Shown here piece by piece: positions 1 through 64,000 of a stretch of DNA of 64,000 bases (position 1 is its first letter; every line of letters starts with the position of its first letter). Under the pieces are notes generated by a model, which worked only from the letters and a program-made list of their open reading frames with translations, was not told the DNA's origin and did not search any database. Source of the stretch: Clostridia bacterium (GTDB lineage: Bacteria > Bacillota > Clostridia > Oscillospirales > Acutalibacteraceae); contig JAFQQM010000057.1 of NCBI GenBank assembly GCA_017410585.1, positions 1 through 64,000 on the forward strand. The letters are read 5' to 3'. The translations under genes and the position numbers were made by a program.

Positions 1-1110
1 GCCACAACAACGGCCAACTATGCGTGGTGGGATACCACGACGGGTTACTCCGATACCGGTGTTGCCCGTTCTACCGGTTGGCACCAATTTACGTGGGATG
101 CTCGTTCCGGTTCGGCGGTGGATATTTATATCGATGGCAACCACGTCAAAACCGACAGAATTCTCACCTCTTTTGCGCAAGTGACGCTCGGTTGGTTTAC
201 TGCTGCCACAAATACCACGAATGCTTTTGATAATGTGATGATTACCGAGGTGTTGCCGTGGGAGTTGCCGGTAGAAGAATCGCCAATGACCGAAACGGTA
301 TTGGTTTACGATGCGGTTGAAATGGCGCAGATCGGCACAACGGAATATGTGCGTTTTGGCAACGATGTCACCTCAAACAGCCTATTTGTTACTCGCGATG
401 ATAGCAACTACAATACATCCGCGTCAACCAAAGGCTATGCGCATATTCGTCGTTATACGGTGCAAGAGAGCGGTAAATTGTTTATCGACACGGAATATAC
501 CAAAGGAATCTATAACGGTACGGTTGAATCGCACGATGCTTTCCCGATGCAATATGCGATTGTGGATCAAACGGGAAAAATCGTTTATCCGCGTAACGGC
601 GAACTGGGAACGGCAAGTTTTAACAACCGCGCTTCGATTCCCGCTTCCGAACCGCTGGTACTGGAGGTCAATGCAGGGGATACGCTGGACTTCGTGATGA
701 TTGATCCATACGGATTGGGCGTTCCGATGTATTTTCAGGCTCGTCTTTTTATGAATAGCGTGCAGGAGAGTTCCTTGTTAAATTATCGTAAAAACGAATT
801 CGTGGAAGGTTGCTTGCTGGCAGGCAAGAATATGAATCAACAAGGCGAGGATGGCTGGACTTATCTGTATGCAACCGATGTTAAGTCGGAAACGCGTCCG
901 GTTGTGAGCGCGGACGGCGATGTGAACGGTGATGGTTATATCGACGTGTTGGATTTGGTGTATTTGGCAAGGGCGGTTGCGGCCGAGGAACAACCGGAGG
1001 ATATGGTGCCGTATGATCTGATGCAAGACGGCGTTCTCAACAACGATGATCTGTCGCTTCTTCGCAAATATCTCTTGGGCATCATCAAAAAACCGGTCGC
1101 AAAACCGTAA
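1..1110 (+). CDS. Dockerin-bearing surface/secreted protein, 5' end outside window
   Basis: The reading frame is open from base 1, so only the C-terminal 369 residues are present; the ATG at 118 is internal. The first part (WHQFTWDARSG, VDIYIDG) looks like the end of a concanavalin-A/LamG-type beta-sandwich. The last about 60 residues form a type I dockerin: a good first calcium repeat (DVNGDGYIDVLDLVYLARAV) and a weaker second one (DLMQDGVLNNDDLSLLRKYL). Dockerins bind cohesins on a scaffoldin or on the cell surface, so the protein is probably exported. The catalytic or binding specificity cannot be judged from this fragment. A terminator follows at 1141. Confidence 0.8.
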   Translation, partial: ATTTANYAWWDTTTGYSDTGVARSTGWHQFTWDARSGSAVDIYIDGNHVKTDRILTSFAQVTLGWFTAATNTTNAFDNVMITEVLPWELPVEESPMTETVLVYDAVEMAQIGTTEYVRFGNDVTSNSLFVTRDDSNYNTSASTKGYAHIRRYTVQESGKLFIDTEYTKGIYNGTVESHDAFPMQYAIVDQTGKIVYPRNGELGTASFNNRASIPASEPLVLEVNAGDTLDFVMIDPYGLGVPMYFQARLFMNSVQESSLLNYRKNEFVEGCLLAGKNMNQQGEDGWTYLYATDVKSETRPVVSADGDVNGDGYIDVLDLVYLARAVAAEEQPEDMVPYDLMQDGVLNNDDLSLLRKYLLGIIKKPVAKP

Positions 1111-1140
1111 CGGAGCAAAAGAACCGAGAATAAAAACACA

Positions 1141-1174
1141 AAAAAAGAGCAAGTCACCCGACTTGCTCTTTTTT
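1141..1174 (+). terminator. Intrinsic terminator after the dockerin gene
   Basis: Inverted repeat GAGCAAGTC-ACCC-GACTTGCTC flanked by six A on the left and six T on the right. Confidence 0.9.
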
Positions 1175-1221
1175 ATTTTCCCCACCATCTCCCACTGTTT
1201 CAAATTTTTTCCAAAATTCTC

Positions 1222-1250
1222 TTGACATTTTGAAAATGGTAGCATATAAT
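1222..1250 (+). promoter_or_regulatory. feo operon promoter (sigma-A type)
   Basis: Perfect consensus TTGACA at 1222-1227 and TATAAT at 1245-1250 with a 17-base spacer. The expected start of transcription is near 1257, just upstream of two palindromes. Such a strong core promoter implies that repression sets the expression level. Confidence 0.9.
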
Positions 1251-1262
1251 ACATTACGGTAA

Positions 1263-1314
1263 GGTTAGCCGAGGCTAACCGCATATTTTTATCTCGTAGT
1301 TAGCCGCCGCTAAC
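1263..1314. promoter_or_regulatory. Two palindromic operators in the feo leader (DtxR/IdeR-like)
   Basis: Palindrome 1 (1263-1280) is GGTTAGCCGAGGCTAACC; palindrome 2 (1299-1314) is GTTAGC-CGCC-GCTAAC, flanked by the direct repeat CTCGTAG at 1293-1299 and 1314-1320. The TTAGCC/GGCTAA half-sites resemble boxes of the DtxR/IdeR/MntR family. Both lie downstream of the -10 element, which suits repressor blocking. The identity of the regulator is inferred; no such gene is in the window. Confidence 0.6.
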
Positions 1315-1339
1315 TCGTAGCAAGAGGAGGCAAACGAGT

Positions 1340-1561
1340 ATGAATACGTTAAAGGACGTCAAGATCGGTAAGACCGCCAAGGTGGTCAAGGTCCATGGCG
1401 AAGGTCCGATCCGCCGCCGCATTATGGATATGGGTATCACCAAGGGCGTGGAGATCTACGTCCGCAAGGTGGCACCGCTCGGCGATCCGTTGGAATTGAT
1501 GGTGCGCGGTTACGAATTGTCGCTTCGCAAGGAAGATGCCGAGCGCATCGAAGTGGAATAA
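1340..1561 (+). CDS. feoA: Ferrous iron transport protein A
   Basis: A 73-residue SH3-like FeoA domain typical of the family: it opens with a short beta strand and contains IRRRIMDMGI and a basic, valine-rich end. FeoA is a small cytosolic partner of FeoB that is needed for ferrous iron uptake. The ATG follows AAGAGGAGG at a normal distance. feoB starts 24 bases downstream, so both share the consensus promoter at 1222 and its palindromic leader. Confidence 0.95.
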   Translation: MNTLKDVKIGKTAKVVKVHGEGPIRRRIMDMGITKGVEIYVRKVAPLGDPLELMVRGYELSLRKEDAERIEVE

Positions 1562-1585
1562 CGGTAAGGGAAGGGGAGAGATACA

Positions 1586-3778
1586 ATGAGTATTAAAATT
1601 GCCCTTGCCGGTAACCCGAACTGCGGCAAGACAACGCTGTATAACATCCTGACCGGTTCCAACCAATACGTCGGCAACTGGCCGGGCGTGACGGTGGAGA
1701 AGAAGGAAGGCAAACTGAAGAAATACGACGACGTCACCATCACCGACCTGCCGGGTATCTACTCGCTGTCGCCGTATACGCTGGAAGAGGTCGTGGCGCG
1801 TAACTATCTGGTCGGTGAGCGTCCGGATGCGATTATCGACATTGTGGACGGTACCAATTTAGAGCGCAACCTTTACCTCACGACCCAGTTGATGGAACTG
1901 GGCATTCCGGTGGTCATTGCCATCAATATGATGGATATCGTCCGCAAGCGCGGTGACCGCATCGACGTGGAAAAACTGTCGGCGCATATCGGTTGCCCGA
2001 TCGTCGAGATCTCGGCGCTGAAAGGCGACGGTGTGCAGGAGGTCGCCGAAGCGGCGGTTGCTGCTGCCGGCGGTCCGGCCCCCGAACCGCAACACGATTT
2101 TTCCGGTATTGTTGAGCACGCGATCGCGCACATTGAGGAAGCGGTCGTACATAATCTGCCGGAAGAACAACAGCGCTGGTATGCGATCAAAATTTTTGAG
2201 CGTGACCAGCACGTGCTGAAACAATTCCGCCTCGAAAAAGAACTGTTGCAACACATCGAAAAGGACATCGTGGCGGTAGAGACCCGCTTGGATGACGACG
2301 CCGAATCGATCATCACCAACGAGCGTTACGACTATATCGACCGTATCCTCAAAGATTGCTACAAAAAGAAATACATCGGTCGTCTGACCGTTTCGGATAA
2401 GATCGACCGTATCGTCACCAACCGCATTTTGGCGTTGCCGATCTTTGCGCTGGTGATGTGGCTGGTCTATACCTTCTCTATCGGTACGGTGGGCGACTGG
2501 ACGGTCGGCTTTATGAATGACGGGTTGTTCGGTTCCTTTGCGGAGACCTATCCCGACACCTTTATGGCAAACTGGCTGAGCATCCCCGAACTGCTGGATC
2601 TCGTCTTGCTGGGCGCCAACGGTGAACCGATCATTGCCGGCTGGCTGTACTCGCTCATTCAAGAAGGGATCGTCGGCGGTGTCGGTGCCGTTTTGGGCTT
2701 TGTACCGCAGATGATGATTCTGTTTCTCTTGCTCTCTTTGCTGGAAGATTGCGGTTATATGTCCCGCGTAGCGTTCATTATGGACCGCCTGTTCCGCAAG
2801 TTCGGCTTGTCGGGTAAGAGTTTTATTCCGATGCTGATCGCCACCGGTTGCGGTGTGCCCGGTATTATGGCCAGCCGCACCATCGAGCAGGAACGTGACC
2901 GCAAGATCACCATTATGACCACCGGCTTTATTCCGTGCGGTGCGAAGATGCCGATCGTGGCGTTTATCGCCGGCGCGCTGTTCGGCGGCTCGCCGCTGGT
3001 GGCAACGGCCGCCTACCTCATCGGTATCGCGGCGGTGGTCATTTCCGGCATCATTATGAAAAAGACCAAGGCCTTTGCGGGCGATCCGGCTCCGTTTGTG
3101 ATGGAACTCCCTGCTTACCACGCGCCGGTCGCCGGCAACGTGTTCCGTACTACGTGGGATCGCGGATGGGGCTTCATCAAGCGCGCCGGTACGGTCATCT
3201 TTGCCGCCAGCGTGATCATCTGGACGTTGAATTCGCTGTCTTTTGAAGGTGGCTTCCACTATATCACCGAGGACTTTGGCGGCCGCTCGCTACTGGAAGT
3301 GATCGGTTCGGTGTTTGCGTGGCTGTTTGCTCCGCTTGGCTTCGGTACGTGGCAGGCGGCGGTCGCCACCATCCTCGGCTTGGTTGCCAAGGAAGAGGTG
3401 GTCGGTGTGTTTGGTACCCTCGCCGGTATGGAAGACCTGCTCGGCGCGGTGGAAGGCTCGGAGACCTCGGCTATGGTTGCCGCCGGTGCGCACTTCTTCC
3501 AAAACGGCCTGCAGGCGTTTTCCTTCCTGATCTTCAACCTGCTGTGCGCTCCCTGCTTTGCGGCCATGGGCGCTATCAAGCGCGAGATGAACAACTGGAA
3601 ATGGACCGCCTTCGCCATCGGCTATATGTGTGTGTTCGCCTATGCGATCTCGCTCATCGTCTACCAGTTCGGCGCGTGGTTTGTCGGCGGCGGTAACGTG
3701 TTCGGTACGGTCGCGGCTGTCTTGGTGCTGGCCGGTCTGGTGTATTTGGTCGTGCGTAAAAACAAATACGCGAAGTAA
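1586..3778 (+). CDS. feoB: Ferrous iron transporter B
   Basis: A 730-residue GTPase-permease that imports Fe2+. The N-terminal G domain shows G1 GNPNCGKT (residues 9-16), G3 DLPG (54-57) and G4 NMMD (114-117), followed by a helical GDI-like region and a permease part with two Gate motifs and many membrane segments from about residue 280. In the first Gate block the GCGVPGIMASRTI segment is clear. Length is usual for clostridial FeoB. It is followed by a small FeoB-associated gene. Confidence 0.97.
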   Translation: MSIKIALAGNPNCGKTTLYNILTGSNQYVGNWPGVTVEKKEGKLKKYDDVTITDLPGIYSLSPYTLEEVVARNYLVGERPDAIIDIVDGTNLERNLYLTTQLMELGIPVVIAINMMDIVRKRGDRIDVEKLSAHIGCPIVEISALKGDGVQEVAEAAVAAAGGPAPEPQHDFSGIVEHAIAHIEEAVVHNLPEEQQRWYAIKIFERDQHVLKQFRLEKELLQHIEKDIVAVETRLDDDAESIITNERYDYIDRILKDCYKKKYIGRLTVSDKIDRIVTNRILALPIFALVMWLVYTFSIGTVGDWTVGFMNDGLFGSFAETYPDTFMANWLSIPELLDLVLLGANGEPIIAGWLYSLIQEGIVGGVGAVLGFVPQMMILFLLLSLLEDCGYMSRVAFIMDRLFRKFGLSGKSFIPMLIATGCGVPGIMASRTIEQERDRKITIMTTGFIPCGAKMPIVAFIAGALFGGSPLVATAAYLIGIAAVVISGIIMKKTKAFAGDPAPFVMELPAYHAPVAGNVFRTTWDRGWGFIKRAGTVIFAASVIIWTLNSLSFEGGFHYITEDFGGRSLLEVIGSVFAWLFAPLGFGTWQAAVATILGLVAKEEVVGVFGTLAGMEDLLGAVEGSETSAMVAAGAHFFQNGLQAFSFLIFNLLCAPCFAAMGAIKREMNNWKWTAFAIGYMCVFAYAISLIVYQFGAWFVGGGNVFGTVAAVLVLAGLVYLVVRKNKYAK

Positions 3779-3810
3779 TTATTATTCCATAATAGAAAGG
3801 AGACTTCACC

Positions 3811-3972
3811 GTGGACTGGCTGACTTGGCTTCTTGCGGCGGTGATCGTCGGTATCGTGATACTGATCATCGTCAGCGGTATCCGCAAAAAGAAAAAAGGG
3901 GAGGGCGGCTGCTCCTGCGGCTGTTCCGGCTGTGCGATGAAAGACTCCTGCCACCCCCAACAAAATAAATAA
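3811..3972 (+). CDS. FeoB-associated Cys-rich small membrane protein
   Basis: A 53-residue gene starting at GTG 3811, with AGAAAGGAG upstream. It has one N-terminal membrane helix (WLTWLLAAVIVGIVILIIVS), a KKKK basic stop and a Cys-rich tail (CSCGCSGC, then a further Cys). This layout matches the small FeoB-associated Cys-rich family found next to feoB in clostridia. The cysteines may receive or sense iron, but this is not established. It is the last gene of the feo operon. Confidence 0.88.
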   Translation: MDWLTWLLAAVIVGIVILIIVSGIRKKKKGEGGCSCGCSGCAMKDSCHPQQNK

Positions 3973-4013
3973 GTTATTGCCACACACAATAACAGACACA
4001 ACTCCTGAAGAAT

Positions 4014-4072
4014 ACCAGCGGTTTTGGGCGATTTATCCCTGCGATACGTCTCCCGAAACCGCTGGTTTTCTT
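4014..4072 (+). terminator. Probable terminator of the feo operon
   Basis: Stem ACCAGCGGTTT / AAACCGCTGGT with a loop of about 30 bases that can itself pair (GGG..CCC), followed by a broken T tract. Weaker than the other terminators here. Confidence 0.5.
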
Positions 4073-4111
4073 TGCGAAAAAAGTTTTTTGAAATAATTTC
4101 AAAAAAGGGGG

Positions 4112-4153
4112 TTGACAAACGCAAAAAGGTGTGGTATATTGTAATCGTTACAA
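4112..4153 (+). promoter_or_regulatory. perR promoter with overlapping PerR box
   Basis: TTGACA at 4112-4117 and TATATT at 4135-4140 with 17 bases between. Overlapping the -10 and start region is TTGTAATCGTTACAA (4139-4153), a 7-1-7 inverted repeat close to the Fur/PerR consensus TTATAATnATTATAA. This arrangement predicts that PerR represses its own transcription. Confidence 0.8.
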
Positions 4154-4176
4154 AAAGCAACACGAAAGGAGAGCCT

Positions 4177-4578
4177 ATGGAACAGTTGGAAAAGGACATC
4201 CGCTCCTGCGGATTGCGTGTCACCAAACAGCGTATCGCCATTTATGATTGGCTCCGGAATCATCCGGTGCATCCCACGGCGGACGTGATCTGGAAGGCGC
4301 TGTTACCGCGTTATCCCGACCTGTCGCTGACAACGGTGTATAACACGGTCAACGTTCTTGCCGAACACGGTCTGATCCGTACGGTCACCATCCGTGCGGA
4401 GGAACAGCGGTTTGATGGCAATCCGGCTGACCACGGTCACTTCTACTGCCGCTCCTGTCAAAAGGTGTTGGATTTTGACATCGATAAACCCAGCGTTTCA
4501 TCGATGCTTCCCGCCGGATGCATAGCGGAAAAATGTGATGTCTTTGTAACCGGTCTGTGTGACGTTTGCGCAGAATAA
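4177..4578 (+). CDS. perR: Peroxide-sensing Fur-family repressor PerR
   Basis: A 133-residue Fur-family protein; start chosen at ATG 4177 behind GAAAGGAGAG. An N-terminal winged helix (about residues 10-75) is followed by the dimer domain. Structural zinc ligands are C91-C94 and C128-C131. The five regulatory metal ligands of Bacillus subtilis PerR (H37, D85, H91, H93, D104) have counterparts H32, D80, H86, H88, D99 with a constant offset of five; Asp rather than Glu at the last position points to PerR rather than Fur. Peroxide oxidation of the iron-ligating His would release it from DNA. Reverse rubrerythrin, rubredoxin and ferritin follow as the expected regulon. Confidence 0.9.
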   Translation: MEQLEKDIRSCGLRVTKQRIAIYDWLRNHPVHPTADVIWKALLPRYPDLSLTTVYNTVNVLAEHGLIRTVTIRAEEQRFDGNPADHGHFYCRSCQKVLDFDIDKPSVSSMLPAGCIAEKCDVFVTGLCDVCAE

Positions 4579-4632
4579 AATCAGTTAATACTGACGGGAG
4601 GGAGACCCGTCAAATTTAAGGAGGAAATGAAA

Positions 4633-5175
4633 ATGAAAAAGTTTGTTTGCAGTGTGTGTGGTTATGTTCATGAAGGCGATGCCGCTCCCGAGCGGTGCCC
4701 TGTCTGCAAGGTGCCGGCGGAGAAGTTCAACGAACTCGGTGAAGAGCGCGTTTGGGCCGCTGAGCACGTTGTCGGCGTAGCCAAGGGTGTGGATCCGTGG
4801 ATCATCGAACAACTTCGCGCCAACTTTGAGGGCGAGTGCTCCGAGGTCGGTATGTATCTGGCGATGTCCCGCGTGGCTCACCGTGAAGGTTATCCGGAGA
4901 TCGGCCTGTACTGGGAGAAGGCCGCTCTGGAAGAGGCGGAGCACGCCGCCAAGTTTGCTGAGTTGCTCGGCGAAGTGCTGACCGACAGCACCAAGCGTAA
5001 CCTCGAAATGCGCGTGGACGCCGAGTTCGGTGCTACCGACGGCAAGATGGCTCTGGCCAAGAAGGCGAAGGAACTGGGTTTGGATGCGATCCATGATACC
5101 GTTCATGAGATGGCCCGCGACGAAGCCCGCCACGGCAAGGCGTTCGAGGGTCTGTTGAAGCGCTATTTCGCGTAA
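4633..5175 (+). CDS. Reverse rubrerythrin (NADH-linked peroxidase)
   Basis: A 180-residue protein with its rubredoxin domain at the N terminus (C6-C9 and C22-C25), followed by the diiron four-helix domain with the E-rich iron-binding motifs (EEAEH, DEARH). The domain order is the reverse of classic rubrerythrin. Such proteins reduce H2O2 and O2 in clostridia and belong to the PerR regulon. ATG 4633 is preferred over ATG 4627 because AAGGAGG (4618-4624) then has the usual spacing of 8 bases. The gap to perR holds only a small GACGGG/CCCGTC hairpin. Confidence 0.92.
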
Positions 5176-5192
5176 TTAAAGGAGTGATTACT

Positions 5193-5348
5193 ATGGATAA
5201 ATATCTTTGCCCTTGCGGCTATGAGTACGATCCCGCCATCGGTGATCCGGATAACGGCATTGCCCCCGGCACGCCGTGGGAAGAGGTCTCGGAGGATTGG
5301 GTCTGCCCGATCTGCGGCCTTGGTAAGGACGTATTCGAAAAAGTGTAA
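5193..5348 (+). CDS. Rubredoxin with an unusual C-x-C first knuckle
   Basis: A 51-residue rubredoxin, the likely electron donor to the preceding peroxidase. It keeps the family landmarks [17 protein letters not shown]36 and the second knuckle C38-P-I-C41-G. The first knuckle reads C6-P-C8-G-Y, with one residue between the cysteines, while the family standard is C-x2-C-G-Y. Start ATG 5193 behind AAAGGAG; 17 bases after the rubrerythrin stop, so co-transcribed. Confidence 0.92.
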
Positions 5349-5364
5349 GCCCGACGAATCGATA

Positions 5365-5396
5365 CCGCCGGCTCCGGCCGGAGCCGGCGGTTTTTT
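5365..5396 (+). terminator. Strong terminator between rubredoxin and ferritin
   Basis: A perfect 26-base GC-rich palindrome at 5365-5390 followed by six T. It lies only 17 bases upstream of the ferritin start codon, and no promoter fits between them. Confidence 0.88.
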
Positions 5397-5413
5397 ATAA
5401 GGAGGAATGACCG

Positions 5414-5923
5414 ATGAACGAAAAAGTGATCAAACTGCTCAATGAGCAGATCAATAAAGAACTGTACAGCGCGTATCTGTATATGGATATGGCGATCTTT
5501 TACGATGCGTTGGATCTGGATGGTTATGCGAATTACTATACCATTCAGGCGCAGGAAGAGCGTGACCACGCGTTGCTCTTTATGAAATATATGCAAAATA
5601 ACGGTTTGAAGGTGACGCTGGATGCCATCGCCAAGCCGGATAAAGTGTATGCGACGGTGCTGGATCCGCTGGTGGCGGCTGCCGAGCACGAACGCTACGT
5701 GACCGCGCTGATCAACGCGATCTATCACGAAGCGCATGAGAATAAGGATTACCGTACGATGAAATTCCTGGATTGGTTTGTAGACGAGCAGATGGAAGAG
5801 GAGGACAACGCCGACTCGATGATCAATCGTTACAACCTGTTTGGTCAGGACCCGAAGGGGCTGTACTTATTGGATCAGGAATACGCGACGCGTGTTTACA
5901 CCGCCCCCAGTTTGGCGTTGTAA
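5414..5923 (+). CDS. ftn: Ferritin
   Basis: A 169-residue non-haem ferritin that stores iron as a ferric core in a 24-subunit shell. Visible features are the N-terminal helix NEQINKELYSAYLY with a ferroxidase Glu, EERDHA with Glu and His ligands, and the third-helix Glu in AAEHE. Start follows ATAAGGAGG. It lies just past a strong terminator, so expression probably needs read-through from the perR-rubrerythrin-rubredoxin unit. Placed logically with feo and the PerR genes to sequester iron under peroxide stress. Confidence 0.95.
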   Translation: MNEKVIKLLNEQINKELYSAYLYMDMAIFYDALDLDGYANYYTIQAQEERDHALLFMKYMQNNGLKVTLDAIAKPDKVYATVLDPLVAAAEHERYVTALINAIYHEAHENKDYRTMKFLDWFVDEQMEEEDNADSMINRYNLFGQDPKGLYLLDQEYATRVYTAPSLAL

Positions 5924-5940
5924 TATTTCATTTTCTCCCC

Positions 5941-5982
5941 AAAAGAACCGGCCGGGCGATGCTCGGCCGCGTTCTTTTTTTT
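5941..5982 (+). terminator. Terminator after ferritin
   Basis: AAAAGAAC / GTTCTTTT outer arms with inner CGGCCG repeats and a T run of about eight bases. Confidence 0.8.
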
Positions 5983-5983
5983 G

Positions 5984-6012
5984 TTGCGTTTTTCTCCCAA
6001 ACGTGGTATACT
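5984..6012 (+). promoter_or_regulatory. Promoter of the LOG-family gene
   Basis: TTGCGT at 5984-5989, TATACT at 6007-6012, spacer 17. Its -35 follows directly on the ferritin terminator. Confidence 0.7.
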
Positions 6013-6034
6013 GCAAACGGAAGGAGTTGTTACT

Positions 6035-6610
6035 ATGCACGTTTGTGTTTACGGTGCGTCCAGCCGTGAATTGGCGCCTAATTATATCCGAGCAGGGGAG
6101 GCGCTCGGCAAAGAACTGGCTCGCCGCGGCCATACCTTGGTTTTTGGCGGCGGTACTACCGGTTTGATGGGGGCGGTCGCCCGCGGTGTAACCGCCGAAA
6201 ACGGTCGTATGCTCGGCATTGCGCCACGCTTTTTCAACGTAGACGGCATCTTGTACGAAGCCTGTGACGAATGGCTGTATACCGATACCATGCGGGAACG
6301 TAAACGGTTGATGGAGCAACGTTCGGATGCGTTTGTGATGACGCCGGGCGGCGTTGGTACGTTCGATGAATTTTTTGAGATCCTCACCAACGCCCAGTTG
6401 CAACTGCATCACAAACCCTTGGCTATCCTCAATACCGACGGTTATTTCGATCTGTTGTTGCAATTCTTGCAGACCGGTGTGGAAGAGCGGTTTATGAATC
6501 AAGCAACCCTCGATCTGTTTGCCGTTTTTACCGACCCCGCCGATCTGGTCTCCTATCTGGAGACCGCCGTTCCGACCGCTTCCTCATTGGAGGAAAATAA
6601 GCCGATATAA
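6035..6610 (+). CDS. LOG-family protein (cytokinin riboside phosphoribohydrolase-like)
   Basis: A 191-residue protein of the TIGR00730/LOG family, Rossmann-like fold. The family signature PGGxGTxxE is at residues 104-112 (PGGVGTFDE), with the upstream FGGGTTGLMG loop and an Arg/Lys-rich RERKRLM segment. Members hydrolyse nucleoside 5'-monophosphates to base and ribose 5-phosphate. Start chosen at ATG 6035 after GGAAGGAG. It stands alone between its own promoter and terminator. Confidence 0.9.
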   Translation: MHVCVYGASSRELAPNYIRAGEALGKELARRGHTLVFGGGTTGLMGAVARGVTAENGRMLGIAPRFFNVDGILYEACDEWLYTDTMRERKRLMEQRSDAFVMTPGGVGTFDEFFEILTNAQLQLHHKPLAILNTDGYFDLLLQFLQTGVEERFMNQATLDLFAVFTDPADLVSYLETAVPTASSLEENKPI

Positions 6611-6613
6611 ACC

Positions 6614-6658
6614 GGATCCGTTTTTGCGTTTTGCAAAAACGGATTCTTTTATTTTTTC
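6614..6658 (+). terminator. Terminator after the LOG-family gene
   Basis: ATCCGTTTTTGC / GCAAAAACGGAT stem followed by a T-rich tract. Confidence 0.85.
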
Positions 6659-6661
6659 CTC

Positions 6662-6690
6662 TTGCTAAAACCGTTTCGGTCGTGTATAAT
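6662..6690 (+). promoter_or_regulatory. Promoter of the dnaD-like operon
   Basis: TTGCTA at 6662-6667 and TATAAT at 6685-6690 with a 17-base spacer. The next clear terminator is at 15475, so this may drive eight genes. Confidence 0.85.
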
Positions 6691-6734
6691 AGTATCTTGT
6701 AATAATATGTATAACTATGTGCGAAAGGAAGTGA

Positions 6735-7703
6735 GTGGGCGTGGCCTATCAGTGGAACGGTGCGGCGATGTGGGATACCATCACCCTGCCCAAATCGGTC
6801 GGCAACTATATTAAGATGGCCAGCCCATTGCAGTGGCAGGTGTTGCTGTGGCTGGCAACCGCCGGTCGAGGTCAAGGGGATGCCGCCGCGTGTGCGTCCG
6901 CACTCGGTAACCGTGTGACCGAGGCGGATTGCGCGGAAGCCCTCGCTTTCTGGGTGCAGGAAGGCATCTTGCAACAGACCGACACCCCTTCGGTGACGGT
7001 CACGCCGGTGCCGGTAGTGGTCGACCCGCAACCGGTCATCCCGCCCGTGACCCCCAAAGTGCGCCCCAACGTGATCAAGACCGCGTCTGCCAATGCGGAT
7101 TATACCTTCGTGCTGGAGACCGCTTCCTCGAAATTCAGCAAGGCACTTTCGCATTACGAGATGGAACGTATCGCTGACTTGTTGACCGAGCGTCAACTGC
7201 CGGCGGAGGTCGTTTTAATGGCGGTGCAGGTGGCGCTTTCCCGTAAAAAGACCTTGTCCTACGCGCTTCGCGTTGCCGACGGCTGGGCGGACGAAGGTCT
7301 GCTGACCGTCGAGCAGGTCAACGAACGCCTGTGCGAATTGGAACGGTGCGACAGAGCCGGTGACCGCTTGGCGGAGTTGTTCCCCGACCTGCCCAAACCC
7401 AGCGCTACCGCCCGCAAAATGGCGGCTATCTGGCTGTTTGATTGGCAGTTACCGGACGACTTGTTGTTGCTGGCGCGTGATCGCAGTGCCGATAAAAAAT
7501 CGGTGTATGCTTACATGAACCGCCTGCTGGAATCTTGGCACGCCGCCGGTCTGTTGACCCCCGATGCGGTGTTGGCGGACGAAAATCCCAACATAAATAA
7601 GAAGAAACCGAGTGAGACCGCCGCTGACGGCGGCTTTGATCTGGACAAATACAGCGCGATGCTGGACGGTCATCTGCCGTCCTTCCGCGGGAAAGGAGAG
7701 TAA
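6735..7703 (+). CDS. DnaD-domain primosomal protein
   Basis: A 322-residue protein with the layout of clostridial DnaD/DnaB_2-domain proteins: an N-terminal winged-helix part (about 1-95), a Pro/Val-rich linker (about 95-120), and two helical DnaD-like modules (about 130-200 and 205-270). DnaD proteins remodel origin DNA and help load the replicative helicase. The following gene encodes a DnaC-like loader, six bases downstream, which supports the call. Start is GTG at 6735 or GTG at 6741; the Shine-Dalgarno AAAGGAAG allows either. Confidence 0.82.
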   Translation: MGVAYQWNGAAMWDTITLPKSVGNYIKMASPLQWQVLLWLATAGRGQGDAAACASALGNRVTEADCAEALAFWVQEGILQQTDTPSVTVTPVPVVVDPQPVIPPVTPKVRPNVIKTASANADYTFVLETASSKFSKALSHYEMERIADLLTERQLPAEVVLMAVQVALSRKKTLSYALRVADGWADEGLLTVEQVNERLCELERCDRAGDRLAELFPDLPKPSATARKMAAIWLFDWQLPDDLLLLARDRSADKKSVYAYMNRLLESWHAAGLLTPDAVLADENPNINKKKPSETAADGGFDLDKYSAMLDGHLPSFRGKGE

Positions 7704-7709
7704 CCGCCT

Positions 7710-8672
7710 ATGGCGTATAATCAAGAAGTATTTGCGGCGGCACAGCAGACGTTGGAAGAACGCCGCGCCGCGGCCGAGGGGCGGGCCAATGCTCTTCGCT
7801 CCCGTATGATCGCGCGGTATCCGCGCGTGGCGCAGTTGGAGGCGGAAATGGCCGCCTCTACCCGCGAGATCACCAAGGCGGTGCTCGCCGGTGGCGATAT
7901 TGATGCGGTCATTGCCGACGTCCGTGCCCGCAACGAATCAGCACAAGCGGAACTGGCCCGTCTGTTGCACGAAGCGGGGGAAGCGGCGGATAATTTTGCG
8001 CCGCAGTATACCTGCTCCGTTTGCGGGGACACCGGCTATACCGATCACGGGGTGTGCGACTGCCTGCATCGTTTGCTGGCGGATAACGCCGCCAAGCGTC
8101 TCGGTCAATCGTCGGGGATGAAACTCACCTCGCTGGACGAGATGGATCTCAGTTTTTACAAGGAACAATTGCCGATGAAACGGTTGCTGGACTTCTGCCG
8201 TGATTACGGCGAACACTTCGCGGCCGATTCGGACAGCTTGTTGCTGTTTGGCCCGACCGGTGTCGGCAAGACCCACGTCTCGCTTGCGCTGGCGAAGATT
8301 GCCGCCGAAAAGGGCTTTACGGTGGTGTACGGTCCGGCACAACAACTGCTTAGTCGTTTGGAGCGTGAACATTTCGGCAAAGCCGAGGGGGATACCGCCG
8401 CGTTGCTGACCGAAGCGGAACTGCTGGTGCTCGACGATCTCGGTACCGAACTAAACGCGCCGTTTTATCAGACGGCGCTGTACGATATCATCAATGCCCG
8501 TCTGCTGACCGAACGCCCCACCATTATCAGCACCAATCTGTCACCTGCCGAATTGCAAGGGCGTTACGGCGTGCAGATTGCATCCCGTATTCTCGGAACG
8601 TATCTGCCACTGCCGTTCAAAGGCGATGACATCCGCCAACAGAAACTGGAACGCCGCTTGCGCGGTCTGTAA
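7710..8672 (+). CDS. DnaC/DnaI-like helicase loader ATPase
   Basis: A 320-residue AAA+ protein. An N-terminal coiled helical part is followed by a Cys cluster (CSVCGDTGYTDHGVCDC) that should bind zinc, as in DnaI. Walker A is GPTGVGKTH near residues 181-189 and Walker B is LLVLDDLG. A sensor region TIISTNL is seen. Its job is to load replicative helicase onto single-stranded DNA. It directly follows the dnaD-like gene. Confidence 0.9.
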   Translation: MAYNQEVFAAAQQTLEERRAAAEGRANALRSRMIARYPRVAQLEAEMAASTREITKAVLAGGDIDAVIADVRARNESAQAELARLLHEAGEAADNFAPQYTCSVCGDTGYTDHGVCDCLHRLLADNAAKRLGQSSGMKLTSLDEMDLSFYKEQLPMKRLLDFCRDYGEHFAADSDSLLLFGPTGVGKTHVSLALAKIAAEKGFTVVYGPAQQLLSRLEREHFGKAEGDTAALLTEAELLVLDDLGTELNAPFYQTALYDIINARLLTERPTIISTNLSPAELQGRYGVQIASRILGTYLPLPFKGDDIRQQKLERRLRGL

Positions 8673-8690
8673 GCATAGGAGGTACCTGCT

Positions 8691-10568
8691 ATGGAAAATC
8701 AAGAAAAACGTTGTATGGGTTGTATGAATCCGCTGCCGGAGGGACGCAGTTCCTGCGGCATCTGCGGCTATCCCGCCGCCGGTGAGAATCCGGCCGGTTA
8801 CTTGAAAGTTGGCACGCCGCTGTCCGACCGTTATATCTGCGGCCGTGCGCTGTCCGTTTCGGGCGATGCTACGCTGTACATCGGTTGGGATCAGATCGCC
8901 AAACAGCCGGTCAGCATCCGCGAGTACCTGCCGACCGATCTGTGTCAGCGCACCGAGACCGGCGCGGTGGAGGCGTTGGAAGGCAAAGAGGTGGATTACG
9001 AGGCTTTGCGTCAATCCTTCCTGCAACACGCCCGCCACTTGGCCCGTTGCCGCGACCTCGCCGTGGTTACCCCGATCTACGATATCTTTGAGGAAAACGG
9101 TTCGGCGTACACCGTCGGTGAGTACGCACCCGGCACCACGCTCAAAAACTATATGAAGAAAAAAGGCGACCGTCTCTCTTGGATGGACGCCCGCAAACTG
9201 TTTATTCCGTTCCTGTCGTCGGTGGCTTCTTGCCACGCGGCGGGTCTGTATCACTATGCCATCAGCCCCGATACGGTAGTGATCGGCAGTGACGGCCGCC
9301 TGCGTCTGACCGGTTTCTCGATGCCGCAGGCGCGTATGACCAATTCCAGTTTAAAACCGCAACTGACCGCCGGCTTTGCGGCACCGGAACAGTATGCCGA
9401 ATCCGGCCGTGTGACGCCGGCCACCGACGTCTACGGCCTCGGTGCAACGCTGTTTTGGATGTTATCCGGAGTGACCCCGCCGGACGGTGCGAATCGTGAC
9501 CCCGAAAGCGGCGATCTGTGGTTGCCGGAGGAAGTGGTCAACTCGATGCCGGAAAACGTGACGGCCGCATTGGTGCATGCACTGACCCCCTCGGCGGAAG
9601 AACGTCTGGCGACGGTCGAAGACCTGCGCGATGCGTTGGGCGGTGTTTCGTCGGATGGCGGCACCGCGGCGGCGGTCGTGAAGGATAACAACCATCTCCC
9701 GAAGAAATACTTGGCGCTGTTTGGCGGTATCATTTTGGCGCTGGTAGTGGTCATCATTATTTTGGCGTTTAACAGTTGCAACGGCGGAGCCGGTGGTGGA
9801 GATGCGACCGGCTCGACCACCACGACAGCCGCTACGTTACCCTCCCGTACGACCTCCTCGACCAGCGAGAGCAGTACCGACAGTCAGGTTGTCCCCGATC
9901 TGGGCGGTAAAGATTTCTTTAGTTATAAGGAAGGCAAGGTCGGCGATTTCACCGTGAAGATCGCGTGGATCGATGCCACCAGCAATAAAGAACCCGGCAC
10001 CATCGTCGATCAGGTACCGGCGGCCGGCGAGAAGGCTTCGCCTGCCGATCCCATCTACGTGACCATCAGTTACGGCTACGGTAATCTGGTCGTGCCGGAT
10101 CTGGCCGGTTGGGATGAGCAGGATGCCCGCAATTTCCTCCATGCGCTCGGCTACCGTGTGAAGGAGGAGACGCTGGAGGTTGCCAATTCGAAGTACGACA
10201 AGGGCAAGGTGGATGAGACCTCGCCGAAGGCGGGTACGGCCTTGCCGTACGGTAGTGAGATCACGCTCCGCGTCAGCAATACCGAGCAACCGCCGCAGGT
10301 GCTTGGCGTGTACGTACCGGACGTGACCGGTATCGATTATCGCTTGGCTATCGAAATTCTGAGCGATATCGGCTTTGTGGTAGAGACCGCGGAAGTGCCG
10401 GTCACCGAGATCCTGCAGGATAATATGGTGCAAAACGTGTCCGTTCCGGTCGGCGATGCGCTCACTCCGGGCGATACGGTGTTACCGGTCGGTTCAACAC
10501 TGGTCGTCTATTACGGTCAATACGAGGCAACTCTGCCGAGTGACGATCCGCAACAACCTCAAGGATAA
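8691..10568 (+). CDS. Membrane pseudokinase with PASTA repeats
   Basis: A 625-residue protein: N-terminal zinc ribbon (C8, C11, C22, C25), a Hanks-type kinase fold (about 40-315), one membrane helix (about 343-363), a Ser/Thr-rich linker and three PASTA-like repeats outside the cell (about 400-615). The usual VAIKEYLP reads VSIREYLP (Lys to Arg77), HRDISPDN reads HYAISPDT (188-195), and the DFG position reads GFS (208-210). The GFAAPEQY and TDVYGLG segments of the activation and C lobes are intact. The fold is kept but catalytic residues are gone, so it is probably a pseudokinase that senses peptidoglycan or muropeptides through PASTA. Confidence 0.88.
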   Translation: MENQEKRCMGCMNPLPEGRSSCGICGYPAAGENPAGYLKVGTPLSDRYICGRALSVSGDATLYIGWDQIAKQPVSIREYLPTDLCQRTETGAVEALEGKEVDYEALRQSFLQHARHLARCRDLAVVTPIYDIFEENGSAYTVGEYAPGTTLKNYMKKKGDRLSWMDARKLFIPFLSSVASCHAAGLYHYAISPDTVVIGSDGRLRLTGFSMPQARMTNSSLKPQLTAGFAAPEQYAESGRVTPATDVYGLGATLFWMLSGVTPPDGANRDPESGDLWLPEEVVNSMPENVTAALVHALTPSAEERLATVEDLRDALGGVSSDGGTAAAVVKDNNHLPKKYLALFGGIILALVVVIIILAFNSCNGGAGGGDATGSTTTTAATLPSRTTSSTSESSTDSQVVPDLGGKDFFSYKEGKVGDFTVKIAWIDATSNKEPGTIVDQVPAAGEKASPADPIYVTISYGYGNLVVPDLAGWDEQDARNFLHALGYRVKEETLEVANSKYDKGKVDETSPKAGTALPYGSEITLRVSNTEQPPQVLGVYVPDVTGIDYRLAIEILSDIGFVVETAEVPVTEILQDNMVQNVSVPVGDALTPGDTVLPVGSTLVVYYGQYEATLPSDDPQQPQG

Positions 10569-10577
10569 GGAGTAATT

Positions 10578-11471
10578 ATGGCAGAGTTTTTAACAAAGGA
10601 ACAACTCCGTAAGCAGAATATCAAATTGGCTTTCAGCGTTTGGGGCAAAAGCATTTTGGCATCGATACTCGGTATCGTTTTGTACCTGTCGCTGGGGATG
10701 ATCTCCACGATGAATCAAGACCAACTCGGCTATCGCTATTATACCGAGCCGCTGGATTTTACCGGCCCCTCTGCTTTGTATGAGGCCAGTTTTGCCCGTT
10801 ACGATGAGTATCACCTCTCGGAAGACGGTAAGACCGCCACACTTCATAAGAGTTACGTGTATGACACCGAGACTCACCAATACGTGTATTCGGAACAACT
10901 GACCGCCCAAACGAAGGAGACCATGCCGGTCTTTGACAAGAAAGCGATCGATAAACGGATCGAGGAAAAGGACGAGACGGTCGGTTCCTATTCGCCGATC
11001 TATCGGGAAAAAACCGCACTGAAGACGGCGATGGATATCGTTTCGCAGGCGTTTATGCTCTTATTGCTGGCGATGTTGGTGTATACCGTTACGTGGCAAC
11101 AGGGCGATAAAGACCGTAATACCGAGGATTTCGGGCGTATGCAACGGGACAAATGGCGCGGTTTGAAGATCGGTCTGCTGGCTTCGATCCCGTCCGGTGT
11201 GATGGTGCTGTTGCTGTTTGTCAGCCGCCTGTTCGGTCTGATGCCCAACTATATCTTCGTCTACCGTCTCGGTATGCTGGCGTATGCGCCGATCAACAAC
11301 GTGCTGTCATCCGGAACGGCTTGGACCGCCAACGTCACGTGGTGGCTGTTGCCGGTTGGGATGCTTTGCTGGACGGTCATTCCGTTGGTGACGCATATTG
11401 GCTATCAACTTGGCCATCGTCAGTATTCCATCGGTGAACATTTCATTTATAAGAATATCAAAAAGAAATAA
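10578..11471 (+). CDS. Uncharacterised membrane protein next to the pseudokinase
   Basis: A 297-residue protein not recognised. One N-terminal membrane helix (about 23-43), an extracytoplasmic domain of about 100 polar residues rich in Tyr, Thr and Glu, then about four more helices (near 152-172, 195-215, 225-245, 252-277) and a basic tail KNIKKK. It starts nine bases after the pseudokinase stop behind AAGGAG, so the two are co-expressed and it is a candidate partner. No enzymatic motif seen. Confidence 0.8.
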   Translation: MAEFLTKEQLRKQNIKLAFSVWGKSILASILGIVLYLSLGMISTMNQDQLGYRYYTEPLDFTGPSALYEASFARYDEYHLSEDGKTATLHKSYVYDTETHQYVYSEQLTAQTKETMPVFDKKAIDKRIEEKDETVGSYSPIYREKTALKTAMDIVSQAFMLLLLAMLVYTVTWQQGDKDRNTEDFGRMQRDKWRGLKIGLLASIPSGVMVLLLFVSRLFGLMPNYIFVYRLGMLAYAPINNVLSSGTAWTANVTWWLLPVGMLCWTVIPLVTHIGYQLGHRQYSIGEHFIYKNIKKK

Positions 11472-11518
11472 TTCCGACCGCAACCGCATATCTTCCTTCA
11501 AGGAGAGGGGAGAGAACG

Positions 11519-12208
11519 ATGACGCGAAAGCAGTATCTTTGCGGTGTATTGGCGGCGCTCTCGGCGCTGTTTGTGGCGGTTGCCTGTCTGCAGACGGGGC
11601 AAAACCTGCCTGCCGACGTGTTGCCGCAACCGCATATCCTGCTGGATGCCGGTCACGGCGGCTTTGACGGCGGCACGGTCGCATCCGACGGCACGGTGGA
11701 AAAGGATATCAATCTGGAAGTGACCACCGATCTGTCGGTGGTCCTTCGTTTACTCGGTTACCGCGTGGCGATGACCCGCACGGCCGACGAAGCACTGGAA
11801 GACGATCCGTCGCTGACCGTTCGCCAGCGCAAACGCGCCGATATGGCGGCGCGGTTGGCGCTGTACGAGCAGGCTACGTTGGTGGTCGGTATCCATCAAA
11901 ACCATTTTCCCGATGCGTCCTGCAAGGGAACGCAGGTGTTTTATTCCGCCAACCATCCCGACGGGGTGTTGCTGGCGGAACACATCCGCCAAGCGGTCGT
12001 TTCCCGCTTGCAACCGGACAATCACCGTGCTTGCAAGGCCGGCAGTGCGGACATTTTGTTGTTGCACAAAACGACCGTCCCCGCCGTGTTGGTGGAATGC
12101 GGTTTTTTAAGTAACCCCGAAGAACTTTCATTACTGAAATCAGACGGCTACCGGCGCCGGCTGGCGCTGTCTGTTGCGGCCGGTATCTTGCAGTACCGAC
12201 CAAGTTGA
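11519..12208 (+). CDS. cwlD: N-acetylmuramoyl-L-alanine amidase, CwlD-like
   Basis: A 229-residue Amidase_3 protein with an N-terminal membrane or signal segment (about 5-25). Zinc ligands appear as H46 in LLDAGHGGFDGG, E61 in VEKDINLEV and the His of VGIHQNHF; the catalytic Glu sits in VLVECGFLSN. CwlD trims stem peptides from muramic acid to make the muramic lactam of spore cortex. The short single-domain length fits CwlD better than vegetative multi-domain amidases, but the substrate is inferred. Confidence 0.85.
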   Translation: MTRKQYLCGVLAALSALFVAVACLQTGQNLPADVLPQPHILLDAGHGGFDGGTVASDGTVEKDINLEVTTDLSVVLRLLGYRVAMTRTADEALEDDPSLTVRQRKRADMAARLALYEQATLVVGIHQNHFPDASCKGTQVFYSANHPDGVLLAEHIRQAVVSRLQPDNHRACKAGSADILLLHKTTVPAVLVECGFLSNPEELSLLKSDGYRRRLALSVAAGILQYRPS

Positions 12209-12226
12209 TCGAAGGAGGATGCCCGT

Positions 12227-13597
12227 ATGGCAGCCAAGACCAAAGCCCCCAAAACGGTATTTATCTGTTCCGAATGCGGTGCGCAGTCTGCCCGTTGGAG
12301 CGGTCAGTGCACTTCGTGCGGGGCGTGGAATACCATCAGCGAGGAACTGATCGCCGCTCCGTCGGCGTCCGCTTCGCCGGTCGCTAAGGTCGGCGGTGCC
12401 GCCCCTCGTAAGATGGACGATATCGCCACCCATGAGGAAGCGCGCATCACCACCGGTATGGGAGAACTCGACCGTGTTTTGGGCGGCGGGATCGTCCGTG
12501 GCGGTGTGATGCTGATCGGCGGTGCGCCGGGTATCGGTAAATCCACCCTGCTTTTGCAGATCTGCGCGAATCTCAGCCGCGAATTGCGGGTACTCTACGT
12601 ATCGGGTGAGGAATCGGCACGGCAGATCAAACTGCGTGCCGAACGTCTCGGCGTATCGGGCGACAACCTCTCGTTGCTGTGTGAGAATGACCTTGGCACG
12701 GTACTTTCGTGGATGCAGAGCGAAAAGCCGGACGTGGCGATCATCGATTCCATCCAGACAATGAATATGGCAGAATTGGCTTCTGCCCCCGGCAGTCTGA
12801 CGCAGGTACGGGAATGCACCGCCGCCATCACCCGCGTGGCCAAGATGTTGGACGTGCCTACCTTTGTGGTCGGTCACGTCAACAAAGACGGTGCTATCGC
12901 CGGCCCCCGTGTGATGGAGCATATCGTCGACTGCGTGATGTATTTTGAAGGCGATCGCCACTCCAACTACCGGATGTTGCGCTGTGCCAAAAACCGCTAC
13001 GGCGCTACCGATGAGATCGGTATGTTTGAAATGCGGGATGACGGCTTGGCGGAGGTGGAAAATCCCTCGCTGACCTTGCTCTCCGGCCGACCGACCGACG
13101 TGTCGGGCATTTGCGTTGCCTGCACGATGGAGGGCACCCGTCCGTTGCTGGCGGAGGTGCAAGGACTGGTGACCGCTTCGGCGCTGTCCAACCCCCGCCG
13201 TATGACCACCGGCTTTGATAACAACCGCCTGTGGTTGTTGTTGGCGGTATTGGAAAAACGCGCCGGCTATTTCTTCTCCAATCTGGATACGTATATCAAC
13301 GTGGTCGGCGGTCTGGAATTGGACGAGCCGGCGGCAGACCTGCCGGTGGCGTTGGCGCTGATGACCGGTCTGCGGGACAAGCCGGTCGGGGAAGGTGTCG
13401 CCGCCTTTGGCGAGATCGGTCTGGCGGGTGAACTTCGCTCGGTCAACAACGCCGAAGCCCGTGTAGCGGAGGCGGCACGGCTGGGCTTTACCACCGTCAT
13501 CGTTCCGCACGCTTGCCTCAAACAGATTCGCCCGCACAGCGATATTCGTGTGGTGGGCGTGAACACCGTCAACGAGGCGTTTGATGCGCTACTGTAA
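12227..13597 (+). CDS. radA: DNA repair protein RadA
   Basis: A 456-residue RecA-like protein. N-terminal zinc finger C14-x2-C17 and C28-x2-C31, Walker A GGAPGIGKST near residue 100, the RadA signature KNRYG near 254, and a C-terminal Lon-protease-like domain (about 290-456). RadA drives branch migration of recombination intermediates. Start behind GAAGGAGG. The gene lies between cwlD and birA in the same direction. Confidence 0.96.
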   Translation: MAAKTKAPKTVFICSECGAQSARWSGQCTSCGAWNTISEELIAAPSASASPVAKVGGAAPRKMDDIATHEEARITTGMGELDRVLGGGIVRGGVMLIGGAPGIGKSTLLLQICANLSRELRVLYVSGEESARQIKLRAERLGVSGDNLSLLCENDLGTVLSWMQSEKPDVAIIDSIQTMNMAELASAPGSLTQVRECTAAITRVAKMLDVPTFVVGHVNKDGAIAGPRVMEHIVDCVMYFEGDRHSNYRMLRCAKNRYGATDEIGMFEMRDDGLAEVENPSLTLLSGRPTDVSGICVACTMEGTRPLLAEVQGLVTASALSNPRRMTTGFDNNRLWLLLAVLEKRAGYFFSNLDTYINVVGGLELDEPAADLPVALALMTGLRDKPVGEGVAAFGEIGLAGELRSVNNAEARVAEAARLGFTTVIVPHACLKQIRPHSDIRVVGVNTVNEAFDALL

Positions 13598-13606
13598 GGT
13601 GACGGT

Positions 13607-14365
13607 ATGGACAAACTAAACCAAACGATACTCCGCTCGTTGTTGCAACGTCCATTGGTGGTGGAGGTGCAAGATAGCATCGACTCCACCAACAGCGAGT
13701 TGAAACGCCGCTACGGCGCAGGGGAGACCGGCGATCGGCTGCTGGTGGCGGAAACGCAGACCGGCGGTAGAGGTCGGCTGGGGCGGTCATTTTACTCGCC
13801 CGCCGGCAGCGGTCTCTATTTCTCGCTGGGACTGACCGGCATAACCGATTTTGCGGATGCGGTACTGCTGACCACCGTCGCATCCACGGCGGTGGTAGAA
13901 GCCATCGAAAGGCTGACTCCGCATCGACCCGCTATCAAATGGGTCAACGATATTTTGGAAAACGGCCGCAAACTCGGCGGTATTCTTACCGAGGCGGTGA
14001 CCGCTCCCGACGGTACGCTGTCGGCGGTCATTATCGGCATCGGGCTGAATGTGACGCCCTCGGCCTTCCCGCCGGAACTAGCGGATATCGCCGGTTGGCT
14101 GGACCTATCGCCGGTCACGCGCGAGCAACTGACCGCCGCCATCGTCGACCGCATTTACGGTCATATCGAGACGTTGCCGCAACGCGGCTATCTGCCATCC
14201 TACCGCGCCCATTCGTTGGCGCTGGGGAAGACGGTGCGGGTGCTGACCGACCCACCCTTTACCGCCACCGCCGTGGCGATCGACGACAATGGCGGCTTGG
14301 TCATTGAACACAACGCCACCCGCCAAACGCTCTCCACCGGAGAAATTTCCATTCGCATCGAATGA
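13607..14365 (+). CDS. birA: Biotin-[acetyl-CoA-carboxylase] ligase, short form
   Basis: A 252-residue biotin protein ligase. The catalytic loop is GRGRLGRSF and the KWVNDI segment is present, followed by the C-terminal SH3-like domain. There is no N-terminal winged helix, so it is a group I ligase that biotinylates but does not regulate. A likely substrate in this window is the biotin carrier at 21467. Start ATG 13607 is only nine bases after radA and has a weak Shine-Dalgarno; translation may be coupled. Confidence 0.93.
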   Translation: MDKLNQTILRSLLQRPLVVEVQDSIDSTNSELKRRYGAGETGDRLLVAETQTGGRGRLGRSFYSPAGSGLYFSLGLTGITDFADAVLLTTVASTAVVEAIERLTPHRPAIKWVNDILENGRKLGGILTEAVTAPDGTLSAVIIGIGLNVTPSAFPPELADIAGWLDLSPVTREQLTAAIVDRIYGHIETLPQRGYLPSYRAHSLALGKTVRVLTDPPFTATAVAIDDNGGLVIEHNATRQTLSTGEISIRIE

Positions 14366-14382
14366 ATAAGGAGGATGTCCTG

Positions 14383-15471
14383 ATGAAACTGTATGAAACC
14401 GCCAATGATCCTGTTTTTCAGGAAGATCTGGAACGGATCGTCGCCGCTGACCTGCCTTGGGAACGGTTTGCAGGCAAGACGTTTTTGATCACCGGTGCCT
14501 CCGGTCTGGTCGGTTCGTCCTTTGCGCGGGCACTGTGCTGTGCCAATCGCCTTCGTAACTTAAACGCCCGCTTGGTGCTGGCTGTGCGTAACGTAGAAAA
14601 GACCAAGGCGGTGTTTGGCAATCTGATCGAACGTGAAAATATCCGCCTGCTGGAGGCGGATATCTGTCAGCCGATGACGGTGGATGAGCCGATCGATTTT
14701 ATTGTTCACGCGGCGGCAGTCACCAACTCCAAATTGATGGTGACCCAGCCGGTCGAGACCATTATGACCGCCATTGACGGCACTCGACACGTATTGGAAT
14801 TGGCGAAAGAGAAGCGGGTCGAGGGGATGGTCTACCTTTCTTCGATGGAGGCATATGGCAAACCGGCGGAGGGTAAAGAATACACCCGTGAATCCGACTA
14901 CGGTTATATTGATTTTCTCACCGTGCGCAGTTGCTATCCCGAGAGCAAGCGGATGGCGGAATGCCTGTGCGCCTGCTATCACGCCGAATATGCCGTGCCG
15001 GTGAAGATCGCCCGTCTGGCGCAGACCTTCGGTGCCGGTATCTCGGCTAACGAAAATCGCGTGTTTGCGCAGTTTGCGCGAAGCGCATTAAATGGCGAAA
15101 ATATCGTACTGCATACCGCCGGAGACTCTTACGGCAACTACTGCTATACGGCCGAATGTGTTGCGGCGTTGCTCTTCTTGTTAGTCAACGGTGAGAACGG
15201 CGAGGCCTATAACGTCACCAACGAATCCACCAACCGAATGATCCGTGAGATGGCGGCGATGGTCGCCGAAATGGCCGAAAAGCCGATCGAAGTGGTGTTC
15301 GATATCCCCGAGGACGCGCTGAAATACGGTTACGCGCCGAGTGTGAAAATGTGCCTCTCGGGCGAGAAACTCGCCGAACTCGGTTGGAAAGCGCAGATCG
15401 ATCTGCCGGAGATGTACCGACGCCTGATGGAAAGTATGAAGGCGACCGGCAACACCAAGACTCCGCAATAA
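14383..15471 (+). CDS. NAD-dependent epimerase/dehydratase
   Basis: A 362-residue extended short-chain dehydrogenase. The nucleotide-binding GASGLVGS lies at residues 38-45, the catalytic Y-x3-K is in CYPESK near residue 185, and VHAAAVTN and YLSSMEAYG complete the family pattern. Substrate is probably a nucleotide sugar, but specificity cannot be read. ATG 14383 is preferred to ATG 14362 (which overlaps the birA stop) since AAGGAGG at 14368-14374 sits 8 bases before it. Confidence 0.85.
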   Translation: MKLYETANDPVFQEDLERIVAADLPWERFAGKTFLITGASGLVGSSFARALCCANRLRNLNARLVLAVRNVEKTKAVFGNLIERENIRLLEADICQPMTVDEPIDFIVHAAAVTNSKLMVTQPVETIMTAIDGTRHVLELAKEKRVEGMVYLSSMEAYGKPAEGKEYTRESDYGYIDFLTVRSCYPESKRMAECLCACYHAEYAVPVKIARLAQTFGAGISANENRVFAQFARSALNGENIVLHTAGDSYGNYCYTAECVAALLFLLVNGENGEAYNVTNESTNRMIREMAAMVAEMAEKPIEVVFDIPEDALKYGYAPSVKMCLSGEKLAELGWKAQIDLPEMYRRLMESMKATGNTKTPQ

Positions 15472-15474
15472 ACC

Positions 15475-15514
15475 AAAAAAGCGTTCCGCTTTCGTTAGCG
15501 GAACGCTTTTTTTT
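15475..15514. terminator. Bidirectional terminator
   Basis: AAAAAAGCGTTCCGCT / AGCGGAACGCTTTTTT stem with loop TTCGTT, serving the epimerase on the plus strand and the AbrB-like gene on the minus strand. Confidence 0.9.
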
Positions 15515-15758
15515 ATACTTCGGTTCTGGCCTTGATCTTGCAGGCAGAGCAGACCGGCTGTCCGAGAAGCCGCTCAGTGGCCTTGTCGTTGCCGCAGAAG
15601 ACACAGATGTGTGCGGCACGGGAGATGATGATCTGTCCGCCTTCGGTGCGGAATTCGACCGGATCGCCTACCTCGATGCGGCAACGCTTGCGCATTTCCT
15701 TCGGGATGACAACACGCCCAAGATTATCAATTGCTCGAACGACACCTTCGTTTTTCAT
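15513..15758 (-). CDS. AbrB-family regulator with C-terminal zinc-knuckle
   Basis: An 81-residue protein. Residues 1-50 form the AbrB/SpoVT swapped-hairpin DNA-binding domain (VRAIDNLGRVVIPKEMRK). The tail carries two Cys pairs, C52-x2-C55 and C70-x2-C73, likely a small zinc site. AbrB-type proteins are transition-state regulators; the exact regulon is unknown. Start at 15758 follows AAAGGAGG on the minus strand. It lies divergent to a MazF-like gene. Confidence 0.88.
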   Translation of the reverse strand: MKNEGVVRAIDNLGRVVIPKEMRKRCRIEVGDPVEFRTEGGQIIISRAAHICVFCGNDKATERLLGQPVCSACKIKARTEV

Positions 15759-15798
15759 TGTCGAACCGCCTCCTTTTTTGCCAAATTTTACCTTTTTT

Positions 15799-15827
15799 AG
15801 TCTAACAGAAGTCGGCGGTAAAGTCAA
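15799..15827 (-). promoter_or_regulatory. Promoter of the AbrB-like gene
   Basis: On the minus strand TTGACT (15822-15827), 17 bases, TAGACT (15799-15804). Confidence 0.75.
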
Positions 15828-15983
15828 AGGATAGCATGTTAAGTTATTGCACGTTGCCACCGTCACCATTTCGTGCTGACCGTCATACAGTAAAAAAGGA
15901 AGGACAAGTTGGCGGAGGATTGATTAAACCGCCGTCGGACGGGAAACACTATGATTACCAAATTGATTAAAGGGTGATGAACG

Positions 15984-16337
15984 GTGACGGTACACAGAGG
16001 GGATATTTATTATGCGGATCTCAGTCCGGTCGTCGGCTCGGAACAGGGTGGTATCCGGCCTGTTTTGATCGTGCAAAACGACGTTGGCAATCGTTTTAGT
16101 CCGACCGTGATCGCGGCGGCGATCACCAGCCAGACCGACAAGGCAAAAATGCCGACACACATTCAAGTGCGATCGGAGGGAAGCGGTCTGGCTAAGGACT
16201 CTATCGTGCTGTTGGAGCAGGTGCGTACATTGGATAAACGCCGGCTGCGGGAGCATATGGGGCGATTGGATGAGGACTCGATGCGTCGGGTCAACAACGC
16301 CATACAGATCAGTCTGGGGCTGACGTCGCCCCGATAA
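15984..16337 (+). CDS. MazF/PemK-family endoribonuclease toxin
   Basis: A 117-residue protein with the MazF/NdoA pattern: RGDIYYADLSPVVGSEQGGIRPVLIVQND at the N terminus (the key segments are RGDIYYADL and GIRPVLIV), then TVIAAAITSQ and a C-terminal KRRLREHMG. Family members cut mRNA at short sites. Starts with GTG 15984. No antitoxin gene precedes it; the 114 bases between it and the AbrB-like region hold only an eight-codon frame and the repeat ATTGATTAAA at 15919 and 15962. Confidence 0.92.
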   Translation: MTVHRGDIYYADLSPVVGSEQGGIRPVLIVQNDVGNRFSPTVIAAAITSQTDKAKMPTHIQVRSEGSGLAKDSIVLLEQVRTLDKRRLREHMGRLDEDSMRRVNNAIQISLGLTSPR

Positions 16338-16374
16338 CAAAAAACCTGCAAGGAAACTTGCAGGTTTTTGTTTT
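16338..16374. terminator. Bidirectional terminator
   Basis: AACCTGCAAG-GAAA-CTTGCAGGTT flanked by A and T runs, between convergent mazF-like and mntP genes. Confidence 0.9.
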
Positions 16375-16936
16375 ACAGTAAATATTCCAAAAGCGCTTTG
16401 ATGCCGATGAGACAGAGGATGACGCCGCCGGCGATCTCCGCCTTTTTTTGAAATTTGTTGCCGAATTTGTGACCGATCAGCACACCGGCTATTGACAGCA
16501 ACAGGGTGGTCACACCGATGACCGAGATAGCCAGCCAGATGTTGGTGCCGTCGAGTGAAAAACTGACCCCCATCACCAACGCATCGATGCTGGTTGCCAC
16601 GGCCAATGACAGCAGTTCAGTGAGAGAAAACGGCGGCTGGCATTGCTCGCATTCATCACCGCCGCGTATCGCTTCCCAGATCATTTTGCCGCCGATAAAG
16701 GAGAGCAGGATAAACGAGATCCAAGGCGCCAGAAAACTGACGTATTGCGAAAAGGAGGAACCGAGCAACCAGCCGATGAGCGGCATTAACGCCTGAAATC
16801 CGCCAAACAGCAGACCGATGATGAGCATCTGCTTTCGGTTGATACGCGGCATACCCAGTCCCTTGCAGACCGCTACTGAGAAGGCATCCATCGCCAGTCC
16901 GATGCCGATACCGAATACGGTTAAAAATTCCACCAT
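16373..16936 (-). CDS. mntP: Manganese efflux pump MntP
   Basis: A 187-residue six-helix membrane protein of the MntP family. Acidic membrane residues typical of the pump are seen in AMDAFSVAVCKG (D17) and TSIDALVMGVSFSLDG, and the two halves are pseudo-symmetric. It exports Mn2+ from the cell. It follows the metallo-hydrolase gene by 15 bases on the same strand, so both probably share a transcript. The cytosolic loop carries CEQC, unusual but seen in some relatives. Confidence 0.93.
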   Translation of the reverse strand: MVEFLTVFGIGIGLAMDAFSVAVCKGLGMPRINRKQMLIIGLLFGGFQALMPLIGWLLGSSFSQYVSFLAPWISFILLSFIGGKMIWEAIRGGDECEQCQPPFSLTELLSLAVATSIDALVMGVSFSLDGTNIWLAISVIGVTTLLLSIAGVLIGHKFGNKFQKKAEIAGGVILCLIGIKALLEYLL

Positions 16937-16951
16937 ACGGCCCTTCCTTCT

Positions 16952-17764
16952 TTAAAACTGTACACGGCAACCGTCGTAGGCGACCTGCCAGCCATACGGA
17001 GTGGCCTGCTCCTCTAAAAAGGACTGAAGCGGGTTGCCGTTGTGAGAGAAGTGATTGATGTAAACGACCGTGTGATCGGTGACCGCCTTCATACCGCGCA
17101 ACCGGTCGATCACGCGCTTAATGTTGGGGAAACCCATGTGTCCGCCATCGTCGGGGAGGGGGATAAGGACGTTGGTGCAGTCCATACTGATCATATCCAA
17201 CCGGACACCGCTTTGCTCGATGTAGGCAAAGACGTCCTCAAAAAAGTATCCGGTATCGTGTGCGTATAACATCGTCTTTTCGCCTTCGATCAGATAGATG
17301 AAAGCCTCGGCCTGCGGCATATGACGTGCCGGCAGAGGTGTGACCCGATAGGTGCCGAAGGTCACCGTCTTAAACGGTTCCAGCAGATGCACCTCTACGT
17401 TGATCGGAAACCGTCCGCCGAAAAGATCGTATACCGTCTTTGGGCAGTATACCTGCAACGTTTGGGTGCGCATATCGTGCGCATACGGTGGGAAACGCAA
17501 ATGCAGATCATCCAGATAGAAGTGATCTTCGTGAGCGTGAGTGATGAGAAGATAACGGATGGTGTCGCCTTCGATGCCGTTTTGTATAAAATGCCAGTAG
17601 GTATCCGCCGGCAGATCGATGAGCAGATCGTCGTTTACCAGCGCCTGTGAGCGGGTGCGGATATTTCTGCCGCCCAACTTGCGCGCTTCTTGGCAGTATT
17701 CGCAGTGACAAAACAGTGCGGGAAAGCACTCCGACGCGGCGGTGCCGAGATAAGTTAGTTGCAT
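16952..17764 (-). CDS. Metallo-beta-lactamase-fold hydrolase, PhnP-like
   Basis: A 270-residue protein starting MQLTYLGTAASE. The metal-binding motif HAHEDH (in LITHAHEDHFYLDDL) and downstream His/Asp residues (LPARHMPQ, YAHDTGYF, INHFSHNG) fit an MBL fold. An early Cys cluster (CHCEYC) resembles PhnP and related phosphodiesterases. Substrate unknown. Start at 17764 chosen for the AAAGGA element before it; further upstream in-frame codons run into the tRNA terminator. Confidence 0.87.
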   Translation of the reverse strand: MQLTYLGTAASECFPALFCHCEYCQEARKLGGRNIRTRSQALVNDDLLIDLPADTYWHFIQNGIEGDTIRYLLITHAHEDHFYLDDLHLRFPPYAHDMRTQTLQVYCPKTVYDLFGGRFPINVEVHLLEPFKTVTFGTYRVTPLPARHMPQAEAFIYLIEGEKTMLYAHDTGYFFEDVFAYIEQSGVRLDMISMDCTNVLIPLPDDGGHMGFPNIKRVIDRLRGMKAVTDHTVVYINHFSHNGNPLQSFLEEQATPYGWQVAYDGCRVQF

Positions 17765-17791
17765 TCGATCGCATCCTTTCGGGAAAGAAAT

Positions 17792-17828
17792 GAAAAGACC
17801 GTGATTGCAAATACAATCACGGTCTTTC
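17792..17828 (-). terminator. Terminator of the tRNA-Gln gene
   Basis: Minus-strand GAAAGACCGTGATTG / CAATCACGGTCTTTTC hairpin just downstream of the tRNA 3' end. Confidence 0.85.
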
Positions 17829-17829
17829 G

Positions 17830-17903
17830 TGGCTGCGGAACACGGATTCGAACCGCGACAAACAGATTCAGAGACTGTCGTGCTACCTTTACACAATTCC
17901 GCA
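17830..17903 (-). tRNA. tRNA-Gln (anticodon CTG)
   Basis: A 74-base cloverleaf on the minus strand: acceptor TGCGGAA pairing with TTCCGCA, discriminator G and encoded CCA. D arm GTGT/GCAC with GG in the loop, anticodon loop CTCTGAA with CTG at 34-36, T arm CGCGG-TTCGAAT-CCGTG. U1-A72 suits tRNA-Gln. The last anticodon-stem pair (31:39) is a T-T mismatch. Confidence 0.9.
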
Positions 17904-17923
17904 ATATCGGGTCAACGCCTATT

Positions 17924-17951
17924 ATTATAGCGGATTTCTATGATTTGTCAA
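17924..17951 (-). promoter_or_regulatory. Promoter of tRNA-Gln
   Basis: On the minus strand TTGACA (17946-17951), 16 bases, TATAAT (17924-17929), about 20 bases before the tRNA 5' end. Confidence 0.85.
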
Positions 17952-17984
17952 GGTGTTTTTCTAAAAAAAACAAAATTTCTTTGC

Positions 17985-18013
17985 TTGCTTCATCGGCGGG
18001 TCTGTGCTACAAT
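17985..18013 (+). promoter_or_regulatory. Promoter of the YfcE-like gene
   Basis: TTGCTT (17985-17990), 17-base spacer, TACAAT (18008-18013). Confidence 0.7.
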
Positions 18014-18042
18014 GAAAGAAAGTTCTTTCTGGAGGAATTCCC

Positions 18043-18582
18043 ATGAAACTGATGATCGCATCCGACCTGCACGGCTCGGCCTTATATACCGAGCAACTGT
18101 TGCAAGCATACCGCCGTGAACGACCGGAAAAACTCTGTCTGCTTGGCGACCTGTTGTATCACGGTCCGCGTAACGACCTGCCGGAGGGATATGCTCCTAA
18201 AGAGGTGATTGCGCTGCTCAATGCCGAAAAAGAACATCTGCTGTGCGTTCGCGGCAACTGCGATGCAGAGGTCGATCAGATGGTGCTGGATTTTCCGATC
18301 TCCGAAACGCATCAACGCTTGTCGGCGGAGGGTAGAACCTTCTTTCTCTCCCACGGTCATCACCTCGATGACCTGCAAACGCAAACGGTGCGCGGTGACG
18401 TGGTGTTGTCCGGTCACACGCATATTCCCGCCAAGTCAGAGAAGGAGGGGGTATGGTTTCTCAACCCCGGCTCGGTCTCCATCCCGAAAGAGAATTCTCC
18501 GCACGGCTATATGATATACGAAGACGGCCGATTTATGTGGAAGAACTTGGCAGGGGAGACTTACGACACGTTGACCATCTGA
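18043..18582 (+). CDS. yfcE: YfcE-family metallophosphodiesterase
   Basis: A 179-residue calcineurin-like phosphodiesterase. Metal ligands are visible in SDLHGS, LLGDLLYHGPR, VRGNCDAE, LSHGHH and SGHTHIP. The family hydrolyses phosphodiesters in vitro with Mn2+; the physiological substrate is not settled. Strong Shine-Dalgarno TGGAGG upstream. Single-gene unit between its promoter and a bidirectional terminator. Confidence 0.92.
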   Translation: MKLMIASDLHGSALYTEQLLQAYRRERPEKLCLLGDLLYHGPRNDLPEGYAPKEVIALLNAEKEHLLCVRGNCDAEVDQMVLDFPISETHQRLSAEGRTFFLSHGHHLDDLQTQTVRGDVVLSGHTHIPAKSEKEGVWFLNPGSVSIPKENSPHGYMIYEDGRFMWKNLAGETYDTLTI

Positions 18583-18586
18583 ACAG

Positions 18587-18626
18587 GAAAAGACCGTCGG
18601 ACCAAACCGGTCCGACGGTCTTTTTG
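18587..18626. terminator. Bidirectional terminator
   Basis: AAAAGACCGTCGGACC / GGTCCGACGGTCTTTTT between the convergent yfcE and transglutaminase-like genes. Confidence 0.9.
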
Positions 18627-18630
18627 TGCT

Positions 18631-20724
18631 TTACAGCGTCTGTACGGCGTCGGCGTACAACACCAGCGTTCGCATCAGATCCTTGAAATCCTCGCTGTAC
18701 TCGCCTTCAATGACCGTCTTGGCCAACGACAAGGCGCTCAGCCGATAGGTGGCACCGTCCACTTCAACGGTGTATACCGTGTTCAGATCATCCGCACCGA
18801 TGCCGTCGATCGACAGATAATAACGGTTGCCGGTCTGTTGCGCATCGGTCACCGCTTCGGTGAAGTAGAGACGGATGTGGGTCTCGCTCTTGAGAATGAG
18901 CGAGCAACCGAGATAACTCGGCAGACTGTTTTCCTTGACGGTATCGGCAATGCCGCTGACGTCCACCGCGGTCAGATCCAATTCATAATCGGCATTGGCA
19001 AGATCGTCGATGCGAGTCTCAAAATAGACCTGTGCCGCCGCGCCATAGTTGAGCATCGCCTTGGCAACCGCTTTGACGCTGTCGCTGTAATTTCCGGTGA
19101 GCAACGTCTCGGCATACTGCCGGATGCTGGTGGTACGAGAAGCGCCCACCGCCTGTTTGTCCGCATCCACCACCTGCAACGTGTATTCAGCGGTCATATC
19201 TTTGGCGGCGGTCGACATCGTCACCGTATACACCGTATCGATGCCGTTGTTCGGGATGGGCAGATATTGGGTCACACCGTCCGCCGTCACCGCCAATTGC
19301 AGTTCGGTCACGTCGTGATCCGACGGGATCTCCACCGCCAACTGCGTATCCAGCAGATCCCCCAACGTCAGCGACGAGCCGAGAATGCCGACCGACGCCT
19401 CGCGGAAGGTATGGGTGTGTAAGGTGGCGGATTTGGTACCACGTTCGAAATTCGGTGTACTGTAGGCGTTGTAGATGAACTGATTGTTCTCCGCCACAAA
19501 GCCGTAAACCGAATAATAGTCACCGCCGGTCAGATCGGCCGCATACACCTGCACCGAACTGTCGGTCGACGGATCGTAGGAATAGATGCCGTCAGCCAAC
19601 GAGTAATACAGCGTGCCCATCCAAGAAGACAGTGCCGAGAAGTTGCCGGTCCACGAAGAGGTGGCGGAAGCCGCCCAATGGTCGTCTACCGATTCCAGTT
19701 CCCAAGAAGTGGAACCGCCGTCCCAGCGGTTGAGGGTCTTGTTGCGGTTGTCAATGTAATAAAACTGCCCGTCGATATACTGGAACTCGCTGTCCGAACT
19801 CAGCCAAACCGAGCCGTAATCGTAACTGTAGTCGTTGGGGGAGATGTCGTAGTCGTAGGCTCTGTGACCGGAAGCATAGATGGCTTCGCTGGAAAGCAGG
19901 AAGTTGTTGTGGCGGACGCGGCCGGTCCTGTCCCATGTCGGGTCGTCCCAGGTCACGTCAACGTGGTACTTGACACCGTCGATGATGACGATGTTCCAAA
20001 CGTGGTTGAGAACGGCAGAAGCACAGAGATAATCCTCAACCCCCACCAGACTCAGCAGGTAACTGTACGCCTCGGCATAGCCTTGGCAGACCGCTTTGCG
20101 GTTGACCAGCGCACCGACCATCGAAAAACTGGCATCAAAGGCATTGGTCAGTTCACCGTCTTCCAGACGCTCTTGGTCGTACTCGCAATGCACCGCCAGA
20201 CGGTCGTGCAACAGCAGGGCTTTCTGCAGATCGGTCAGGCCGTCCAGATCGGCGGTCATCGCCTTAGCGACCGCCTCATACTGCGCACGGATCTCGGCAT
20301 ATTGCTCGTAGGTGTAGCCGGCGGTGTCGTAGTTAAATTTGATCTGATACAGCATCTTGACGTCGCCGACGCTCATATAGGTATACGAGAACCACGCATG
20401 GAACAGTTCGGGGCAATCCTGAGCGAACAGGTCGCGGATCAGCAGGACGTTCTCATCGGTCATCGGGATGTTGTACGCGCTGACGTCCAGCGACGCCTCC
20501 CACTCCTTACCGGCGTCGGTCAGTTCTTTCTGCAGTTGATCCAGTTGCTCTGCCGTCAACCCCAGTGAATCGTAATTGCCGTTGTCGGCGGCGCTGAGAT
20601 AGACGGTCGGTAACGCCGCTTCTGCCTCGATCACACGCGGCGCGGCCAACGCCGAGAGCGGCATTAGCGACAGCAACATCATAACCGCCATCAACGCGGC
20701 AAACAGTTTGGTCGTTTTTTTCAT
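18631..20724 (-). CDS. Secreted transglutaminase-like protein
   Basis: A 697-residue exported protein. Signal peptide at residues 1-28 ending ALAAP. A transglutaminase-like domain carries the expected triad: Cys in AVCQGYAEAY, His in NHVWNIV and Asp in VDVTWDDP. The middle part (tryptophan/tyrosine-rich YIDGQFYYIDN units) looks like a beta-propeller or DUF5050-type module. The C-terminal about 230 residues contain AKAMLNYGAAAQVYF, a module common on clostridial surface proteins. Probably a cell-wall or extracellular peptidase/cross-linker. ATG 20724 is used, as GGAG then sits at proper distance; GTG 20733 would overlap it. Confidence 0.85.
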   Translation of the reverse strand: MKKTTKLFAALMAVMMLLSLMPLSALAAPRVIEAEAALPTVYLSAADNGNYDSLGLTAEQLDQLQKELTDAGKEWEASLDVSAYNIPMTDENVLLIRDLFAQDCPELFHAWFSYTYMSVGDVKMLYQIKFNYDTAGYTYEQYAEIRAQYEAVAKAMTADLDGLTDLQKALLLHDRLAVHCEYDQERLEDGELTNAFDASFSMVGALVNRKAVCQGYAEAYSYLLSLVGVEDYLCASAVLNHVWNIVIIDGVKYHVDVTWDDPTWDRTGRVRHNNFLLSSEAIYASGHRAYDYDISPNDYSYDYGSVWLSSDSEFQYIDGQFYYIDNRNKTLNRWDGGSTSWELESVDDHWAASATSSWTGNFSALSSWMGTLYYSLADGIYSYDPSTDSSVQVYAADLTGGDYYSVYGFVAENNQFIYNAYSTPNFERGTKSATLHTHTFREASVGILGSSLTLGDLLDTQLAVEIPSDHDVTELQLAVTADGVTQYLPIPNNGIDTVYTVTMSTAAKDMTAEYTLQVVDADKQAVGASRTTSIRQYAETLLTGNYSDSVKAVAKAMLNYGAAAQVYFETRIDDLANADYELDLTAVDVSGIADTVKENSLPSYLGCSLILKSETHIRLYFTEAVTDAQQTGNRYYLSIDGIGADDLNTVYTVEVDGATYRLSALSLAKTVIEGEYSEDFKDLMRTLVLYADAVQTL

Positions 20725-20736
20725 TTTACTCACTCC

Positions 20737-20931
20737 TCAGTTTTGTTTTCGGACGATGGTGTATTCATCGCCCGGTCGGAATAACGGGCATTGCCGACGG
20801 TTGCCATAGGTCATTCTGGCGATATCATCTTCGTCCAACCCCATATCCATATCGCAGACCGGCTCACCGGTCTCTTCGTCCTCATGACAATATAAGCAAT
20901 ACAGACACTCATCGGCGGCTTGTTCGGACAC
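20737..20931 (-). CDS. Small Cys-rich protein, DUF6472-like
   Basis: A 64-residue acidic protein with CLYC-LYC near the N terminus and later Cys residues in PVCDMD and QCPLFRPGDEY, ending TIVRKQN. The pattern of Cys, LDEDDIARM and CPLFRxGDEYxIVRKQ matches a conserved clostridial family of unknown function (I recall it as DUF6472). Probably binds metal. Starts with GTG 20931 behind AGGAGG; 12 bases before the transglutaminase-like gene, likely co-transcribed. Confidence 0.8.
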   Translation of the reverse strand: MSEQAADECLYCLYCHEDEETGEPVCDMDMGLDEDDIARMTYGNRRQCPLFRPGDEYTIVRKQN

Positions 20932-20961
20932 TAGACAACCCTCCTATCTATTACTGTAAAG

Positions 20962-20990
20962 ATTATAACATTATTATTTTCAAATTGCAA
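20962..20990 (-). promoter_or_regulatory. Promoter of the Cys-rich and transglutaminase-like genes
   Basis: Minus-strand TTGCAA (20985-20990), 17 bases, TATAAT (20962-20967). Between this and the plus-strand promoter at 21081 I see nothing else. Confidence 0.85.
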
Positions 20991-21080
20991 CCCCTATAGG
21001 ATTTCACGGCGAAAGCGGGTAATGAGATAAATTTTATGCTTGTTGCTTCAAAAAACAACAAAAAATCGTCCGTTTTTATG

Positions 21081-21109
21081 TTGCAATCCTCTTGCAATTT
21101 TTATATAAT
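21081..21109 (+). promoter_or_regulatory. Promoter of the oxaloacetate decarboxylase operon
   Basis: TTGCAA (21081-21086), 17 bases, TATAAT (21104-21109). Confidence 0.85.
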
Positions 21110-21169
21110 TAGGGTAAAAGGCGAAGATTGTGGATTTTTGCTTTTGACCCTATTAGGAGGTACTGTATA

Positions 21170-21448
21170 ATGCAAATGGGAATTGGCGAAATGTTGTTTG
21201 TCGTGCTTCTTGGTATTGGCACGGTCTTTGTCGGATTGGTTGCGATCATTCTGCTTTGCAAATTGATTGCCGCGGTGTGTCAGCGCTTTGAGAAAAAAGA
21301 AGCGCCGGCTGTTCCGGCTCCGATCGTTGCTCAACCGCAAGCGATCGAAAACCGTCAGGAGATCGTTGCGGCGGTGTCCGCTTGTCTGGCGGAGGAACTG
21401 GGGACGGACGTCTCCGCTATCCGTATCGTATCATTTAAGAAAATTTAA
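21170..21448 (+). CDS. Oxaloacetate decarboxylase gamma-type subunit (OadG family)
   Basis: A 92-residue protein: one N-terminal membrane helix (about 7-34), a charged linker with Pro/Ala (KKEAPAVPAP), and a C-terminal short domain with EIVAAVSACLAEELG. This is the layout of OadG/MmdD small subunits that hold the Na+-pumping decarboxylase together at the membrane. Start ATG 21170 follows AGGAGG. First gene of a four-gene pump operon. Confidence 0.85.
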   Translation: MQMGIGEMLFVVLLGIGTVFVGLVAIILLCKLIAAVCQRFEKKEAPAVPAPIVAQPQAIENRQEIVAAVSACLAEELGTDVSAIRIVSFKKI

Positions 21449-21466
21449 AGTGAGAGGTGCTTTCCA

Positions 21467-21814
21467 ATGAAAAAGTATAACGTAACTGTCAACGGCAATC
21501 GCTATGAGATCGTGCTGGAGGTCGTGGACGCGGCCGACGTCAAACCGGCGGCTCCTGCTGCTACGCCTGCCGCACCGGCGCCGGTTGCGGCTCCGACCGG
21601 CGGTGAAACGGTGACCAGCCCGATGCCCGGTACGATTTTAAACGTCAACGTCCAAAACGGCGCCGCCGTTAAAAAAGGTGACGTGCTGATGGTGCTGGAA
21701 GCCATGAAGATGGAAAATGAGATTATGGCTCCCTGCGACGGTACCGTTTCCTCTGTCAACGTGCAGAAGGGCGCGGCGGTGGAGACCGGCGCGGTACTTT
21801 GCGTGATCGGCTGA
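21467..21814 (+). CDS. Biotin carrier protein of the decarboxylase
   Basis: A 115-residue protein with an N-terminal [14 protein letters not shown] strand, a flexible Ala/Pro linker (about 30-46) and a biotinyl domain. The biotinylated Lys is in EAMKMEN. It carries CO2 from the alpha subunit to the membrane beta subunit. The birA gene at 13607 may modify it. Lies 18 bases after the gamma-type subunit. Confidence 0.95.
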
Positions 21815-21836
21815 TCTCTGCATAAGGAGAGAAATT

Positions 21837-23036
21837 ATGGACGCGATTATGAATTTTCTTGAGCAGACGGGTTTCTTTATGCTCATCAACGGATTTTTGG
21901 ATGGCGGCTGGAAGCAGTTGGTGATGATCTTGGTCTCGCTTTTCCTGCTTTGGCTGGCAATCAAAAAGCAGTTTGAGCCGCTCCTGCTCATCGGTATTGC
22001 CTTTGGTATGTTGCTGACCAATCTCCCCGGTGCCGGTATGTATAACGGCGAACTCTGGACGGAGTTTATGACCGAGGGCTCGGCACACTACCATTCCTAT
22101 GGCTATATTTTGGCCAACGGCGGTCTGCTCGATTACCTGTACATCGGCGTTAAGACCTGCATCTATCCCTGTCTGATCTTTATTGGCATCGGCGCCATGA
22201 CCGATTTCGGTCCGCTGATCTCCAACCCGAAATCGCTGTTGCTCGGTGCGGCGGCGCAGTTGGGTATCTTCATCACCTTTATCGGTGCGATCCTGCTCGG
22301 CTTCAGCGGGCAGGAAGCCGGCTCCATCGGCATCATCGGCGGTGCCGACGGTCCGACCGCCATCTTCGTTACCTCTAAGATGGCGCCCCATCTGCTTGGC
22401 CCGATCGCGGTGGCGGCGTACAGTTATATGGCGTTGGTGCCGGTCATTCAGCCGCCCATTATGAAACTGCTGACCACCAAAGAAGAACGCCAGATCGTGA
22501 TGAAACCGCTTCGTCAGGTCTCCAAGACCGAGAAGATCATTTTCCCGATCGCGGTCACCATCTTCGTGTCGTTGCTGGTTCCGTCGGCCACGCCGTTGCT
22601 CGGTTGCTTGATGCTGGGTAACCTGTGGAAGGAATCCGGCGTGGCAGAGCGTCTGTGCAAGACCGCACAAAACGAACTGATGAACATCGTCACCATCTTC
22701 CTCGGTATCTCGGTGGGTGCTACGGCGACCGCCGAGGCGTTCCTCAACACGCAAACGCTTTTCATTATTGTGCTTGGCGTCTTCGCTTTCGCTTGCGGTA
22801 CGGCAGGCGGCGTGTTGCTGGCGAAGTTGATGAATCTCTTCTCCAAAAACAAGATCAATCCGCTCATTGGCTCGGCCGGTGTTTCCGCTGTTCCGATGGC
22901 GGCGCGTGTGTCGCAGTCGGTGGGGCAGAAGGAAAACCCGTCCAACTTCCTGCTGATGCATGCTATGGGTCCGAACGTGGCGGGCGTTATCGGTTCGGCT
23001 ATCGCGGCCGGTGTGCTGATCGCTCTGTTCGGCTGA
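21837..23036 (+). CDS. oadB: Na+-translocating decarboxylase beta subunit
   Basis: A 399-residue integral membrane protein of the OadB/MmdB/GcdB family. Conserved [10 protein letters not shown] with the essential Asp, [19 protein letters not shown], and [11 protein letters not shown] are present. It decarboxylates carboxybiotin and exports Na+, so it stores the free energy of decarboxylation as a sodium gradient. Starts behind AAGGAG, in line with the alpha subunit gene. Confidence 0.96.
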
Positions 23037-23049
23037 TCGGAGGTTACCA

Positions 23050-24456
23050 ATGGAAAACAAAAAACTGTTTATTACCGATACCATCCTGCGTGATGCGCAC
23101 CAGTCGCAAGCCGCGACCCGTATGCGCATCGAGGATATGTTGCCGGCGTTGGAACGTCTGGATAAGATCGGCTATTGGTCGGTCGAATGCTGGGGCGGTG
23201 CCACCTTCGACTCCTGTATGCGCTTCTTGAATGAAGACCCGTGGGAGCGTCTCCGCACCATCAAAAAGCATATGCCCAACACCAAACTGCAGATGCTTCT
23301 GCGCGGTCAGAACCTGCTTGGTTACAAGCATTATGCCGATGACGTGGTGGAGGCCTTCGTGGCAAGATCCATCGAAAACGGCATTGACGTTATCCGTATT
23401 TTCGACGCGCTCAACGACGTTCGTAACGTCGAACAAGCGATCAAGAGTTGCAAGAAATACGGTGGTATTTGTGAGCCGGCGCTGAGTTACACCGAAAGCC
23501 CCGTCCATAACGAGGACTATTTTGTGGCGCTGGCGAAGGATCTCGAAAATATGGGCGCTGACGTCATCTGCATCAAGGATATGGCCAACCTGCTGTTGCC
23601 GTACGACGCCTACTCGCTGGTCAAAAAACTGAAGGAAAACGTCAAAGTGCCGATCCACCTGCATACTCATAACACCACCGGCACCGGCGATATGACCTAT
23701 CTGATGGCGGCGCAGGCAGGCGTCGATATCGTCGACTGCGCGCTGTCGCCCTTCGGTAACGGTACGGCCAACCCCGCCACCGAGGCGCTGGTGGCGACCT
23801 TGCAGGGCACCGAGCGGGATACCGGTCTCGATCTGGAAGCGCTTGGTGACGTGGCGGCGCATTTCCGTAAGGTTGCCGATAAGATGAAGGCGGACGGTAT
23901 CTTGGATCCCAAGGTCTTAAACGTCGATACCAAAACGCTCATCTATCAGGTCCCCGGCGGTATGCTTTCCAACCTGCTCTCCCAGTTGAAGCAGGCAAAC
24001 GCCGAAGATAAGTATTACGACGTGCTGGCGGAAGTTCCGCGTGTGCGTAAGGATTTCGGCTATCCGCCGCTGGTCACGCCGACCAGTCAGATCGTCGGTA
24101 CGCAGGCGGTTATGAACGTGCTGTCCGGCGAACGCTATAAGATGGTCCCGAAGGAGTCCAAGGGTCTGCTTCGCGGCGAATACGGCAAGTTGCCCGCCGA
24201 AGTGAACGAAGAAGTCCGCAAAAAGGCGATCGGCGATGCCGAAGTCATCACCTGCCGTCCGGCCGACCTGTTGCAACCGGAACTGGAGGCATACGCGGCG
24301 GAGATGAAAGAAAAAGGTATCGGCAAATCCGAGGAGGACGTGCTGAGTTATGCCTTGTTCCCGCAGGTTGCGGAGAAGTTCTTTGCCGTGCGCGATGCCG
24401 CGCCGGTGGAGGAGGATGCGGTCAGAGAACTGATCGTGGAAGATATTTCCTGCTAA
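23050..24456 (+). CDS. oadA: Oxaloacetate decarboxylase alpha subunit (carboxyltransferase)
   Basis: A 468-residue TIM-barrel carboxyltransferase with its C-terminal helical part. Family signature TDTILRDAHQSQAATRMR at residues 8-25, metal ligands in IHLHTHNTTG and the catalytic Lys in ICIKDMAN. It moves the carboxyl of oxaloacetate to biotin. It lacks a fused biotin domain since that is the separate gene at 21467. Could also be annotated pyruvate carboxylase subunit B, but the oadB neighbour makes the pump role likely. Confidence 0.94.
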   Translation: MENKKLFITDTILRDAHQSQAATRMRIEDMLPALERLDKIGYWSVECWGGATFDSCMRFLNEDPWERLRTIKKHMPNTKLQMLLRGQNLLGYKHYADDVVEAFVARSIENGIDVIRIFDALNDVRNVEQAIKSCKKYGGICEPALSYTESPVHNEDYFVALAKDLENMGADVICIKDMANLLLPYDAYSLVKKLKENVKVPIHLHTHNTTGTGDMTYLMAAQAGVDIVDCALSPFGNGTANPATEALVATLQGTERDTGLDLEALGDVAAHFRKVADKMKADGILDPKVLNVDTKTLIYQVPGGMLSNLLSQLKQANAEDKYYDVLAEVPRVRKDFGYPPLVTPTSQIVGTQAVMNVLSGERYKMVPKESKGLLRGEYGKLPAEVNEEVRKKAIGDAEVITCRPADLLQPELEAYAAEMKEKGIGKSEEDVLSYALFPQVAEKFFAVRDAAPVEEDAVRELIVEDISC

Positions 24457-24460
24457 AACC

Positions 24461-24492
24461 AAAATCGGCTCATTTTTATGAGCCGATTTTTA
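24461..24492 (+). terminator. Terminator after the oad operon
   Basis: AAAATCGGCTCAT / ATGAGCCGATTTTT. The next gene starts 22 bases on, so read-through is possible. Confidence 0.85.
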
Positions 24493-24514
24493 CTCTATGA
24501 AAGGAGGGATTCGG

Positions 24515-25093
24515 ATGCCAACCGTTTCGATTACCGTGAATGGACAGACCTATGCCGTGCCGTCGGAACAAACGGTGATGCAGGCGATGGAAACGATCGG
24601 TCTGCATACCCCGCACAGTCACAGTTGCCGTAGCGGCGTTTGCGGCGCTTGCTCGTTTCGGTATCGCTTAAACGGCAAGACCCGCGGCGGTCTGGCCTGC
24701 CAGACGCCGGTAGCGGATGGGATGGAAATACTCAAACCGCCCTCGGCGAAAGCATCCGTTTCTTCCACCGATCCGATCGCCTGCCACTCCTGCGGTCAAT
24801 GTGAACGCATCTGCCCGCAACAGTTGCCGGTGCAATGGATCGTTGCCGCCGCGCGTGACGGCGCGCTTCGCCGTTGTGCGGAACTATCGTTTTTGTGCGT
24901 GATGTGCGGTCTGTGCGCCGAGCGTTGTCCGGTGGGGATCAACCCCGCACTGGAGGCAATGCGTGCCCGCCGTACCGTCGGAAAGTCGCATCATACCTCG
25001 CTCTTGGCGGACAATGCAGAATTGCAGACCTTGGTGTCTGCACCGCTTGCCGCCGTCAAAGCGGCGTATGAAAACCGCGATTTTGAAGGGTAA
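24515..25093 (+). CDS. Fumarate reductase-like iron-sulfur subunit
   Basis: A 192-residue protein. The N-terminal plant-ferredoxin fold binds [2Fe-2S] through C38-x4-C43-x2-C46 and C63. Two ferredoxin-type clusters follow, CHSCGQCERICP and CVMCGLCAERCP, both in C-x2-C-x2-C-x3-CP form. This is the SdhB/FrdB layout but shorter than usual (about 230-250). Start at ATG 24515, seven bases after AAGGAGG. It pairs with the flavoprotein 12 bases downstream. Confidence 0.87.
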   Translation: MPTVSITVNGQTYAVPSEQTVMQAMETIGLHTPHSHSCRSGVCGACSFRYRLNGKTRGGLACQTPVADGMEILKPPSAKASVSSTDPIACHSCGQCERICPQQLPVQWIVAAARDGALRRCAELSFLCVMCGLCAERCPVGINPALEAMRARRTVGKSHHTSLLADNAELQTLVSAPLAAVKAAYENRDFEG

Positions 25094-25105
25094 GGGGGAG
25101 AGTCG

Positions 25106-26665
25106 ATGTACAGTGAACAACTGCGACGATCGCTTGCTTTGGTGGAAGCGTCTCGCGGAAAAAATCTGGAACAGCAACCGCCCCGCTTGACCGAAACCGA
25201 ACGGCAGGAACTGCTGCAACAATTTCATCCCGACTACCGCCCCGATGCGTTTGTGACGCTGACCCACGGCGAGAACGCCGGTGACCGTGTACCGACCGAA
25301 TTGGCCGCTTTACTGCAGGGAACCCCCCGCCTATCGGCAACGGCAGCCTTGCCGCCGATCACCGAGCGGGTGGACGTGCTGATCCTTGGCGGCGGCGGTG
25401 CCGGTGCGGCGGCGGCGTTGGAGGCGCAGGCCTACGGTGCCACGGTCTTACTGGTCACCAAACTACGTCTGGGCGACTCCAACACAGTAATGGCGGAGGG
25501 CGGTATGCAGGCGGTCAGTCAACCGACCGATTCCACCGCCCGTCACTATCTTGACAGTTTCGGCGGCGGTCATTTTGCCGCCGATCCCGTTCTGCTTGGC
25601 AAATTGGTGGGGGAAGGCCCTGAAACGCTTTCTTGGCTGACCTCGCTCGGTGTGAATTTCGACCGCGATAAAAGCGGCCGTTTGCTCACCACCCACGGCG
25701 GCGGCACGTCCCGCAAACGGCTTCACGCCGCCAAGGACCGCACCGGCGCTGAACTGATGCGGGTATTGCGTGACGAAGTATGGCATCGCCGCATTCCAGT
25801 TTTACCGTATACGGCGGCGGTGGAACTGCTGACCGACCGTACCGGCGCAGTTGCCGGCGCGGTACTGCAGAATATGAAGACAGGGGAGAGACAAGCGGTC
25901 TGCGCCAAGACGGTGGTGCTTGCCACCGGCGGTGCCGGACAACTGCGTTGCCAAGGCTTTCCGACCACCAACCACGGCGGGGCAACCGCCGACGGTCTGG
26001 CGTTAGCCTACCGCGTCGGTGCTAAACTCACCGACGCCGAGTCTCTGCAATACCACCCGACCGGTATCGTTTTCCCAACACCGTTGCTCGGACACTTGGT
26101 GACCGAAAAGGCGCGTGCGCTCGGCGCACAGTTGATCGACGCGGACGGTAACGCCTTCGTCCATCCGCTGGAACCTCGTGACGTGACCGCGGCGGCGGTC
26201 ATCCGCCAATGCACCGCTCGTCAAAACGGACTGTCGGTGGAAGGACATCCCGCCGTCTGGCTGGATACCCCGATGATCGAGCGGTTGCACGGCATCGGCA
26301 CCATCCGTTCCCGCTTGCCGGCGATGCAACAGCAATTTGCCCGCTTCGGCATTGATATTCGCACCCAGCCGATTTTGGTCTACCCGACACTGCACTACCA
26401 AAACGGTGGCATCCGCATTAACGACCGTGCCGAGACCACCGTCAGCGGTCTGTTTGCCGCCGGCGAAGTGACCGGCGGCATCCACGGAAAAAACCGCCTG
26501 ATGGGGAATGCCTTGCTGGATATCCTCGTTTACGGACGGACTGCCGGACGGTCGGCCGCGGCTGTTGCGGCGGATAAAGATTTTGCCGAGCCGACGCTCG
26601 GTCATCTGGCGGACTACACGCCGCAAAACAGCACCCCGTCCCCGATGATCTTCGCAGAGAATTAA
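25106..26665 (+). CDS. Fumarate reductase/succinate dehydrogenase-like flavoprotein
   Basis: A 519-residue FAD protein. An N-terminal extension of about 88 residues (with HPDYRPDAF) precedes the dinucleotide fold VDVLILGGGGAGAAAALEA. Substrate-side motifs include HGGGTSRKR, ATGGAGQL, HPTGIVFPTP and EPRDVTAA with the catalytic-type Arg, and the FAD-capping GEVTGGIHGKNRLMGNALLD. Probably reduces fumarate (or oxidises succinate). No membrane anchor gene follows, so it appears soluble or uses another partner. Sits beside an oxaloacetate decarboxylase, fitting C4-dicarboxylate fermentation. Confidence 0.87.
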   Translation: MYSEQLRRSLALVEASRGKNLEQQPPRLTETERQELLQQFHPDYRPDAFVTLTHGENAGDRVPTELAALLQGTPRLSATAALPPITERVDVLILGGGGAGAAAALEAQAYGATVLLVTKLRLGDSNTVMAEGGMQAVSQPTDSTARHYLDSFGGGHFAADPVLLGKLVGEGPETLSWLTSLGVNFDRDKSGRLLTTHGGGTSRKRLHAAKDRTGAELMRVLRDEVWHRRIPVLPYTAAVELLTDRTGAVAGAVLQNMKTGERQAVCAKTVVLATGGAGQLRCQGFPTTNHGGATADGLALAYRVGAKLTDAESLQYHPTGIVFPTPLLGHLVTEKARALGAQLIDADGNAFVHPLEPRDVTAAAVIRQCTARQNGLSVEGHPAVWLDTPMIERLHGIGTIRSRLPAMQQQFARFGIDIRTQPILVYPTLHYQNGGIRINDRAETTVSGLFAAGEVTGGIHGKNRLMGNALLDILVYGRTAGRSAAAVAADKDFAEPTLGHLADYTPQNSTPSPMIFAEN

Positions 26666-26698
26666 AAACACCCGATGCACAGCATCGGGTGTTTTTTG
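26664..26698. terminator. Bidirectional terminator
   Basis: AAAACACCCGATGC / GCATCGGGTGTTTTTT between convergent genes. Confidence 0.9.
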
Positions 26699-26700
26699 CG

Positions 26701-27510
26701 TTATGCGGATTTCTTTTTGCCGAGTTGGCGGATACCCATTGCCGCCAGCAGGAAGATGTATGCCGCGGCGGTAAAGCCGGCGATATAGATCAGCAGATTG
26801 AGGGGATAGGGTACCAACGGTTGCACCAGCGAATACACCGGCAATGTACCCTCAAAATGCGGGCTGATAAAAAACATATTGAAGGTCTCATCCCCGATGA
26901 TACCGCTGTAGAAAAAGACTTCGTTGAGGATCATTGCCACGCCGATGGCGCAGGCGAACACCGACGCCGCTTTCAGTATGGTCTTGTGTTCGTTCGCCAC
27001 GTACTGCGAATACAGCATCCACACCCCGATGGCAACCATCGACCCGTGGCAGATCATCGTTTGAATATTGATGCCGATGGTGCTGATAAACACGTCGGCG
27101 GGGTAGAACATCACCGCCGCACCGGCAAACAGCGCAAAGGTACCGAGATAGGCGCATAAAGCGCGGTGTACCTTGCCTTTGGTCAGACCGGCGAGCAACC
27201 CCACGTACATCGGGGTGGAGCAGAACTGCCATGGAAATGCGTACCATTGATAATCAAAATACACTTTTCCCGCATCGTCAATATGGAAACTGTAGTTAAA
27301 CTGCTTGTAGATCTCCAATACGATGACCAGAAGGGAGGTGAGAAGCAACATCGCCCGCACCTGTTTTTCGTTGGTCGGCTTAACGTACCGGCAGAGCAGA
27401 ACGGCGGTGAGAATAGTCAATCCAAAAAACAGCAGATGGAACCAGCCGTACAGTGTCGGGCGTTCCATCGACGAATCCAAAAAGGTGATGATCGGTGCTA
27501 AAGCATCCAT
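26701..27510 (-). CDS. YwaF-family membrane protein
   Basis: A 269-residue protein with about seven membrane helices. Conserved polar elements inside the membrane (FPWQFCSTPMYVG, CHGSMVAIG, NEVFFY) are those of the YwaF/TMEM164-like family, which may have enzymatic activity in lipid metabolism, though the function in bacteria is not known. Stand-alone gene with its own promoter. Confidence 0.8.
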   Translation of the reverse strand: MDALAPIITFLDSSMERPTLYGWFHLLFFGLTILTAVLLCRYVKPTNEKQVRAMLLLTSLLVIVLEIYKQFNYSFHIDDAGKVYFDYQWYAFPWQFCSTPMYVGLLAGLTKGKVHRALCAYLGTFALFAGAAVMFYPADVFISTIGINIQTMICHGSMVAIGVWMLYSQYVANEHKTILKAASVFACAIGVAMILNEVFFYSGIIGDETFNMFFISPHFEGTLPVYSLVQPLVPYPLNLLIYIAGFTAAAYIFLLAAMGIRQLGKKKSA

Positions 27511-27543
27511 AACAAAAGCCTCCTCGTCAGGACTATTACCGCC

Positions 27544-27572
27544 ATTGTATCACACCGACCGACAAAACTCAA
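27544..27572 (-). promoter_or_regulatory. Promoter of the YwaF-like gene
   Basis: Minus-strand TTGAGT (27567-27572), 17 bases, TACAAT (27544-27549). Confidence 0.75.
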
Positions 27573-27637
27573 CACCTTTTAGGGAAAAATGTAAGAAATA
27601 GGAATTTTGTTTTTTGCAAACTTTTTGTGGTTTTCTG

Positions 27638-27666
27638 TTGACTTTTGTGAGAACTTACAGTATAAT
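27638..27666 (+). promoter_or_regulatory. Promoter of the glycyl radical enzyme operon
   Basis: TTGACT (27638-27643), 17 bases, TATAAT (27661-27666), leaving a leader of about 67 bases rich in A and T. It is the only promoter I see before the terminator at 32163. Confidence 0.85.
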
Positions 27667-27739
27667 AAAATTAATTATAAAGATAAGTGTAACTATATGC
27701 TTTTTCTAAAAGGATTTCACGAAACGGAGGAACGTTTTT

Positions 27740-30268
27740 ATGGCTTGGAACTTCAAAGGCAATCTGCCCAAGACCGATCGCATCACGCGCTTGGTGGACG
27801 GCCTGTTTGCCGGTATGCCTCAGATCGAGGCGGACCGTGCCGTTTTACTGACCGAATCGTATAAACAGACGGAGGGTGAGCCGATCGTGGCTCGCCGCGC
27901 CAAGGCGTTTGCGCATATCCTGCGCCATATCCCGATCACCATCCGACCGGATGAACTGATCGTCGGCTCCAGCACCAAGCAGCCGCGCAGTTGCCAGACC
28001 TTTCCGGAATTTTCGTACGAGTGGCTGGAGGCGGAATTGGATACGGTCTCCACTCGCTCGGCAGACCCGTTTACCATCTCGGAGGAGACCAAGGCGGCAC
28101 TGCGCAGCGTGCATCCCTACTGGAAGGGCAAGACCACCAGTGAGCGCGCCACCGCTTATATGGCGCCGGAAGCGTTGGTCGCTATCGACCACAACATCTT
28201 CACCCCCGGCAACTATTTCTATAACGGTGTCGGTCACGTGACCGTCGACTATGGGAAAGTGTTGAAGATCGGTTTTAAGGGCGTTCGCGCCGAAGCGGAG
28301 GCTGCGTTGGCGAAATGCTCGGTCGGTGACGGTGATTACGTCCGCCGTAACCAGTTCTTAAACGCGGTCATTCTCAGTTGTGATGCGGTCTGCGAGTATG
28401 CGGCCCGCTATGCCGAACTGGCGCGCAAGATGGCGCAGAGTGAGGTCAACGTCACCCGTCGTCTCGAACTGGAACAGATCGCCCGCAACTGCGACCGTGT
28501 GCCGGCCAACGGTGCGACGAGTTTCTACGAAGCGTGCCAGTCCTTCTGGTTTGTGCAACAACTCATCCAGATGGAGTCCTCCGGCCACTCCATTTCGCCC
28601 GGTCGCTTCGACCAGTATATGTTCCCGTATTATGAAGCGGATATCAAAAGCGGCAAACTCACGATGGAAGCCGCACAGGAACTGATCGATTGTGTCTGGA
28701 TCAAACTCAACGACTTGAACAAATGCCGCGATGCCGCCTCGGCGGAGGGTTTTGCCGGCTACAGTATGTTCCAAAACCTCATTTGCGGCGGTCAGGATGC
28801 CAATGGTCTGGATGCCACCAACGACCTCTCCTTTATGTGCATTGAAGCGTCGATGCACGTCCACCTGCCGCAACCGTCGCTGTCGGTGCGCGTGTGGAAC
28901 GGCAGTCCGCACGAATTCCTCATTAAAGCGGCGGAACTGACCCGAACGGGTATCGGTCTGCCGGCGTATTACAACGACGAAGTCATCATCCCGCAGTTGC
29001 TTGCCCACGGCGAGACGATGGAAGAAGCGCGCGATTACAACATCATCGGCTGTGTGGAACCGCAGTCTCCGCATAAGACGGAAGGTTGGCACGACTCGGC
29101 GTTCTTCAATATGTGCCGACCGCTGGAACTGGTATTCACCAGCGGTGTGGACAACGGGGTGCAGGTCGGTCCGCAGACCCCGCCGGTGGAATATCTTACC
29201 ACCTTTGAGGAATTCTTTACCGCCTACAAACAGCAGATGGAATACCTCATCGCCTTGATGGTCAATGCCGATAACGCCATTGACGTAGCGCACGCGGAAC
29301 TTTGCCCGTTGCCGTTGGAATCCTGCTTGGTAGACGATTGCATTGCCAACGGTAAGCCGGTGCAGGAGGGCGGCGCCCGTTACAATTACACCGGTCCGCA
29401 GGGCTTCGGTATCGCCAACGTGGCGGACGCACTGTGGGTGCTGAAGAAACTGGTGTTTGAACAGAAAAAATACACGCTGGCCGACTTCCGTGACGCGATG
29501 CGCGACAATTACGGCAAGGATATGGACAGCGCCATGGCGCAGAAACTGACCGCCACCGTCGCCAAGCAGGCGGCGGCACAGGGGGCTACGATCGGCGAAG
29601 CGGAGATCAAAGCGATCTATCGTGAGATCGCGGTCAATAAGTGCTCGGAGAGCCAGAAGATCCGCTATGCGACGATGCTCGAAGAGATCGCCAAATTGGA
29701 TAAATTCGGCAACGACCTGCATGAGGTCGATGCGATGGCGCGCGAGGCGGCGTATACTTACACCCGCCCGCTGACCCAGTACACCAACCCGCGCGGCGGC
29801 GTGTATCAGGCGGGTTTGTACCCCGTTTCCGCCAACGTGCCGCTTGGTGCGCAGACCGGTGCCACGCCGGACGGCCGCTTGGCCTATACGCCGGTCGCAG
29901 ACGGTGTTTCGCCGGCCGCAGGCCGCGACGTCAACGGTCCGACCGCGGCGGCCAACTCGGTGGCGCGTCTTGACCACTTCATCGCTTCTAACGGTACCTT
30001 GTACAATATGAAATTCCACCCGTCGGCTCTTAAAGGCCGTGCCGGTCTGGATAACTTTGTGTCGCTGGTGCGTGGCTATTTCGACCAAAAGGGCAGTCAT
30101 ATGCAGTTTAACGTCGTCAGCCGCGAGACCTTGCTGGATGCACAGGCACATCCCGAAAACTACAAATCGCTGGTGGTGCGTGTGGCTGGCTACAGCGCGT
30201 TGTTTACCACGTTGTCCAAGTCGTTGCAGGATGATATCATCAACCGCACCGAGCAGGGAGGTTTCTGA
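27740..30268 (+). CDS. Glycyl radical enzyme, glycerol/diol-dehydratase-like
   Basis: An 842-residue glycyl radical enzyme. The thiyl Cys is C438 in GCVEPQ, with general base E440; the radical Gly is G817 in RVAGYSALF, 25 residues from the end. GVGHVTVDY, ESSGHSIS and KTEGWHDSAFFN match the His, Ser and Asp positions that hold the hydroxyls of substrate in the B12-independent glycerol and 1,2-propanediol dehydratases, while choline lyase and hydroxyphenylacetate decarboxylase have other residues after GCVEP. So a dehydratase acting on a polyol is likely; the actual substrate is not shown. No N-terminal encapsulation extension and no shell genes nearby. Its activase overlaps its stop codon. 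Confidence 0.9.
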   Translation: MAWNFKGNLPKTDRITRLVDGLFAGMPQIEADRAVLLTESYKQTEGEPIVARRAKAFAHILRHIPITIRPDELIVGSSTKQPRSCQTFPEFSYEWLEAELDTVSTRSADPFTISEETKAALRSVHPYWKGKTTSERATAYMAPEALVAIDHNIFTPGNYFYNGVGHVTVDYGKVLKIGFKGVRAEAEAALAKCSVGDGDYVRRNQFLNAVILSCDAVCEYAARYAELARKMAQSEVNVTRRLELEQIARNCDRVPANGATSFYEACQSFWFVQQLIQMESSGHSISPGRFDQYMFPYYEADIKSGKLTMEAAQELIDCVWIKLNDLNKCRDAASAEGFAGYSMFQNLICGGQDANGLDATNDLSFMCIEASMHVHLPQPSLSVRVWNGSPHEFLIKAAELTRTGIGLPAYYNDEVIIPQLLAHGETMEEARDYNIIGCVEPQSPHKTEGWHDSAFFNMCRPLELVFTSGVDNGVQVGPQTPPVEYLTTFEEFFTAYKQQMEYLIALMVNADNAIDVAHAELCPLPLESCLVDDCIANGKPVQEGGARYNYTGPQGFGIANVADALWVLKKLVFEQKKYTLADFRDAMRDNYGKDMDSAMAQKLTATVAKQAAAQGATIGEAEIKAIYREIAVNKCSESQKIRYATMLEEIAKLDKFGNDLHEVDAMAREAAYTYTRPLTQYTNPRGGVYQAGLYPVSANVPLGAQTGATPDGRLAYTPVADGVSPAAGRDVNGPTAAANSVARLDHFIASNGTLYNMKFHPSALKGRAGLDNFVSLVRGYFDQKGSHMQFNVVSRETLLDAQAHPENYKSLVVRVAGYSALFTTLSKSLQDDIINRTEQGGF

Positions 30269-31053
30269 TGCAACTGACCGAAGTTAAGGGTAGAATTTTT
30301 GATATCCAGCGCTTTTCGGTCCACGACGGTCCCGGTATCCGTACCATCGTTTTTCTGAAAGGTTGCCGCCTGCGCTGTCGTTGGTGTTGCAACCCCGAAT
30401 CGCAGGAATACGCGATTCAGGAGATGAACAAGGACGGTAAGATCGAGGTCGTCGGCAGGGACGTCACGGTTGGTGAAGTCATTGAAGAGGTATTAAAAGA
30501 CCGCATCTTCTATGCTCGCTCCGGCGGCGGTTTGACGCTGTCGGGCGGTGAGTCGATGTGCCAGCCGGATTTTGCGGCGGCGCTGTTGCAAGAGGCACAC
30601 GCCCACGGCATCAATACCGCTATCGAGACCACCGCCTGTGCTTCTGCCGAGGTGGTCGACCGCATCATCCCGCACGTGGATACCGTGCTGATGGATATCA
30701 AACATATCAACTCCGAAAAGCACAAGGCGTTTACTACCCAACCCAATGAACTGATCTTGCAAAACGCCAAGCGCATTGCCGATTCGGGTGCGAATCTGAT
30801 CATTCGCGTGCCGGTCGTTCCCGGCTTTAACGACACCGAGCAAGAGATCCGCGCTATTGCGGAATTTGCCTCCGGACTACGCAACGTCAAGCACTTACAT
30901 CTGTTGCCGTACCATGCATTTGGCAGCGATAAGTACCGCTGGCTCGGTCGGGATTACACTCTGTCGGATATCAAGACGCCGTCCGATGAGCAGATGCATC
31001 GCTTGCTGGAAGTTGTCAACGAGACTCGTCTGTACGGACAAATAGGAGGATAA
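30268..31053 (+). CDS. Glycyl radical enzyme activase, compact form
   Basis: A 261-residue radical SAM protein with C33-x3-C37-x2-C40 (CRLRCRWC) and the LSGGES motif that follows in activases. It makes the radical on G817 of the preceding enzyme. Most activases of dehydratase-type enzymes carry a ferredoxin-like insert with two extra [4Fe-4S] clusters right after the radical SAM Cys motif; here only about 25 residues without such cysteines separate the motif from the next conserved block. It starts within the stop codon of the previous gene (TGATG). Confidence 0.9.
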   Translation: MQLTEVKGRIFDIQRFSVHDGPGIRTIVFLKGCRLRCRWCCNPESQEYAIQEMNKDGKIEVVGRDVTVGEVIEEVLKDRIFYARSGGGLTLSGGESMCQPDFAAALLQEAHAHGINTAIETTACASAEVVDRIIPHVDTVLMDIKHINSEKHKAFTTQPNELILQNAKRIADSGANLIIRVPVVPGFNDTEQEIRAIAEFASGLRNVKHLHLLPYHAFGSDKYRWLGRDYTLSDIKTPSDEQMHRLLEVVNETRLYGQIGG

Positions 31054-31056
31054 GCC

Positions 31057-31848
31057 ATGGCGAAGACTGTTACGATCTGCTTTGCAAATAACAAAGGCGG
31101 TAGCGGCAAATCCACCACCTGCGCCAACGTCGGCTACGACCTGTCGCGGATGGGCTACCGCGTGCTGTTGGTGGACGGCGATATGCAGTTGAATTTATCT
31201 CTGTCCTTCTTTGACGAGGATCGGGTACTGGAAATGGCGCAGTCGGAGAAAAATCTCTACTACGCCATCCGCGATCAGAAAGATCTGACCGATTATGTGG
31301 TCGCTACGCCGTATGAAAATCTGGATCTTATCCCGTCGTCGACGCTGATGAGCCAGATCGAGTTTGATCTGTTCACCAAATGGCAGCGCGAGTATATTCT
31401 CAAGAAATCGCTGGAAAACATCAAAGCATCCGGCAAATACGATTTCATTTTGTTGGATACTCCGCCGACGCTCGGCGGTTGGGTGATGAACATTCTCTGT
31501 GCGTCCGATTACCTCCTTATTCCGGTGGAGGCATCGCCGTGGGGTCTGTTCGGTCTGGCCAACCTGTTTGATTTTGTCGCCCGTGTGCGCCAGATCGCGC
31601 CGGATCTGCAAACGCTGGGTATCGCGGTCACCAAAGTCAACGAGCGTAAAAACTACTTTAAGCAGACGTTTGAAACGTTGAGCGAACTGGATAACGTCTA
31701 CTTGTTCCAATCGTACATCCGCGTCGATGCCAGCATCGAGTGGGCTCAGGATAACAGCAAACCGGTCGAGGTCTACAAAGCCTCCAGCCGGTCGGCTATG
31801 GAATATCGTAAATTAACAGAGGAGGTCTTGTCCCGTGTCAATCGGTAA
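31057..31848 (+). CDS. ParA/Soj-family ATPase in the glycyl radical enzyme operon
   Basis: A 263-residue deviant-Walker ATPase: KGGSGKST at about residues 14-21, VDGDMQLNLS as switch I, ILLDTPPTLGG as Walker B/switch II. ParA proteins form ATP-dependent dimers on the nucleoid and position plasmids, chromosomes or protein cargo. It begins three bases after the activase stop with its Shine-Dalgarno (AGGAGG) inside the activase end, and overlaps the following gene by 14 bases. There is no ParB or centromere-like array next to it, so cargo other than DNA is possible. Confidence 0.92.
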   Translation: MAKTVTICFANNKGGSGKSTTCANVGYDLSRMGYRVLLVDGDMQLNLSLSFFDEDRVLEMAQSEKNLYYAIRDQKDLTDYVVATPYENLDLIPSSTLMSQIEFDLFTKWQREYILKKSLENIKASGKYDFILLDTPPTLGGWVMNILCASDYLLIPVEASPWGLFGLANLFDFVARVRQIAPDLQTLGIAVTKVNERKNYFKQTFETLSELDNVYLFQSYIRVDASIEWAQDNSKPVEVYKASSRSAMEYRKLTEEVLSRVNR

Positions 31849-32161
31849 AAGCAGCATTGCCCGCGCGGCGGATGCCGCCACCAAGCCCGCCGAGAAGAAG
31901 GCGGCAAAAGTTGAGGAAGTCGAGGTAGAGGCTCCGGCCAAGAAACCGGCGGCCAAGAAACCGGCGGCAAAGAAAACCACCGCTAAGAAACCGGCCGCCA
32001 AGAAGCCGGCCGCCAAGAAGCCGGCCGCGCCGAAAGCCGCTCCGGCGGTTGCCGAGCCGAAGAAACCGGCTCCGGCTAAGAAACCGGCGGCGCCGAAGGC
32101 ACCCGCTAAAAAGAGCGATGCCGGCACCATTTACGAAGAACTCCCCATCTGGTTGCTGTAA
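31835..32161 (+). CDS. Lys/Ala/Pro-rich low-complexity partner of ParA
   Basis: A 108-residue protein starting GTG 31835, nine bases after GGAGG. A short N-terminal motif (IGKSSIARAADAA), an acidic patch (KVEEVEVEAP), then about ten KPAAK-type units as in histone H1 tails or AlgP, and a distinct C-terminal end IYEELPIWLL. The middle is surely disordered and strongly basic, so it could bind DNA or polyanions. The conserved-looking ends suggest docking sites: the N terminus might trigger ParA ATPase as ParB N-termini do, and the hydrophobic C terminus might hold cargo. These roles are inference. Confidence 0.85.
   Translation: MSIGKSSIARAADAATKPAEKKAAKVEEVEVEAPAKKPAAKKPAAKKTTAKKPAAKKPAAKKPAAPKAAPAVAEPKKPAPAKKPAAPKAPAKKSDAGTIYEELPIWLL
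31921..32110 (+). repeat. In-frame KPAAK-coding repeats
   Basis: Degenerate 15-base units of the AAGAAACCGGCGGCC kind encode the Lys-Pro-Ala-Ala-Lys tract. The repeat is at the protein level; synonymous positions vary, which argues for selection on the peptide. Confidence 0.85.
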
Positions 32162-32162
32162 T

Positions 32163-32197
32163 AAAAAAAGAGATAGCCGTGCGCTATCTCTTTTTTC
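32163..32197. terminator. Bidirectional terminator
   Basis: AAAAAAGAGATAGC / GCTATCTCTTTTTT; closes the glycyl radical enzyme unit and the minus-strand transporter gene. Confidence 0.9.
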
Positions 32198-32791
32198 TTA
32201 TTTACTTTTCTCTACGGCATCCACTACCCGAACGATGGCGGGGGAGCAGATGAGGTTGGCGGCAAACTCCACCAGAAAGTTGACACCGACCAGCACGATC
32301 ACGGCAAAATAGATTATCGTGGTACCGCCCATCCCGATCTTATCGGCGAATTCCTGCATAACGCCACGGAAGACGGTGAGCATACCCAGCAGGAAAATGC
32401 CGGTATTGACGATCGGTGCGGCGGCCGCCGCCTGCACAATACCGAGATATTTCTTTTGGGTCAATGCTTTGGCAATGAGACCGGATACCAGACCGGCGGC
32501 TGTGCCTTTCAGCATACAGACGATAACGGTCATCACGGGGTTAGCGATCCACATCATCGTAGAAAGTTCGCCGGCGCGTCCGGTTATGACCAGAAAGGTC
32601 ACCACCGCCCCGAATACCGCGCCCAGTGCCGCACCGGCCGACGGTCCGAGCAATACCGCTCCCACCACGATCGGGATCAGCACCAGCGACAGCGTCAATC
32701 CGCCGGGTAGCGGGATGACGATCTGTTGCAGTACGATGATGAGCGCGCAAAGTAGCGCCATCTGCACCATTTTTAAAATCTTGTTTGACAC
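32198..32791 (-). CDS. ECF transporter S component, probably for pantothenate
   Basis: A 197-residue protein with about six membrane helices, GGLTLSLVLIPIVVGAVLLGP, and small-residue motifs typical of S components that bind a vitamin and dock onto the shared EcfAA'T module. Neighbouring coaX upstream on the same strand suggests pantothenate (PanT-like). Start is GTG 32791, chosen because AAGGAGT lies before it; the gap to coaX is 140 bases with no clear promoter. Confidence 0.8.
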   Translation of the reverse strand: MSNKILKMVQMALLCALIIVLQQIVIPLPGGLTLSLVLIPIVVGAVLLGPSAGAALGAVFGAVVTFLVITGRAGELSTMMWIANPVMTVIVCMLKGTAAGLVSGLIAKALTQKKYLGIVQAAAAAPIVNTGIFLLGMLTVFRGVMQEFADKIGMGGTTIIYFAVIVLVGVNFLVEFAANLICSPAIVRVVDAVEKSK

Positions 32792-32931
32792 AAAAACCAC
32801 TCCTTGCTGCTGTTCGCTTTGACGATACAGCGCGTTAGAATATCTATTTACACAGTTCGTTTCTGCCGGAGATGTACTTGGCTGCCGCGCCAAAAGGCTG
32901 CTGCGCCGTCACCGAAGGCAGACGTTTTCTG

Positions 32932-33699
32932 TTATTTTTTGTTTTTCTCGTAAATGATCCGAAGCCCCTCCAGCAGGAGGTTATCGTCATAGGTGGATTC
33001 GTGCTCGCAGTAGGGGAGGACCACTTTGGCCAACCCACCGGTCACCACCAACGGCACTTCCTGCCCGAGTTCGGCAAAGATACGGCGGTTCATCCCGTCG
33101 ATCATTGCGGCAGTACCGTACACCGAACCGGATTGCATACAGGCGACCGTGTTGGCGCCGATGACCGATCTGGGTGGATCAAAACTGATATCGTGCAAAA
33201 GCGATGCGTTGGATACCAGCGATTTTAGCGAGGTCTTGATGCCCGGCATAATAGCACCGCCAAGGAAGGTGTTGCCGGCTCCCACCACCGATACGGTGGT
33301 GGCGGTACCGAGATCCCAGATCACGCAGGGAGAACCGACCTTTGCCACCGCCGCTACCGCGCCGACCAACAGATCGGCCCCCAACTGAGCGGGGTTATCG
33401 ATGCGGATGTTGATGCCGGTCTTGGTACCGGGACCGACTAACAGCGGTTTTCTGCCGACGATCATCTCCACCGCTTCGCAGATGGCGTGATCCAGCGTCG
33501 GTACGACCGAACTGACGATAGCACCGCTAAACTGCTTGGCGTCTACACCGTGAAGTTGAAACAACGACAGCAGATCCGATGCGTACTGATCCCGCATACG
33601 CGTGGTATCGGTCGCCAGACGCGACACCAGTAACAGATCGTCCTCCCGATAAACACCGAGTGTGATATTGGTATTGCCCATATCGATTGCCAGCAGCAT
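32932..33699 (-). CDS. coaX: Type III pantothenate kinase
   Basis: A 255-residue ASKHA-fold kinase that phosphorylates pantothenate as the first step to coenzyme A. Motifs: DMGNTNITLG (phosphate loop, residues 5-14), GADLLVGAVA, DLGTATTVSV and GGAIMPGI. Start at 33699 is preceded by GGAGG. No feedback-type CoaA features. Likely linked with the S component gene that follows. Confidence 0.95.
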   Translation of the reverse strand: MLLAIDMGNTNITLGVYREDDLLLVSRLATDTTRMRDQYASDLLSLFQLHGVDAKQFSGAIVSSVVPTLDHAICEAVEMIVGRKPLLVGPGTKTGINIRIDNPAQLGADLLVGAVAAVAKVGSPCVIWDLGTATTVSVVGAGNTFLGGAIMPGIKTSLKSLVSNASLLHDISFDPPRSVIGANTVACMQSGSVYGTAAMIDGMNRRIFAELGQEVPLVVTGGLAKVVLPYCEHESTYDDNLLLEGLRIIYEKNKK

Positions 33700-33722
33700 A
33701 AACGCCACCTCCGTTCTAGGGT

Positions 33723-33751
33723 AGTATACCACATCTCTTTTCCGTTTGCAA
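33723..33751 (-). promoter_or_regulatory. Promoter of coaX
   Basis: Minus-strand TTGCAA (33746-33751), 17 bases, TATACT (33723-33728). Confidence 0.85.
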
Positions 33752-33782
33752 CGAAAAAATATTGTGCGACCTCTAAAAATGC

Positions 33783-33811
33783 TTGCAATAGCGGAGAAAA
33801 TGGGATATAAT
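33783..33811 (+). promoter_or_regulatory. Promoter of the DUF1858 gene
   Basis: TTGCAA (33783-33788), 17 bases, TATAAT (33806-33811), divergent from the coaX promoter. Confidence 0.85.
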
Positions 33812-33846
33812 AGGTGTGGAAAATTATTATAAAGGAGACTTTCAAC

Positions 33847-34044
33847 ATGGAGATCACCAAAGATACCATCATCGGCGATATTCTGGATGCCGATCCCACC
33901 ACCGCTCCCTATTTCTTTGAGATGGGTATGCATTGCCTCGGCTGTCCGGCTTCCCGCGGCGAATCGCTGGAGGATGCCTGCGCTGTCCACGGTGTGGACG
34001 TCGAGGAGATGCTGGAAAAACTCAACGCGCATACGAATGGCTGA
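33847..34044 (+). CDS. DUF1858 small redox-disulfide protein
   Basis: A 65-residue helical domain with C-x2-C (HCLGCPASRGESLEDAC). This family is often fused or linked to the hybrid cluster protein and other redox enzymes and is named for its putative redox disulfide. Start ATG 33847 follows AAAGGAG. Single-gene unit between a promoter at 33783 and a terminator at 34055. Confidence 0.9.
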   Translation: MEITKDTIIGDILDADPTTAPYFFEMGMHCLGCPASRGESLEDACAVHGVDVEEMLEKLNAHTNG

Positions 34045-34054
34045 TAGGTAAGTG

Positions 34055-34083
34055 AAAAAGGCGGGGAATCCCGCCTTTTTTGC
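34055..34083 (+). terminator. Terminator after the DUF1858 gene
   Basis: AAAGGCGGG-GAAT-CCCGCCTTTTTT. Confidence 0.9.
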
Positions 34084-34097
34084 AAAAGGAAGAAATT

Positions 34098-34757
34098 ATG
34101 TTGGATAAACGATTACAGGCTGTTGCGGATAAAGTTCGTCCCGGTAAACGGTTGGCGGATATCGGTACCGACCATGCGTATCTACCGGTCAATCTTGTCA
34201 GCCGCGGTATCACACCCTTTGCGATCGCGTGTGATCTGCGGGAAGGGCCGCTTCAAAATGCTTGTCGAACGGTGGCGGAGGCAGGACTTGCCGACCGCAT
34301 TCAATGCCGCTTGGGAAATGGTCTGTCGCCGCTTTCGGCCGGTGAGGTCGAAGATATCGTCATCGCCGGTATGGGCGGCGAAACGGTGGCGTCGATACTG
34401 TCTGCGTGTTTATGGGCAAAGAATAAGCACCTGCATTTTGTCTTCCAGCCAATGACACGGTCGGAAGACCTTCGCCGCTATCTGCTCACCGAGGGATACG
34501 TCATTACGGCGGAGACGACCTTGCAACACAGCGGTCATTTGTACGTCATCATTGAGGCAGAGTGGACAGATGCCCCGCCCGTTATCGACGAAGCCGCCTA
34601 CGTGCTCGGCCGATTGGACGGTACGCGCGACCGAGAATGGTTGCTGTGGCAAAAAGACTTGCTGACTAAACGGCTGAAAGGTATGCAGACTGCCGGCAAT
34701 ACCGAGGAGATCACTCGCTTGACCGGTATTTTGCAAGGATTGGAGGAACGTTTGTAA
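34098..34757 (+). CDS. trmK: tRNA (adenine(22)-N1)-methyltransferase
   Basis: A 219-residue SAM-dependent methyltransferase. SAM motif ADIGTDHAYLPV (about 21-32), then DLREGPLQNA and IAGMGGETV. The C-terminal coiled-coil (KDLLTKRLKGM) is typical of TrmK. It methylates A22 in tRNA. Its stop overlaps the start of the next gene (TAATG), the usual trmK-nif3 pairing in Firmicutes. Confidence 0.92.
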   Translation: MLDKRLQAVADKVRPGKRLADIGTDHAYLPVNLVSRGITPFAIACDLREGPLQNACRTVAEAGLADRIQCRLGNGLSPLSAGEVEDIVIAGMGGETVASILSACLWAKNKHLHFVFQPMTRSEDLRRYLLTEGYVITAETTLQHSGHLYVIIEAEWTDAPPVIDEAAYVLGRLDGTRDREWLLWQKDLLTKRLKGMQTAGNTEEITRLTGILQGLEERL

Positions 34758-35497
34758 TGACTACGATCGCGGATATTTATGAAACTATCAATGAATTTGC
34801 CCCGTTCGATACGGCGCAGAAATGGGATAATAGCGGCTTTTTGGTCGGTTCACCCGCCGCTTCGGTCACCAAGGCCTTGGTGACGCTGGATATCACGGCT
34901 GAGGCAATCGCCGCCGCTCGCCAAATGGGGGCGGAACTGATCGTCTCTCACCATCCGGTCATCTTCCGCCCGCTGTCGGTACTTCGCGCTGGGGAGCCGG
35001 TGTACGAGTTAGCGGCCTCCGGCCTGTCTGCTATCGCCGCACATACCAATCTGGATATCTGCGAGGGCGGTGTCGGCAGTTGTCTTGCCAAGGCGTTGCA
35101 ACTTAATAACGTTCGGGATGCGGAGGAACCGTTTTTGAAGATCGGTGACCTGCCGCAGGCGATGACCGCCGAGCAGTTTGCCAAGCATTGCGCGACCTGT
35201 CTGCATACCGCCGTCCGCGTGCATAAAGGTACCGAGCCGATCACCACCGTGGCGGTCGGCGGCGGTTCTTGCGGTGAGTTTGCCGAAGCCGCCAAAGTGG
35301 CCGGTGCGCAGGTGTTGGTCTCGGGTGAGATCCGCCATAACCACTATATCGGTGAGGATCTGACGCTGATCGAGGCGGGACATTATGCCACCGAACAGCC
35401 GGTCATTTTGCCGCTTTGCGCTTACTTACAGGAACGCCATCCCGAGGTGGAATGGCAGAGTTTTGATATCGGTGAACCGTATACGACGGTAATTTAA
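34757..35497 (+). CDS. Nif3-like dinuclear metal protein
   Basis: A 246-residue NIF3/DUF34 protein. Metal ligands are in SHHPVIF, HTNLD and the C-terminal GHYATEQ. The length equals the short YbgI form without the central PII-like insert. Annotated as GTP cyclohydrolase 1 type 2 homologue in databases, but function is unproven. Translationally coupled to trmK. Confidence 0.92.
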   Translation: MTTIADIYETINEFAPFDTAQKWDNSGFLVGSPAASVTKALVTLDITAEAIAAARQMGAELIVSHHPVIFRPLSVLRAGEPVYELAASGLSAIAAHTNLDICEGGVGSCLAKALQLNNVRDAEEPFLKIGDLPQAMTAEQFAKHCATCLHTAVRVHKGTEPITTVAVGGGSCGEFAEAAKVAGAQVLVSGEIRHNHYIGEDLTLIEAGHYATEQPVILPLCAYLQERHPEVEWQSFDIGEPYTTVI

Positions 35498-35513
35498 CGT
35501 AAGGAGAATTCCT

Positions 35514-37286
35514 ATGGCACTGGACGGTGCGTTTCTCTGCTGCCTGCGCCGTGAATTGGAAACGGTGCTGACCGGCACCCGCATTGATAAGATCCATCAG
35601 CCATCCCGTGAGGAACTGGTGTTTTGGATGCGCGGATTTGGCGGGCAGTATAAACTGTTTTTTTCTACCCGTGTGCAAGCACCGCGGGTGCATCTAACTG
35701 AATATTTACCGGAAAATCCCGCCCAGCCGCCGATGTTTTGTATGTTGTTGCGAAAGCATTTGACCGGTGCCAAATTTCTCGGCATTCGTCAGCACGGCTT
35801 TGAGCGCGCCCTGTATTTTGATTTTGAAGCACTCAATGAATTGGGGGATAAGGTGCAACTGACGCTGGCGGCCGAACTGATGGGACGGAACAGCAACCTG
35901 ATCTTGATAGGCGAAAACGGCCGTATCATCGATGCGGTACGCCGTGTGGATTTCGATTCCCATTCACCGCGTCCGGTGCTTCCCGGTTTACCTTACGAAC
36001 TGCCGCCGCAAAGCGGTGATCGCGCCGATCTCTCAGCCATTTCGATCGAGGAAGCGGTAAAACGCGTTCTTTCGATGCGTGCAACCCCGCTTTCAACTGC
36101 GGTCAATAAGACGCTGATGGGGCTTTCTCCGCTTTTGTGCCGTGAAGTGTCTTACCTTGTCACAAGGGGACGAGATACCGATACCGATGCTCTTTCGCCC
36201 TATGAGAAGGAGAAACTGGCCGCCGCTTTAGAAAAACTAAAAATGGCGTCGTTATGCGGAGAAAACGCCAAACCGTACTTGATTTTCGATAACAAAAATA
36301 TCCCCCTTGAATACAGTTTTTTGCCGATCACGCAATATGGATTAAACGCTATTGGCTGTGAAGGGGAAACCCTTTCCGGCATTTTGGATCGGTTTTACGC
36401 CGAAAAAGACGAGGCGGATCGTCTTCGTCAGCGCTCCCACGATATTTTGCGTGTGTTGAGCAACGCTTCCGACCGCCTTTCCCGCAAGATCGGCTACCAA
36501 AAGCAGGATCTGATGCGTTCTGCCGAGCGTGAACAGAAGCGGCAATGGGGCGATCTCATTAACGCCAACTTGCATCTTATCCCGCACGGCGCGGATAAAG
36601 CAACGGTCGTGGATTATTTCGATCCTGCGTGCGCCGAGGTGACCATCCCGTTGGACCCCGCCAAAACAGCGGCACAAAATGCGCAACGATATTATAAGGA
36701 TTACCGCAAAGCGCAGACGGCCGAACGTGTGCTGACCGAACAGATCGCCGCCGCCGAAGAAGAATTGCAGTATCTGGACACCGTGTTGGATGCGTTGTCT
36801 CGCGCCAAAACGGTGCGCGAGATCGATGAATTACGTGCCGAACTGGCGGCCGGCGGTTACCTTCGCTTGCAAAAGAGCAACCGCAAACCGGCGGCTCCGC
36901 TCGGTCCGATGGAGTTTCTCTCGTCCGATGGCTTCCGCATCCGTGTCGGTCGCAACAATTTCAGCAACGATAAACTGACCTTGCGGGATTCCCGCGGTTG
37001 CGATATTTGGTTACACACCAAAAATATCCCCGGCTCGCATACGGTTATTGTAACCGAGGGGGCAGAGGTGCCCGAGGCCACCCTGCGCGAAGCGGCGGTA
37101 CTGGCGGCAACCTTCTCCAAAGCGGCGGATTCGTCGCAGGTGCCGGTGGACTATACCGCTATTAAATACGTCCGCAAACCCGCCGGTGCCAAGCCGGGAC
37201 GGGTGATCTATGACCACCAGCAGACGGTGTACGTCACGCCGGATGCCACACTCCCCGATCGACTGAAAAAGGAGGATTCCCGATGA
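35514..37286 (+). CDS. rqcH: Ribosome-associated quality control factor RqcH (NFACT)
   Basis: A 590-residue protein with NFACT-N (start MALDGAFL, about 1-150), the helix-hairpin-helix part, a long coiled coil (about 290-430) and NFACT-R near 455-560 with DIWLHTKNIPGSHTVI. RqcH recruits tRNA-Ala to stalled 50S subunits and adds alanine tails that mark nascent chains for degradation. Some databases call it fibronectin-binding protein. It overlaps the next gene by four bases. Confidence 0.95.
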   Translation: MALDGAFLCCLRRELETVLTGTRIDKIHQPSREELVFWMRGFGGQYKLFFSTRVQAPRVHLTEYLPENPAQPPMFCMLLRKHLTGAKFLGIRQHGFERALYFDFEALNELGDKVQLTLAAELMGRNSNLILIGENGRIIDAVRRVDFDSHSPRPVLPGLPYELPPQSGDRADLSAISIEEAVKRVLSMRATPLSTAVNKTLMGLSPLLCREVSYLVTRGRDTDTDALSPYEKEKLAAALEKLKMASLCGENAKPYLIFDNKNIPLEYSFLPITQYGLNAIGCEGETLSGILDRFYAEKDEADRLRQRSHDILRVLSNASDRLSRKIGYQKQDLMRSAEREQKRQWGDLINANLHLIPHGADKATVVDYFDPACAEVTIPLDPAKTAAQNAQRYYKDYRKAQTAERVLTEQIAAAEEELQYLDTVLDALSRAKTVREIDELRAELAAGGYLRLQKSNRKPAAPLGPMEFLSSDGFRIRVGRNNFSNDKLTLRDSRGCDIWLHTKNIPGSHTVIVTEGAEVPEATLREAAVLAATFSKAADSSQVPVDYTAIKYVRKPAGAKPGRVIYDHQQTVYVTPDATLPDRLKKEDSR

Positions 37287-37945
37287 ACCCGCAAAAAACC
37301 GTTTATGAAAAGCAGGCAAGCCTTGCCATGGAGGCGCTTCGCCGCAACCGTATGGCCGCCTATTACGTTCCCACCGCCGCAGAGGTCGTTCCGCTGGTGC
37401 GATCGTTGCTCAAAGCAGGGGACAGCATCGGTGTCGGTGGTTCGGTCACGTTGGATCAGACCGGTGTTAGCGAACTGATCCGCGACCCGCAATACCGCTT
37501 TATCGACCGCTACGAAGCCGGCCTCTCCAAAGAAGAGGTCAACGATCGCTTGCGTCAGTCGCTGTTGGCGGACGTGTACCTGACCTCCGCCAATGCGATC
37601 ACCTTAAACGGAGAACTGTATAACGTAGACGGCCGTTCTAACCGCGTGGCCGCCATTGCCTTTGGACCGCGCTCGGTCATCGTGGTGGCGGGTATCAACA
37701 AACTGGTCACCGACTTGGACGAAGCCGCCAAACGGGTCAAACTGACCGCCGCTCCCGCTAACGTAGAACGCCTGCATTGCGATACCGGCTGTGCCAAGAC
37801 CGGCGTTTGTGCCGGCTATAAAGGGAATATGACCGCCGGCTGTGCGCTGGAAGGCCGCATTTGTTGCAGTTATCTCATCTCCGCTATGCAACGGGAAAAA
37901 GACCGCATCAAAGTCATTTTGGTCGGCGAACCTCTCGGTTATTAA
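37283..37945 (+). CDS. LUD-domain protein (LutC/YkgG-like)
   Basis: A 220-residue LUD-domain protein: VGVGGSVTLDQTG and LTSANAITLNGELYNVDG are family motifs. The C-terminal part contains a Cys set (HCDTGC, CAGYKG, GCALEGRICC) that might hold a metal cluster. The family takes part in lactate oxidation with LutAB in Bacillus, but no LutA or LutB is here. It overlaps rqcH by ATGA. Confidence 0.87.
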   Translation: MNPQKTVYEKQASLAMEALRRNRMAAYYVPTAAEVVPLVRSLLKAGDSIGVGGSVTLDQTGVSELIRDPQYRFIDRYEAGLSKEEVNDRLRQSLLADVYLTSANAITLNGELYNVDGRSNRVAAIAFGPRSVIVVAGINKLVTDLDEAAKRVKLTAAPANVERLHCDTGCAKTGVCAGYKGNMTAGCALEGRICCSYLISAMQREKDRIKVILVGEPLGY

Positions 37946-37952
37946 GAAGAAC

Positions 37953-37990
37953 CTCCGCAGATGAACGTACCGTCTGCGGAGTTTTTTTTT
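37953..37990 (+). terminator. Terminator after the LUD gene
   Basis: CTCCGCAGA / TCTGCGGAG followed by nine T; its T run abuts the next promoter. Confidence 0.88.
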
Positions 37991-37991
37991 C

Positions 37992-38037
37992 TTGACAAAT
38001 GCAGACTACTGTGATAGTATAGACTATAGTGATAGTC
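37992..38037 (+). promoter_or_regulatory. BlaI-type promoter with two tandem operators
   Basis: TTGACA (37992-37997), 17 bases, TAGTAT (38015-38020). Two 16-base elements, GACTACTGTGATAGTA at 38004-38019 and GACTATAGTGATAGTC at 38022-38037, lie 18 bases apart. The second is an inverted repeat with arms GACTAT/ATAGTC. One covers the -10 element, the other the start site, fitting autorepression by a BlaI/MecI repressor. Confidence 0.8.
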
Positions 38038-38048
38038 TAGGAGGAATT

Positions 38049-38405
38049 ATGAACGGTAAATTGTATGATAGCGAGGCCAAGGTGATGGAGATCGTCTGGG
38101 GAGAAAGCCCCATTACGGCAAAAGAGATCGCTTTGATTGCTGCTGAAACCATCGGCTGGAATAAAAATACTACCTATACGATTATCAAAAAGCTGGTGGC
38201 AAAGGGTTTTCTGCACCGCAAAGATCCCGGCTTTATCTGCACGCCGTTGATATCGCGGGAGTATGCACAGAAGACCGAAGCTACCTCATTGGTGGAAAAA
38301 GTTTTCGGCGGCTCTCGTGCGGCGCTGTTTTCTTCTCTGCTGGAGGACGAGCCGTTGACCGTCGAGGAACTGGATGAGTTGCGGAAATGGATCGATGGCA
38401 GGTGA
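38049..38405 (+). CDS. blaI: BlaI/MecI-family repressor
   Basis: A 118-residue winged-helix repressor: KLYDSEAKVMEIVWGESPITAKEIA and WNKNTTYTIIKKLVAKGFL are the DNA-binding part, followed by the C-terminal dimer arm that is cut by the cognate metalloprotease. Start ATG 38049 behind AGGAGG. It probably binds the two elements in its own promoter. No beta-lactamase follows, so the regulon differs from classic bla or mec. Confidence 0.93.
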   Translation: MNGKLYDSEAKVMEIVWGESPITAKEIALIAAETIGWNKNTTYTIIKKLVAKGFLHRKDPGFICTPLISREYAQKTEATSLVEKVFGGSRAALFSSLLEDEPLTVEELDELRKWIDGR

Positions 38406-38409
38406 GGTT

Positions 38410-39318
38410 ATGAAGGAGATCTTTTATTGGGTGCTCAATATGAGTGTTACGGCCTCCATTACCGGTTCGTTCGTAATGCTTGTTCGCCTGATCAGATCTA
38501 TTCCACGACGGCTGACGGTGTTTCTTTGGGCGATTCCCTTTTTGCGTATGCTACTGCCTGTCGGCTTGGATAGCCCCTACAGTTTGATGGCACTGCTGTC
38601 AAAGGTGACCGCCGATGCCATATTTTCCTTGCGTGCGGTCAATAATCCGTATTTTTCGATGACCAATTACATGCAACAAGCGGATCTCTATTTTCCGATG
38701 ACCTACAAAAGTGCACTTTTTGAGCAGGTGTTGGCGGTGGCATCGGTCGTTTGGTTGACTGTCGCAATGGTAATGCTGGTGCTGTTGGCGATGGCGTATA
38801 TTTCTACAATGCGTGCTGTCCGAGATGCCGAGCCGAAAAACGGACTGTTCTTTTCGGAAAAGGTCACCATGCCGGCAGTGTACGGTCTGTTTCGACCGCG
38901 CGTCGTTATGCCAATATCCTATTGGGATACGGATCATACCTTGGTGCTGTTGCATGAGAACACACACGTCCGTCGAGGAGACAATTGGTGGCGGCTGATA
39001 GTATTGATCCTGACGACCATTCATTGGTTTAATCCGTTTTCGTGGCTGTTTTTGAAATGCTTTCTCACCGACCTTGAACTCGCTTGCGATGAATGTGTGC
39101 TGTCAAAGATCGGCGTCGATCGCCGGAAGGAATATGCCGGCTTTTTGCTGGAAAACAAGCGGAAGACAACGGCGTTGATTTCGGCGTTTGGCGGTTCCAA
39201 GTTGCGTCAACGGATCGAAAATATCCTTTCCTTCAAGAAACTGACGGTGGTATCGTTGGCGGTGTTTCTGCCGTTTCTTGCACTTTTGTTTTTCGTATTG
39301 CTCACGAATGCCGGATGA
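38410..39318 (+). CDS. M56 (BlaR1-type) membrane metallopeptidase without sensor domain
   Basis: A 302-residue protein with three N-terminal helices, a cytoplasmic zinc protease loop with HEnTH (LLHENTHVRRGDNWW) and the downstream Glu in LELACDECVL, and a final helix at its C terminus. It stops right after that helix, so the extracellular penicillin-binding sensor of BlaR1 is absent. It likely cleaves the adjacent repressor after another signal. Start ATG 38410. Confidence 0.88.
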   Translation: MKEIFYWVLNMSVTASITGSFVMLVRLIRSIPRRLTVFLWAIPFLRMLLPVGLDSPYSLMALLSKVTADAIFSLRAVNNPYFSMTNYMQQADLYFPMTYKSALFEQVLAVASVVWLTVAMVMLVLLAMAYISTMRAVRDAEPKNGLFFSEKVTMPAVYGLFRPRVVMPISYWDTDHTLVLLHENTHVRRGDNWWRLIVLILTTIHWFNPFSWLFLKCFLTDLELACDECVLSKIGVDRRKEYAGFLLENKRKTTALISAFGGSKLRQRIENILSFKKLTVVSLAVFLPFLALLFFVLLTNAG

Positions 39319-39331
39319 AAGGAGAATGGTT

Positions 39332-40291
39332 ATGACAGACAAACGGTTTACCCGTTATTGGCTTTGGTCGTGTATCGGTGTGTTGCTGGCGTCCTTTTAC
39401 CCACTGACCATGGGTGTTCGCGTGATCGTCGATATGCTTCGTGACGGTCTCGTTTATCAAGAAAACTATCCCAAGTACATCATTCCGTATACCCCTATTG
39501 CCGTAGCCGTCATTCTTGGCGTTGCGCTGATGCCGCTGTTTTTTAAGTGGCTAAAAAGGTATGCGTTGCTTGGTGGTGCCGCTCTTTCTGCCGCCGTCTT
39601 TTTTGCGGTGGAATTGCTGCTGGAAAAGCAGGTCGTGGTAGGGGAGATCGACCGGTTGGCCGAACTGGAGGATTGGCAGATGTATATGTGCTATGTCTCA
39701 CCGAACTCGCTTAGCATTAAGGTACATTCCGCTCTCGAAATACTGACCGGCGATTACAACGCGGCATTCAAACTGCACTTCTATGCGATTTCGCTGATAC
39801 TGATCGTCACTCTGCTCAACAGTTTTTACGGCTTTGGGCAGATGCTCCGCACCGGCGAAACGAAACGCCGCAAAGCGCTGATTTTGCAATCGGTCTGCAC
39901 GGTGCTGTTTCTCGGTATGTGCCTTCTGGCCTGCTTCACGGCCTTCTGGCGCGATGGCGGTGTACGCGTCAGCCCGCTTTCTGCTACGCTGATGACCGTA
40001 TTTTTTATCCTTTTCGGTGTGACTTTCGGCATCGGCGTCGGCTCGTTCCTTCTGGGAAAACGGCGATATGTTTCGGTTTTGATTCCGGCTGTGACTGCCT
40101 CGGCCATGACGCTGTTGATGTACATCGGGGAAATGATCTTATTGACAGGCGGCCTTTATCAGTTTGGAAACGGCTGGCTGTTTGCGGCATTGCCGCTGAT
40201 CGTGCTGTCGCCGTTTGATTTGCTGACCGTCGCGGCGGCGGGCGGTATTACCGCTCTGATCTTCGTTTTGCTCAACAAGAGATCTGCTTAA
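39332..40291 (+). CDS. Uncharacterised membrane protein in the BlaI/M56 operon
   Basis: A 319-residue protein not recognised. It has about eight hydrophobic segments and one extracytoplasmic loop (about 105-150) after VELLLEKQVVVGEIDRL. Seven of the segments lie in the second half. ATG 39332 is 7 bases after AAAGGAG. As the only non-regulatory gene of the operon it may be the target of regulation or the sensor that stands in for the missing BlaR1 domain. Confidence 0.78.
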   Translation: MTDKRFTRYWLWSCIGVLLASFYPLTMGVRVIVDMLRDGLVYQENYPKYIIPYTPIAVAVILGVALMPLFFKWLKRYALLGGAALSAAVFFAVELLLEKQVVVGEIDRLAELEDWQMYMCYVSPNSLSIKVHSALEILTGDYNAAFKLHFYAISLILIVTLLNSFYGFGQMLRTGETKRRKALILQSVCTVLFLGMCLLACFTAFWRDGGVRVSPLSATLMTVFFILFGVTFGIGVGSFLLGKRRYVSVLIPAVTASAMTLLMYIGEMILLTGGLYQFGNGWLFAALPLIVLSPFDLLTVAAAGGITALIFVLLNKRSA

Positions 40292-40294
40292 TCA

Positions 40295-40334
40295 AAAAAC
40301 CGCTCTGTGGCGTTGCCACAGAGCGGTTTTTTTA
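40295..40334. terminator. Bidirectional terminator
   Basis: AAAAACCGCTCTGTGGC-GTT-GCCACAGAGCGGTTTTTTT between convergent genes. Confidence 0.92.
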
Positions 40335-41102
40335 TTTCATTTTCGGGAACAAAGCAAAAGCGTTTTGGCCGGTAACGGTCAACAACTCGTCGACGGTCAG
40401 CCCGCGAAGCGGGGCGATAACGTCTGCCACGTGGACGATCAGCGACGAATCGTTGCGGTGTCCGCGATGCGGCACCGGCGCCATATAGGGGCAATCGGTC
40501 TCTAATACCAGCCGGTCAAGCGGTACCGATGCCGCCACCGACAGCGGGCGTTTAGCCCCTTTGAAGGTGACCGCACCGCCCAAGCCGATAAACATCCCGA
40601 GCGCCACGATCTCCTGCGCCATTTCGGCACTGCCGGAGAAGCAATGCACCACGCCTTTCGGACGGTACTTTTTCAAGATCTCCAACGTGTCGGCGTGGGC
40701 GTCCCGATCGTGAAAAATGACCGGTGCATCCAGTTCTTTCGCCAACTGCAACTGTTGCTCCAACCGTTGTAACTGCAACTCGCGGGGGAATCCGTCCTCG
40801 TAGTGATAGTCCAGCCCCAGTTCACCGATGGCAATTACTTTTTCATCGGCATACCACGTGGCCAGTTGTGTCGTATATTCTTCGGTGATATCGTCCAGTT
40901 CGCCGGGATGGATGCCCACCGCGGCATACACGAACGGAAACCGATGACTCAGTTCCACGGCCATGGCGGAACTGCCCATACCGGAACCGGCGGTGACGAT
41001 GTGGCTGACACCCTTTTGCGGCATTTCTGCCAGCAACGCCAAACGGTCGACGTCAAACGCTTCGTCGGTGTAATGGGCGTGTGTATCGATGATCTGCGCC
41101 AT
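40332..41102 (-). CDS. tatD: TatD-family deoxyribonuclease
   Basis: A 256-residue metal-dependent hydrolase. Metal ligands: IIDTHAHYTDEAF (DTHAH), GELGLDYHY, PVIFHDRDAH, VHCFSG and LETDCPYMAP. The family acts as 3'-5' exonuclease or deoxyribonuclease in repair. The start at 41102 lies one base after the metG stop, a common metG-tatD pair. Confidence 0.94.
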   Translation of the reverse strand: MAQIIDTHAHYTDEAFDVDRLALLAEMPQKGVSHIVTAGSGMGSSAMAVELSHRFPFVYAAVGIHPGELDDITEEYTTQLATWYADEKVIAIGELGLDYHYEDGFPRELQLQRLEQQLQLAKELDAPVIFHDRDAHADTLEILKKYRPKGVVHCFSGSAEMAQEIVALGMFIGLGGAVTFKGAKRPLSVAASVPLDRLVLETDCPYMAPVPHRGHRNDSSLIVHVADVIAPLRGLTVDELLTVTGQNAFALFPKMK

Positions 41103-41103
41103 C

Positions 41104-43056
41104 TTAATGCACCCGATTACCCGGCTTGACGCCGTCCACAAACAACACTTTAGCGGCATCGCCGTCATCCGCCGCCAGAATCATACCGCGGCTTTCCACG
41201 CCGCAGAGAGTAGCGGCTTTCAGGTTGGCAACCACAATAACGTTGCGACCGATCAGATCGTCCGGCTGATACCATTTGGCGATGCCGGAGGCGACGATAC
41301 GCGGGGTATCACTGCCATCGTCCAACGTCAATTTGAGCAGTTTCTTTGCTTTCGGGATCGGCTCGCACGCCACCACTTTGGCTACCCGCAGATCGATCTT
41401 CATAAAATCATCAAAGCAGATCTCATCAAGGAAGACCACGTTTTCTTTGTCCTCTTCGGCGGGCTGTGCCGCGGCGGCAGCGGCCGCTTCGTCCTCGGCG
41501 TGAAGTTCCGCTAACGTCTTTTCGACGTCCAGACGGGCAAACAGCGGGGAGGGAGTCCCCACCTCAAAACCGTCCGCCTTGCCAAACGCGGCCGAGGCGA
41601 GATAATCGGTCAGTTTGCCGCTGACACCCATCTGCTCAAAGATGGCGGCGGCGGTCTTCGGAATGACCGGCTGCAGCATCAAAGCCAGCAGACGGATGTT
41701 TTCCAGCAGATGATACATCACCGCTTCCAGACGCGGCTTGTTGGCTTCGTCCTTGGCAAGCGCCCACGGCGCGGTCTCATCGATATATTTGTTGCAACGC
41801 TTGGCGAGATTCATAACCACCTGCACCATATCGGCGTTATGGTAAGAATCCATCTTGTCTGTGTATGCCTTCAGCGTGTCGGCGGCAAACGCCTCCAACT
41901 CGCGATCAAGGTCATCGTACGCTTCGCACTTGCCGATCTTGCCGCCGAAATACTTGTTGGTCATCGCAATGCTGCGGTTGACCAGATTCCCAAGCGTGTT
42001 GGCGAGATCGCTGTTAAACAGGTTGATGAAACTTTCGTAGGTGATGGTGCCGTCCTGCGCAAAAGGCATCTCGGAGAGCAGATAATAACGCACCGCATCC
42101 GAGCCGAAACGCTCGACCAGTCGGTCGGCATACAGCACGTTCCCGCGGGATTTGCTCATCTTATCCTCACCGGCCAGCAGCCACGGATGTCCGAGTACCT
42201 GCTTCGGAAGCGGCTCGCCCAAAGCCATCAGAATGATCGGCCAGTAGATCGTATGGAAGCGCACGATATCCTTACCGATGACGTGCACGTCCGCCGGCCA
42301 GTATTTCTTGTACAGATCGCTGCTGCCGTCCGGATGATAGCCGATACCGGTGATGTAGTTGGACAGCGCGTCCAGCCACACGTAGGTGACGTGTTTCGGA
42401 TCGAATTCCACCGGCACGCCCCACGTAAAGGTGGAGCGGGAAACGCACAGATCCGACAGACCCGGTTTTAAGAAGTTATTGATCATCTCGTTGCGACGGG
42501 AGTCGGGGCAGAAGAAATCGGGAGTCTCTTCATAGTATTTCATCAACTGATCCTGATATTTGGACAGACGCAGGAAATACGCTTCCTCCTTGGCATCGAT
42601 TACGTCACGGCCGCAGTCAGGGCACTTGCCGTCGACCAACTGCGAGTTGGTAAAGAAGGATTCGCAGGGAACGCAATATTTTCCTTCGTACTCGCCCTTG
42701 TAGATGTCGCCTTGCTCATACAACTTGGTGAAGATGCGTTGCACCGCCGCGACGTGATCGCTGTCGGTGGTGCGGATGAAGCGGTCGTAGGTCACGTCCA
42801 CGCAGTTCCAAACGTCTTTGATCTGCTGTGAGATGCCGTCTACGTATTCTTTGGGAGAGATACCGGCCGCTTCGGCGATCTCCTGAATCTTAATGCCGTG
42901 CTCGTCCGAACCGGTCAGAAAATGAACATCAAATCCGCACATTCGCTTGTATCGCGCAATCATATCAGCCAACACGATGTCGTAGGTGTTGCCGATATGC
43001 GGTTTACGCGAGGTATACGCAATGGCGGTGGTGATGTAAAACTTTTTCTTATCCAT
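41104..43056 (-). CDS. metG: Methionyl-tRNA synthetase
   Basis: A 650-residue class I synthetase. HIGH-type motif KPHIGN, four-Cys zinc knuckle (CVPC, CPDC near residues 127-147), KMSKSRGN loop, anticodon-binding domain and a C-terminal EMAP/OB-type tRNA-binding domain (about 545-650) after an Ala/Glu-rich linker. Long form with the C-terminal dimer domain. A leader of about 30 bases leaves no room for a T-box. Confidence 0.97.
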   Translation of the reverse strand: MDKKKFYITTAIAYTSRKPHIGNTYDIVLADMIARYKRMCGFDVHFLTGSDEHGIKIQEIAEAAGISPKEYVDGISQQIKDVWNCVDVTYDRFIRTTDSDHVAAVQRIFTKLYEQGDIYKGEYEGKYCVPCESFFTNSQLVDGKCPDCGRDVIDAKEEAYFLRLSKYQDQLMKYYEETPDFFCPDSRRNEMINNFLKPGLSDLCVSRSTFTWGVPVEFDPKHVTYVWLDALSNYITGIGYHPDGSSDLYKKYWPADVHVIGKDIVRFHTIYWPIILMALGEPLPKQVLGHPWLLAGEDKMSKSRGNVLYADRLVERFGSDAVRYYLLSEMPFAQDGTITYESFINLFNSDLANTLGNLVNRSIAMTNKYFGGKIGKCEAYDDLDRELEAFAADTLKAYTDKMDSYHNADMVQVVMNLAKRCNKYIDETAPWALAKDEANKPRLEAVMYHLLENIRLLALMLQPVIPKTAAAIFEQMGVSGKLTDYLASAAFGKADGFEVGTPSPLFARLDVEKTLAELHAEDEAAAAAAAQPAEEDKENVVFLDEICFDDFMKIDLRVAKVVACEPIPKAKKLLKLTLDDGSDTPRIVASGIAKWYQPDDLIGRNVIVVANLKAATLCGVESRGMILAADDGDAAKVLFVDGVKPGNRVH

Positions 43057-43092
43057 AGTCCATTTTCCTCCTTTGGATAATCTATCCTTTTC

Positions 43093-43120
43093 ATTTTATC
43101 ACAATTTTCGCAAAATACAA
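43093..43120 (-). promoter_or_regulatory. Promoter of metG-tatD
   Basis: Minus-strand TTGTAT (43115-43120), 16 bases, TAAAAT (43093-43098). Confidence 0.65.
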
Positions 43121-43145
43121 GAGGGAATTAGAAATATAAGAAAAC

Positions 43146-43174
43146 TTGACTTTTTAATATAATAATCTTATAAT
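43146..43174 (+). promoter_or_regulatory. Promoter of the lipoprotein/two-component operon
   Basis: TTGACT (43146-43151), 17 bases, TATAAT (43169-43174). Confidence 0.85.
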
Positions 43175-43215
43175 ATAGCGTGGTATATCTTAATTTAAAG
43201 GAAGGGGGCGGAAGG

Positions 43216-44466
43216 ATGAAACGGTTGTCGGTGCTTATCCTGCTGTTGGCCGTACTGCTGACCGGCTGTCATCCGCTGGATATCCGTGTACAGACGCAGT
43301 TGGTACCGCCCGGACTAAGCGGTGACCGTGCCGAGATCCAGACCGCCTTTGAGAGTTATTTGTATGTCCAGCGGGAATCGCTGGTCGATACCTATCGTTT
43401 AGAGTACCCCGCTTCGGGTGACTACCGATCCGCCTTCATTTTGAAAGATATTGACGGTGACCGTGCGCAGGAGGCACTTGTATTTTATCGTCGCTATGCC
43501 GACAGCAACGAGATCCATATGAATATTCTGTGTGACGGAAAAAACGGTTGGCATTCCGTTGCGGATTTTGTGTGTAGCAGTACCTCTGTGCAGGAAGTCC
43601 GCTTTGCCGATCTCTTCGGAGACGGCGGGGTACAGATCTTGGTTGGTTGGTCGGTCGGCAGTACCCGCGAAAGCCGTTTGCAGATCTTTCGTTGGCAACA
43701 AGATGCCGTATCTCTGTGCTACAGCGGTCTGTACAGTTTTTTAGTGCCGATCCCGCTTTCGTCGGAAAACAAAGACGATCTGTTGCTTATCCACCTGCAG
43801 GCGGACTCCACCGCCACCGCCACGCTACTGAGCACTGTCGGTAACGGGATGGTCGCCGTGGCCAATACGCCGTTGGACGGTACCGTCCTGCGCTACACGT
43901 CCGCACAGGTCAATATGCGGCAAGCGGGCGGTCGCGTCGGGGTGTTTTTAGATGCGGAGAAGGTCAACGGTACGTTAACCGAACTGCTGATATGGGACGG
44001 TGAGAGGTTGACCGCCCCGCTATATGACCCGCTGGCCGGCGGTACCGTTGCTTCGTGGCGCGCGTCATCGCTGTCGGCGGCTGATATCAACGGTAACGGT
44101 ACGACCGATTGGCCGACTACGATCGAAAATGCCGATCCTTTGCTTTACCGTTGGCAGACTTGGAATTTCGAGAAGCAGGAGATCGCTTCCCTGTGTTTAG
44201 GCTTGATTCCGCCCGATGACGGTTATACTTGGGTGATACCATCGGGTTGGGGCGCGTCGATACGTACCCGTTACGATGCCAAAACGCATTCCCTGACGGT
44301 CTTTCGTGGCGGAGACGAGGTCTTTTCCGTCACACGGGTAAACAAAGGGAGCGACCTAAACGACAACATATTTACCGATTTCGAGACCTATGATTATTTG
44401 ATCCGCGTAACGGATGCAAGCCCGCTTTCGCAGAATGCGATCATTGCGCGTTTGATTGAATTATGA
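43216..44466 (+). CDS. Lipoprotein with FG-GAP-like repeats upstream of a two-component system
   Basis: A 416-residue lipoprotein: signal MKRLSVLILLLAVLLTGC with lipid-modified C18. The mature part has DIDGDRAQEALVFYRR, FADLFGDGGVQILVG and DINGNGTTDWP, which resemble calcium-binding FG-GAP/VCBS blades of a beta-propeller. No catalytic motif seen. Start ATG 43216. It lies 16 bases before a response regulator, so it may sense or act in the same envelope pathway. Confidence 0.82.
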   Translation: MKRLSVLILLLAVLLTGCHPLDIRVQTQLVPPGLSGDRAEIQTAFESYLYVQRESLVDTYRLEYPASGDYRSAFILKDIDGDRAQEALVFYRRYADSNEIHMNILCDGKNGWHSVADFVCSSTSVQEVRFADLFGDGGVQILVGWSVGSTRESRLQIFRWQQDAVSLCYSGLYSFLVPIPLSSENKDDLLLIHLQADSTATATLLSTVGNGMVAVANTPLDGTVLRYTSAQVNMRQAGGRVGVFLDAEKVNGTLTELLIWDGERLTAPLYDPLAGGTVASWRASSLSAADINGNGTTDWPTTIENADPLLYRWQTWNFEKQEIASLCLGLIPPDDGYTWVIPSGWGASIRTRYDAKTHSLTVFRGGDEVFSVTRVNKGSDLNDNIFTDFETYDYLIRVTDASPLSQNAIIARLIEL

Positions 44467-44482
44467 AACGGAGGAAGACCAA

Positions 44483-45169
44483 ATGAAAACGGTTTTGGTT
44501 TGTGAGGACGAGGTAGCCATTCGCGATTTCGTGGTCATCAATTTGACCTATGCCGGTTTTCGGGTGATCGAGGCCGGCTCGGCCGAGGAAGCACTGGAAC
44601 GCTTTGACAGTTCCGTGGATATGGCACTTTTGGATATTATGCTCCCCGGTATGGACGGTTTGACGCTGTGTCGCACGTTGCGTGAAAAAAGCGAGGATAT
44701 GGGCATTATTATGCTTTCTGCCCGTACGCAGGAGCAGGAAAAGATCGATGCACTCCGTATGGGAGCGGACGATTACGTAACCAAACCGTTTAGCCCGTCC
44801 GAGTTGATCGCCCGTATCGAGGCGCTGTATCGTCGCGTGGCGGCTGCCCGTGAGCAGAAACAGCCGGTGGAGGAGATATGCTCCGGCAGTTTCGTCCTCA
44901 ATGCCCGTATGCGGACGGTGACCAAGAACGATCGGTTGCTGGATCTGACGCAGGTGGAATACCAAATGCTGTATTTCTTTTTCCAAAATCCCGACCGTCC
45001 GCTCGACCGTACGGAAATTTTACGGCACGTGTGGGGCGATGCGTACATCGGTGCAGAGAAGATCGTTGACGTTAACGTTCGCCGCTTACGTATCAAGATC
45101 GAGGACGATCCCTCGGCACCGGCGCATATCCGCACGGTGTGGGGTCACGGCTATCAATGGAGTGCGTAA
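44483..45169 (+). CDS. OmpR-family response regulator
   Basis: A 228-residue regulator. Receiver domain with acidic pair E8-D9, phospho-acceptor D51 in ALLDIMLPGMDG and Lys in TKPFSP; C-terminal winged helix (about 130-228) with VDVNVRRLRIKIEDD and the VWGHGYQW end. Start ATG 44483 after GGAGG. The histidine kinase gene follows by three bases. Confidence 0.96.
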   Translation: MKTVLVCEDEVAIRDFVVINLTYAGFRVIEAGSAEEALERFDSSVDMALLDIMLPGMDGLTLCRTLREKSEDMGIIMLSARTQEQEKIDALRMGADDYVTKPFSPSELIARIEALYRRVAAAREQKQPVEEICSGSFVLNARMRTVTKNDRLLDLTQVEYQMLYFFFQNPDRPLDRTEILRHVWGDAYIGAEKIVDVNVRRLRIKIEDDPSAPAHIRTVWGHGYQWSA

Positions 45170-45172
45170 CCT

Positions 45173-46600
45173 ATGCGTAGAAGTATTACCGGCCGCTGGT
45201 TGGTAAACGGTATCGGCATCGTGATGCTTGTACTGGTCTTTCTGGTGCTGGCCGTTACGTTGGCTATGCGGCAACTGTATTACAGCGGCGTCAGAGAAAC
45301 GCTGTACGAATATGCGGAAACGACAGCCGGTACGTTTGATATGTATCTGTCGGATTCGTCCTACGATTGGACGACTGCTTCCCGCGAATTCCTGCAGAAT
45401 TTCCGTGATAAAAGTCAAGTAGAGGTGCAGGTGCTGGATCCTTCCGGCCGCGCCCAGCGAAGTACCACCGGCTTTGCCCCCACGCAAGGCAGCCGTGACG
45501 ACTGGGAAGAGGCGATGCTCTCCGCCGACGGCTACGGTCAATGGGAAGGGCGTATCCACTCCGGTGAGCACGTGATGTCACTGGTCACGGTGCGCCGTCG
45601 TGACGGCCATGTGATCGGTGCGTTGCGTTACGTGGTATCGGTCCGTTTGATCGATCGTCAGATCGTGATGATCGGTGGTGCCGCCACCTTGCTGTCGTTG
45701 GTGATTCTGTTTTTCGTTTTCCTGTCCAACTCGTATTTTATCAGTTCGATCTTGAATCCTATCAAGGAGATCGGACGAGGGGCGCAGAAGATCGCTTCCG
45801 GCAATTTCCGCTACCGTATCAAAAAGCGCGGGAATGACGAACTTGGCGATCTGTGCGATACGATCAATTATATGGCCGGCGAGATCGGTCGTACCGAAGA
45901 GATGAAAAACGATTTTCTCTCTTCCATCTCTCACGAACTGCGCACACCGCTGACCGCCATCAAGGGCTGGAGCGAAACGCTTGAGCAGGTGGGGAGCGAA
46001 AACACGGAACTGACCCGTCGCGGTCTTCGCGTTATCGCGGACGAGACCGACCGCCTTTCCGCCTTGGTGGAGGAACTGCTGGATTTCTCCCGTCTGCAAA
46101 GCGGTCGCCTTGACGTGCGCTTTGAAAAATTCGACTTATTGGCGGAACTGGAGGAGACGGTGTTGCTATACCAGCCTCGTGCAGAGCGTGATGGCATCAC
46201 GTTGCTGTACGCCGAATCTCCCGAGTTGCCGCTGTTGACCGGCGATAAGGACCGCATCCGTCAGGTGCTGATCAATCTGCTGGATAACGCTATTAAGTAC
46301 AGTGCGGCAGGGGACACCGTCCGTGTGGAGGCGGCCCGTCTATGGGATCGCGCGCAGATCGTCATCAGCGATACCGGTATGGGTATTCCGCCGGAAGCGT
46401 TGCCGCATATCACCGAAAAGTTTTTCCGTGTCAATAAAAACGGTACGATCCCCGGCTCGGGTATCGGTCTGGCTTTGGTCAAGGAGGTCATCCGCCTCCA
46501 CGACGGTCATCTGGATATCGAAAGCGAGTTTGGCGTGGGAACGACGGTCACCATCACTCTGCCGCTGATGGCGGATGGGATTAGAAAGGAAGTCAAATAA
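45173..46600 (+). CDS. Sensor histidine kinase
   Basis: A 475-residue kinase: helix (about 12-35), extracytoplasmic domain of about 130 residues, second helix (about 165-190), HAMP (NPIKEIGRGAQKIASGNFR), dimer domain with H254 in SSISHELRTPLTAIKG, then ATP-binding N box (NLLDNAIKYS), G1 (DTGMGIPP) and G2 (GSGIGLAL). Partner of the preceding regulator; signal unknown. Confidence 0.96.
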   Translation: MRRSITGRWLVNGIGIVMLVLVFLVLAVTLAMRQLYYSGVRETLYEYAETTAGTFDMYLSDSSYDWTTASREFLQNFRDKSQVEVQVLDPSGRAQRSTTGFAPTQGSRDDWEEAMLSADGYGQWEGRIHSGEHVMSLVTVRRRDGHVIGALRYVVSVRLIDRQIVMIGGAATLLSLVILFFVFLSNSYFISSILNPIKEIGRGAQKIASGNFRYRIKKRGNDELGDLCDTINYMAGEIGRTEEMKNDFLSSISHELRTPLTAIKGWSETLEQVGSENTELTRRGLRVIADETDRLSALVEELLDFSRLQSGRLDVRFEKFDLLAELEETVLLYQPRAERDGITLLYAESPELPLLTGDKDRIRQVLINLLDNAIKYSAAGDTVRVEAARLWDRAQIVISDTGMGIPPEALPHITEKFFRVNKNGTIPGSGIGLALVKEVIRLHDGHLDIESEFGVGTTVTITLPLMADGIRKEVK

Positions 46601-46603
46601 CGT

Positions 46604-47632
46604 ATGTCTGAAAACAAGCAATGCTGTAAAAAGACCTCCATCGGCGGTCAGGCGCTGATCGAAGGTGTGATGATGCGCGGTCCGAAACTCACCTGTTTGG
46701 CCGTGCGTCATATCGGTACCGGCGAAATTATCACCGAAAGTTGGGAAACCGCCGGTGACAAGCGTCCTGCGTGGACCAAATGGCCGCTGATCCGCGGTGT
46801 GTTCGGCTTTGCGGATTCCATGATTGTCGGTTATAAAACGATGATGAAGTCTGCCGACCTCTCCGGATTTACCGAGTTGGAGGAGGAAGAAGAGGCCGCC
46901 AAGAAAGCGGCCAAGGCGGCCAAAAAAGCGAAGAAAGCCGGAGAACCGATTCCCGAAGCGGAAGAAAAGAAACAGCCTCAAAAACTGGAAGGTCCGCTTA
47001 TGACTGCGCTGATGATTGTCAGCGTGATTCTTGGTGTGGGTCTGGCGGTGCTGTTGTTTATGTACCTGCCGTCGCTTTTGTATAACCACGTCATTAAGCC
47101 GCTGGCACCACAAGTGTTTGACAATCGCTTTATGCAGTCGCTGTTTGAAGGTGTGTTGCGGATCGCCATTTTTATCGGTTACATCGTGCTGACCTCGCTG
47201 ATGAAGGATATCCGCCGCGTGTATATGTATCACGGTGCCGAGCACAAGACCATCTTTTGCTATGAAAAAGATCTGCCGTTGACGGTGGAAAACGTCCGCC
47301 TGCAACGTCGTTTCCATCCTCGCTGCGGTACCTCGTTTATGATCTTGATGCTGATCGTCGGCGTGTTTATCGGTATGCTCATTCCCACCGGTCTGCCGTC
47401 CATCGTGCGCGCGCTCATCAAGATCGCGCTGTTGCCGCTTTCGGTCGGCATCGGCTATGAGGCCATCAAATTCTGCGGTCGCCACGATAACCGGCTGACC
47501 CGTATCATTGCCGCCCCTGGCACTTGGCTGCAACATATCACCACCCGTGAGCCGGACGATGATATGATCGAATGTGCCATTACCGCTTTTCAGGCGGTCA
47601 TTCCCGAAAACGAACAAGACGACAGGTGGTAA
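46604..47632 (+). CDS. yqhQ: DUF1385 membrane protein YqhQ
   Basis: A 342-residue protein of the DUF1385/YqhQ family: IGGQALIEGVMMRGP start, a charged Lys/Ala/Glu insert (about 85-125), two or more membrane helices and the conserved YHGAEHKTIFCYE and RFHPRCGTSFM. Function unknown; often adjacent to prmC in Firmicutes as here. Linked to the kinase gene by only three bases. Confidence 0.92.
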   Translation: MSENKQCCKKTSIGGQALIEGVMMRGPKLTCLAVRHIGTGEIITESWETAGDKRPAWTKWPLIRGVFGFADSMIVGYKTMMKSADLSGFTELEEEEEAAKKAAKAAKKAKKAGEPIPEAEEKKQPQKLEGPLMTALMIVSVILGVGLAVLLFMYLPSLLYNHVIKPLAPQVFDNRFMQSLFEGVLRIAIFIGYIVLTSLMKDIRRVYMYHGAEHKTIFCYEKDLPLTVENVRLQRRFHPRCGTSFMILMLIVGVFIGMLIPTGLPSIVRALIKIALLPLSVGIGYEAIKFCGRHDNRLTRIIAAPGTWLQHITTREPDDDMIECAITAFQAVIPENEQDDRW

Positions 47633-47638
47633 CGATCA

Positions 47639-48493
47639 ATGACTTACGGTGAACTGTACAAACAGATCAAACAGACGCTCGAAGAGGCAGGCTGTGAGTT
47701 TGCCGGCTTTGATGCGGAATGCATTTTAGAGGATATCGGCGGTCTGCCGCACCGGCAACGCGCCCGCTATCTGGACGAGATCGTGCCGGAGGAGATTCGG
47801 GAAGCGGTGGAGAACGCCGCGTCCTTCCGCGCTTCCGGACGTCCGCTCCAGTATATTCTCGGCAACTGGGAATTCCTCTCGCTGACGTTGCACGTCGGTG
47901 AGGGGGTGCTGATCCCTCGCCCCGAAACGGAATTGCTGTGCGAAGTCGGCGCCAATTTTCTGAAAGATCGTCACCTGCACGCCCCGCAGGTCTGGGATCT
48001 CTGCGCCGGTACCGGCTGTGTCGGTCTGGGGCTTTGCAAACTGTATCCGAAGGCGCGTGTAACGGCGGTGGAACTGTCCGACTTCGCGCTGTATTACCTG
48101 CGCCATAACTGCGTAGACTATTCGCAGTTTGACGTGCGTGTGTTGCAGGCGGACGTGTTGCAGGACGTGCCGTCGTTACGCGGCCGCGCCGATCTCATCC
48201 TTTCCAACCCGCCCTATATCCCGACCGGTGATCTGGAAACGCTGATGACCGAGGTGCAATACGAACCGCGGATGGCATTAGACGGCGATGAGGACGGCCT
48301 CAAATTCTACCGTTGTTTTGCGGAGAAATGGACCAAGCGTTTGGCAGACGGTGGTATGCTGGCTGTCGAAGTCGGCATCGGTCAGGCCACGACGGTGGCG
48401 GAACTGTTCAAGGATGCCGGTCTCAAGGATATCACTATCACCACCGATACTTCGGGGATCGACCGCGTGGTTGCCGGTATTCGCCGTGATTGA
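47639..48493 (+). CDS. prmC: Release factor glutamine methyltransferase
   Basis: A 284-residue methyltransferase that modifies the GGQ glutamine of RF1 and RF2. N-terminal helical domain, SAM motif WDLCAGTGCVGLGL and the catalytic NPPY in LSNPPYIP. prfB lies elsewhere in this window (58606-59742). Confidence 0.95.
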   Translation: MTYGELYKQIKQTLEEAGCEFAGFDAECILEDIGGLPHRQRARYLDEIVPEEIREAVENAASFRASGRPLQYILGNWEFLSLTLHVGEGVLIPRPETELLCEVGANFLKDRHLHAPQVWDLCAGTGCVGLGLCKLYPKARVTAVELSDFALYYLRHNCVDYSQFDVRVLQADVLQDVPSLRGRADLILSNPPYIPTGDLETLMTEVQYEPRMALDGDEDGLKFYRCFAEKWTKRLADGGMLAVEVGIGQATTVAELFKDAGLKDITITTDTSGIDRVVAGIRRD

Positions 48494-48526
48494 TCACACG
48501 GCATAAGAAAGGGGAGGTGAGCCGTT

Positions 48527-49123
48527 ATGAACGGTTGGCTGATCGCCGCCATCGTTGTGGCGGCCCTGCTGTTATTCCTTTGTCTTCTGTTGCTGATACC
48601 GGTCTCGGTCCGCATCAGTTACGAGCACGCCGGCGGCTTACGCCTCCGTGTCTACGCCTTGTTTATCCGTGTGTTTCGGTTGCGGCTGAACGAAGAAGGC
48701 AAACCGAAGAAAAAAGAAAAACCAAAAAAGAAAAAAACGGCAACTCCCAAGGAGAAAAAGCCGTTTCTCGATACCTTGTCCGAGACGCTGACGCTGGTCA
48801 AAAACCTGCTTGACAGCCTGTTTTGGCTGTTGGAACGCGCCACGCTCTCTCGCTTTCGTGTCACGGTAGTGTGTGCCGGCGAGGACGCCGCCGCTACCGC
48901 GCAACAATACGGTGCGGTGTGCGCCTTGGTCTATCCGTTTGCGGCTTGGTTACAAAGCGCGATGAAGGTCAACGACCGCCGTACCGATCTGCGGCTTGGT
49001 TGCGCTTTTGACCGTACCGAGCCGGAAATGGCGCTGGATGTGCAACTGACGTTGTCGGTCGCGCTCGGATTACTCGCCTTACTGCATTTTGCCGATCTGC
49101 AATCAAAGGAGGATAACAAATGA
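48527..49123 (+). CDS. DUF2953 protein (YtfI-like)
   Basis: A 198-residue protein: N-terminal membrane helix (about 3-25), a beta strand region, a stretch of Lys/Pro (KPKKKEKPKKKKTATPKEKK) and a C-terminal domain with LSRFRVTVVCAGEDAA. DUF2953 proteins are paired with gerW (ytfJ) and linked with sporulation. It overlaps the next gene by ATGA. Confidence 0.85.
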   Translation: MNGWLIAAIVVAALLLFLCLLLLIPVSVRISYEHAGGLRLRVYALFIRVFRLRLNEEGKPKKKEKPKKKKTATPKEKKPFLDTLSETLTLVKNLLDSLFWLLERATLSRFRVTVVCAGEDAAATAQQYGAVCALVYPFAAWLQSAMKVNDRRTDLRLGCAFDRTEPEMALDVQLTLSVALGLLALLHFADLQSKEDNK

Positions 49124-49557
49124 AACCGGAAGAGACGAAGGGCACCGCCCGTCAAAACGACAATACCCTTATCAAGGTCTTGACCTTTACAGTGGATAAG
49201 ACGATGGAACTGACCAAATCCAACTCGGTGCTGGGCGAACCGGTCACCGTGGGGGATATGACGGTCATCCCGATCTCCAAACTGTCGCTCGGTTTTGCCG
49301 GCGGCGGTGCGGATATTATGAATGCCGGCAAACGCAAGAAGCAAAATCCTGCCGGTGCGGGCGCGGGCGTTACTATGACCCCCATGAGTTTTCTGGTGAT
49401 CCAAGGGGAAGATATGCGGGTCATCAGCGTGGAGGCTCCGCCAAAGCCGTCGGCGCTGACCGGCGTCATTGATACCGTGGTATCGATGGCGAAGGATGCG
49501 ATGGGCAAAAAAGAACAACCGCAGACGGTGGAAATGCCTGCAGAGGAGCAAGAATGA
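49120..49557 (+). CDS. gerW: GerW-family sporulation protein (YtfJ)
   Basis: A 145-residue protein of the YtfJ/GerW family: GEPVTVGDMTVIPISKLSLGFAGGGAD and GAGVTMTPMSFLVI are conserved blocks. In Bacillus it is needed for proper spore germination. Its presence with cwlD indicates a spore former. Overlaps both neighbours. Confidence 0.9.
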   Translation: MKPEETKGTARQNDNTLIKVLTFTVDKTMELTKSNSVLGEPVTVGDMTVIPISKLSLGFAGGGADIMNAGKRKKQNPAGAGAGVTMTPMSFLVIQGEDMRVISVEAPPKPSALTGVIDTVVSMAKDAMGKKEQPQTVEMPAEEQE

Positions 49558-52427
49558 ATTTAGGTGAAAAGCATTTTGGCTTTACAGCGGTGGGCGTCCG
49601 TCCGGTGCCGGAGATCGGCTCGGAAATGATCGAATTCGTCCACGATAAGACCAAAGCCAAACTCATTTGGATGAATAACCGCGAAGAAAACAAACTGTTT
49701 TCGGTCGCGTTTAAAACGTTACCGTCGGATGACACCGGCGTGTTCCATATCTTGGAACATTCGGTGCTCGGCGGTTCGAAAAACTATCCGGTAAAGGAAC
49801 CGTTCCTTGAACTTCTTAAGAGTTCGATGAACACCTACTTAAACGCGATGACCTTTCCGGACAAAACGGTATTTCCGGTATCCAGCCGGAACGACACCGA
49901 TTTTATGAATCTGGCGCAAGTGTATCTCGATGCCGTGTTTTGCCCCGCTATCTACGACAATCCTTGCATCTTCGCGCAGGAAGGCTGGCATTACGAACTG
50001 CGAGATCCCGCCGACACTGCCACCTTCAAGGGCGTGGTGTTTAATGAAATGAAAGGGGCGCTGTCGTCGGTACACAGCCGCCTGAATTACGAATTGCACC
50101 GGATGCTCTATCCGGACAGTTGCTATCGCTTTGTTTCCGGCGGCGATCCGGCGGCCATCCCCGACCTGACCTACGAGCAATTTTTGGCGACCCATCGCCG
50201 TTTCTACCACCCGTCCAATGCGTATTTTTATCTGGACGGTCCGGTGGATATCAAGCGGCTGCTTCGCTTGATCGATGAGCAGTATCTTGCCGGCTACGAT
50301 GCCTTGGAACCGGATTTCGATATCGTCCGTCAAGGCCCGATCGCCCCGACCGTCAAAGTTTGCGAATACGACGTTGGTGCGGATGAAAGTACCGAAAACC
50401 GCACCCATCTGGTCTACGGCAAACTGCTGAGCGATTGGAGCGACCGCAACAAAAATTTTGCGTTGGCGGTGCTGGGGGATATGTTGACCGCCACCAACGA
50501 CGCGCCCCTGAAACGCGCTCTTCTTGACAGCGGTCTGTGCAACGATATGTCGCTGGGGGTCAATGACGGCACCTATCAGACCGCCGGTGTATTGCATATT
50601 CAAAACACCGAACAACAGCACGGCGAGGCACTCTTGGGGCTGACTCGCGAAACGGTTGCCAAATTGATCGCCGCCGGTCTCGATCGCGACGACCTGTCCG
50701 CTACCATCGACCGGATGGAATTTATTCTGCGTGAAGGCGACGAGCCCAAAGCGCTCGACCGCGATATCAACGTGCTGTCTTCGTGGTTATACGGCGGCGA
50801 CCCGTTGCTGTATATCGGCTGTGACGGATTGTTTGCCTTCCTGCGTGAACAATTACATACCGACTATTACGAACGCTTGCTGTCCGAATGGTTGCTGGAG
50901 GAATCCGGTTCGGCCACGCTGTATCTGGTGCCGTCGGCGCAGTACGGCGAGAAACTTCGTGCCGCCGAGAGTGCGCGTCTGCAAACGGCGCAGAGTGGGT
51001 GGAGCGAGGCGGAGGCCGCGGCGGTGGTGGAACAAAACCGCCGTGTGGACGAATGGCAACGGTCGGAAGATACGCCCGAAGCCTTGGCTACGCTGCCCAA
51101 ACTGCCGCTTTCGGAGGTCAGCGACCGTCCCGAAAAACGCGAAACGACCGTTTCGGACGAAAACGGCGTGACCGTGCTGTGCCATCCCGCCAGAGAAAAG
51201 GGCATCCACTCCGCTTCGCTGTATTTCTCGCTGGCGGATTGCGACGAGGATCAATTGTACGACCTGTCGGTGATGAGCGGTCTGTACGGTCAACTGCCGA
51301 CCCACCAAACCGACAGTGCCTTGTTACAACGCCGTGTGAGCAGTATTCTCGGTGACTTGGTATTTGTGGTCACCGCCTACAGCGAAAAGCATCGGCCGGA
51401 GACCTGCCGGCCTTATCTGGCGGTCAATTTCCGCTATCTGGAGCGCAATCGGGATGCCGCATTTGCGCTGGTATCCGAGATCTTGAACGACACCGACTTT
51501 GACCGCCCTGAGCAGATCACCGAATTGCTCAAGCAAGGGGAAGAGATGACCCGCCAGCGGATGCAATCCGGCGGTCACAACTTCGCAATGCGCCGTGTGC
51601 GCGCCGCCGGATCGGCGGAATGCGCCCTCAAGGAACTGACCGCCGGTTACGAAAGTTATCGCCGCCTGCGTTGCTTGGCGCGTGGGGAAGAGGATCTTTC
51701 GGCCAAGATCGCCGACTATAAACGGTTGGCCGCGTCGGTTATCTGTCGCGGCCGCGTGACCGCTTCGCTGACCGCCTTTGAACAACGACCGCTGTGGCCG
51801 TTGCTGTCTCAACTGCCGCAGGGCGAAGCACTTCCTTCCGATGAACTGTCCTACCGTCTGCCGGTTCCGACAGCGCAGGGCATCAGCACCCCGACGGCGG
51901 TCTCTTTTGCGGCGATGGCGTTGTCGGTGCCGCAGTACGATTCGTCGCTGTGGAACGTTCTCAGCACCATTCTTTCCTTCGATTATCTGTGGAATGAGAT
52001 CCGTGTCAAGGGCGGTGCCTACGGTGCCGGTATGGGGACGGGCAACAGTTACATTCCCGTGTACTATTCCTACCGTGACCCATCGCCGGCAACTTCGTTG
52101 CAGACCTTCCGTAAGACGGTAGAGTTTGTGCGGGAGTTTGTCGCTTCGGTGCCGTCGCTCGATCCGTTTATTATCAGCACGGTCGCTAAGTTGGAACCGT
52201 TGCAATCCGATGCATCCATCGGTGCGTTGGCAGACGAATGCTGGTTCCGCGGTCTGACCGAGGAAATGCGGATAGAGGCTCGACGCCGCCTGCTGTCGCT
52301 GAAACCCGCCGACCTGCTGGAAGCGTGTGACTACCTGCAAAACGAGATCGCCTGCTGTGTGGTAGGGTCGGAAACGGCGCTGGCTACCTGCGAAGACGAA
52401 AATCTGACCGTCGTTTCTGTCGGTTAA
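49554..52427 (+). CDS. M16C-family (PreP/Cym1-like) metallopeptidase
   Basis: A 957-residue inverzincin. Inverted zinc motif H65-x2-E68-H69 in HILEHSVLGGS with the distal Glu in VVFNEMKGALSS. Four homologous domains in two halves joined by a hinge, as in presequence peptidases. It degrades peptides in the cytosol. No signal peptide. Starts in the stop of gerW (ATGA). Confidence 0.93.
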   Translation: MNLGEKHFGFTAVGVRPVPEIGSEMIEFVHDKTKAKLIWMNNREENKLFSVAFKTLPSDDTGVFHILEHSVLGGSKNYPVKEPFLELLKSSMNTYLNAMTFPDKTVFPVSSRNDTDFMNLAQVYLDAVFCPAIYDNPCIFAQEGWHYELRDPADTATFKGVVFNEMKGALSSVHSRLNYELHRMLYPDSCYRFVSGGDPAAIPDLTYEQFLATHRRFYHPSNAYFYLDGPVDIKRLLRLIDEQYLAGYDALEPDFDIVRQGPIAPTVKVCEYDVGADESTENRTHLVYGKLLSDWSDRNKNFALAVLGDMLTATNDAPLKRALLDSGLCNDMSLGVNDGTYQTAGVLHIQNTEQQHGEALLGLTRETVAKLIAAGLDRDDLSATIDRMEFILREGDEPKALDRDINVLSSWLYGGDPLLYIGCDGLFAFLREQLHTDYYERLLSEWLLEESGSATLYLVPSAQYGEKLRAAESARLQTAQSGWSEAEAAAVVEQNRRVDEWQRSEDTPEALATLPKLPLSEVSDRPEKRETTVSDENGVTVLCHPAREKGIHSASLYFSLADCDEDQLYDLSVMSGLYGQLPTHQTDSALLQRRVSSILGDLVFVVTAYSEKHRPETCRPYLAVNFRYLERNRDAAFALVSEILNDTDFDRPEQITELLKQGEEMTRQRMQSGGHNFAMRRVRAAGSAECALKELTAGYESYRRLRCLARGEEDLSAKIADYKRLAASVICRGRVTASLTAFEQRPLWPLLSQLPQGEALPSDELSYRLPVPTAQGISTPTAVSFAAMALSVPQYDSSLWNVLSTILSFDYLWNEIRVKGGAYGAGMGTGNSYIPVYYSYRDPSPATSLQTFRKTVEFVREFVASVPSLDPFIISTVAKLEPLQSDASIGALADECWFRGLTEEMRIEARRRLLSLKPADLLEACDYLQNEIACCVVGSETALATCEDENLTVVSVG

Positions 52428-52441
52428 GAGAGAGGTAAACA

Positions 52442-53716
52442 ATGTATACGTCTGAAACGGAAAAGAATTTCCTTGCCATTTTGGAAGAAGAACTCATCCC
52501 CGCTATGGGTTGTACCGAGCCGATCGCGCTGGCGTATGCCGCTTCTCGCGCCCGCTCACAGTTGACCGCCGCACCGACCGCTATTGTGGCTCGTTGCAGC
52601 GGCAATATGATCAAGAACGTTCGTTGCGTGTCCATTCCCAATTCCGGCGGTCTCATCGGCATTGAGGCGGCGGTGGTGCTGGGCGCTTTTGCGGGCGATC
52701 ATACCCGTGGGATGGAAGTACTGGAAGGGGTGACCGCCGAACGCCGCGGCGCGGCTGTGGCGTTTTTGGAAGGCAACGGCTGTACGGTGGAATACCTCAA
52801 TTCGGACATTCCGTTACACTTTGTCATTGAGATGACCGACGGCACCGATACGGTATCCATCGAGGTGCGGCATTCGCATATGAACGTGGTCTCGGTGGTC
52901 AAAAACGGCAAAACGCTGTTTTCCGGTGAAGAGGCGGCCGCCGTTGAGTGCGCCGACCGTTCCGGTCTGGATATCGCCGGTATGAAGCAATTTGCGGATA
53001 CCGTCCCGTTGGAGAGCATCAAACGCCTTCTCGACCGCCAGATCCGCTGTAATATGGATATCGCCTACGAGGGAATGTCCGGCGAATACGGCCTCAATAT
53101 CGGTCGCACTATTCGCGCTTGCTATACCGATGGTGTCGTTACCCGTATGAAAGCGTATGCGGCGGCGGCATCCGAGGCGCGTATGAGCGGGTGCGATATG
53201 CCGGTCATCATCAATTCCGGCAGCGGTAACCAAGGGATCGCCTCGTCGGTGCCGGTCATCGTCTACGCCCGCGAGAAAGATATCCCGCAGGAGAGGCTGT
53301 ACCGTGCGCTGGCATTCTCGGCTCTCCTGACCATCCACCAAAAGGATCACATCGGCAAACTTTCCGCTTTTTGCGGTGCGGTTTCGGCATCCTGTGCGGC
53401 TTGTGCGGCGGTGACCTATATGGTCGGCGGATCGGTGGAACAGATCAAGGCAACCATCGATAACACCTTGGCCAACATCCCCGGTATTTTATGCGACGGT
53501 GCCAAGATCTCCTGCGCCGCCAAGATCGCTACCAGTATTGATGCCGCGATGATGGCGCATTATCTTGCGATGGGCGGTAAGGCGTACGAGGCTTTTACCG
53601 GCATTCTCAAGGAAGAGGCAGAAGAGACGATCAGTTGTGTCGGCTATATCGGTAAGATCGGTATGCGCGAGACCGACCGTGAGATCGTCCGTTTGATGCT
53701 CGGTAAGGAGGAATAA
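52442..53716 (+). CDS. L-cysteine desulfidase (CyuA/UPF0597)
   Basis: A 424-residue protein of the YhaM/CyuA family. AMGCTEPIALAYA (C24) is the family signature; further Cys residues (KISCAAKIA, CAACAAVTY) are candidate [4Fe-4S] ligands. The family breaks L-cysteine into pyruvate, ammonia and H2S; some members act on L-serine. It starts 14 bases after the peptidase stop and is followed by a thiol redox protein, which favours cysteine as substrate. Confidence 0.9.
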   Translation: MYTSETEKNFLAILEEELIPAMGCTEPIALAYAASRARSQLTAAPTAIVARCSGNMIKNVRCVSIPNSGGLIGIEAAVVLGAFAGDHTRGMEVLEGVTAERRGAAVAFLEGNGCTVEYLNSDIPLHFVIEMTDGTDTVSIEVRHSHMNVVSVVKNGKTLFSGEEAAAVECADRSGLDIAGMKQFADTVPLESIKRLLDRQIRCNMDIAYEGMSGEYGLNIGRTIRACYTDGVVTRMKAYAAAASEARMSGCDMPVIINSGSGNQGIASSVPVIVYAREKDIPQERLYRALAFSALLTIHQKDHIGKLSAFCGAVSASCAACAAVTYMVGGSVEQIKATIDNTLANIPGILCDGAKISCAAKIATSIDAAMMAHYLAMGGKAYEAFTGILKEEAEETISCVGYIGKIGMRETDREIVRLMLGKEE

Positions 53717-53719
53717 CCA

Positions 53720-53926
53720 ATGGCTGTACGTTTAAATGACAATCCGGAAGTGGTTGCCCTCATCAAGCAGGGTCTGAAGGAAAAAGGCGGCTATTGTCCT
53801 TGCCGCCGCGAAATGACCGAGGACAACAAATGTATCTGTAAGGAATTCCGTGAGCAGATAGCCGATCCCAACTATGAGGGTTACTGCCACTGTATGCTGT
53901 ATTATAAGTCGAAAGACGAAGAATAA
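53720..53926 (+). CDS. Ferredoxin-thioredoxin reductase-like small protein
   Basis: A 68-residue protein with C26-P-C28-R, C38-x-C40 and C56-H-C58. These six Cys match the catalytic subunit of ferredoxin-thioredoxin reductase, which uses a [4Fe-4S] cluster to reduce a disulfide, but spacing differs (9 and 15 residues against 16 and 8 in plants). It may pass electrons from ferredoxin to a thiol. Starts four bases after the desulfidase stop. Confidence 0.88.
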   Translation: MAVRLNDNPEVVALIKQGLKEKGGYCPCRREMTEDNKCICKEFREQIADPNYEGYCHCMLYYKSKDEE

Positions 53927-53941
53927 AAAGGAGTGGATTTT

Positions 53942-54688
53942 ATGGAATTCAGTGTCAACCATCCGATCTTGTTCGTGCTGGTCGGCATCGTCATTGCCGC
54001 CGTATTGGGGCAATCGGTGTTCTTCTTGGTGCGAGCCTACCGTCGTGCCAAGGCGATCGGTATGGATATGTCGATGATCAAAAAGACCATCAGTTCATCG
54101 GCAATCTTTACCATTGCTCCGGCGGTATCCATTTTGGTCGGCGTCATCGTGCTGTCGAAAGCCCTTGGCGTTCCCGCCCCGTGGTTGCGTTTGTCGGTCA
54201 TTGGTTCGCTGTCTTACGAGACCATCGCCGCCAGCACCACGCTGGAGGCACTCGGTCAGGCCGCCAGCGAGACCATCAGCGATGCTTCGCAGTACGTGAC
54301 GGTGATGTGGGTCATGACTCTTGGTATTTTGATCGGTCTGATCTTGGTACCGTTGCTGACCAAAAAGATCCAGAGCGGGATCATCAATATGGAAAAGCGT
54401 GACAAGAAATGGAGCGAGATCTTTAACAACGCGATGTTTATGGGTATGATCTCGGCGTTTCTCGGCTACGTGTTCTGCGACGTGAAGAAATCCTTCTTCG
54501 GTGACTTCACCAGCCTGATTCCGGTGGTGGTAATGGTTGTGGCGGCACTCTTGATGGTGATCTGCGGGTTGCTGGCGGGCAAGTTGAAGGCACGTTGGCT
54601 GACCGATTATGCCTTACCCATCAGTCTGGTCGGCGGTATGGCGGCTGCCATTCCGATCACCGATTGGCTGACGGCGTTGACGAAGTGA
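53942..54688 (+). CDS. DUF5058 membrane protein
   Basis: A 248-residue protein with about six membrane helices. FSVNHPILFVLVG at the start and SVFFLVRAYRRAK are typical of DUF5058. Function unknown; possible transporter subunit. ATG 53942 follows AAGGAGTGG. Paired with the next membrane gene. Confidence 0.85.
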   Translation: MEFSVNHPILFVLVGIVIAAVLGQSVFFLVRAYRRAKAIGMDMSMIKKTISSSAIFTIAPAVSILVGVIVLSKALGVPAPWLRLSVIGSLSYETIAASTTLEALGQAASETISDASQYVTVMWVMTLGILIGLILVPLLTKKIQSGIINMEKRDKKWSEIFNNAMFMGMISAFLGYVFCDVKKSFFGDFTSLIPVVVMVVAALLMVICGLLAGKLKARWLTDYALPISLVGGMAAAIPITDWLTALTK

Positions 54689-54707
54689 GAAAGGTGGGTG
54701 CTGTGTT

Positions 54708-55373
54708 ATGAAAAAGAATATGACCTATATGGACAGCGTCCACTTCTACGGACGTCTGTGGGGCTGGATCCTGTTGCTGATCATCGTTTCTGTGCCCACC
54801 ATCACCTGCATTGTGTTTCAGGCGGTGCCGCAATGGGCGGCACTTGGCAAGGGCCTTGTCGCCGTGTTGCCGATGTATTGGGCTGTCGGTTTAGTCGAGG
54901 TGTTTACTTACGTGCCGATGCTCGGTGCGGGCGGAACCTACCTGTCTTTCGTGACCGGTAATATTTCTAACCTCAAGTTGCCGGTGGCGTTGGATGCGCT
55001 GGAGCGCGCTAAGGTCAAGCCCAGTTCGGAAGAGGGCGAGATCGTTTCTACCATCTCCATTGCGGTGTCCAGTATCGTAACGACGGTGATCATCATTATC
55101 GGTGTTATCCTCATCGTCCCGCTGACGCCTATTTTGGAAAATCCGGCGCTGACCGCCGCCTTTGACCAGATGTTGCCGGCGCTGTTCGGTGGCTTGGGTG
55201 TGGTGTTTGTGTCCAAGAACCCGAAACTGGCGATCGCCCCCATCATCCTGATGCTGACGCTGTTTATCGCCATCGATGCACTCAATCAAGGCACGGTCGG
55301 TGTGATGGTGCCGGTCGGTGTGCTGTTCACCATTGCGGTGGCGCGTATTCTCTATAAGAAGGGGAAACTGTAA
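54708..55373 (+). CDS. Uncharacterised membrane protein, likely partner of DUF5058
   Basis: A 221-residue protein with about six hydrophobic segments; GAGGTYLSFVTGNISNLKLP is a polar, glycine-rich loop and SSEEGEIVSTISIAVSSI might be a helix hairpin. No family recognised with certainty. Similar number of helices as the preceding gene suggests a two-subunit carrier. It overlaps the next gene by one base (TAATG). Confidence 0.78.
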   Translation: MKKNMTYMDSVHFYGRLWGWILLLIIVSVPTITCIVFQAVPQWAALGKGLVAVLPMYWAVGLVEVFTYVPMLGAGGTYLSFVTGNISNLKLPVALDALERAKVKPSSEEGEIVSTISIAVSSIVTTVIIIIGVILIVPLTPILENPALTAAFDQMLPALFGGLGVVFVSKNPKLAIAPIILMLTLFIAIDALNQGTVGVMVPVGVLFTIAVARILYKKGKL

Positions 55374-56812
55374 TGATCGCGTTGTATATTGCTTTAGGCG
55401 CTTTGGCGCTGTTTATTGGCGTTTTGCTGGTGCGTACGCTGGCTTTCAAGCCGAAGGCGAACGCCCATCCGGTAGATACCGCCGCGGTGGAATTTGACCG
55501 CGACAAGGCGATTGCCAACCTGCAGACGTTGGTTCGCTGTAAGACGATCTCATACCGCGACTCTTCGCTGGAGGATGCCGCCGAATTTGATAAATTGCTG
55601 TCTTCTCTGCCGGAACTGTTCCCGCACGTCTATGCGACCTGCACGGTGCAACAGTTGCCGGATCGTGCGTTGCTGTTTCAGTGGCAGGGTAAGTCCGCCG
55701 GTGATCCGGCGGTGCTGATGGCGCACTACGACGTGGTGCCGGTCGATGAGGCCAAATGGGAAAAACCGCCGTTTTCGGGTATCATCGAGGACGGCGTGCT
55801 GTGGGGCAGAGGTACGCTGGATACCAAGGTCACCTTCAGTAGCGTGTTGACGGCCGCCGATCACCTCATCTCTGCCGGTTTCCAACCCGAAAACGACATC
55901 TACTTCGCCTTTTCCGGCGGGGAAGAGATCAACGGCCCCGGTGCGTTGCATATCGTCAACTATTTCAAAGAACAGGGTATCACCCCGTCGCTGGTGGTTG
56001 ACGAGGGCGGTGCCGTGGTGGAAAACGTATTTCCCGGCGTTACGCTCCCTTGCGCGATGATCGGTATTGCCGAAAAGGGTATGCTCGACGCGCAGTACCG
56101 TTGCGAGTCGCAGGGCGGTCACGCTTCCGCTCCCAAACCGCATACGCCGGTCGGACTGCTTTCTGCCGCCTGCTGTAAGGTGGAAAACAACCCCTTCCCG
56201 TTCCATATCACCAAGCCGGTGGCGGCAATGTTTGATACGCTCGGCCGCCATTCCAATTTCCTCTACCGGATGATCTTTGCCAATCTCTGGTGCTTCAAGG
56301 GTGTGCTCAACCTGCTGGCAAAGAAGAGCGGCGGCGAGATGAACGCGCTGTTGCGTACGACGGTGGCTTTTACTCAGATGAACGGCAGTGTCGCTTCCAA
56401 CGTCATTCCGACCGAGGCAACGATGGTCTCCAATATGCGTTTAAATCCCGAGGATACCGTCGAATCGGCGTTGGAACACCTGCGTAAGACGGTGGGGGAC
56501 GACCGCATCGAGATCACCGCTCTGCACGGCATCAACCCCAGCCGCATTTCCACCACCGATTGCGAGGGTTGGCGGCGTGTGGCTTCGTCGGTGGCGGCCA
56601 CTTGGCAGGGTTGCGTAGTGACTCCTTACCTGATGGTGCAATGTTCCGATAGTCGTCACTACGGGGCCATTTCGGATAAAGTGTACCGCTTCTCGGCAAT
56701 GGACCTCACCTCGGAGGAACGTGCCACCATCCACGGCAACAACGAGCGCATCCGCCTCGATTGCCTCTGCCGTGCGGTGGAATTCTATATTCGCTTGATG
56801 AAACAATGCTAA
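55373..56812 (+). CDS. M20-family peptidase, membrane-anchored
   Basis: A 479-residue protein with an N-terminal membrane helix (about 2-22) and the M20 fold. Zinc ligands appear as H118 in MAHYDVVP, Asp in GRGTLDTK and the EE pair in SGGEEINGPG; the lid domain follows (about 250-370). Members hydrolyse dipeptides or N-acyl amino acids (PM20D1-like). Whether the active site faces outward is not clear from sequence. Last gene of the cluster. Confidence 0.88.
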   Translation: MIALYIALGALALFIGVLLVRTLAFKPKANAHPVDTAAVEFDRDKAIANLQTLVRCKTISYRDSSLEDAAEFDKLLSSLPELFPHVYATCTVQQLPDRALLFQWQGKSAGDPAVLMAHYDVVPVDEAKWEKPPFSGIIEDGVLWGRGTLDTKVTFSSVLTAADHLISAGFQPENDIYFAFSGGEEINGPGALHIVNYFKEQGITPSLVVDEGGAVVENVFPGVTLPCAMIGIAEKGMLDAQYRCESQGGHASAPKPHTPVGLLSAACCKVENNPFPFHITKPVAAMFDTLGRHSNFLYRMIFANLWCFKGVLNLLAKKSGGEMNALLRTTVAFTQMNGSVASNVIPTEATMVSNMRLNPEDTVESALEHLRKTVGDDRIEITALHGINPSRISTTDCEGWRRVASSVAATWQGCVVTPYLMVQCSDSRHYGAISDKVYRFSAMDLTSEERATIHGNNERIRLDCLCRAVEFYIRLMKQC

Positions 56813-56852
56813 AAAGAACTCCCTTTGGAATTTCCAAAGGGAGTTCTTTTTA
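56811..56852. terminator. Bidirectional terminator
   Basis: AAAAGAACTCCCTTTGGAA / TTCCAAAGGGAGTTCTTTTT, nearly uninterrupted palindrome. Confidence 0.92.
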
Positions 56853-57833
56853 TTCTTCTGCATCCTTGACGATCAGCAGATTGCGGTCGACGTCACCATA
56901 GATGCCGTCTACGCGGCCGGCATCGGTGTACTGCAGGAAGGTATAGCCGTAATAGAAGTCGGTGGTGCCGTATTCCGCCAACCAAAACGGATAAGCGGCA
57001 AACTGCGCCAGATCGTATTCCAGATACGCTAAGTATTTATAAGCGTACAGACCGCCTTGATAGCCGGCGTCCGTTACCGTTTGCAAAAAATGCGTTGCCG
57101 CCACGTTGAGATTGGCGGAGGGGAGATTTTCAGTACGGGTGTCTGTGCCGCTTAATTCCCAATCGAAGAAAATCGGCAGATCCAATTCGGCACCGTCGAG
57201 TGATTCCAACACGAATCGTGCTTCCTCGATCGCTTCGTCCCGTCCGACCGCTTGCGAGTAAAAATACACGCCCACGGCAAGCCCTGCCTCTTTGGCACCC
57301 GCCAGATTTTCGGCGAAATGGCTGTCCTCGCAGATGTTGCCTTCCTCGGCGTAACCGCGGTATCCGCAACGGATGATGGCGAAATCGATGCCGTCTTCTG
57401 CTACTGCTTCCCAGTCGATGACCCCCTGCCACTCGGATACGTCAATGCCCTGCAACACGGTGTAACCGTCAACGGTCGGCGCGAAGCGATCGCCTTCCTC
57501 CGGCGGTGTTACGCCGGCCAAAGGGTTGATTCCCAATCGATGGTTTTTCTGTAACTGTAAGGTGCCGAGATCGCTGTCTTGCACGGTGACGATATCACCG
57601 TCACCCTCGGCGGCGTCGGGGTCGATCTCCTGCGCAAACGCGCTTTGCAACTGCACGACCCGCAGTTTTTTGCCCGACCAATCCACACCGGACAAAGTGG
57701 AAATTCCCCACAGCAGTACCGCACCGATGAGCAACCCGACCGATCCGATAAGCCCATATCCGACCCACCGCGGTGTCTGCTTTTTGGACGGCTGTACCGG
57801 CAACTCTGTCGGCGGTGTCTGTAATTCGGTCAT
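56850..57833 (-). CDS. GH25 lysozyme-like muramidase, membrane-anchored
   Basis: A 327-residue protein: cytoplasmic Pro-rich start, one membrane helix (about 27-47), a linker, and a GH25 domain (about 110-327). Catalytic acids lie in GIDVSEWQG and FFDWELSG. GH25 enzymes cut the MurNAc-GlcNAc bond of peptidoglycan. Start at 57833 behind GAAAGGGGG. Confidence 0.92.
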   Translation of the reverse strand: MTELQTPPTELPVQPSKKQTPRWVGYGLIGSVGLLIGAVLLWGISTLSGVDWSGKKLRVVQLQSAFAQEIDPDAAEGDGDIVTVQDSDLGTLQLQKNHRLGINPLAGVTPPEEGDRFAPTVDGYTVLQGIDVSEWQGVIDWEAVAEDGIDFAIIRCGYRGYAEEGNICEDSHFAENLAGAKEAGLAVGVYFYSQAVGRDEAIEEARFVLESLDGAELDLPIFFDWELSGTDTRTENLPSANLNVAATHFLQTVTDAGYQGGLYAYKYLAYLEYDLAQFAAYPFWLAEYGTTDFYYGYTFLQYTDAGRVDGIYGDVDRNLLIVKDAEE

Positions 57834-57865
57834 CCGAACGCCCCCTTTCGACAAATTTCTCTCTT

Positions 57866-57894
57866 ATTATAAAGTAAAATCGTCGGCTTGTAAA
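57866..57894 (-). promoter_or_regulatory. Promoter of the GH25 gene
   Basis: Minus-strand TTTACA (57889-57894), 17 bases, TATAAT (57866-57871). The -35 lies inside the hairpin that ends the upstream unit. Confidence 0.75.
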
Positions 57895-57912
57895 GTCAAA
57901 CCGACGATTTCG
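57878..57912 (-). terminator. Terminator of the prfB-yjjG unit
   Basis: Minus-strand AAATCGTCGG / CCGACGATTTTA hairpin, short T tract. Confidence 0.7.
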
Positions 57913-57913
57913 T

Positions 57914-58594
57914 TTATTTCACAATATCATAAAGTTCCCCAAGTGTCCGGATCTCATGGTCGATGCGCACGTCGGCAGGGCGGGGAAGCCCCTTTGGGTT
58001 AAACCAGCAGGTGGCGATACCGGCGTTTTCGCCGCCGCGAATATCCGAACTGAGGCTGTCACCGACAATAACGGTCGTCTCGGGAGAAACGTCTTCCATT
58101 GCGGCAAAGCACGCGTCAAAATATCGCTTGTCCGGCTTATCGTAGCCAACCTCCTGCGAGATAAAGATTCCCTTAAAATACGTGGCGATGCCGGAACTCT
58201 TGATCCGTCCCTGCTGTACCAGTGCGGTGCCGTTGGTCACCATATACAGATTGTGGGTGGGGGAGAGATCTTTGAGCAGTTGTTCGGCACCCGGCAAGAA
58301 AATATGTCCGAGACTTAAATTGTATTCGTAACTTTTTTGAATGGCCTTCGCGTCCGCTACGACACCCATCTCTTCCAGTAACAGTTCAAAGCGATGGTAC
58401 AGCAACACGTCGCGGGTGATGGTCTTTTGTTCCAACCGTTTCCACAGACTGATATTGATCTCGCTGTATCGCGCTCGCACCGCCTCGGTCGGCTCAATGC
58501 CGAACGCGCGAAGCGACTGGGATAAGGCGATCTCTTCGGATGCCTTGAAATCGAACAGAGTATCGTCGAGATCCAATAAGATATTCTTATACAT
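57914..58594 (-). CDS. HAD-family hydrolase, YjjG-like nucleotidase
   Basis: A 226-residue HAD phosphatase. Motif I LLDLDDTLFDF (D8, D10), motif II TNGTALVQ, motif III with Lys in VGYDKPDKRYF and motif IV VGDSLSSDIRGG. YjjG members hydrolyse non-canonical pyrimidine nucleotides, a house-cleaning role. Eleven bases downstream of prfB on the same strand. Confidence 0.9.
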   Translation of the reverse strand: MYKNILLDLDDTLFDFKASEEIALSQSLRAFGIEPTEAVRARYSEINISLWKRLEQKTITRDVLLYHRFELLLEEMGVVADAKAIQKSYEYNLSLGHIFLPGAEQLLKDLSPTHNLYMVTNGTALVQQGRIKSSGIATYFKGIFISQEVGYDKPDKRYFDACFAAMEDVSPETTVIVGDSLSSDIRGGENAGIATCWFNPKGLPRPADVRIDHEIRTLGELYDIVK

Positions 58595-58605
58595 ACGGCG
58601 CTACC

Positions 58606-59742
58606 TTAATCGGCCGCACTGACGGCCGCCCCCAGCGAATTGTTGGCCTTCGCTTTTAAGTAGGCGTTGATAAAGCCGTCCAGCGCACCGTCCATCACGG
58701 CGTTGACGTTACCCGTTTCAAACGAGGTGCGATGATCCTTGACCATCGTGTACGGCATAAACACGTACGAGCGGATCTGGCTACCCCAAGCGATCTGCGC
58801 TTGGTTGCCCTTGATATCCTCAATGCGCGCCAAATGCTCGCGTTCTTTGATCTCAATGAGTTTGGCGGTCAGCATACGCATACAGTAATCGCGGTTTTGG
58901 AACTGACTGCGCTCGGTCTGGCAGGATACCACGATGCCGGTCGGAATGTGGATCAAACGCACCGCCGACGAGGTCTTGTTGACGTGCTGACCACCGGCAC
59001 CGGACGAGCGGAACACTTCCATTTTGATGTCTTCGGGACGGATCTCCACACTCACGTCTTCATCCAATTCGGGAATGACTTCCACCGCCGAGAAGGAGGT
59101 GTGACGCCGACCGGACGCATCAAAGGGGGACACACGTACCAGACGGTGGATGCCCGCTTCAGACTTCATATAACCGTAGGCGTTATCGCCCTTGATGACG
59201 ATGGATGCACTCTTTAAGCCGGCTTCGTCGCCTTCCTGATAGTCGAGGATATCGTAGGTCATTCCGTGACTTTCCGCCCAACGGGTGTACATACGGTACA
59301 GCATCGACGCCCAGTCCTGCGCTTCGGTGCCACCGGCGCCGGCGTGGAAGGTGAGAATGGCGTTTTTCTGATCGTACGGGCCGGTCAGCAGAGACGCCAA
59401 GCGCTCTTTTTCGATGGTCTCTTCAACCTCGTTGACACCCGCCTCGCATTCCTCCAACATGGAGAGATCCTCCATCTCGTCGGCCAGTTCGATGAGCGCC
59501 ATCGTATCGGCAAACAACCCTTTCAGTTTGGCGTAATTGTCGATCTTGATGTGCAGGAGATTAACGCGGTGGGTCACCTTCTGCGCGGCCTCCATATTAT
59601 CCCAAAAATTAGGGGCCATGGCGCGCTGTTCCAGTTCTTCCACCTCGCGCTCCATCTGTGCCAGACCGAGAGCGTTGGCCAATTCGTTTAAATCGTTTTC
59701 CATTCCGGCCAAACGGAGCCGGAGTTCTTCAAATTGCAGCAT
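58606..59742 (-). CDS. prfB: Peptide chain release factor 2
   Basis: A 378-residue RF2. The GGQ motif is in SSGAGGQHVNKTSS near residue 248 and the stop-codon-reading SPF motif in VRVSPFDASGR. Start at 59742, behind AAAGGAGA. The frame is continuous through codons 20-30, so the programmed +1 frameshift that many prfB genes use is absent. Confidence 0.96.
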   Translation of the reverse strand: MLQFEELRLRLAGMENDLNELANALGLAQMEREVEELEQRAMAPNFWDNMEAAQKVTHRVNLLHIKIDNYAKLKGLFADTMALIELADEMEDLSMLEECEAGVNEVEETIEKERLASLLTGPYDQKNAILTFHAGAGGTEAQDWASMLYRMYTRWAESHGMTYDILDYQEGDEAGLKSASIVIKGDNAYGYMKSEAGIHRLVRVSPFDASGRRHTSFSAVEVIPELDEDVSVEIRPEDIKMEVFRSSGAGGQHVNKTSSAVRLIHIPTGIVVSCQTERSQFQNRDYCMRMLTAKLIEIKEREHLARIEDIKGNQAQIAWGSQIRSYVFMPYTMVKDHRTSFETGNVNAVMDGALDGFINAYLKAKANNSLGAAVSAAD

Positions 59743-59774
59743 CGGCGTTCTCCTTTGCATAATTTCCACCGATG

Positions 59775-59803
59775 ATTATACCGAAAAAAAGCGTCTTTGT
59801 AAA
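59775..59803 (-). promoter_or_regulatory. Promoter of prfB
   Basis: Minus-strand TTTACA (59798-59803), 17 bases, TATAAT (59775-59780). Confidence 0.85.
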
Positions 59804-59831
59804 GAGGAAATAAAGAAAAAATAAAAAACAC

Positions 59832-59860
59832 TTGACTTTCTTATTTTCTATTGGTATAAT
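59832..59860 (+). promoter_or_regulatory. Promoter of rpsF-ssb-rpsR
   Basis: TTGACT (59832-59837), 17 bases, TATAAT (59855-59860), divergent from prfB. Confidence 0.88.
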
Positions 59861-59878
59861 ACCAAATGGCTTTTTAGC

Positions 59879-59920
59879 CGAAAATCCTTGCTCTGCCTAA
59901 GGCAGGGCCATCAGTCCATA
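59879..59920 (+). promoter_or_regulatory. rpsF leader hairpin, possible S6-S18 binding element
   Basis: The leader starts CCG and folds CTCTGCC-TAA-GGCAGGG (59891-59907). rpsF leaders in many bacteria hold a hairpin with a CCG motif that the S6-S18 complex binds for feedback. The position fits, but the exact consensus is not confirmed. Confidence 0.4.
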
Positions 59921-59935
59921 AGGAGGTGCAACGAT

Positions 59936-60235
59936 ATGCCCACTATTAAAGGTTCCTACGAGGCCGTCCTCATCTACTCGGTGAAGGAAGGCGAAGAGGC
60001 CGTCGAAGCTCTGAAGGAGAAGTTCGCTTCTCTGATTGCGGCGAACGCGGAAGCCGGCGAAGTTGATGATTGGGGTAAGCGCCGTTTGGCCTATCCGATC
60101 AACAAGGAAGAAGAAGGCTACTACGTTCTCTACAATTTCGTGAGCGCGCCGGAGTTCCCCGCCGAGCTGTCCCGTGTTGCCGGCATCACCGACGGTGTGC
60201 TGCGTGATATGGTTATCCGCAAGGAAGAAGCCTGA
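59936..60235 (+). CDS. rpsF: 30S ribosomal protein S6
   Basis: A 99-residue S6: YEAVLIYSVKEGEEAVEAL, DDWGKRRLAYPINKEEEGYYVLYNF are the family blocks. It pairs with S18 in the central platform of the 30S subunit. ATG 59936 follows AAGGAGG. Confidence 0.96.
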   Translation: MPTIKGSYEAVLIYSVKEGEEAVEALKEKFASLIAANAEAGEVDDWGKRRLAYPINKEEEGYYVLYNFVSAPEFPAELSRVAGITDGVLRDMVIRKEEA

Positions 60236-60249
60236 GAGGAGAACGCAAG

Positions 60250-60699
60250 ATGAACATTGTATGCTTGATGGGTCGCCTTGCCGGCGATCCGGAACTGCGC
60301 CGTACCGCCAATCAAACGGCGGTGACCAGTTTTGCCGTGGCGGTCGACCGCCGCTTCGTGCCGCAGGGTCAGGAGAGACAGGCTGATTTTATCAACTGTG
60401 TCGCTTGGCGTCAAACGGCCGAATTCATTTGCCGTTACTTCCATAAAGGTCAGCGTATTGCGCTGCAGGGTTCTCTGCAGGCCCGCCAGTATACCGACCG
60501 TGACGGCAACAAGCGCACCGCGTACGAGGTCGTGGTGGACAACGCCGAATTCTGCGAGTCCAAGTCCGCGTCCGCCGGCTACGCGCCGCGCCAAAACGAT
60601 TCTCAGATCAGCCCGTATGCCGAGCCGGCTACCGCGTTTTCTACCGCGGCTCCGGATGATTTCGAAGAGATCACCGGCGACGATCAACTGCCGTTCTGA
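60250..60699 (+). CDS. ssb: Single-stranded DNA-binding protein
   Basis: A 149-residue SSB: OB fold (MNIVCLMGRLAGDPELRRT, FINCVAWRQTAEF), a flexible tail and the acidic tip DDQLPF that recruits partner proteins. The standard rpsF-ssb-rpsR order holds. Confidence 0.97.
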   Translation: MNIVCLMGRLAGDPELRRTANQTAVTSFAVAVDRRFVPQGQERQADFINCVAWRQTAEFICRYFHKGQRIALQGSLQARQYTDRDGNKRTAYEVVVDNAEFCESKSASAGYAPRQNDSQISPYAEPATAFSTAAPDDFEEITGDDQLPF

Positions 60700-60737
60700 G
60701 TATCCCACTTCTAACTTGAGAAAAGGAGGCCTATATC

Positions 60738-60998
60738 ATGGCTGAACATGCTGAAAGAGCCGAGCGCCCGATGCGTGGCGGTCCCCGCAAGGGTCGTCGC
60801 AAGGTGTGCGCTTTCTGCGCTGACAAGGTGGATTACATCGACTACAAGGATGTTGCCCGTCTGCGCCGTTTCCTGTCTGAGCGTGCGAAGATCCTGCCGC
60901 GTCGTGTGACCGGCACCTGCGCCCGCCACCAGCGCGAACTGACCGTCGCTATCAAGCGCGCCCGTCAGATCGCTCTGCTGCCCTACGTGGCTGACTAA
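60738..60998 (+). CDS. rpsR: 30S ribosomal protein S18
   Basis: An 86-residue S18 with [35 protein letters not shown] and [16 protein letters not shown]. The N-terminal Cys pair suggests a zinc-binding (C+) form. Start behind AAAGGAGG. Confidence 0.97.
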
Positions 60999-61007
60999 TT
61001 GAAGCGC

Positions 61008-61045
61008 AAAGATCCCTACCTGTTTGGCAGGTAGGGATTTTTTGT
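61008..61045 (+). terminator. Terminator after rpsR
   Basis: ATCCCTACCTG-TTTGG-CAGGTAGGGAT followed by six T. Confidence 0.92.
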
Positions 61046-61073
61046 TGCACTTTTCGGCAGAATGTGTTATCAT
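61045..61073 (+). promoter_or_regulatory. Promoter of the riboswitch-controlled unit
   Basis: TTGCAC (61045-61050), 17 bases, TATCAT (61068-61073). The start of transcription would fall at the first bases of the riboswitch P1 stem. Confidence 0.7.
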
Positions 61074-61077
61074 ATCC

Positions 61078-61243
61078 TTGCTGTGTTTACGGAAGCAGGT
61101 GAGAGTCCTGCACGAGCCCGTCGCCGTGATGCGCCGTTTGTTTGCGTTACCTGACCCCACTGCCGCAAGTGGGGGACAAGCCATTGGGAGACCGAGAAGG
61201 CCGGTAACCTGTTTGCGCAGAGTCGAAATACGTGGCACAGCAA
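61078..61243 (+). ncRNA. Cobalamin riboswitch
   Basis: P1 is a perfect eight-base stem, TTGCTGTG (61078-61085) with CACAGCAA (61236-61243). Inside are the conserved segments of B12 riboswitches: GGAAGCAGGTGAGAGTCC, GAGCCCGTCGCCGTGA, GCCATTGGGAGACCGAGAAGGC, and a B12-box-like GAGTCGAAATACGTGGC. It lies between the rpsR terminator and a DUF4430/ECF pair, which together account for this 311-base gene-free stretch. The hairpin that switches expression is not evident. Confidence 0.85.
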
Positions 61244-61309
61244 CCTTCACGGTATACCGCGAGCGCCGGTTTTAATGAAGGAATATCATTTGAAAAGGGG
61301 AAACTTACG

Positions 61310-61774
61310 ATGAAAAACAAAGCATTTATCCAATCGTCGGTCATCGTCCTCTTTGCAGTGCTGATTGCGGCTACGGTACTGCTTTGCGGATGCACGACCA
61401 ACCAACCGGACGAGGGCGGTAATTCCACCTCGTCATCCACCACGACCACCACTGCGGCACAGCCGCAAACGGTCGGCGAAGGGGAGACCTCCTTTGCCTT
61501 TACGGTCACCTTCTTGGACGGCACCTCCAAGCAATACACCGTCCGGACCGACAAGACCACCGTTGGCGCCGCCTTGCTGGAGGTTGGCTTGATCGCCGGT
61601 AGCGACAGCCAATACGGTTTGATGGTAGAGAGCGTTGACGGAGTGAAGTTAGACTATACGGCCGACAAGGCCTATTGGGCCTTCTACGTCGATGGTGCCT
61701 ATGCGATGAGCGGCGTGGACTCCACAGCCATCGAAAGCGACAAGGCGTACGCCTTTACAGCAACGCCGGCATGA
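61310..61774 (+). CDS. DUF4430 lipoprotein (transcobalamin-like domain)
   Basis: A 154-residue lipoprotein: signal with lipobox LCGC (C28), a Ser/Thr-rich linker (about 38-55), and a DUF4430 domain (about 60-154) with TTVGAALLEVGLI and KAYWAFYVDGAYAMSGVDS. The domain resembles the C-terminal part of transcobalamin and intrinsic factor. With a cobalamin riboswitch upstream and an S component downstream it is probably a surface corrinoid binder. Start ATG 61310 after GGGGAAA. Confidence 0.9.
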   Translation: MKNKAFIQSSVIVLFAVLIAATVLLCGCTTNQPDEGGNSTSSSTTTTTAAQPQTVGEGETSFAFTVTFLDGTSKQYTVRTDKTTVGAALLEVGLIAGSDSQYGLMVESVDGVKLDYTADKAYWAFYVDGAYAMSGVDSTAIESDKAYAFTATPA

Positions 61775-62283
61775 AGATCAATCTGAAGGAATTGGCGATC
61801 TTCTCGGTCTTGGGGGCGCTGATGTACGTTTCCAAGATGGTGATGGAGTTTTTGCCAAACGTCCACCTGCTGGCAACGCTTATTGTGGCGATGACGGTGG
61901 TCTTCCGCCAAAAAGCGCTGTATCCCATCTACGTGTTCGTGTTTCTGACCGGTCTGCTCAACGGTTTTAATCTATGGTGGTTGCCATATTTGTATATCTG
62001 GACGGTGCTTTGGGGCGTTGCTATGCTGTTGCCAAAGAAGATGCCGCCTTGGGTGGCGGCCATCGCCTATTGTCTGATAGCCGGTCTGCACGGCTTGGCT
62101 TACGGTACGCTGTACGCTCCCGCGCAGGCGCTGATGTTTCACTTGAATTTTGAGCAAACGGTGGCTTGGATCGTTGCCGGTCTGCCGTGGGATATCCTGC
62201 ACGGCATCAGCAATCTGGTCTGCGGTGTGCTCATTTTGCCGCTGGTTGCCGCCTTGCGCCAAGCCCAAAGATTGACACGTTAA
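61771..62283 (+). CDS. ECF transporter S component, probably for corrinoids
   Basis: A 170-residue protein with about five to six membrane helices; MKINLKELAIFSVLGALMYVSK is the typical N terminus of an S component and the SVLGALMYVSK run holds small residues used for T-subunit docking. Overlaps the DUF4430 gene by ATGA. The riboswitch points to cobalamin or a precursor as substrate (CblT-like); this is inferred from context. Confidence 0.85.
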   Translation: MKINLKELAIFSVLGALMYVSKMVMEFLPNVHLLATLIVAMTVVFRQKALYPIYVFVFLTGLLNGFNLWWLPYLYIWTVLWGVAMLLPKKMPPWVAAIAYCLIAGLHGLAYGTLYAPAQALMFHLNFEQTVAWIVAGLPWDILHGISNLVCGVLILPLVAALRQAQRLTR

Positions 62284-62320
62284 AAAAATCCCTTGTCTCT
62301 TTTGAGACAAGGGATTTTGC
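62283..62320. terminator. Bidirectional terminator
   Basis: AAATCCCTTGTCTC / GAGACAAGGGATTTT between convergent genes. Confidence 0.9.
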
Positions 62321-62321
62321 T

Positions 62322-63542
62322 TTACAGTTCCAAAGGCTTGCGAGTGACCCACTTGCCGCCGGTGAAGTCGGGGAAATACACCGTGTTGCCGGTGGCAATG
62401 GAGTTTTCCGAAAGCGGCGTGATGGCCATCCAAGTCGCCATATCGTACACGTCGATGGGCATCGGCTTACCTTCGGCGTAGCAATCGAAGAAAGCGTTTA
62501 GCACCAACCAATCAATGCCGTCGTGACCGGCAGGACCGTCGTATACGCCCTCTTCAATGTACTTTTTCCAGATGGGATGTTCGTACTGCTCACGCAGTTC
62601 TTCGATATTTCCCCACTTGGCTTTCCAGTTAAAATCGGCGGCCTTGTTTTCGGGGGTGTCGAGATAGACCGACTGGTTGTCTTCCAGATAGGTCGCCTTG
62701 GTGCCGTGCACTTCGAACTGACGGGAATACGCACGGGGGGTGGTGGTCTCCAGATTGATCTGGATGGTCTCACCGCCGGCGCACTTGATAAGCGTGGTCA
62801 CCATATCGCCCTGCGCAAACTTCGCGTTGGTCAGATCGTACTCGTCACCCTTCTCCCGACGGAGAAATTCGTTGAGTCCGCACGCCTTGGATGCCATGGA
62901 ATACAGGCTGACAAAACGGTTACCGCGGTTGATATTCAATACGTTGGCGATCGGGCCGATCTCGTGGGTCGGATAATTCTCGCAATTGCGATGCAGGTAA
63001 TTGTCCAAACGGTAGTGACGGATCTCGCGGCCGTAGCCGACCTCATCGCGCAGATCGTGGCAGTAACCGCCGCGGCAATGCACCACTTCGCCGAAGAGAC
63101 CCTGACGCACCATATTGAGGATCATCAGTTCGTTGCGGCCGTAGCAACAGTTTTCCAGCATCATAATGGGCGTGCCGGTCTGTTCGTAGGTATGGATGAG
63201 TTGCCAGCAATCGTCCAGCGAACCGGCACCGCCCACCTCACAAGCGACCGCTTTGCCGGCTTTCATCGCGTCGCATGCCATCTGCGTGTGCATTGCCCAC
63301 GAAGCGGCGATCATTACGGTATCCACGTCTTCGCGTGCCAGCAATTCATGGTAATCGGCGACCCGATCCGGCTCGTAACCGCGATTTTCTTTGACCGCTT
63401 CGACCATCCGATCCATACGGTCCTCATACAGATCGCAGACCGCCGTCACGCGGATATGTTCCAGATGCTGGAGTACACCGGTGTACAGACCCCAGCCACG
63501 CTGACCGAGACCGATAATTCCCAAACGGATCTCTTGTTTCAT
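62322..63542 (-). CDS. Gfo/Idh/MocA-fold protein, GH109-like
   Basis: A 406-residue protein with an N-terminal Rossmann fold (GIIGLGQRG, residues 8-16). Where oxidoreductases have the EKP motif it reads CEVGGAG, and it has ENCCYGRNELMILNMVRQGLFGE, NYPTHEIGP and NINRGNR, the pattern of GH109 alpha-N-acetylgalactosaminidases that use a tightly held NAD+. No signal peptide, so probably cytosolic. It lies 13 bases after an N-acetylhexosamine-kinase-like gene, which supports a role in GalNAc glycan use. A plain dehydrogenase remains possible. Confidence 0.8.
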   Translation of the reverse strand: MKQEIRLGIIGLGQRGWGLYTGVLQHLEHIRVTAVCDLYEDRMDRMVEAVKENRGYEPDRVADYHELLAREDVDTVMIAASWAMHTQMACDAMKAGKAVACEVGGAGSLDDCWQLIHTYEQTGTPIMMLENCCYGRNELMILNMVRQGLFGEVVHCRGGYCHDLRDEVGYGREIRHYRLDNYLHRNCENYPTHEIGPIANVLNINRGNRFVSLYSMASKACGLNEFLRREKGDEYDLTNAKFAQGDMVTTLIKCAGGETIQINLETTTPRAYSRQFEVHGTKATYLEDNQSVYLDTPENKAADFNWKAKWGNIEELREQYEHPIWKKYIEEGVYDGPAGHDGIDWLVLNAFFDCYAEGKPMPIDVYDMATWMAITPLSENSIATGNTVYFPDFTGGKWVTRKPLEL

Positions 63543-63555
63543 CGATTTGTCCTCC

Positions 63556-64000
63556 TTATTCGCAATAGGCGGCAACGATCGCCTTCATCTGTTCCCACTT
63601 GCTCTCCATATCGGCTACCAACTTGAGTTGTGTACGGCAACGGTCAAGGTTTTGGGTGGGATAATGAATACGGAAATAGGTGTCGCCCTTCAGATAATCG
63701 GCAAGGAACCGCATACCGCATTCGATGGTCATCATCTTGGCGCCCTCCGGCAACAGCATCACTTCTTCTTTCGGCAGTGAGCCGCCGCAACCGGCCAGAA
63801 AACCTTTCGCGTAGGTCTCAAACAAGGCAATGTCCATCCAGACCTTATCGAGGTCTTTTTCATCCTCGGCGGCAGTAGAGGCACCGAAGCGGATGGAATC
63901 GCCGAAATCGGTTACCGAGAAGCCGGGCATAATGGTATCCAGATCGATGACGCACAACGCCGAGCGGGTCGCTTCATCCAACAGCACGTTGTTGATCTTG
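63556..64000 (-). CDS. APH-type kinase, N-acetylhexosamine kinase-like, 5' end outside window
   Basis: The C-terminal 147 residues are seen; the frame is open to base 64000, beginning KINNVLLDE, the end of the catalytic loop (D-x-K-x-x-N). The Mg-binding Asp is in VIDLDTIMPG, followed by FGDSIRFGAST. These match NahK-type kinases that phosphorylate GalNAc or GlcNAc at C1. The nucleotide loop lies outside. It is followed at once by the GH109-like gene. Confidence 0.8.
   Translation of the reverse strand, partial: KINNVLLDEATRSALCVIDLDTIMPGFSVTDFGDSIRFGASTAAEDEKDLDKVWMDIALFETYAKGFLAGCGGSLPKEEVMLLPEGAKMMTIECGMRFLADYLKGDTYFRIHYPTQNLDRCRTQLKLVADMESKWEQMKAIVAAYCE

Follow-up and report, generated by a model that had tools for sequence, protein, structure and literature searches.

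In the 64 000-nucleotide stretch of Clostridia DNA analysed here (the window), the genes for two membrane proteins, DUF5058 and MP2, are followed by a hydrolase gene, an arrangement that recurs across the phylum and reaches into the archaea. We infer transport from this gene linkage, and consider it probable, on sequence evidence, that DUF5058 and MP2 form a two-subunit importer of amide-linked amino acids, which the adjacent hydrolase would cleave in the cytoplasm. In the window the unit forms the end of a five-gene cluster that had been read in a first-pass annotation as a thiol import-cleavage pathway; the pairing of carrier and hydrolase survives from that reading, whereas thiol specificity as its general role does not. 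Judged from gene order in relatives, the cluster of five is a composite peculiar to this lineage, formed by gain here or by loss in sister lineages.

The DUF5058-MP2-hydrolase unit

The three genes of the unit lie on the forward strand. The DUF5058 gene (53942-54688), encoding the proposed carrier subunit 1, matches PF16481 at 237 bits against a cut-off of 28.2 bits, over profile positions 1-222. MP2 (54708-55373), the proposed carrier subunit 2, has no Pfam family, even with 77 relatives scanned. The third gene (55373-56812) encodes an M20 metallohydrolase of the PRK08262 group with an N-terminal membrane anchor, whose catalytic and dimerisation domains match PF01546 at 94 bits and PF07687 at 41 bits.

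Of 67 named contigs from the DUF5058 search, 63 carry the whole triad DUF5058-MP2-M20 and the remaining four are truncated at a contig end; the median gaps within the triad are 12 and 3 bases. In one locus (L037) an opposite-strand gene stands between MP2 and M20. MP2 follows DUF5058 throughout the loci, and across the phylum sample the two agree in presence from one genome to the next, every genome with DUF5058 above the cut-off also having MP2. Among 31 loci from the phylum, which are not all independent since several come from one genus, a hydrolase lies beside the pair in 27. In 23 of these it is an M20 enzyme; in the remaining 4 it is an unrelated amide hydrolase, of the type M42 (L105), Amidohydro_1 (L104), Amidohydro_3 (L157) or C45/AAT (L158). 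Of the remaining four loci, L095 and L106 have no hydrolase beside the pair, L102 offers nothing but a PGA_cap protein, and in L160 an MP2 fragment adjoins an ATC-hydrolase-like gene. As a control for hydrolase linkage, we looked around CyuA genes, where M20 or M42 occurs within three genes in only 4 of 63 loci.

The earlier proposal that DUF5058 and its neighbour act as a two-gene unit is thus borne out, with a peptidase or amide hydrolase, predicted to be cytoplasmic, as the usual partner of the unit. For two proteins of which one has no assigned function and the other no Pfam family, this linkage predicts that they take up N-acyl amino acids or short peptides, and because several unrelated hydrolase families are linked to the pair, the prediction for DUF5058 and MP2 is specific and testable. 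DUF5058 is named by no paper in the literature searched, and searches on FTR-like proteins or paired-DUF carriers found nothing usable.

Searches by sequence and by structure matched neither membrane protein to a known transporter. AlphaFold models are all-helical (pLDDT 85 for DUF5058, 83 for MP2), with single-chain pTM values of 0.65-0.66, and may be wrong if the two proteins fold as a complex. With these models, Foldseek gave no match at E <0.001 and no solved relative of DUF5058, and VIA-align gave nothing convincing for either model (Z at most 5.7). As far as the models go, the structure searches neither show a new fold nor exclude a known one. The comparison of DUF5058 with CitS gave E 0.0026, far below the cut-off. 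A shared origin of DUF5058 and MP2 was also considered and set aside: their profile similarity in hhalign is weak (P 0.02-0.04) and not clearly above block-shuffled controls, 7 of 150 of which scored equally well.

The M16C-CyuA-FTR block and its directon

The five genes of the cluster are the tail of a longer directon that begins at or before prmC, and do not constitute a stand-alone cluster. The directon runs prmC-DUF2953-YtfJ-M16C-CyuA-FTR-DUF5058-MP2-M20 on one strand with overlaps or short gaps. Its M16C (PreP-type) peptidase gene (49554-52427, forward strand; PF08367, PF05193, and PF22516) overlaps the YtfJ (GerW) gene by 4 bases and ends 14 bases before the CyuA start. The five contiguous genes are present as first annotated, with the gaps of 15, 19, and -1 bases confirmed and the first gap corrected from 4 to 3 bases. 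The single terminator previously noted at the cluster end is likewise present, a forward-strand hairpin with a 20-pair stem and a T-rich tail (56810-56852) that the directon shares with a convergent GH25 gene. A consensus scan found no promoter-like site in the M16C/CyuA interval, its overall matches being at chance level, and the only Rfam match in a riboswitch search of the window is a tRNA elsewhere in it.

The CyuA-like gene (52442-53716, forward strand; PF03313) encodes a protein that matches the solved CyuA structures 9he0/9fsl (M. maripaludis L-cysteine desulfidase) over its full length; its residues 12-423 align to residues 13-397 of the 9he0 chain, through both domains, at E 3e-35. 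The catalytic residues Cys23 and Glu25 of MmCyuA are not conserved in serine dehydratases (PMC12647591). The window protein has the motif GCTE, with C24 and E26, aligned to the GCTE of M. maripaludis CyuA, and retains the three cluster cysteines (FCGAVS, ILCDGAKISCA) together with K361, N263, and R247. Every catalytic residue of cysteine desulfidase is therefore present, in agreement with the original call of a CyuA-type desulfidase, and the enzyme would convert free cysteine of whatever source to pyruvate, ammonia, and sulfide.

The FTR-like protein (53720-53926, forward strand; 68 aa) passes the PF02943 cut-off marginally (22.3 versus 22.0 bits). All six cysteines of its motif, CPC-x9-CxC-x15-CHC, are present and are kept in aligned relatives. 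It shares with the FTR catalytic subunit of PF02943 the CxC, CxC, and CHC cysteines and has relatives beside thioredoxin; it differs in that the window type is only about 65-70 residues long, with spacings of 9 and 15, and no variable-subunit gene was noticed beside it. Within the order, 27 of 197 genomes have a PF02943 match, and almost all of these matches are short proteins of this type. Of 25 genomes examined besides the window's own, 16 encode thioredoxin on the same strand no more than 400 bases from the FTR-like gene, with overlap of the trimmed reading frames in a few. The window FTR-like gene has no adjacent thioredoxin gene, and its genome carries a thioredoxin and a TrxB-like protein elsewhere. 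Because FTR-like genes usually adjoin thioredoxin genes, this protein probably acts on thioredoxin and not on imported cystine. Of the ferredoxin-driven disulfide reduction first suggested here, the FTR-like identity is retained, on a marginal profile match; with ferredoxin as electron source and thioredoxin as its likely client, the protein would be of use to the cell as a whole.

Two further ideas about this protein were dropped. One was CyuA-FTR as a recurring pair: the FTR motif was found near CyuA in 0 of 63 other CyuA loci. The other was a role as substitute for NADPH thioredoxin reductase; in our reading, genomes with FTR more often lack a full-length TrxB match, but the window's own genome has both proteins.

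CyuA and the FTR-like gene appear with the triad in a single one of the 67 named loci (L082, from a close relative of the window species); in 56 of these loci the upstream sequence exceeds 2 kb, so that the two genes could have shown there. Across about 100 DUF5058/MP2 loci read, the two are confined to the window and a single sister species, and DUF5058 and its partner stand largely with non-thiol genes. Comparative genomics of DUF5058, CyuA, and M20, proposed in the first-pass annotation, upholds the M20 link and shows gene linkage to CyuA in this narrow lineage only.

In the window species and the sister genome G300, M16C-CyuA-FTR precedes DUF5058 in one directon, the block lying between the YtfJ gene and the triad; the G300 arrangement is seen on one 4.6-kb contig reaching from M16C into DUF5058. 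Two other genomes of the genus, G299 (L264) and G303 (L265), have prmC-DUF2953-YtfJ-DUF5058-MP2-M20 at the same site, with M16C, CyuA, and FTR absent.

There is about an even chance that this arrangement is an accident of neighbourhood, M16C-CyuA-FTR having joined a constitutive operon beside prmC so that the two halves do unrelated jobs. Linkage of the halves is seen in just a pair of close relatives, the directon also contains the functionally unrelated genes prmC and YtfJ, and in G301 an FTR-like gene directly precedes M16C with neither CyuA nor the triad nearby; yet two species with CyuA proteins at 89% identity have both kept the arrangement, and the block may have been kept through functional coupling. 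Such an accident would bear solely on how the halves came together, and the carrier reading can hold alongside it.

Dedicated thiol scavenging appears unlikely. The carrier would then import a cysteine peptide or conjugate (Cys-Gly, gamma-Glu-Cys, or N-acetylcysteine), M20 would free the cysteine, the FTR-like protein would keep thiols reduced, and CyuA would ferment the cysteine. Such a pathway accords with the single directon with small gaps in two species and with the completeness of CyuA, which adjoins other M20 enzymes in three genomes (G298, G201, and G266) and is enriched in genomes with MP2 (12 of 24, versus 57 of 275 others; p 0.004, with relatedness ignored), an excess that makes some tie to cysteine use possible. 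It is at odds with the other DUF5058 loci read, which lack CyuA and FTR, with the sister genomes that have the triad alone at the same site, with thioredoxin as the FTR partner, and with the haloarchaeal triads described below, which adjoin glycine-cleavage genes. A cysteine-containing substrate is possible in the window lineage, where any cysteine flow would run from M20 to CyuA.

The E. coli CyuP-CyuA system offers a comparison, in which CyuP is a cysteine-specific importer (PMC9040844). Both systems have a CyuA operon with a membrane transport gene (in the window, a putative one) in an organism that grows anaerobically, whereas the membrane genes of the window are DUF5058-MP2, which elsewhere occur with amide hydrolases and without CyuA. 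A tidy operon in a single genome can be a lineage-specific composite, and inference from this one operon would place the carrier in thiol metabolism.

Hydrolase location and the predicted carrier

Under the favored importer reading, DUF5058 and MP2 would be the subunits of an undescribed secondary carrier for N-acyl amino acids or short peptides with a free carboxylate. Cleavage in the cytoplasm by the adjacent hydrolase would keep the gradient directed inward, and in the window clade this hydrolase would be an M20 enzyme anchored at the inner face of the membrane.

The window M20 has the domain order of PRK08262-group peptidases and matches them at full length, over 460 residues, but falls below the cut-off of the NCBI equivalog, NF006113 (338 versus 503 bits, at E 1e-100), and the set it belongs to differs in a predicted inward-facing N-terminal anchor. 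A single N-terminal transmembrane helix is found in 70 of 70 PRK08262-type partners, 69 of which share its charge pattern: lysine and arginine average 0.1 before the helix and 3.4 within the 15 residues after it (n=70). By the positive-inside rule, this pattern predicts a cytoplasmic catalytic domain. Most members of the set also have an R-x-x-x-F-x-P motif after the anchor. No signal peptide or anchor was found in the other M20, M42, amidohydrolase, and C45 partners sampled. Two PGA_cap proteins nearly qualify for a hydrophobic N-terminal segment. The predicted cytoplasmic site of the partner hydrolases favors import followed by cleavage.

A channel, receptor, or exporter role is possible because neither membrane protein matches a known transporter. 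A reading in which DUF5058-MP2 exports, or forms a channel for, what the hydrolase releases, instead of importing what it cleaves, is improbable: direction is not readable from sequence and known transporter relatives of the pair were not found, yet the hydrolases share amide substrate chemistry while releasing many different products, those sampled appear cytoplasmic so that substrate must be brought in, and PucR-type and sigma-54 regulators adjoin some loci.

The predicted importer has a counterpart in the E. coli p-aminobenzoyl-glutamate system, where the gene for the importer AbgT lies beside those for AbgA/AbgB, an M20 enzyme that hydrolyses the amide in the cytoplasm after its import. 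Common to both is an importer gene (for DUF5058-MP2, a predicted one) adjoining a cytoplasmic M20 amide hydrolase. AbgT is encoded by a single gene, whereas DUF5058-MP2 comprises two genes, has no detected relation to AbgT, and has hydrolase partners that are interchangeable across folds.

Beyond the phylum, plasmid relatives of MP2 occur in haloarchaea, Paracoccus, Vibrio, and actinobacteria, with DUF5058 in 12 of 12 records. The actinobacterial MP2 matches are partial, and the Vibrio copy lies between transposases, with no hydrolase annotated nearby. In Paracoccus the order is amidohydrolase-DUF5058-MP2, and in five haloarchaeal loci it is DUF5058-MP2-amidohydrolase; the amidohydrolases tested from these two sources fall in the TIGR01891 group, which includes hippurate hydrolases. 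We put at slightly below even the chance of a wider proposal, that the pair represents a new class of two-subunit carrier in bacteria and archaea, taking up amide-linked amino acids for interchangeable cytoplasmic hydrolases, docking the anchored M20 in the window clade such that import and cleavage are coupled, and feeding glycine cleavage in haloarchaea. Glycine-cleavage, lipoate, or serine hydroxymethyltransferase genes adjoin four of the five haloarchaeal loci, and this context suggests acylglycines or glycyl peptides as candidate substrates.

Haloarchaeal triads and CyuA loci

Haloarchaeal plasmids (loci L299-L303) carry the gene order DUF5058-MP2-amidohydrolase and, because glycine-cleavage, lipoate or SHMT genes adjoin this triad in four of the five loci, we suggest acylglycines or glycyl peptides as its substrates. 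In other genomes from the phylum of the window species, M20 enzymes of two different kinds lie directly upstream of the L-cysteine desulfidase CyuA (loci L168, L169, L172, L196, and L199), which separately hints at the breakdown of cysteine released from peptides.

FTR-like protein

The conserved FTR-like protein, of 65-70 residues, is encoded next to thioredoxin in most genomes examined (L266-L292), which suggests a minimal ferredoxin-dependent thioredoxin reductase without the variable subunit. In genome G301, the gene immediately upstream of an M16C peptidase gene encodes an FTR-like protein (L263:5561-8731), an arrangement reminiscent of the window's M16C-CyuA-FTR block.

Other neighbors and records

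A PGA_cap (CapA/PgsA-like) protein directly follows DUF5058-MP2 at L102:9648-11024 and L154:2840-4180; one of these two loci also has an M20 enzyme. At one contig end, a fragment of MP2 has as its neighbor an ATC-hydrolase-like gene (L160:5454-6215), from a family named for a cysteine-yielding reaction. MP2-like sequences also occur in four short, unannotated records labeled as bacteriophage from human faeces (MT836200, MT839493, MT835800, and MT838272), which are possibly bacterial DNA.
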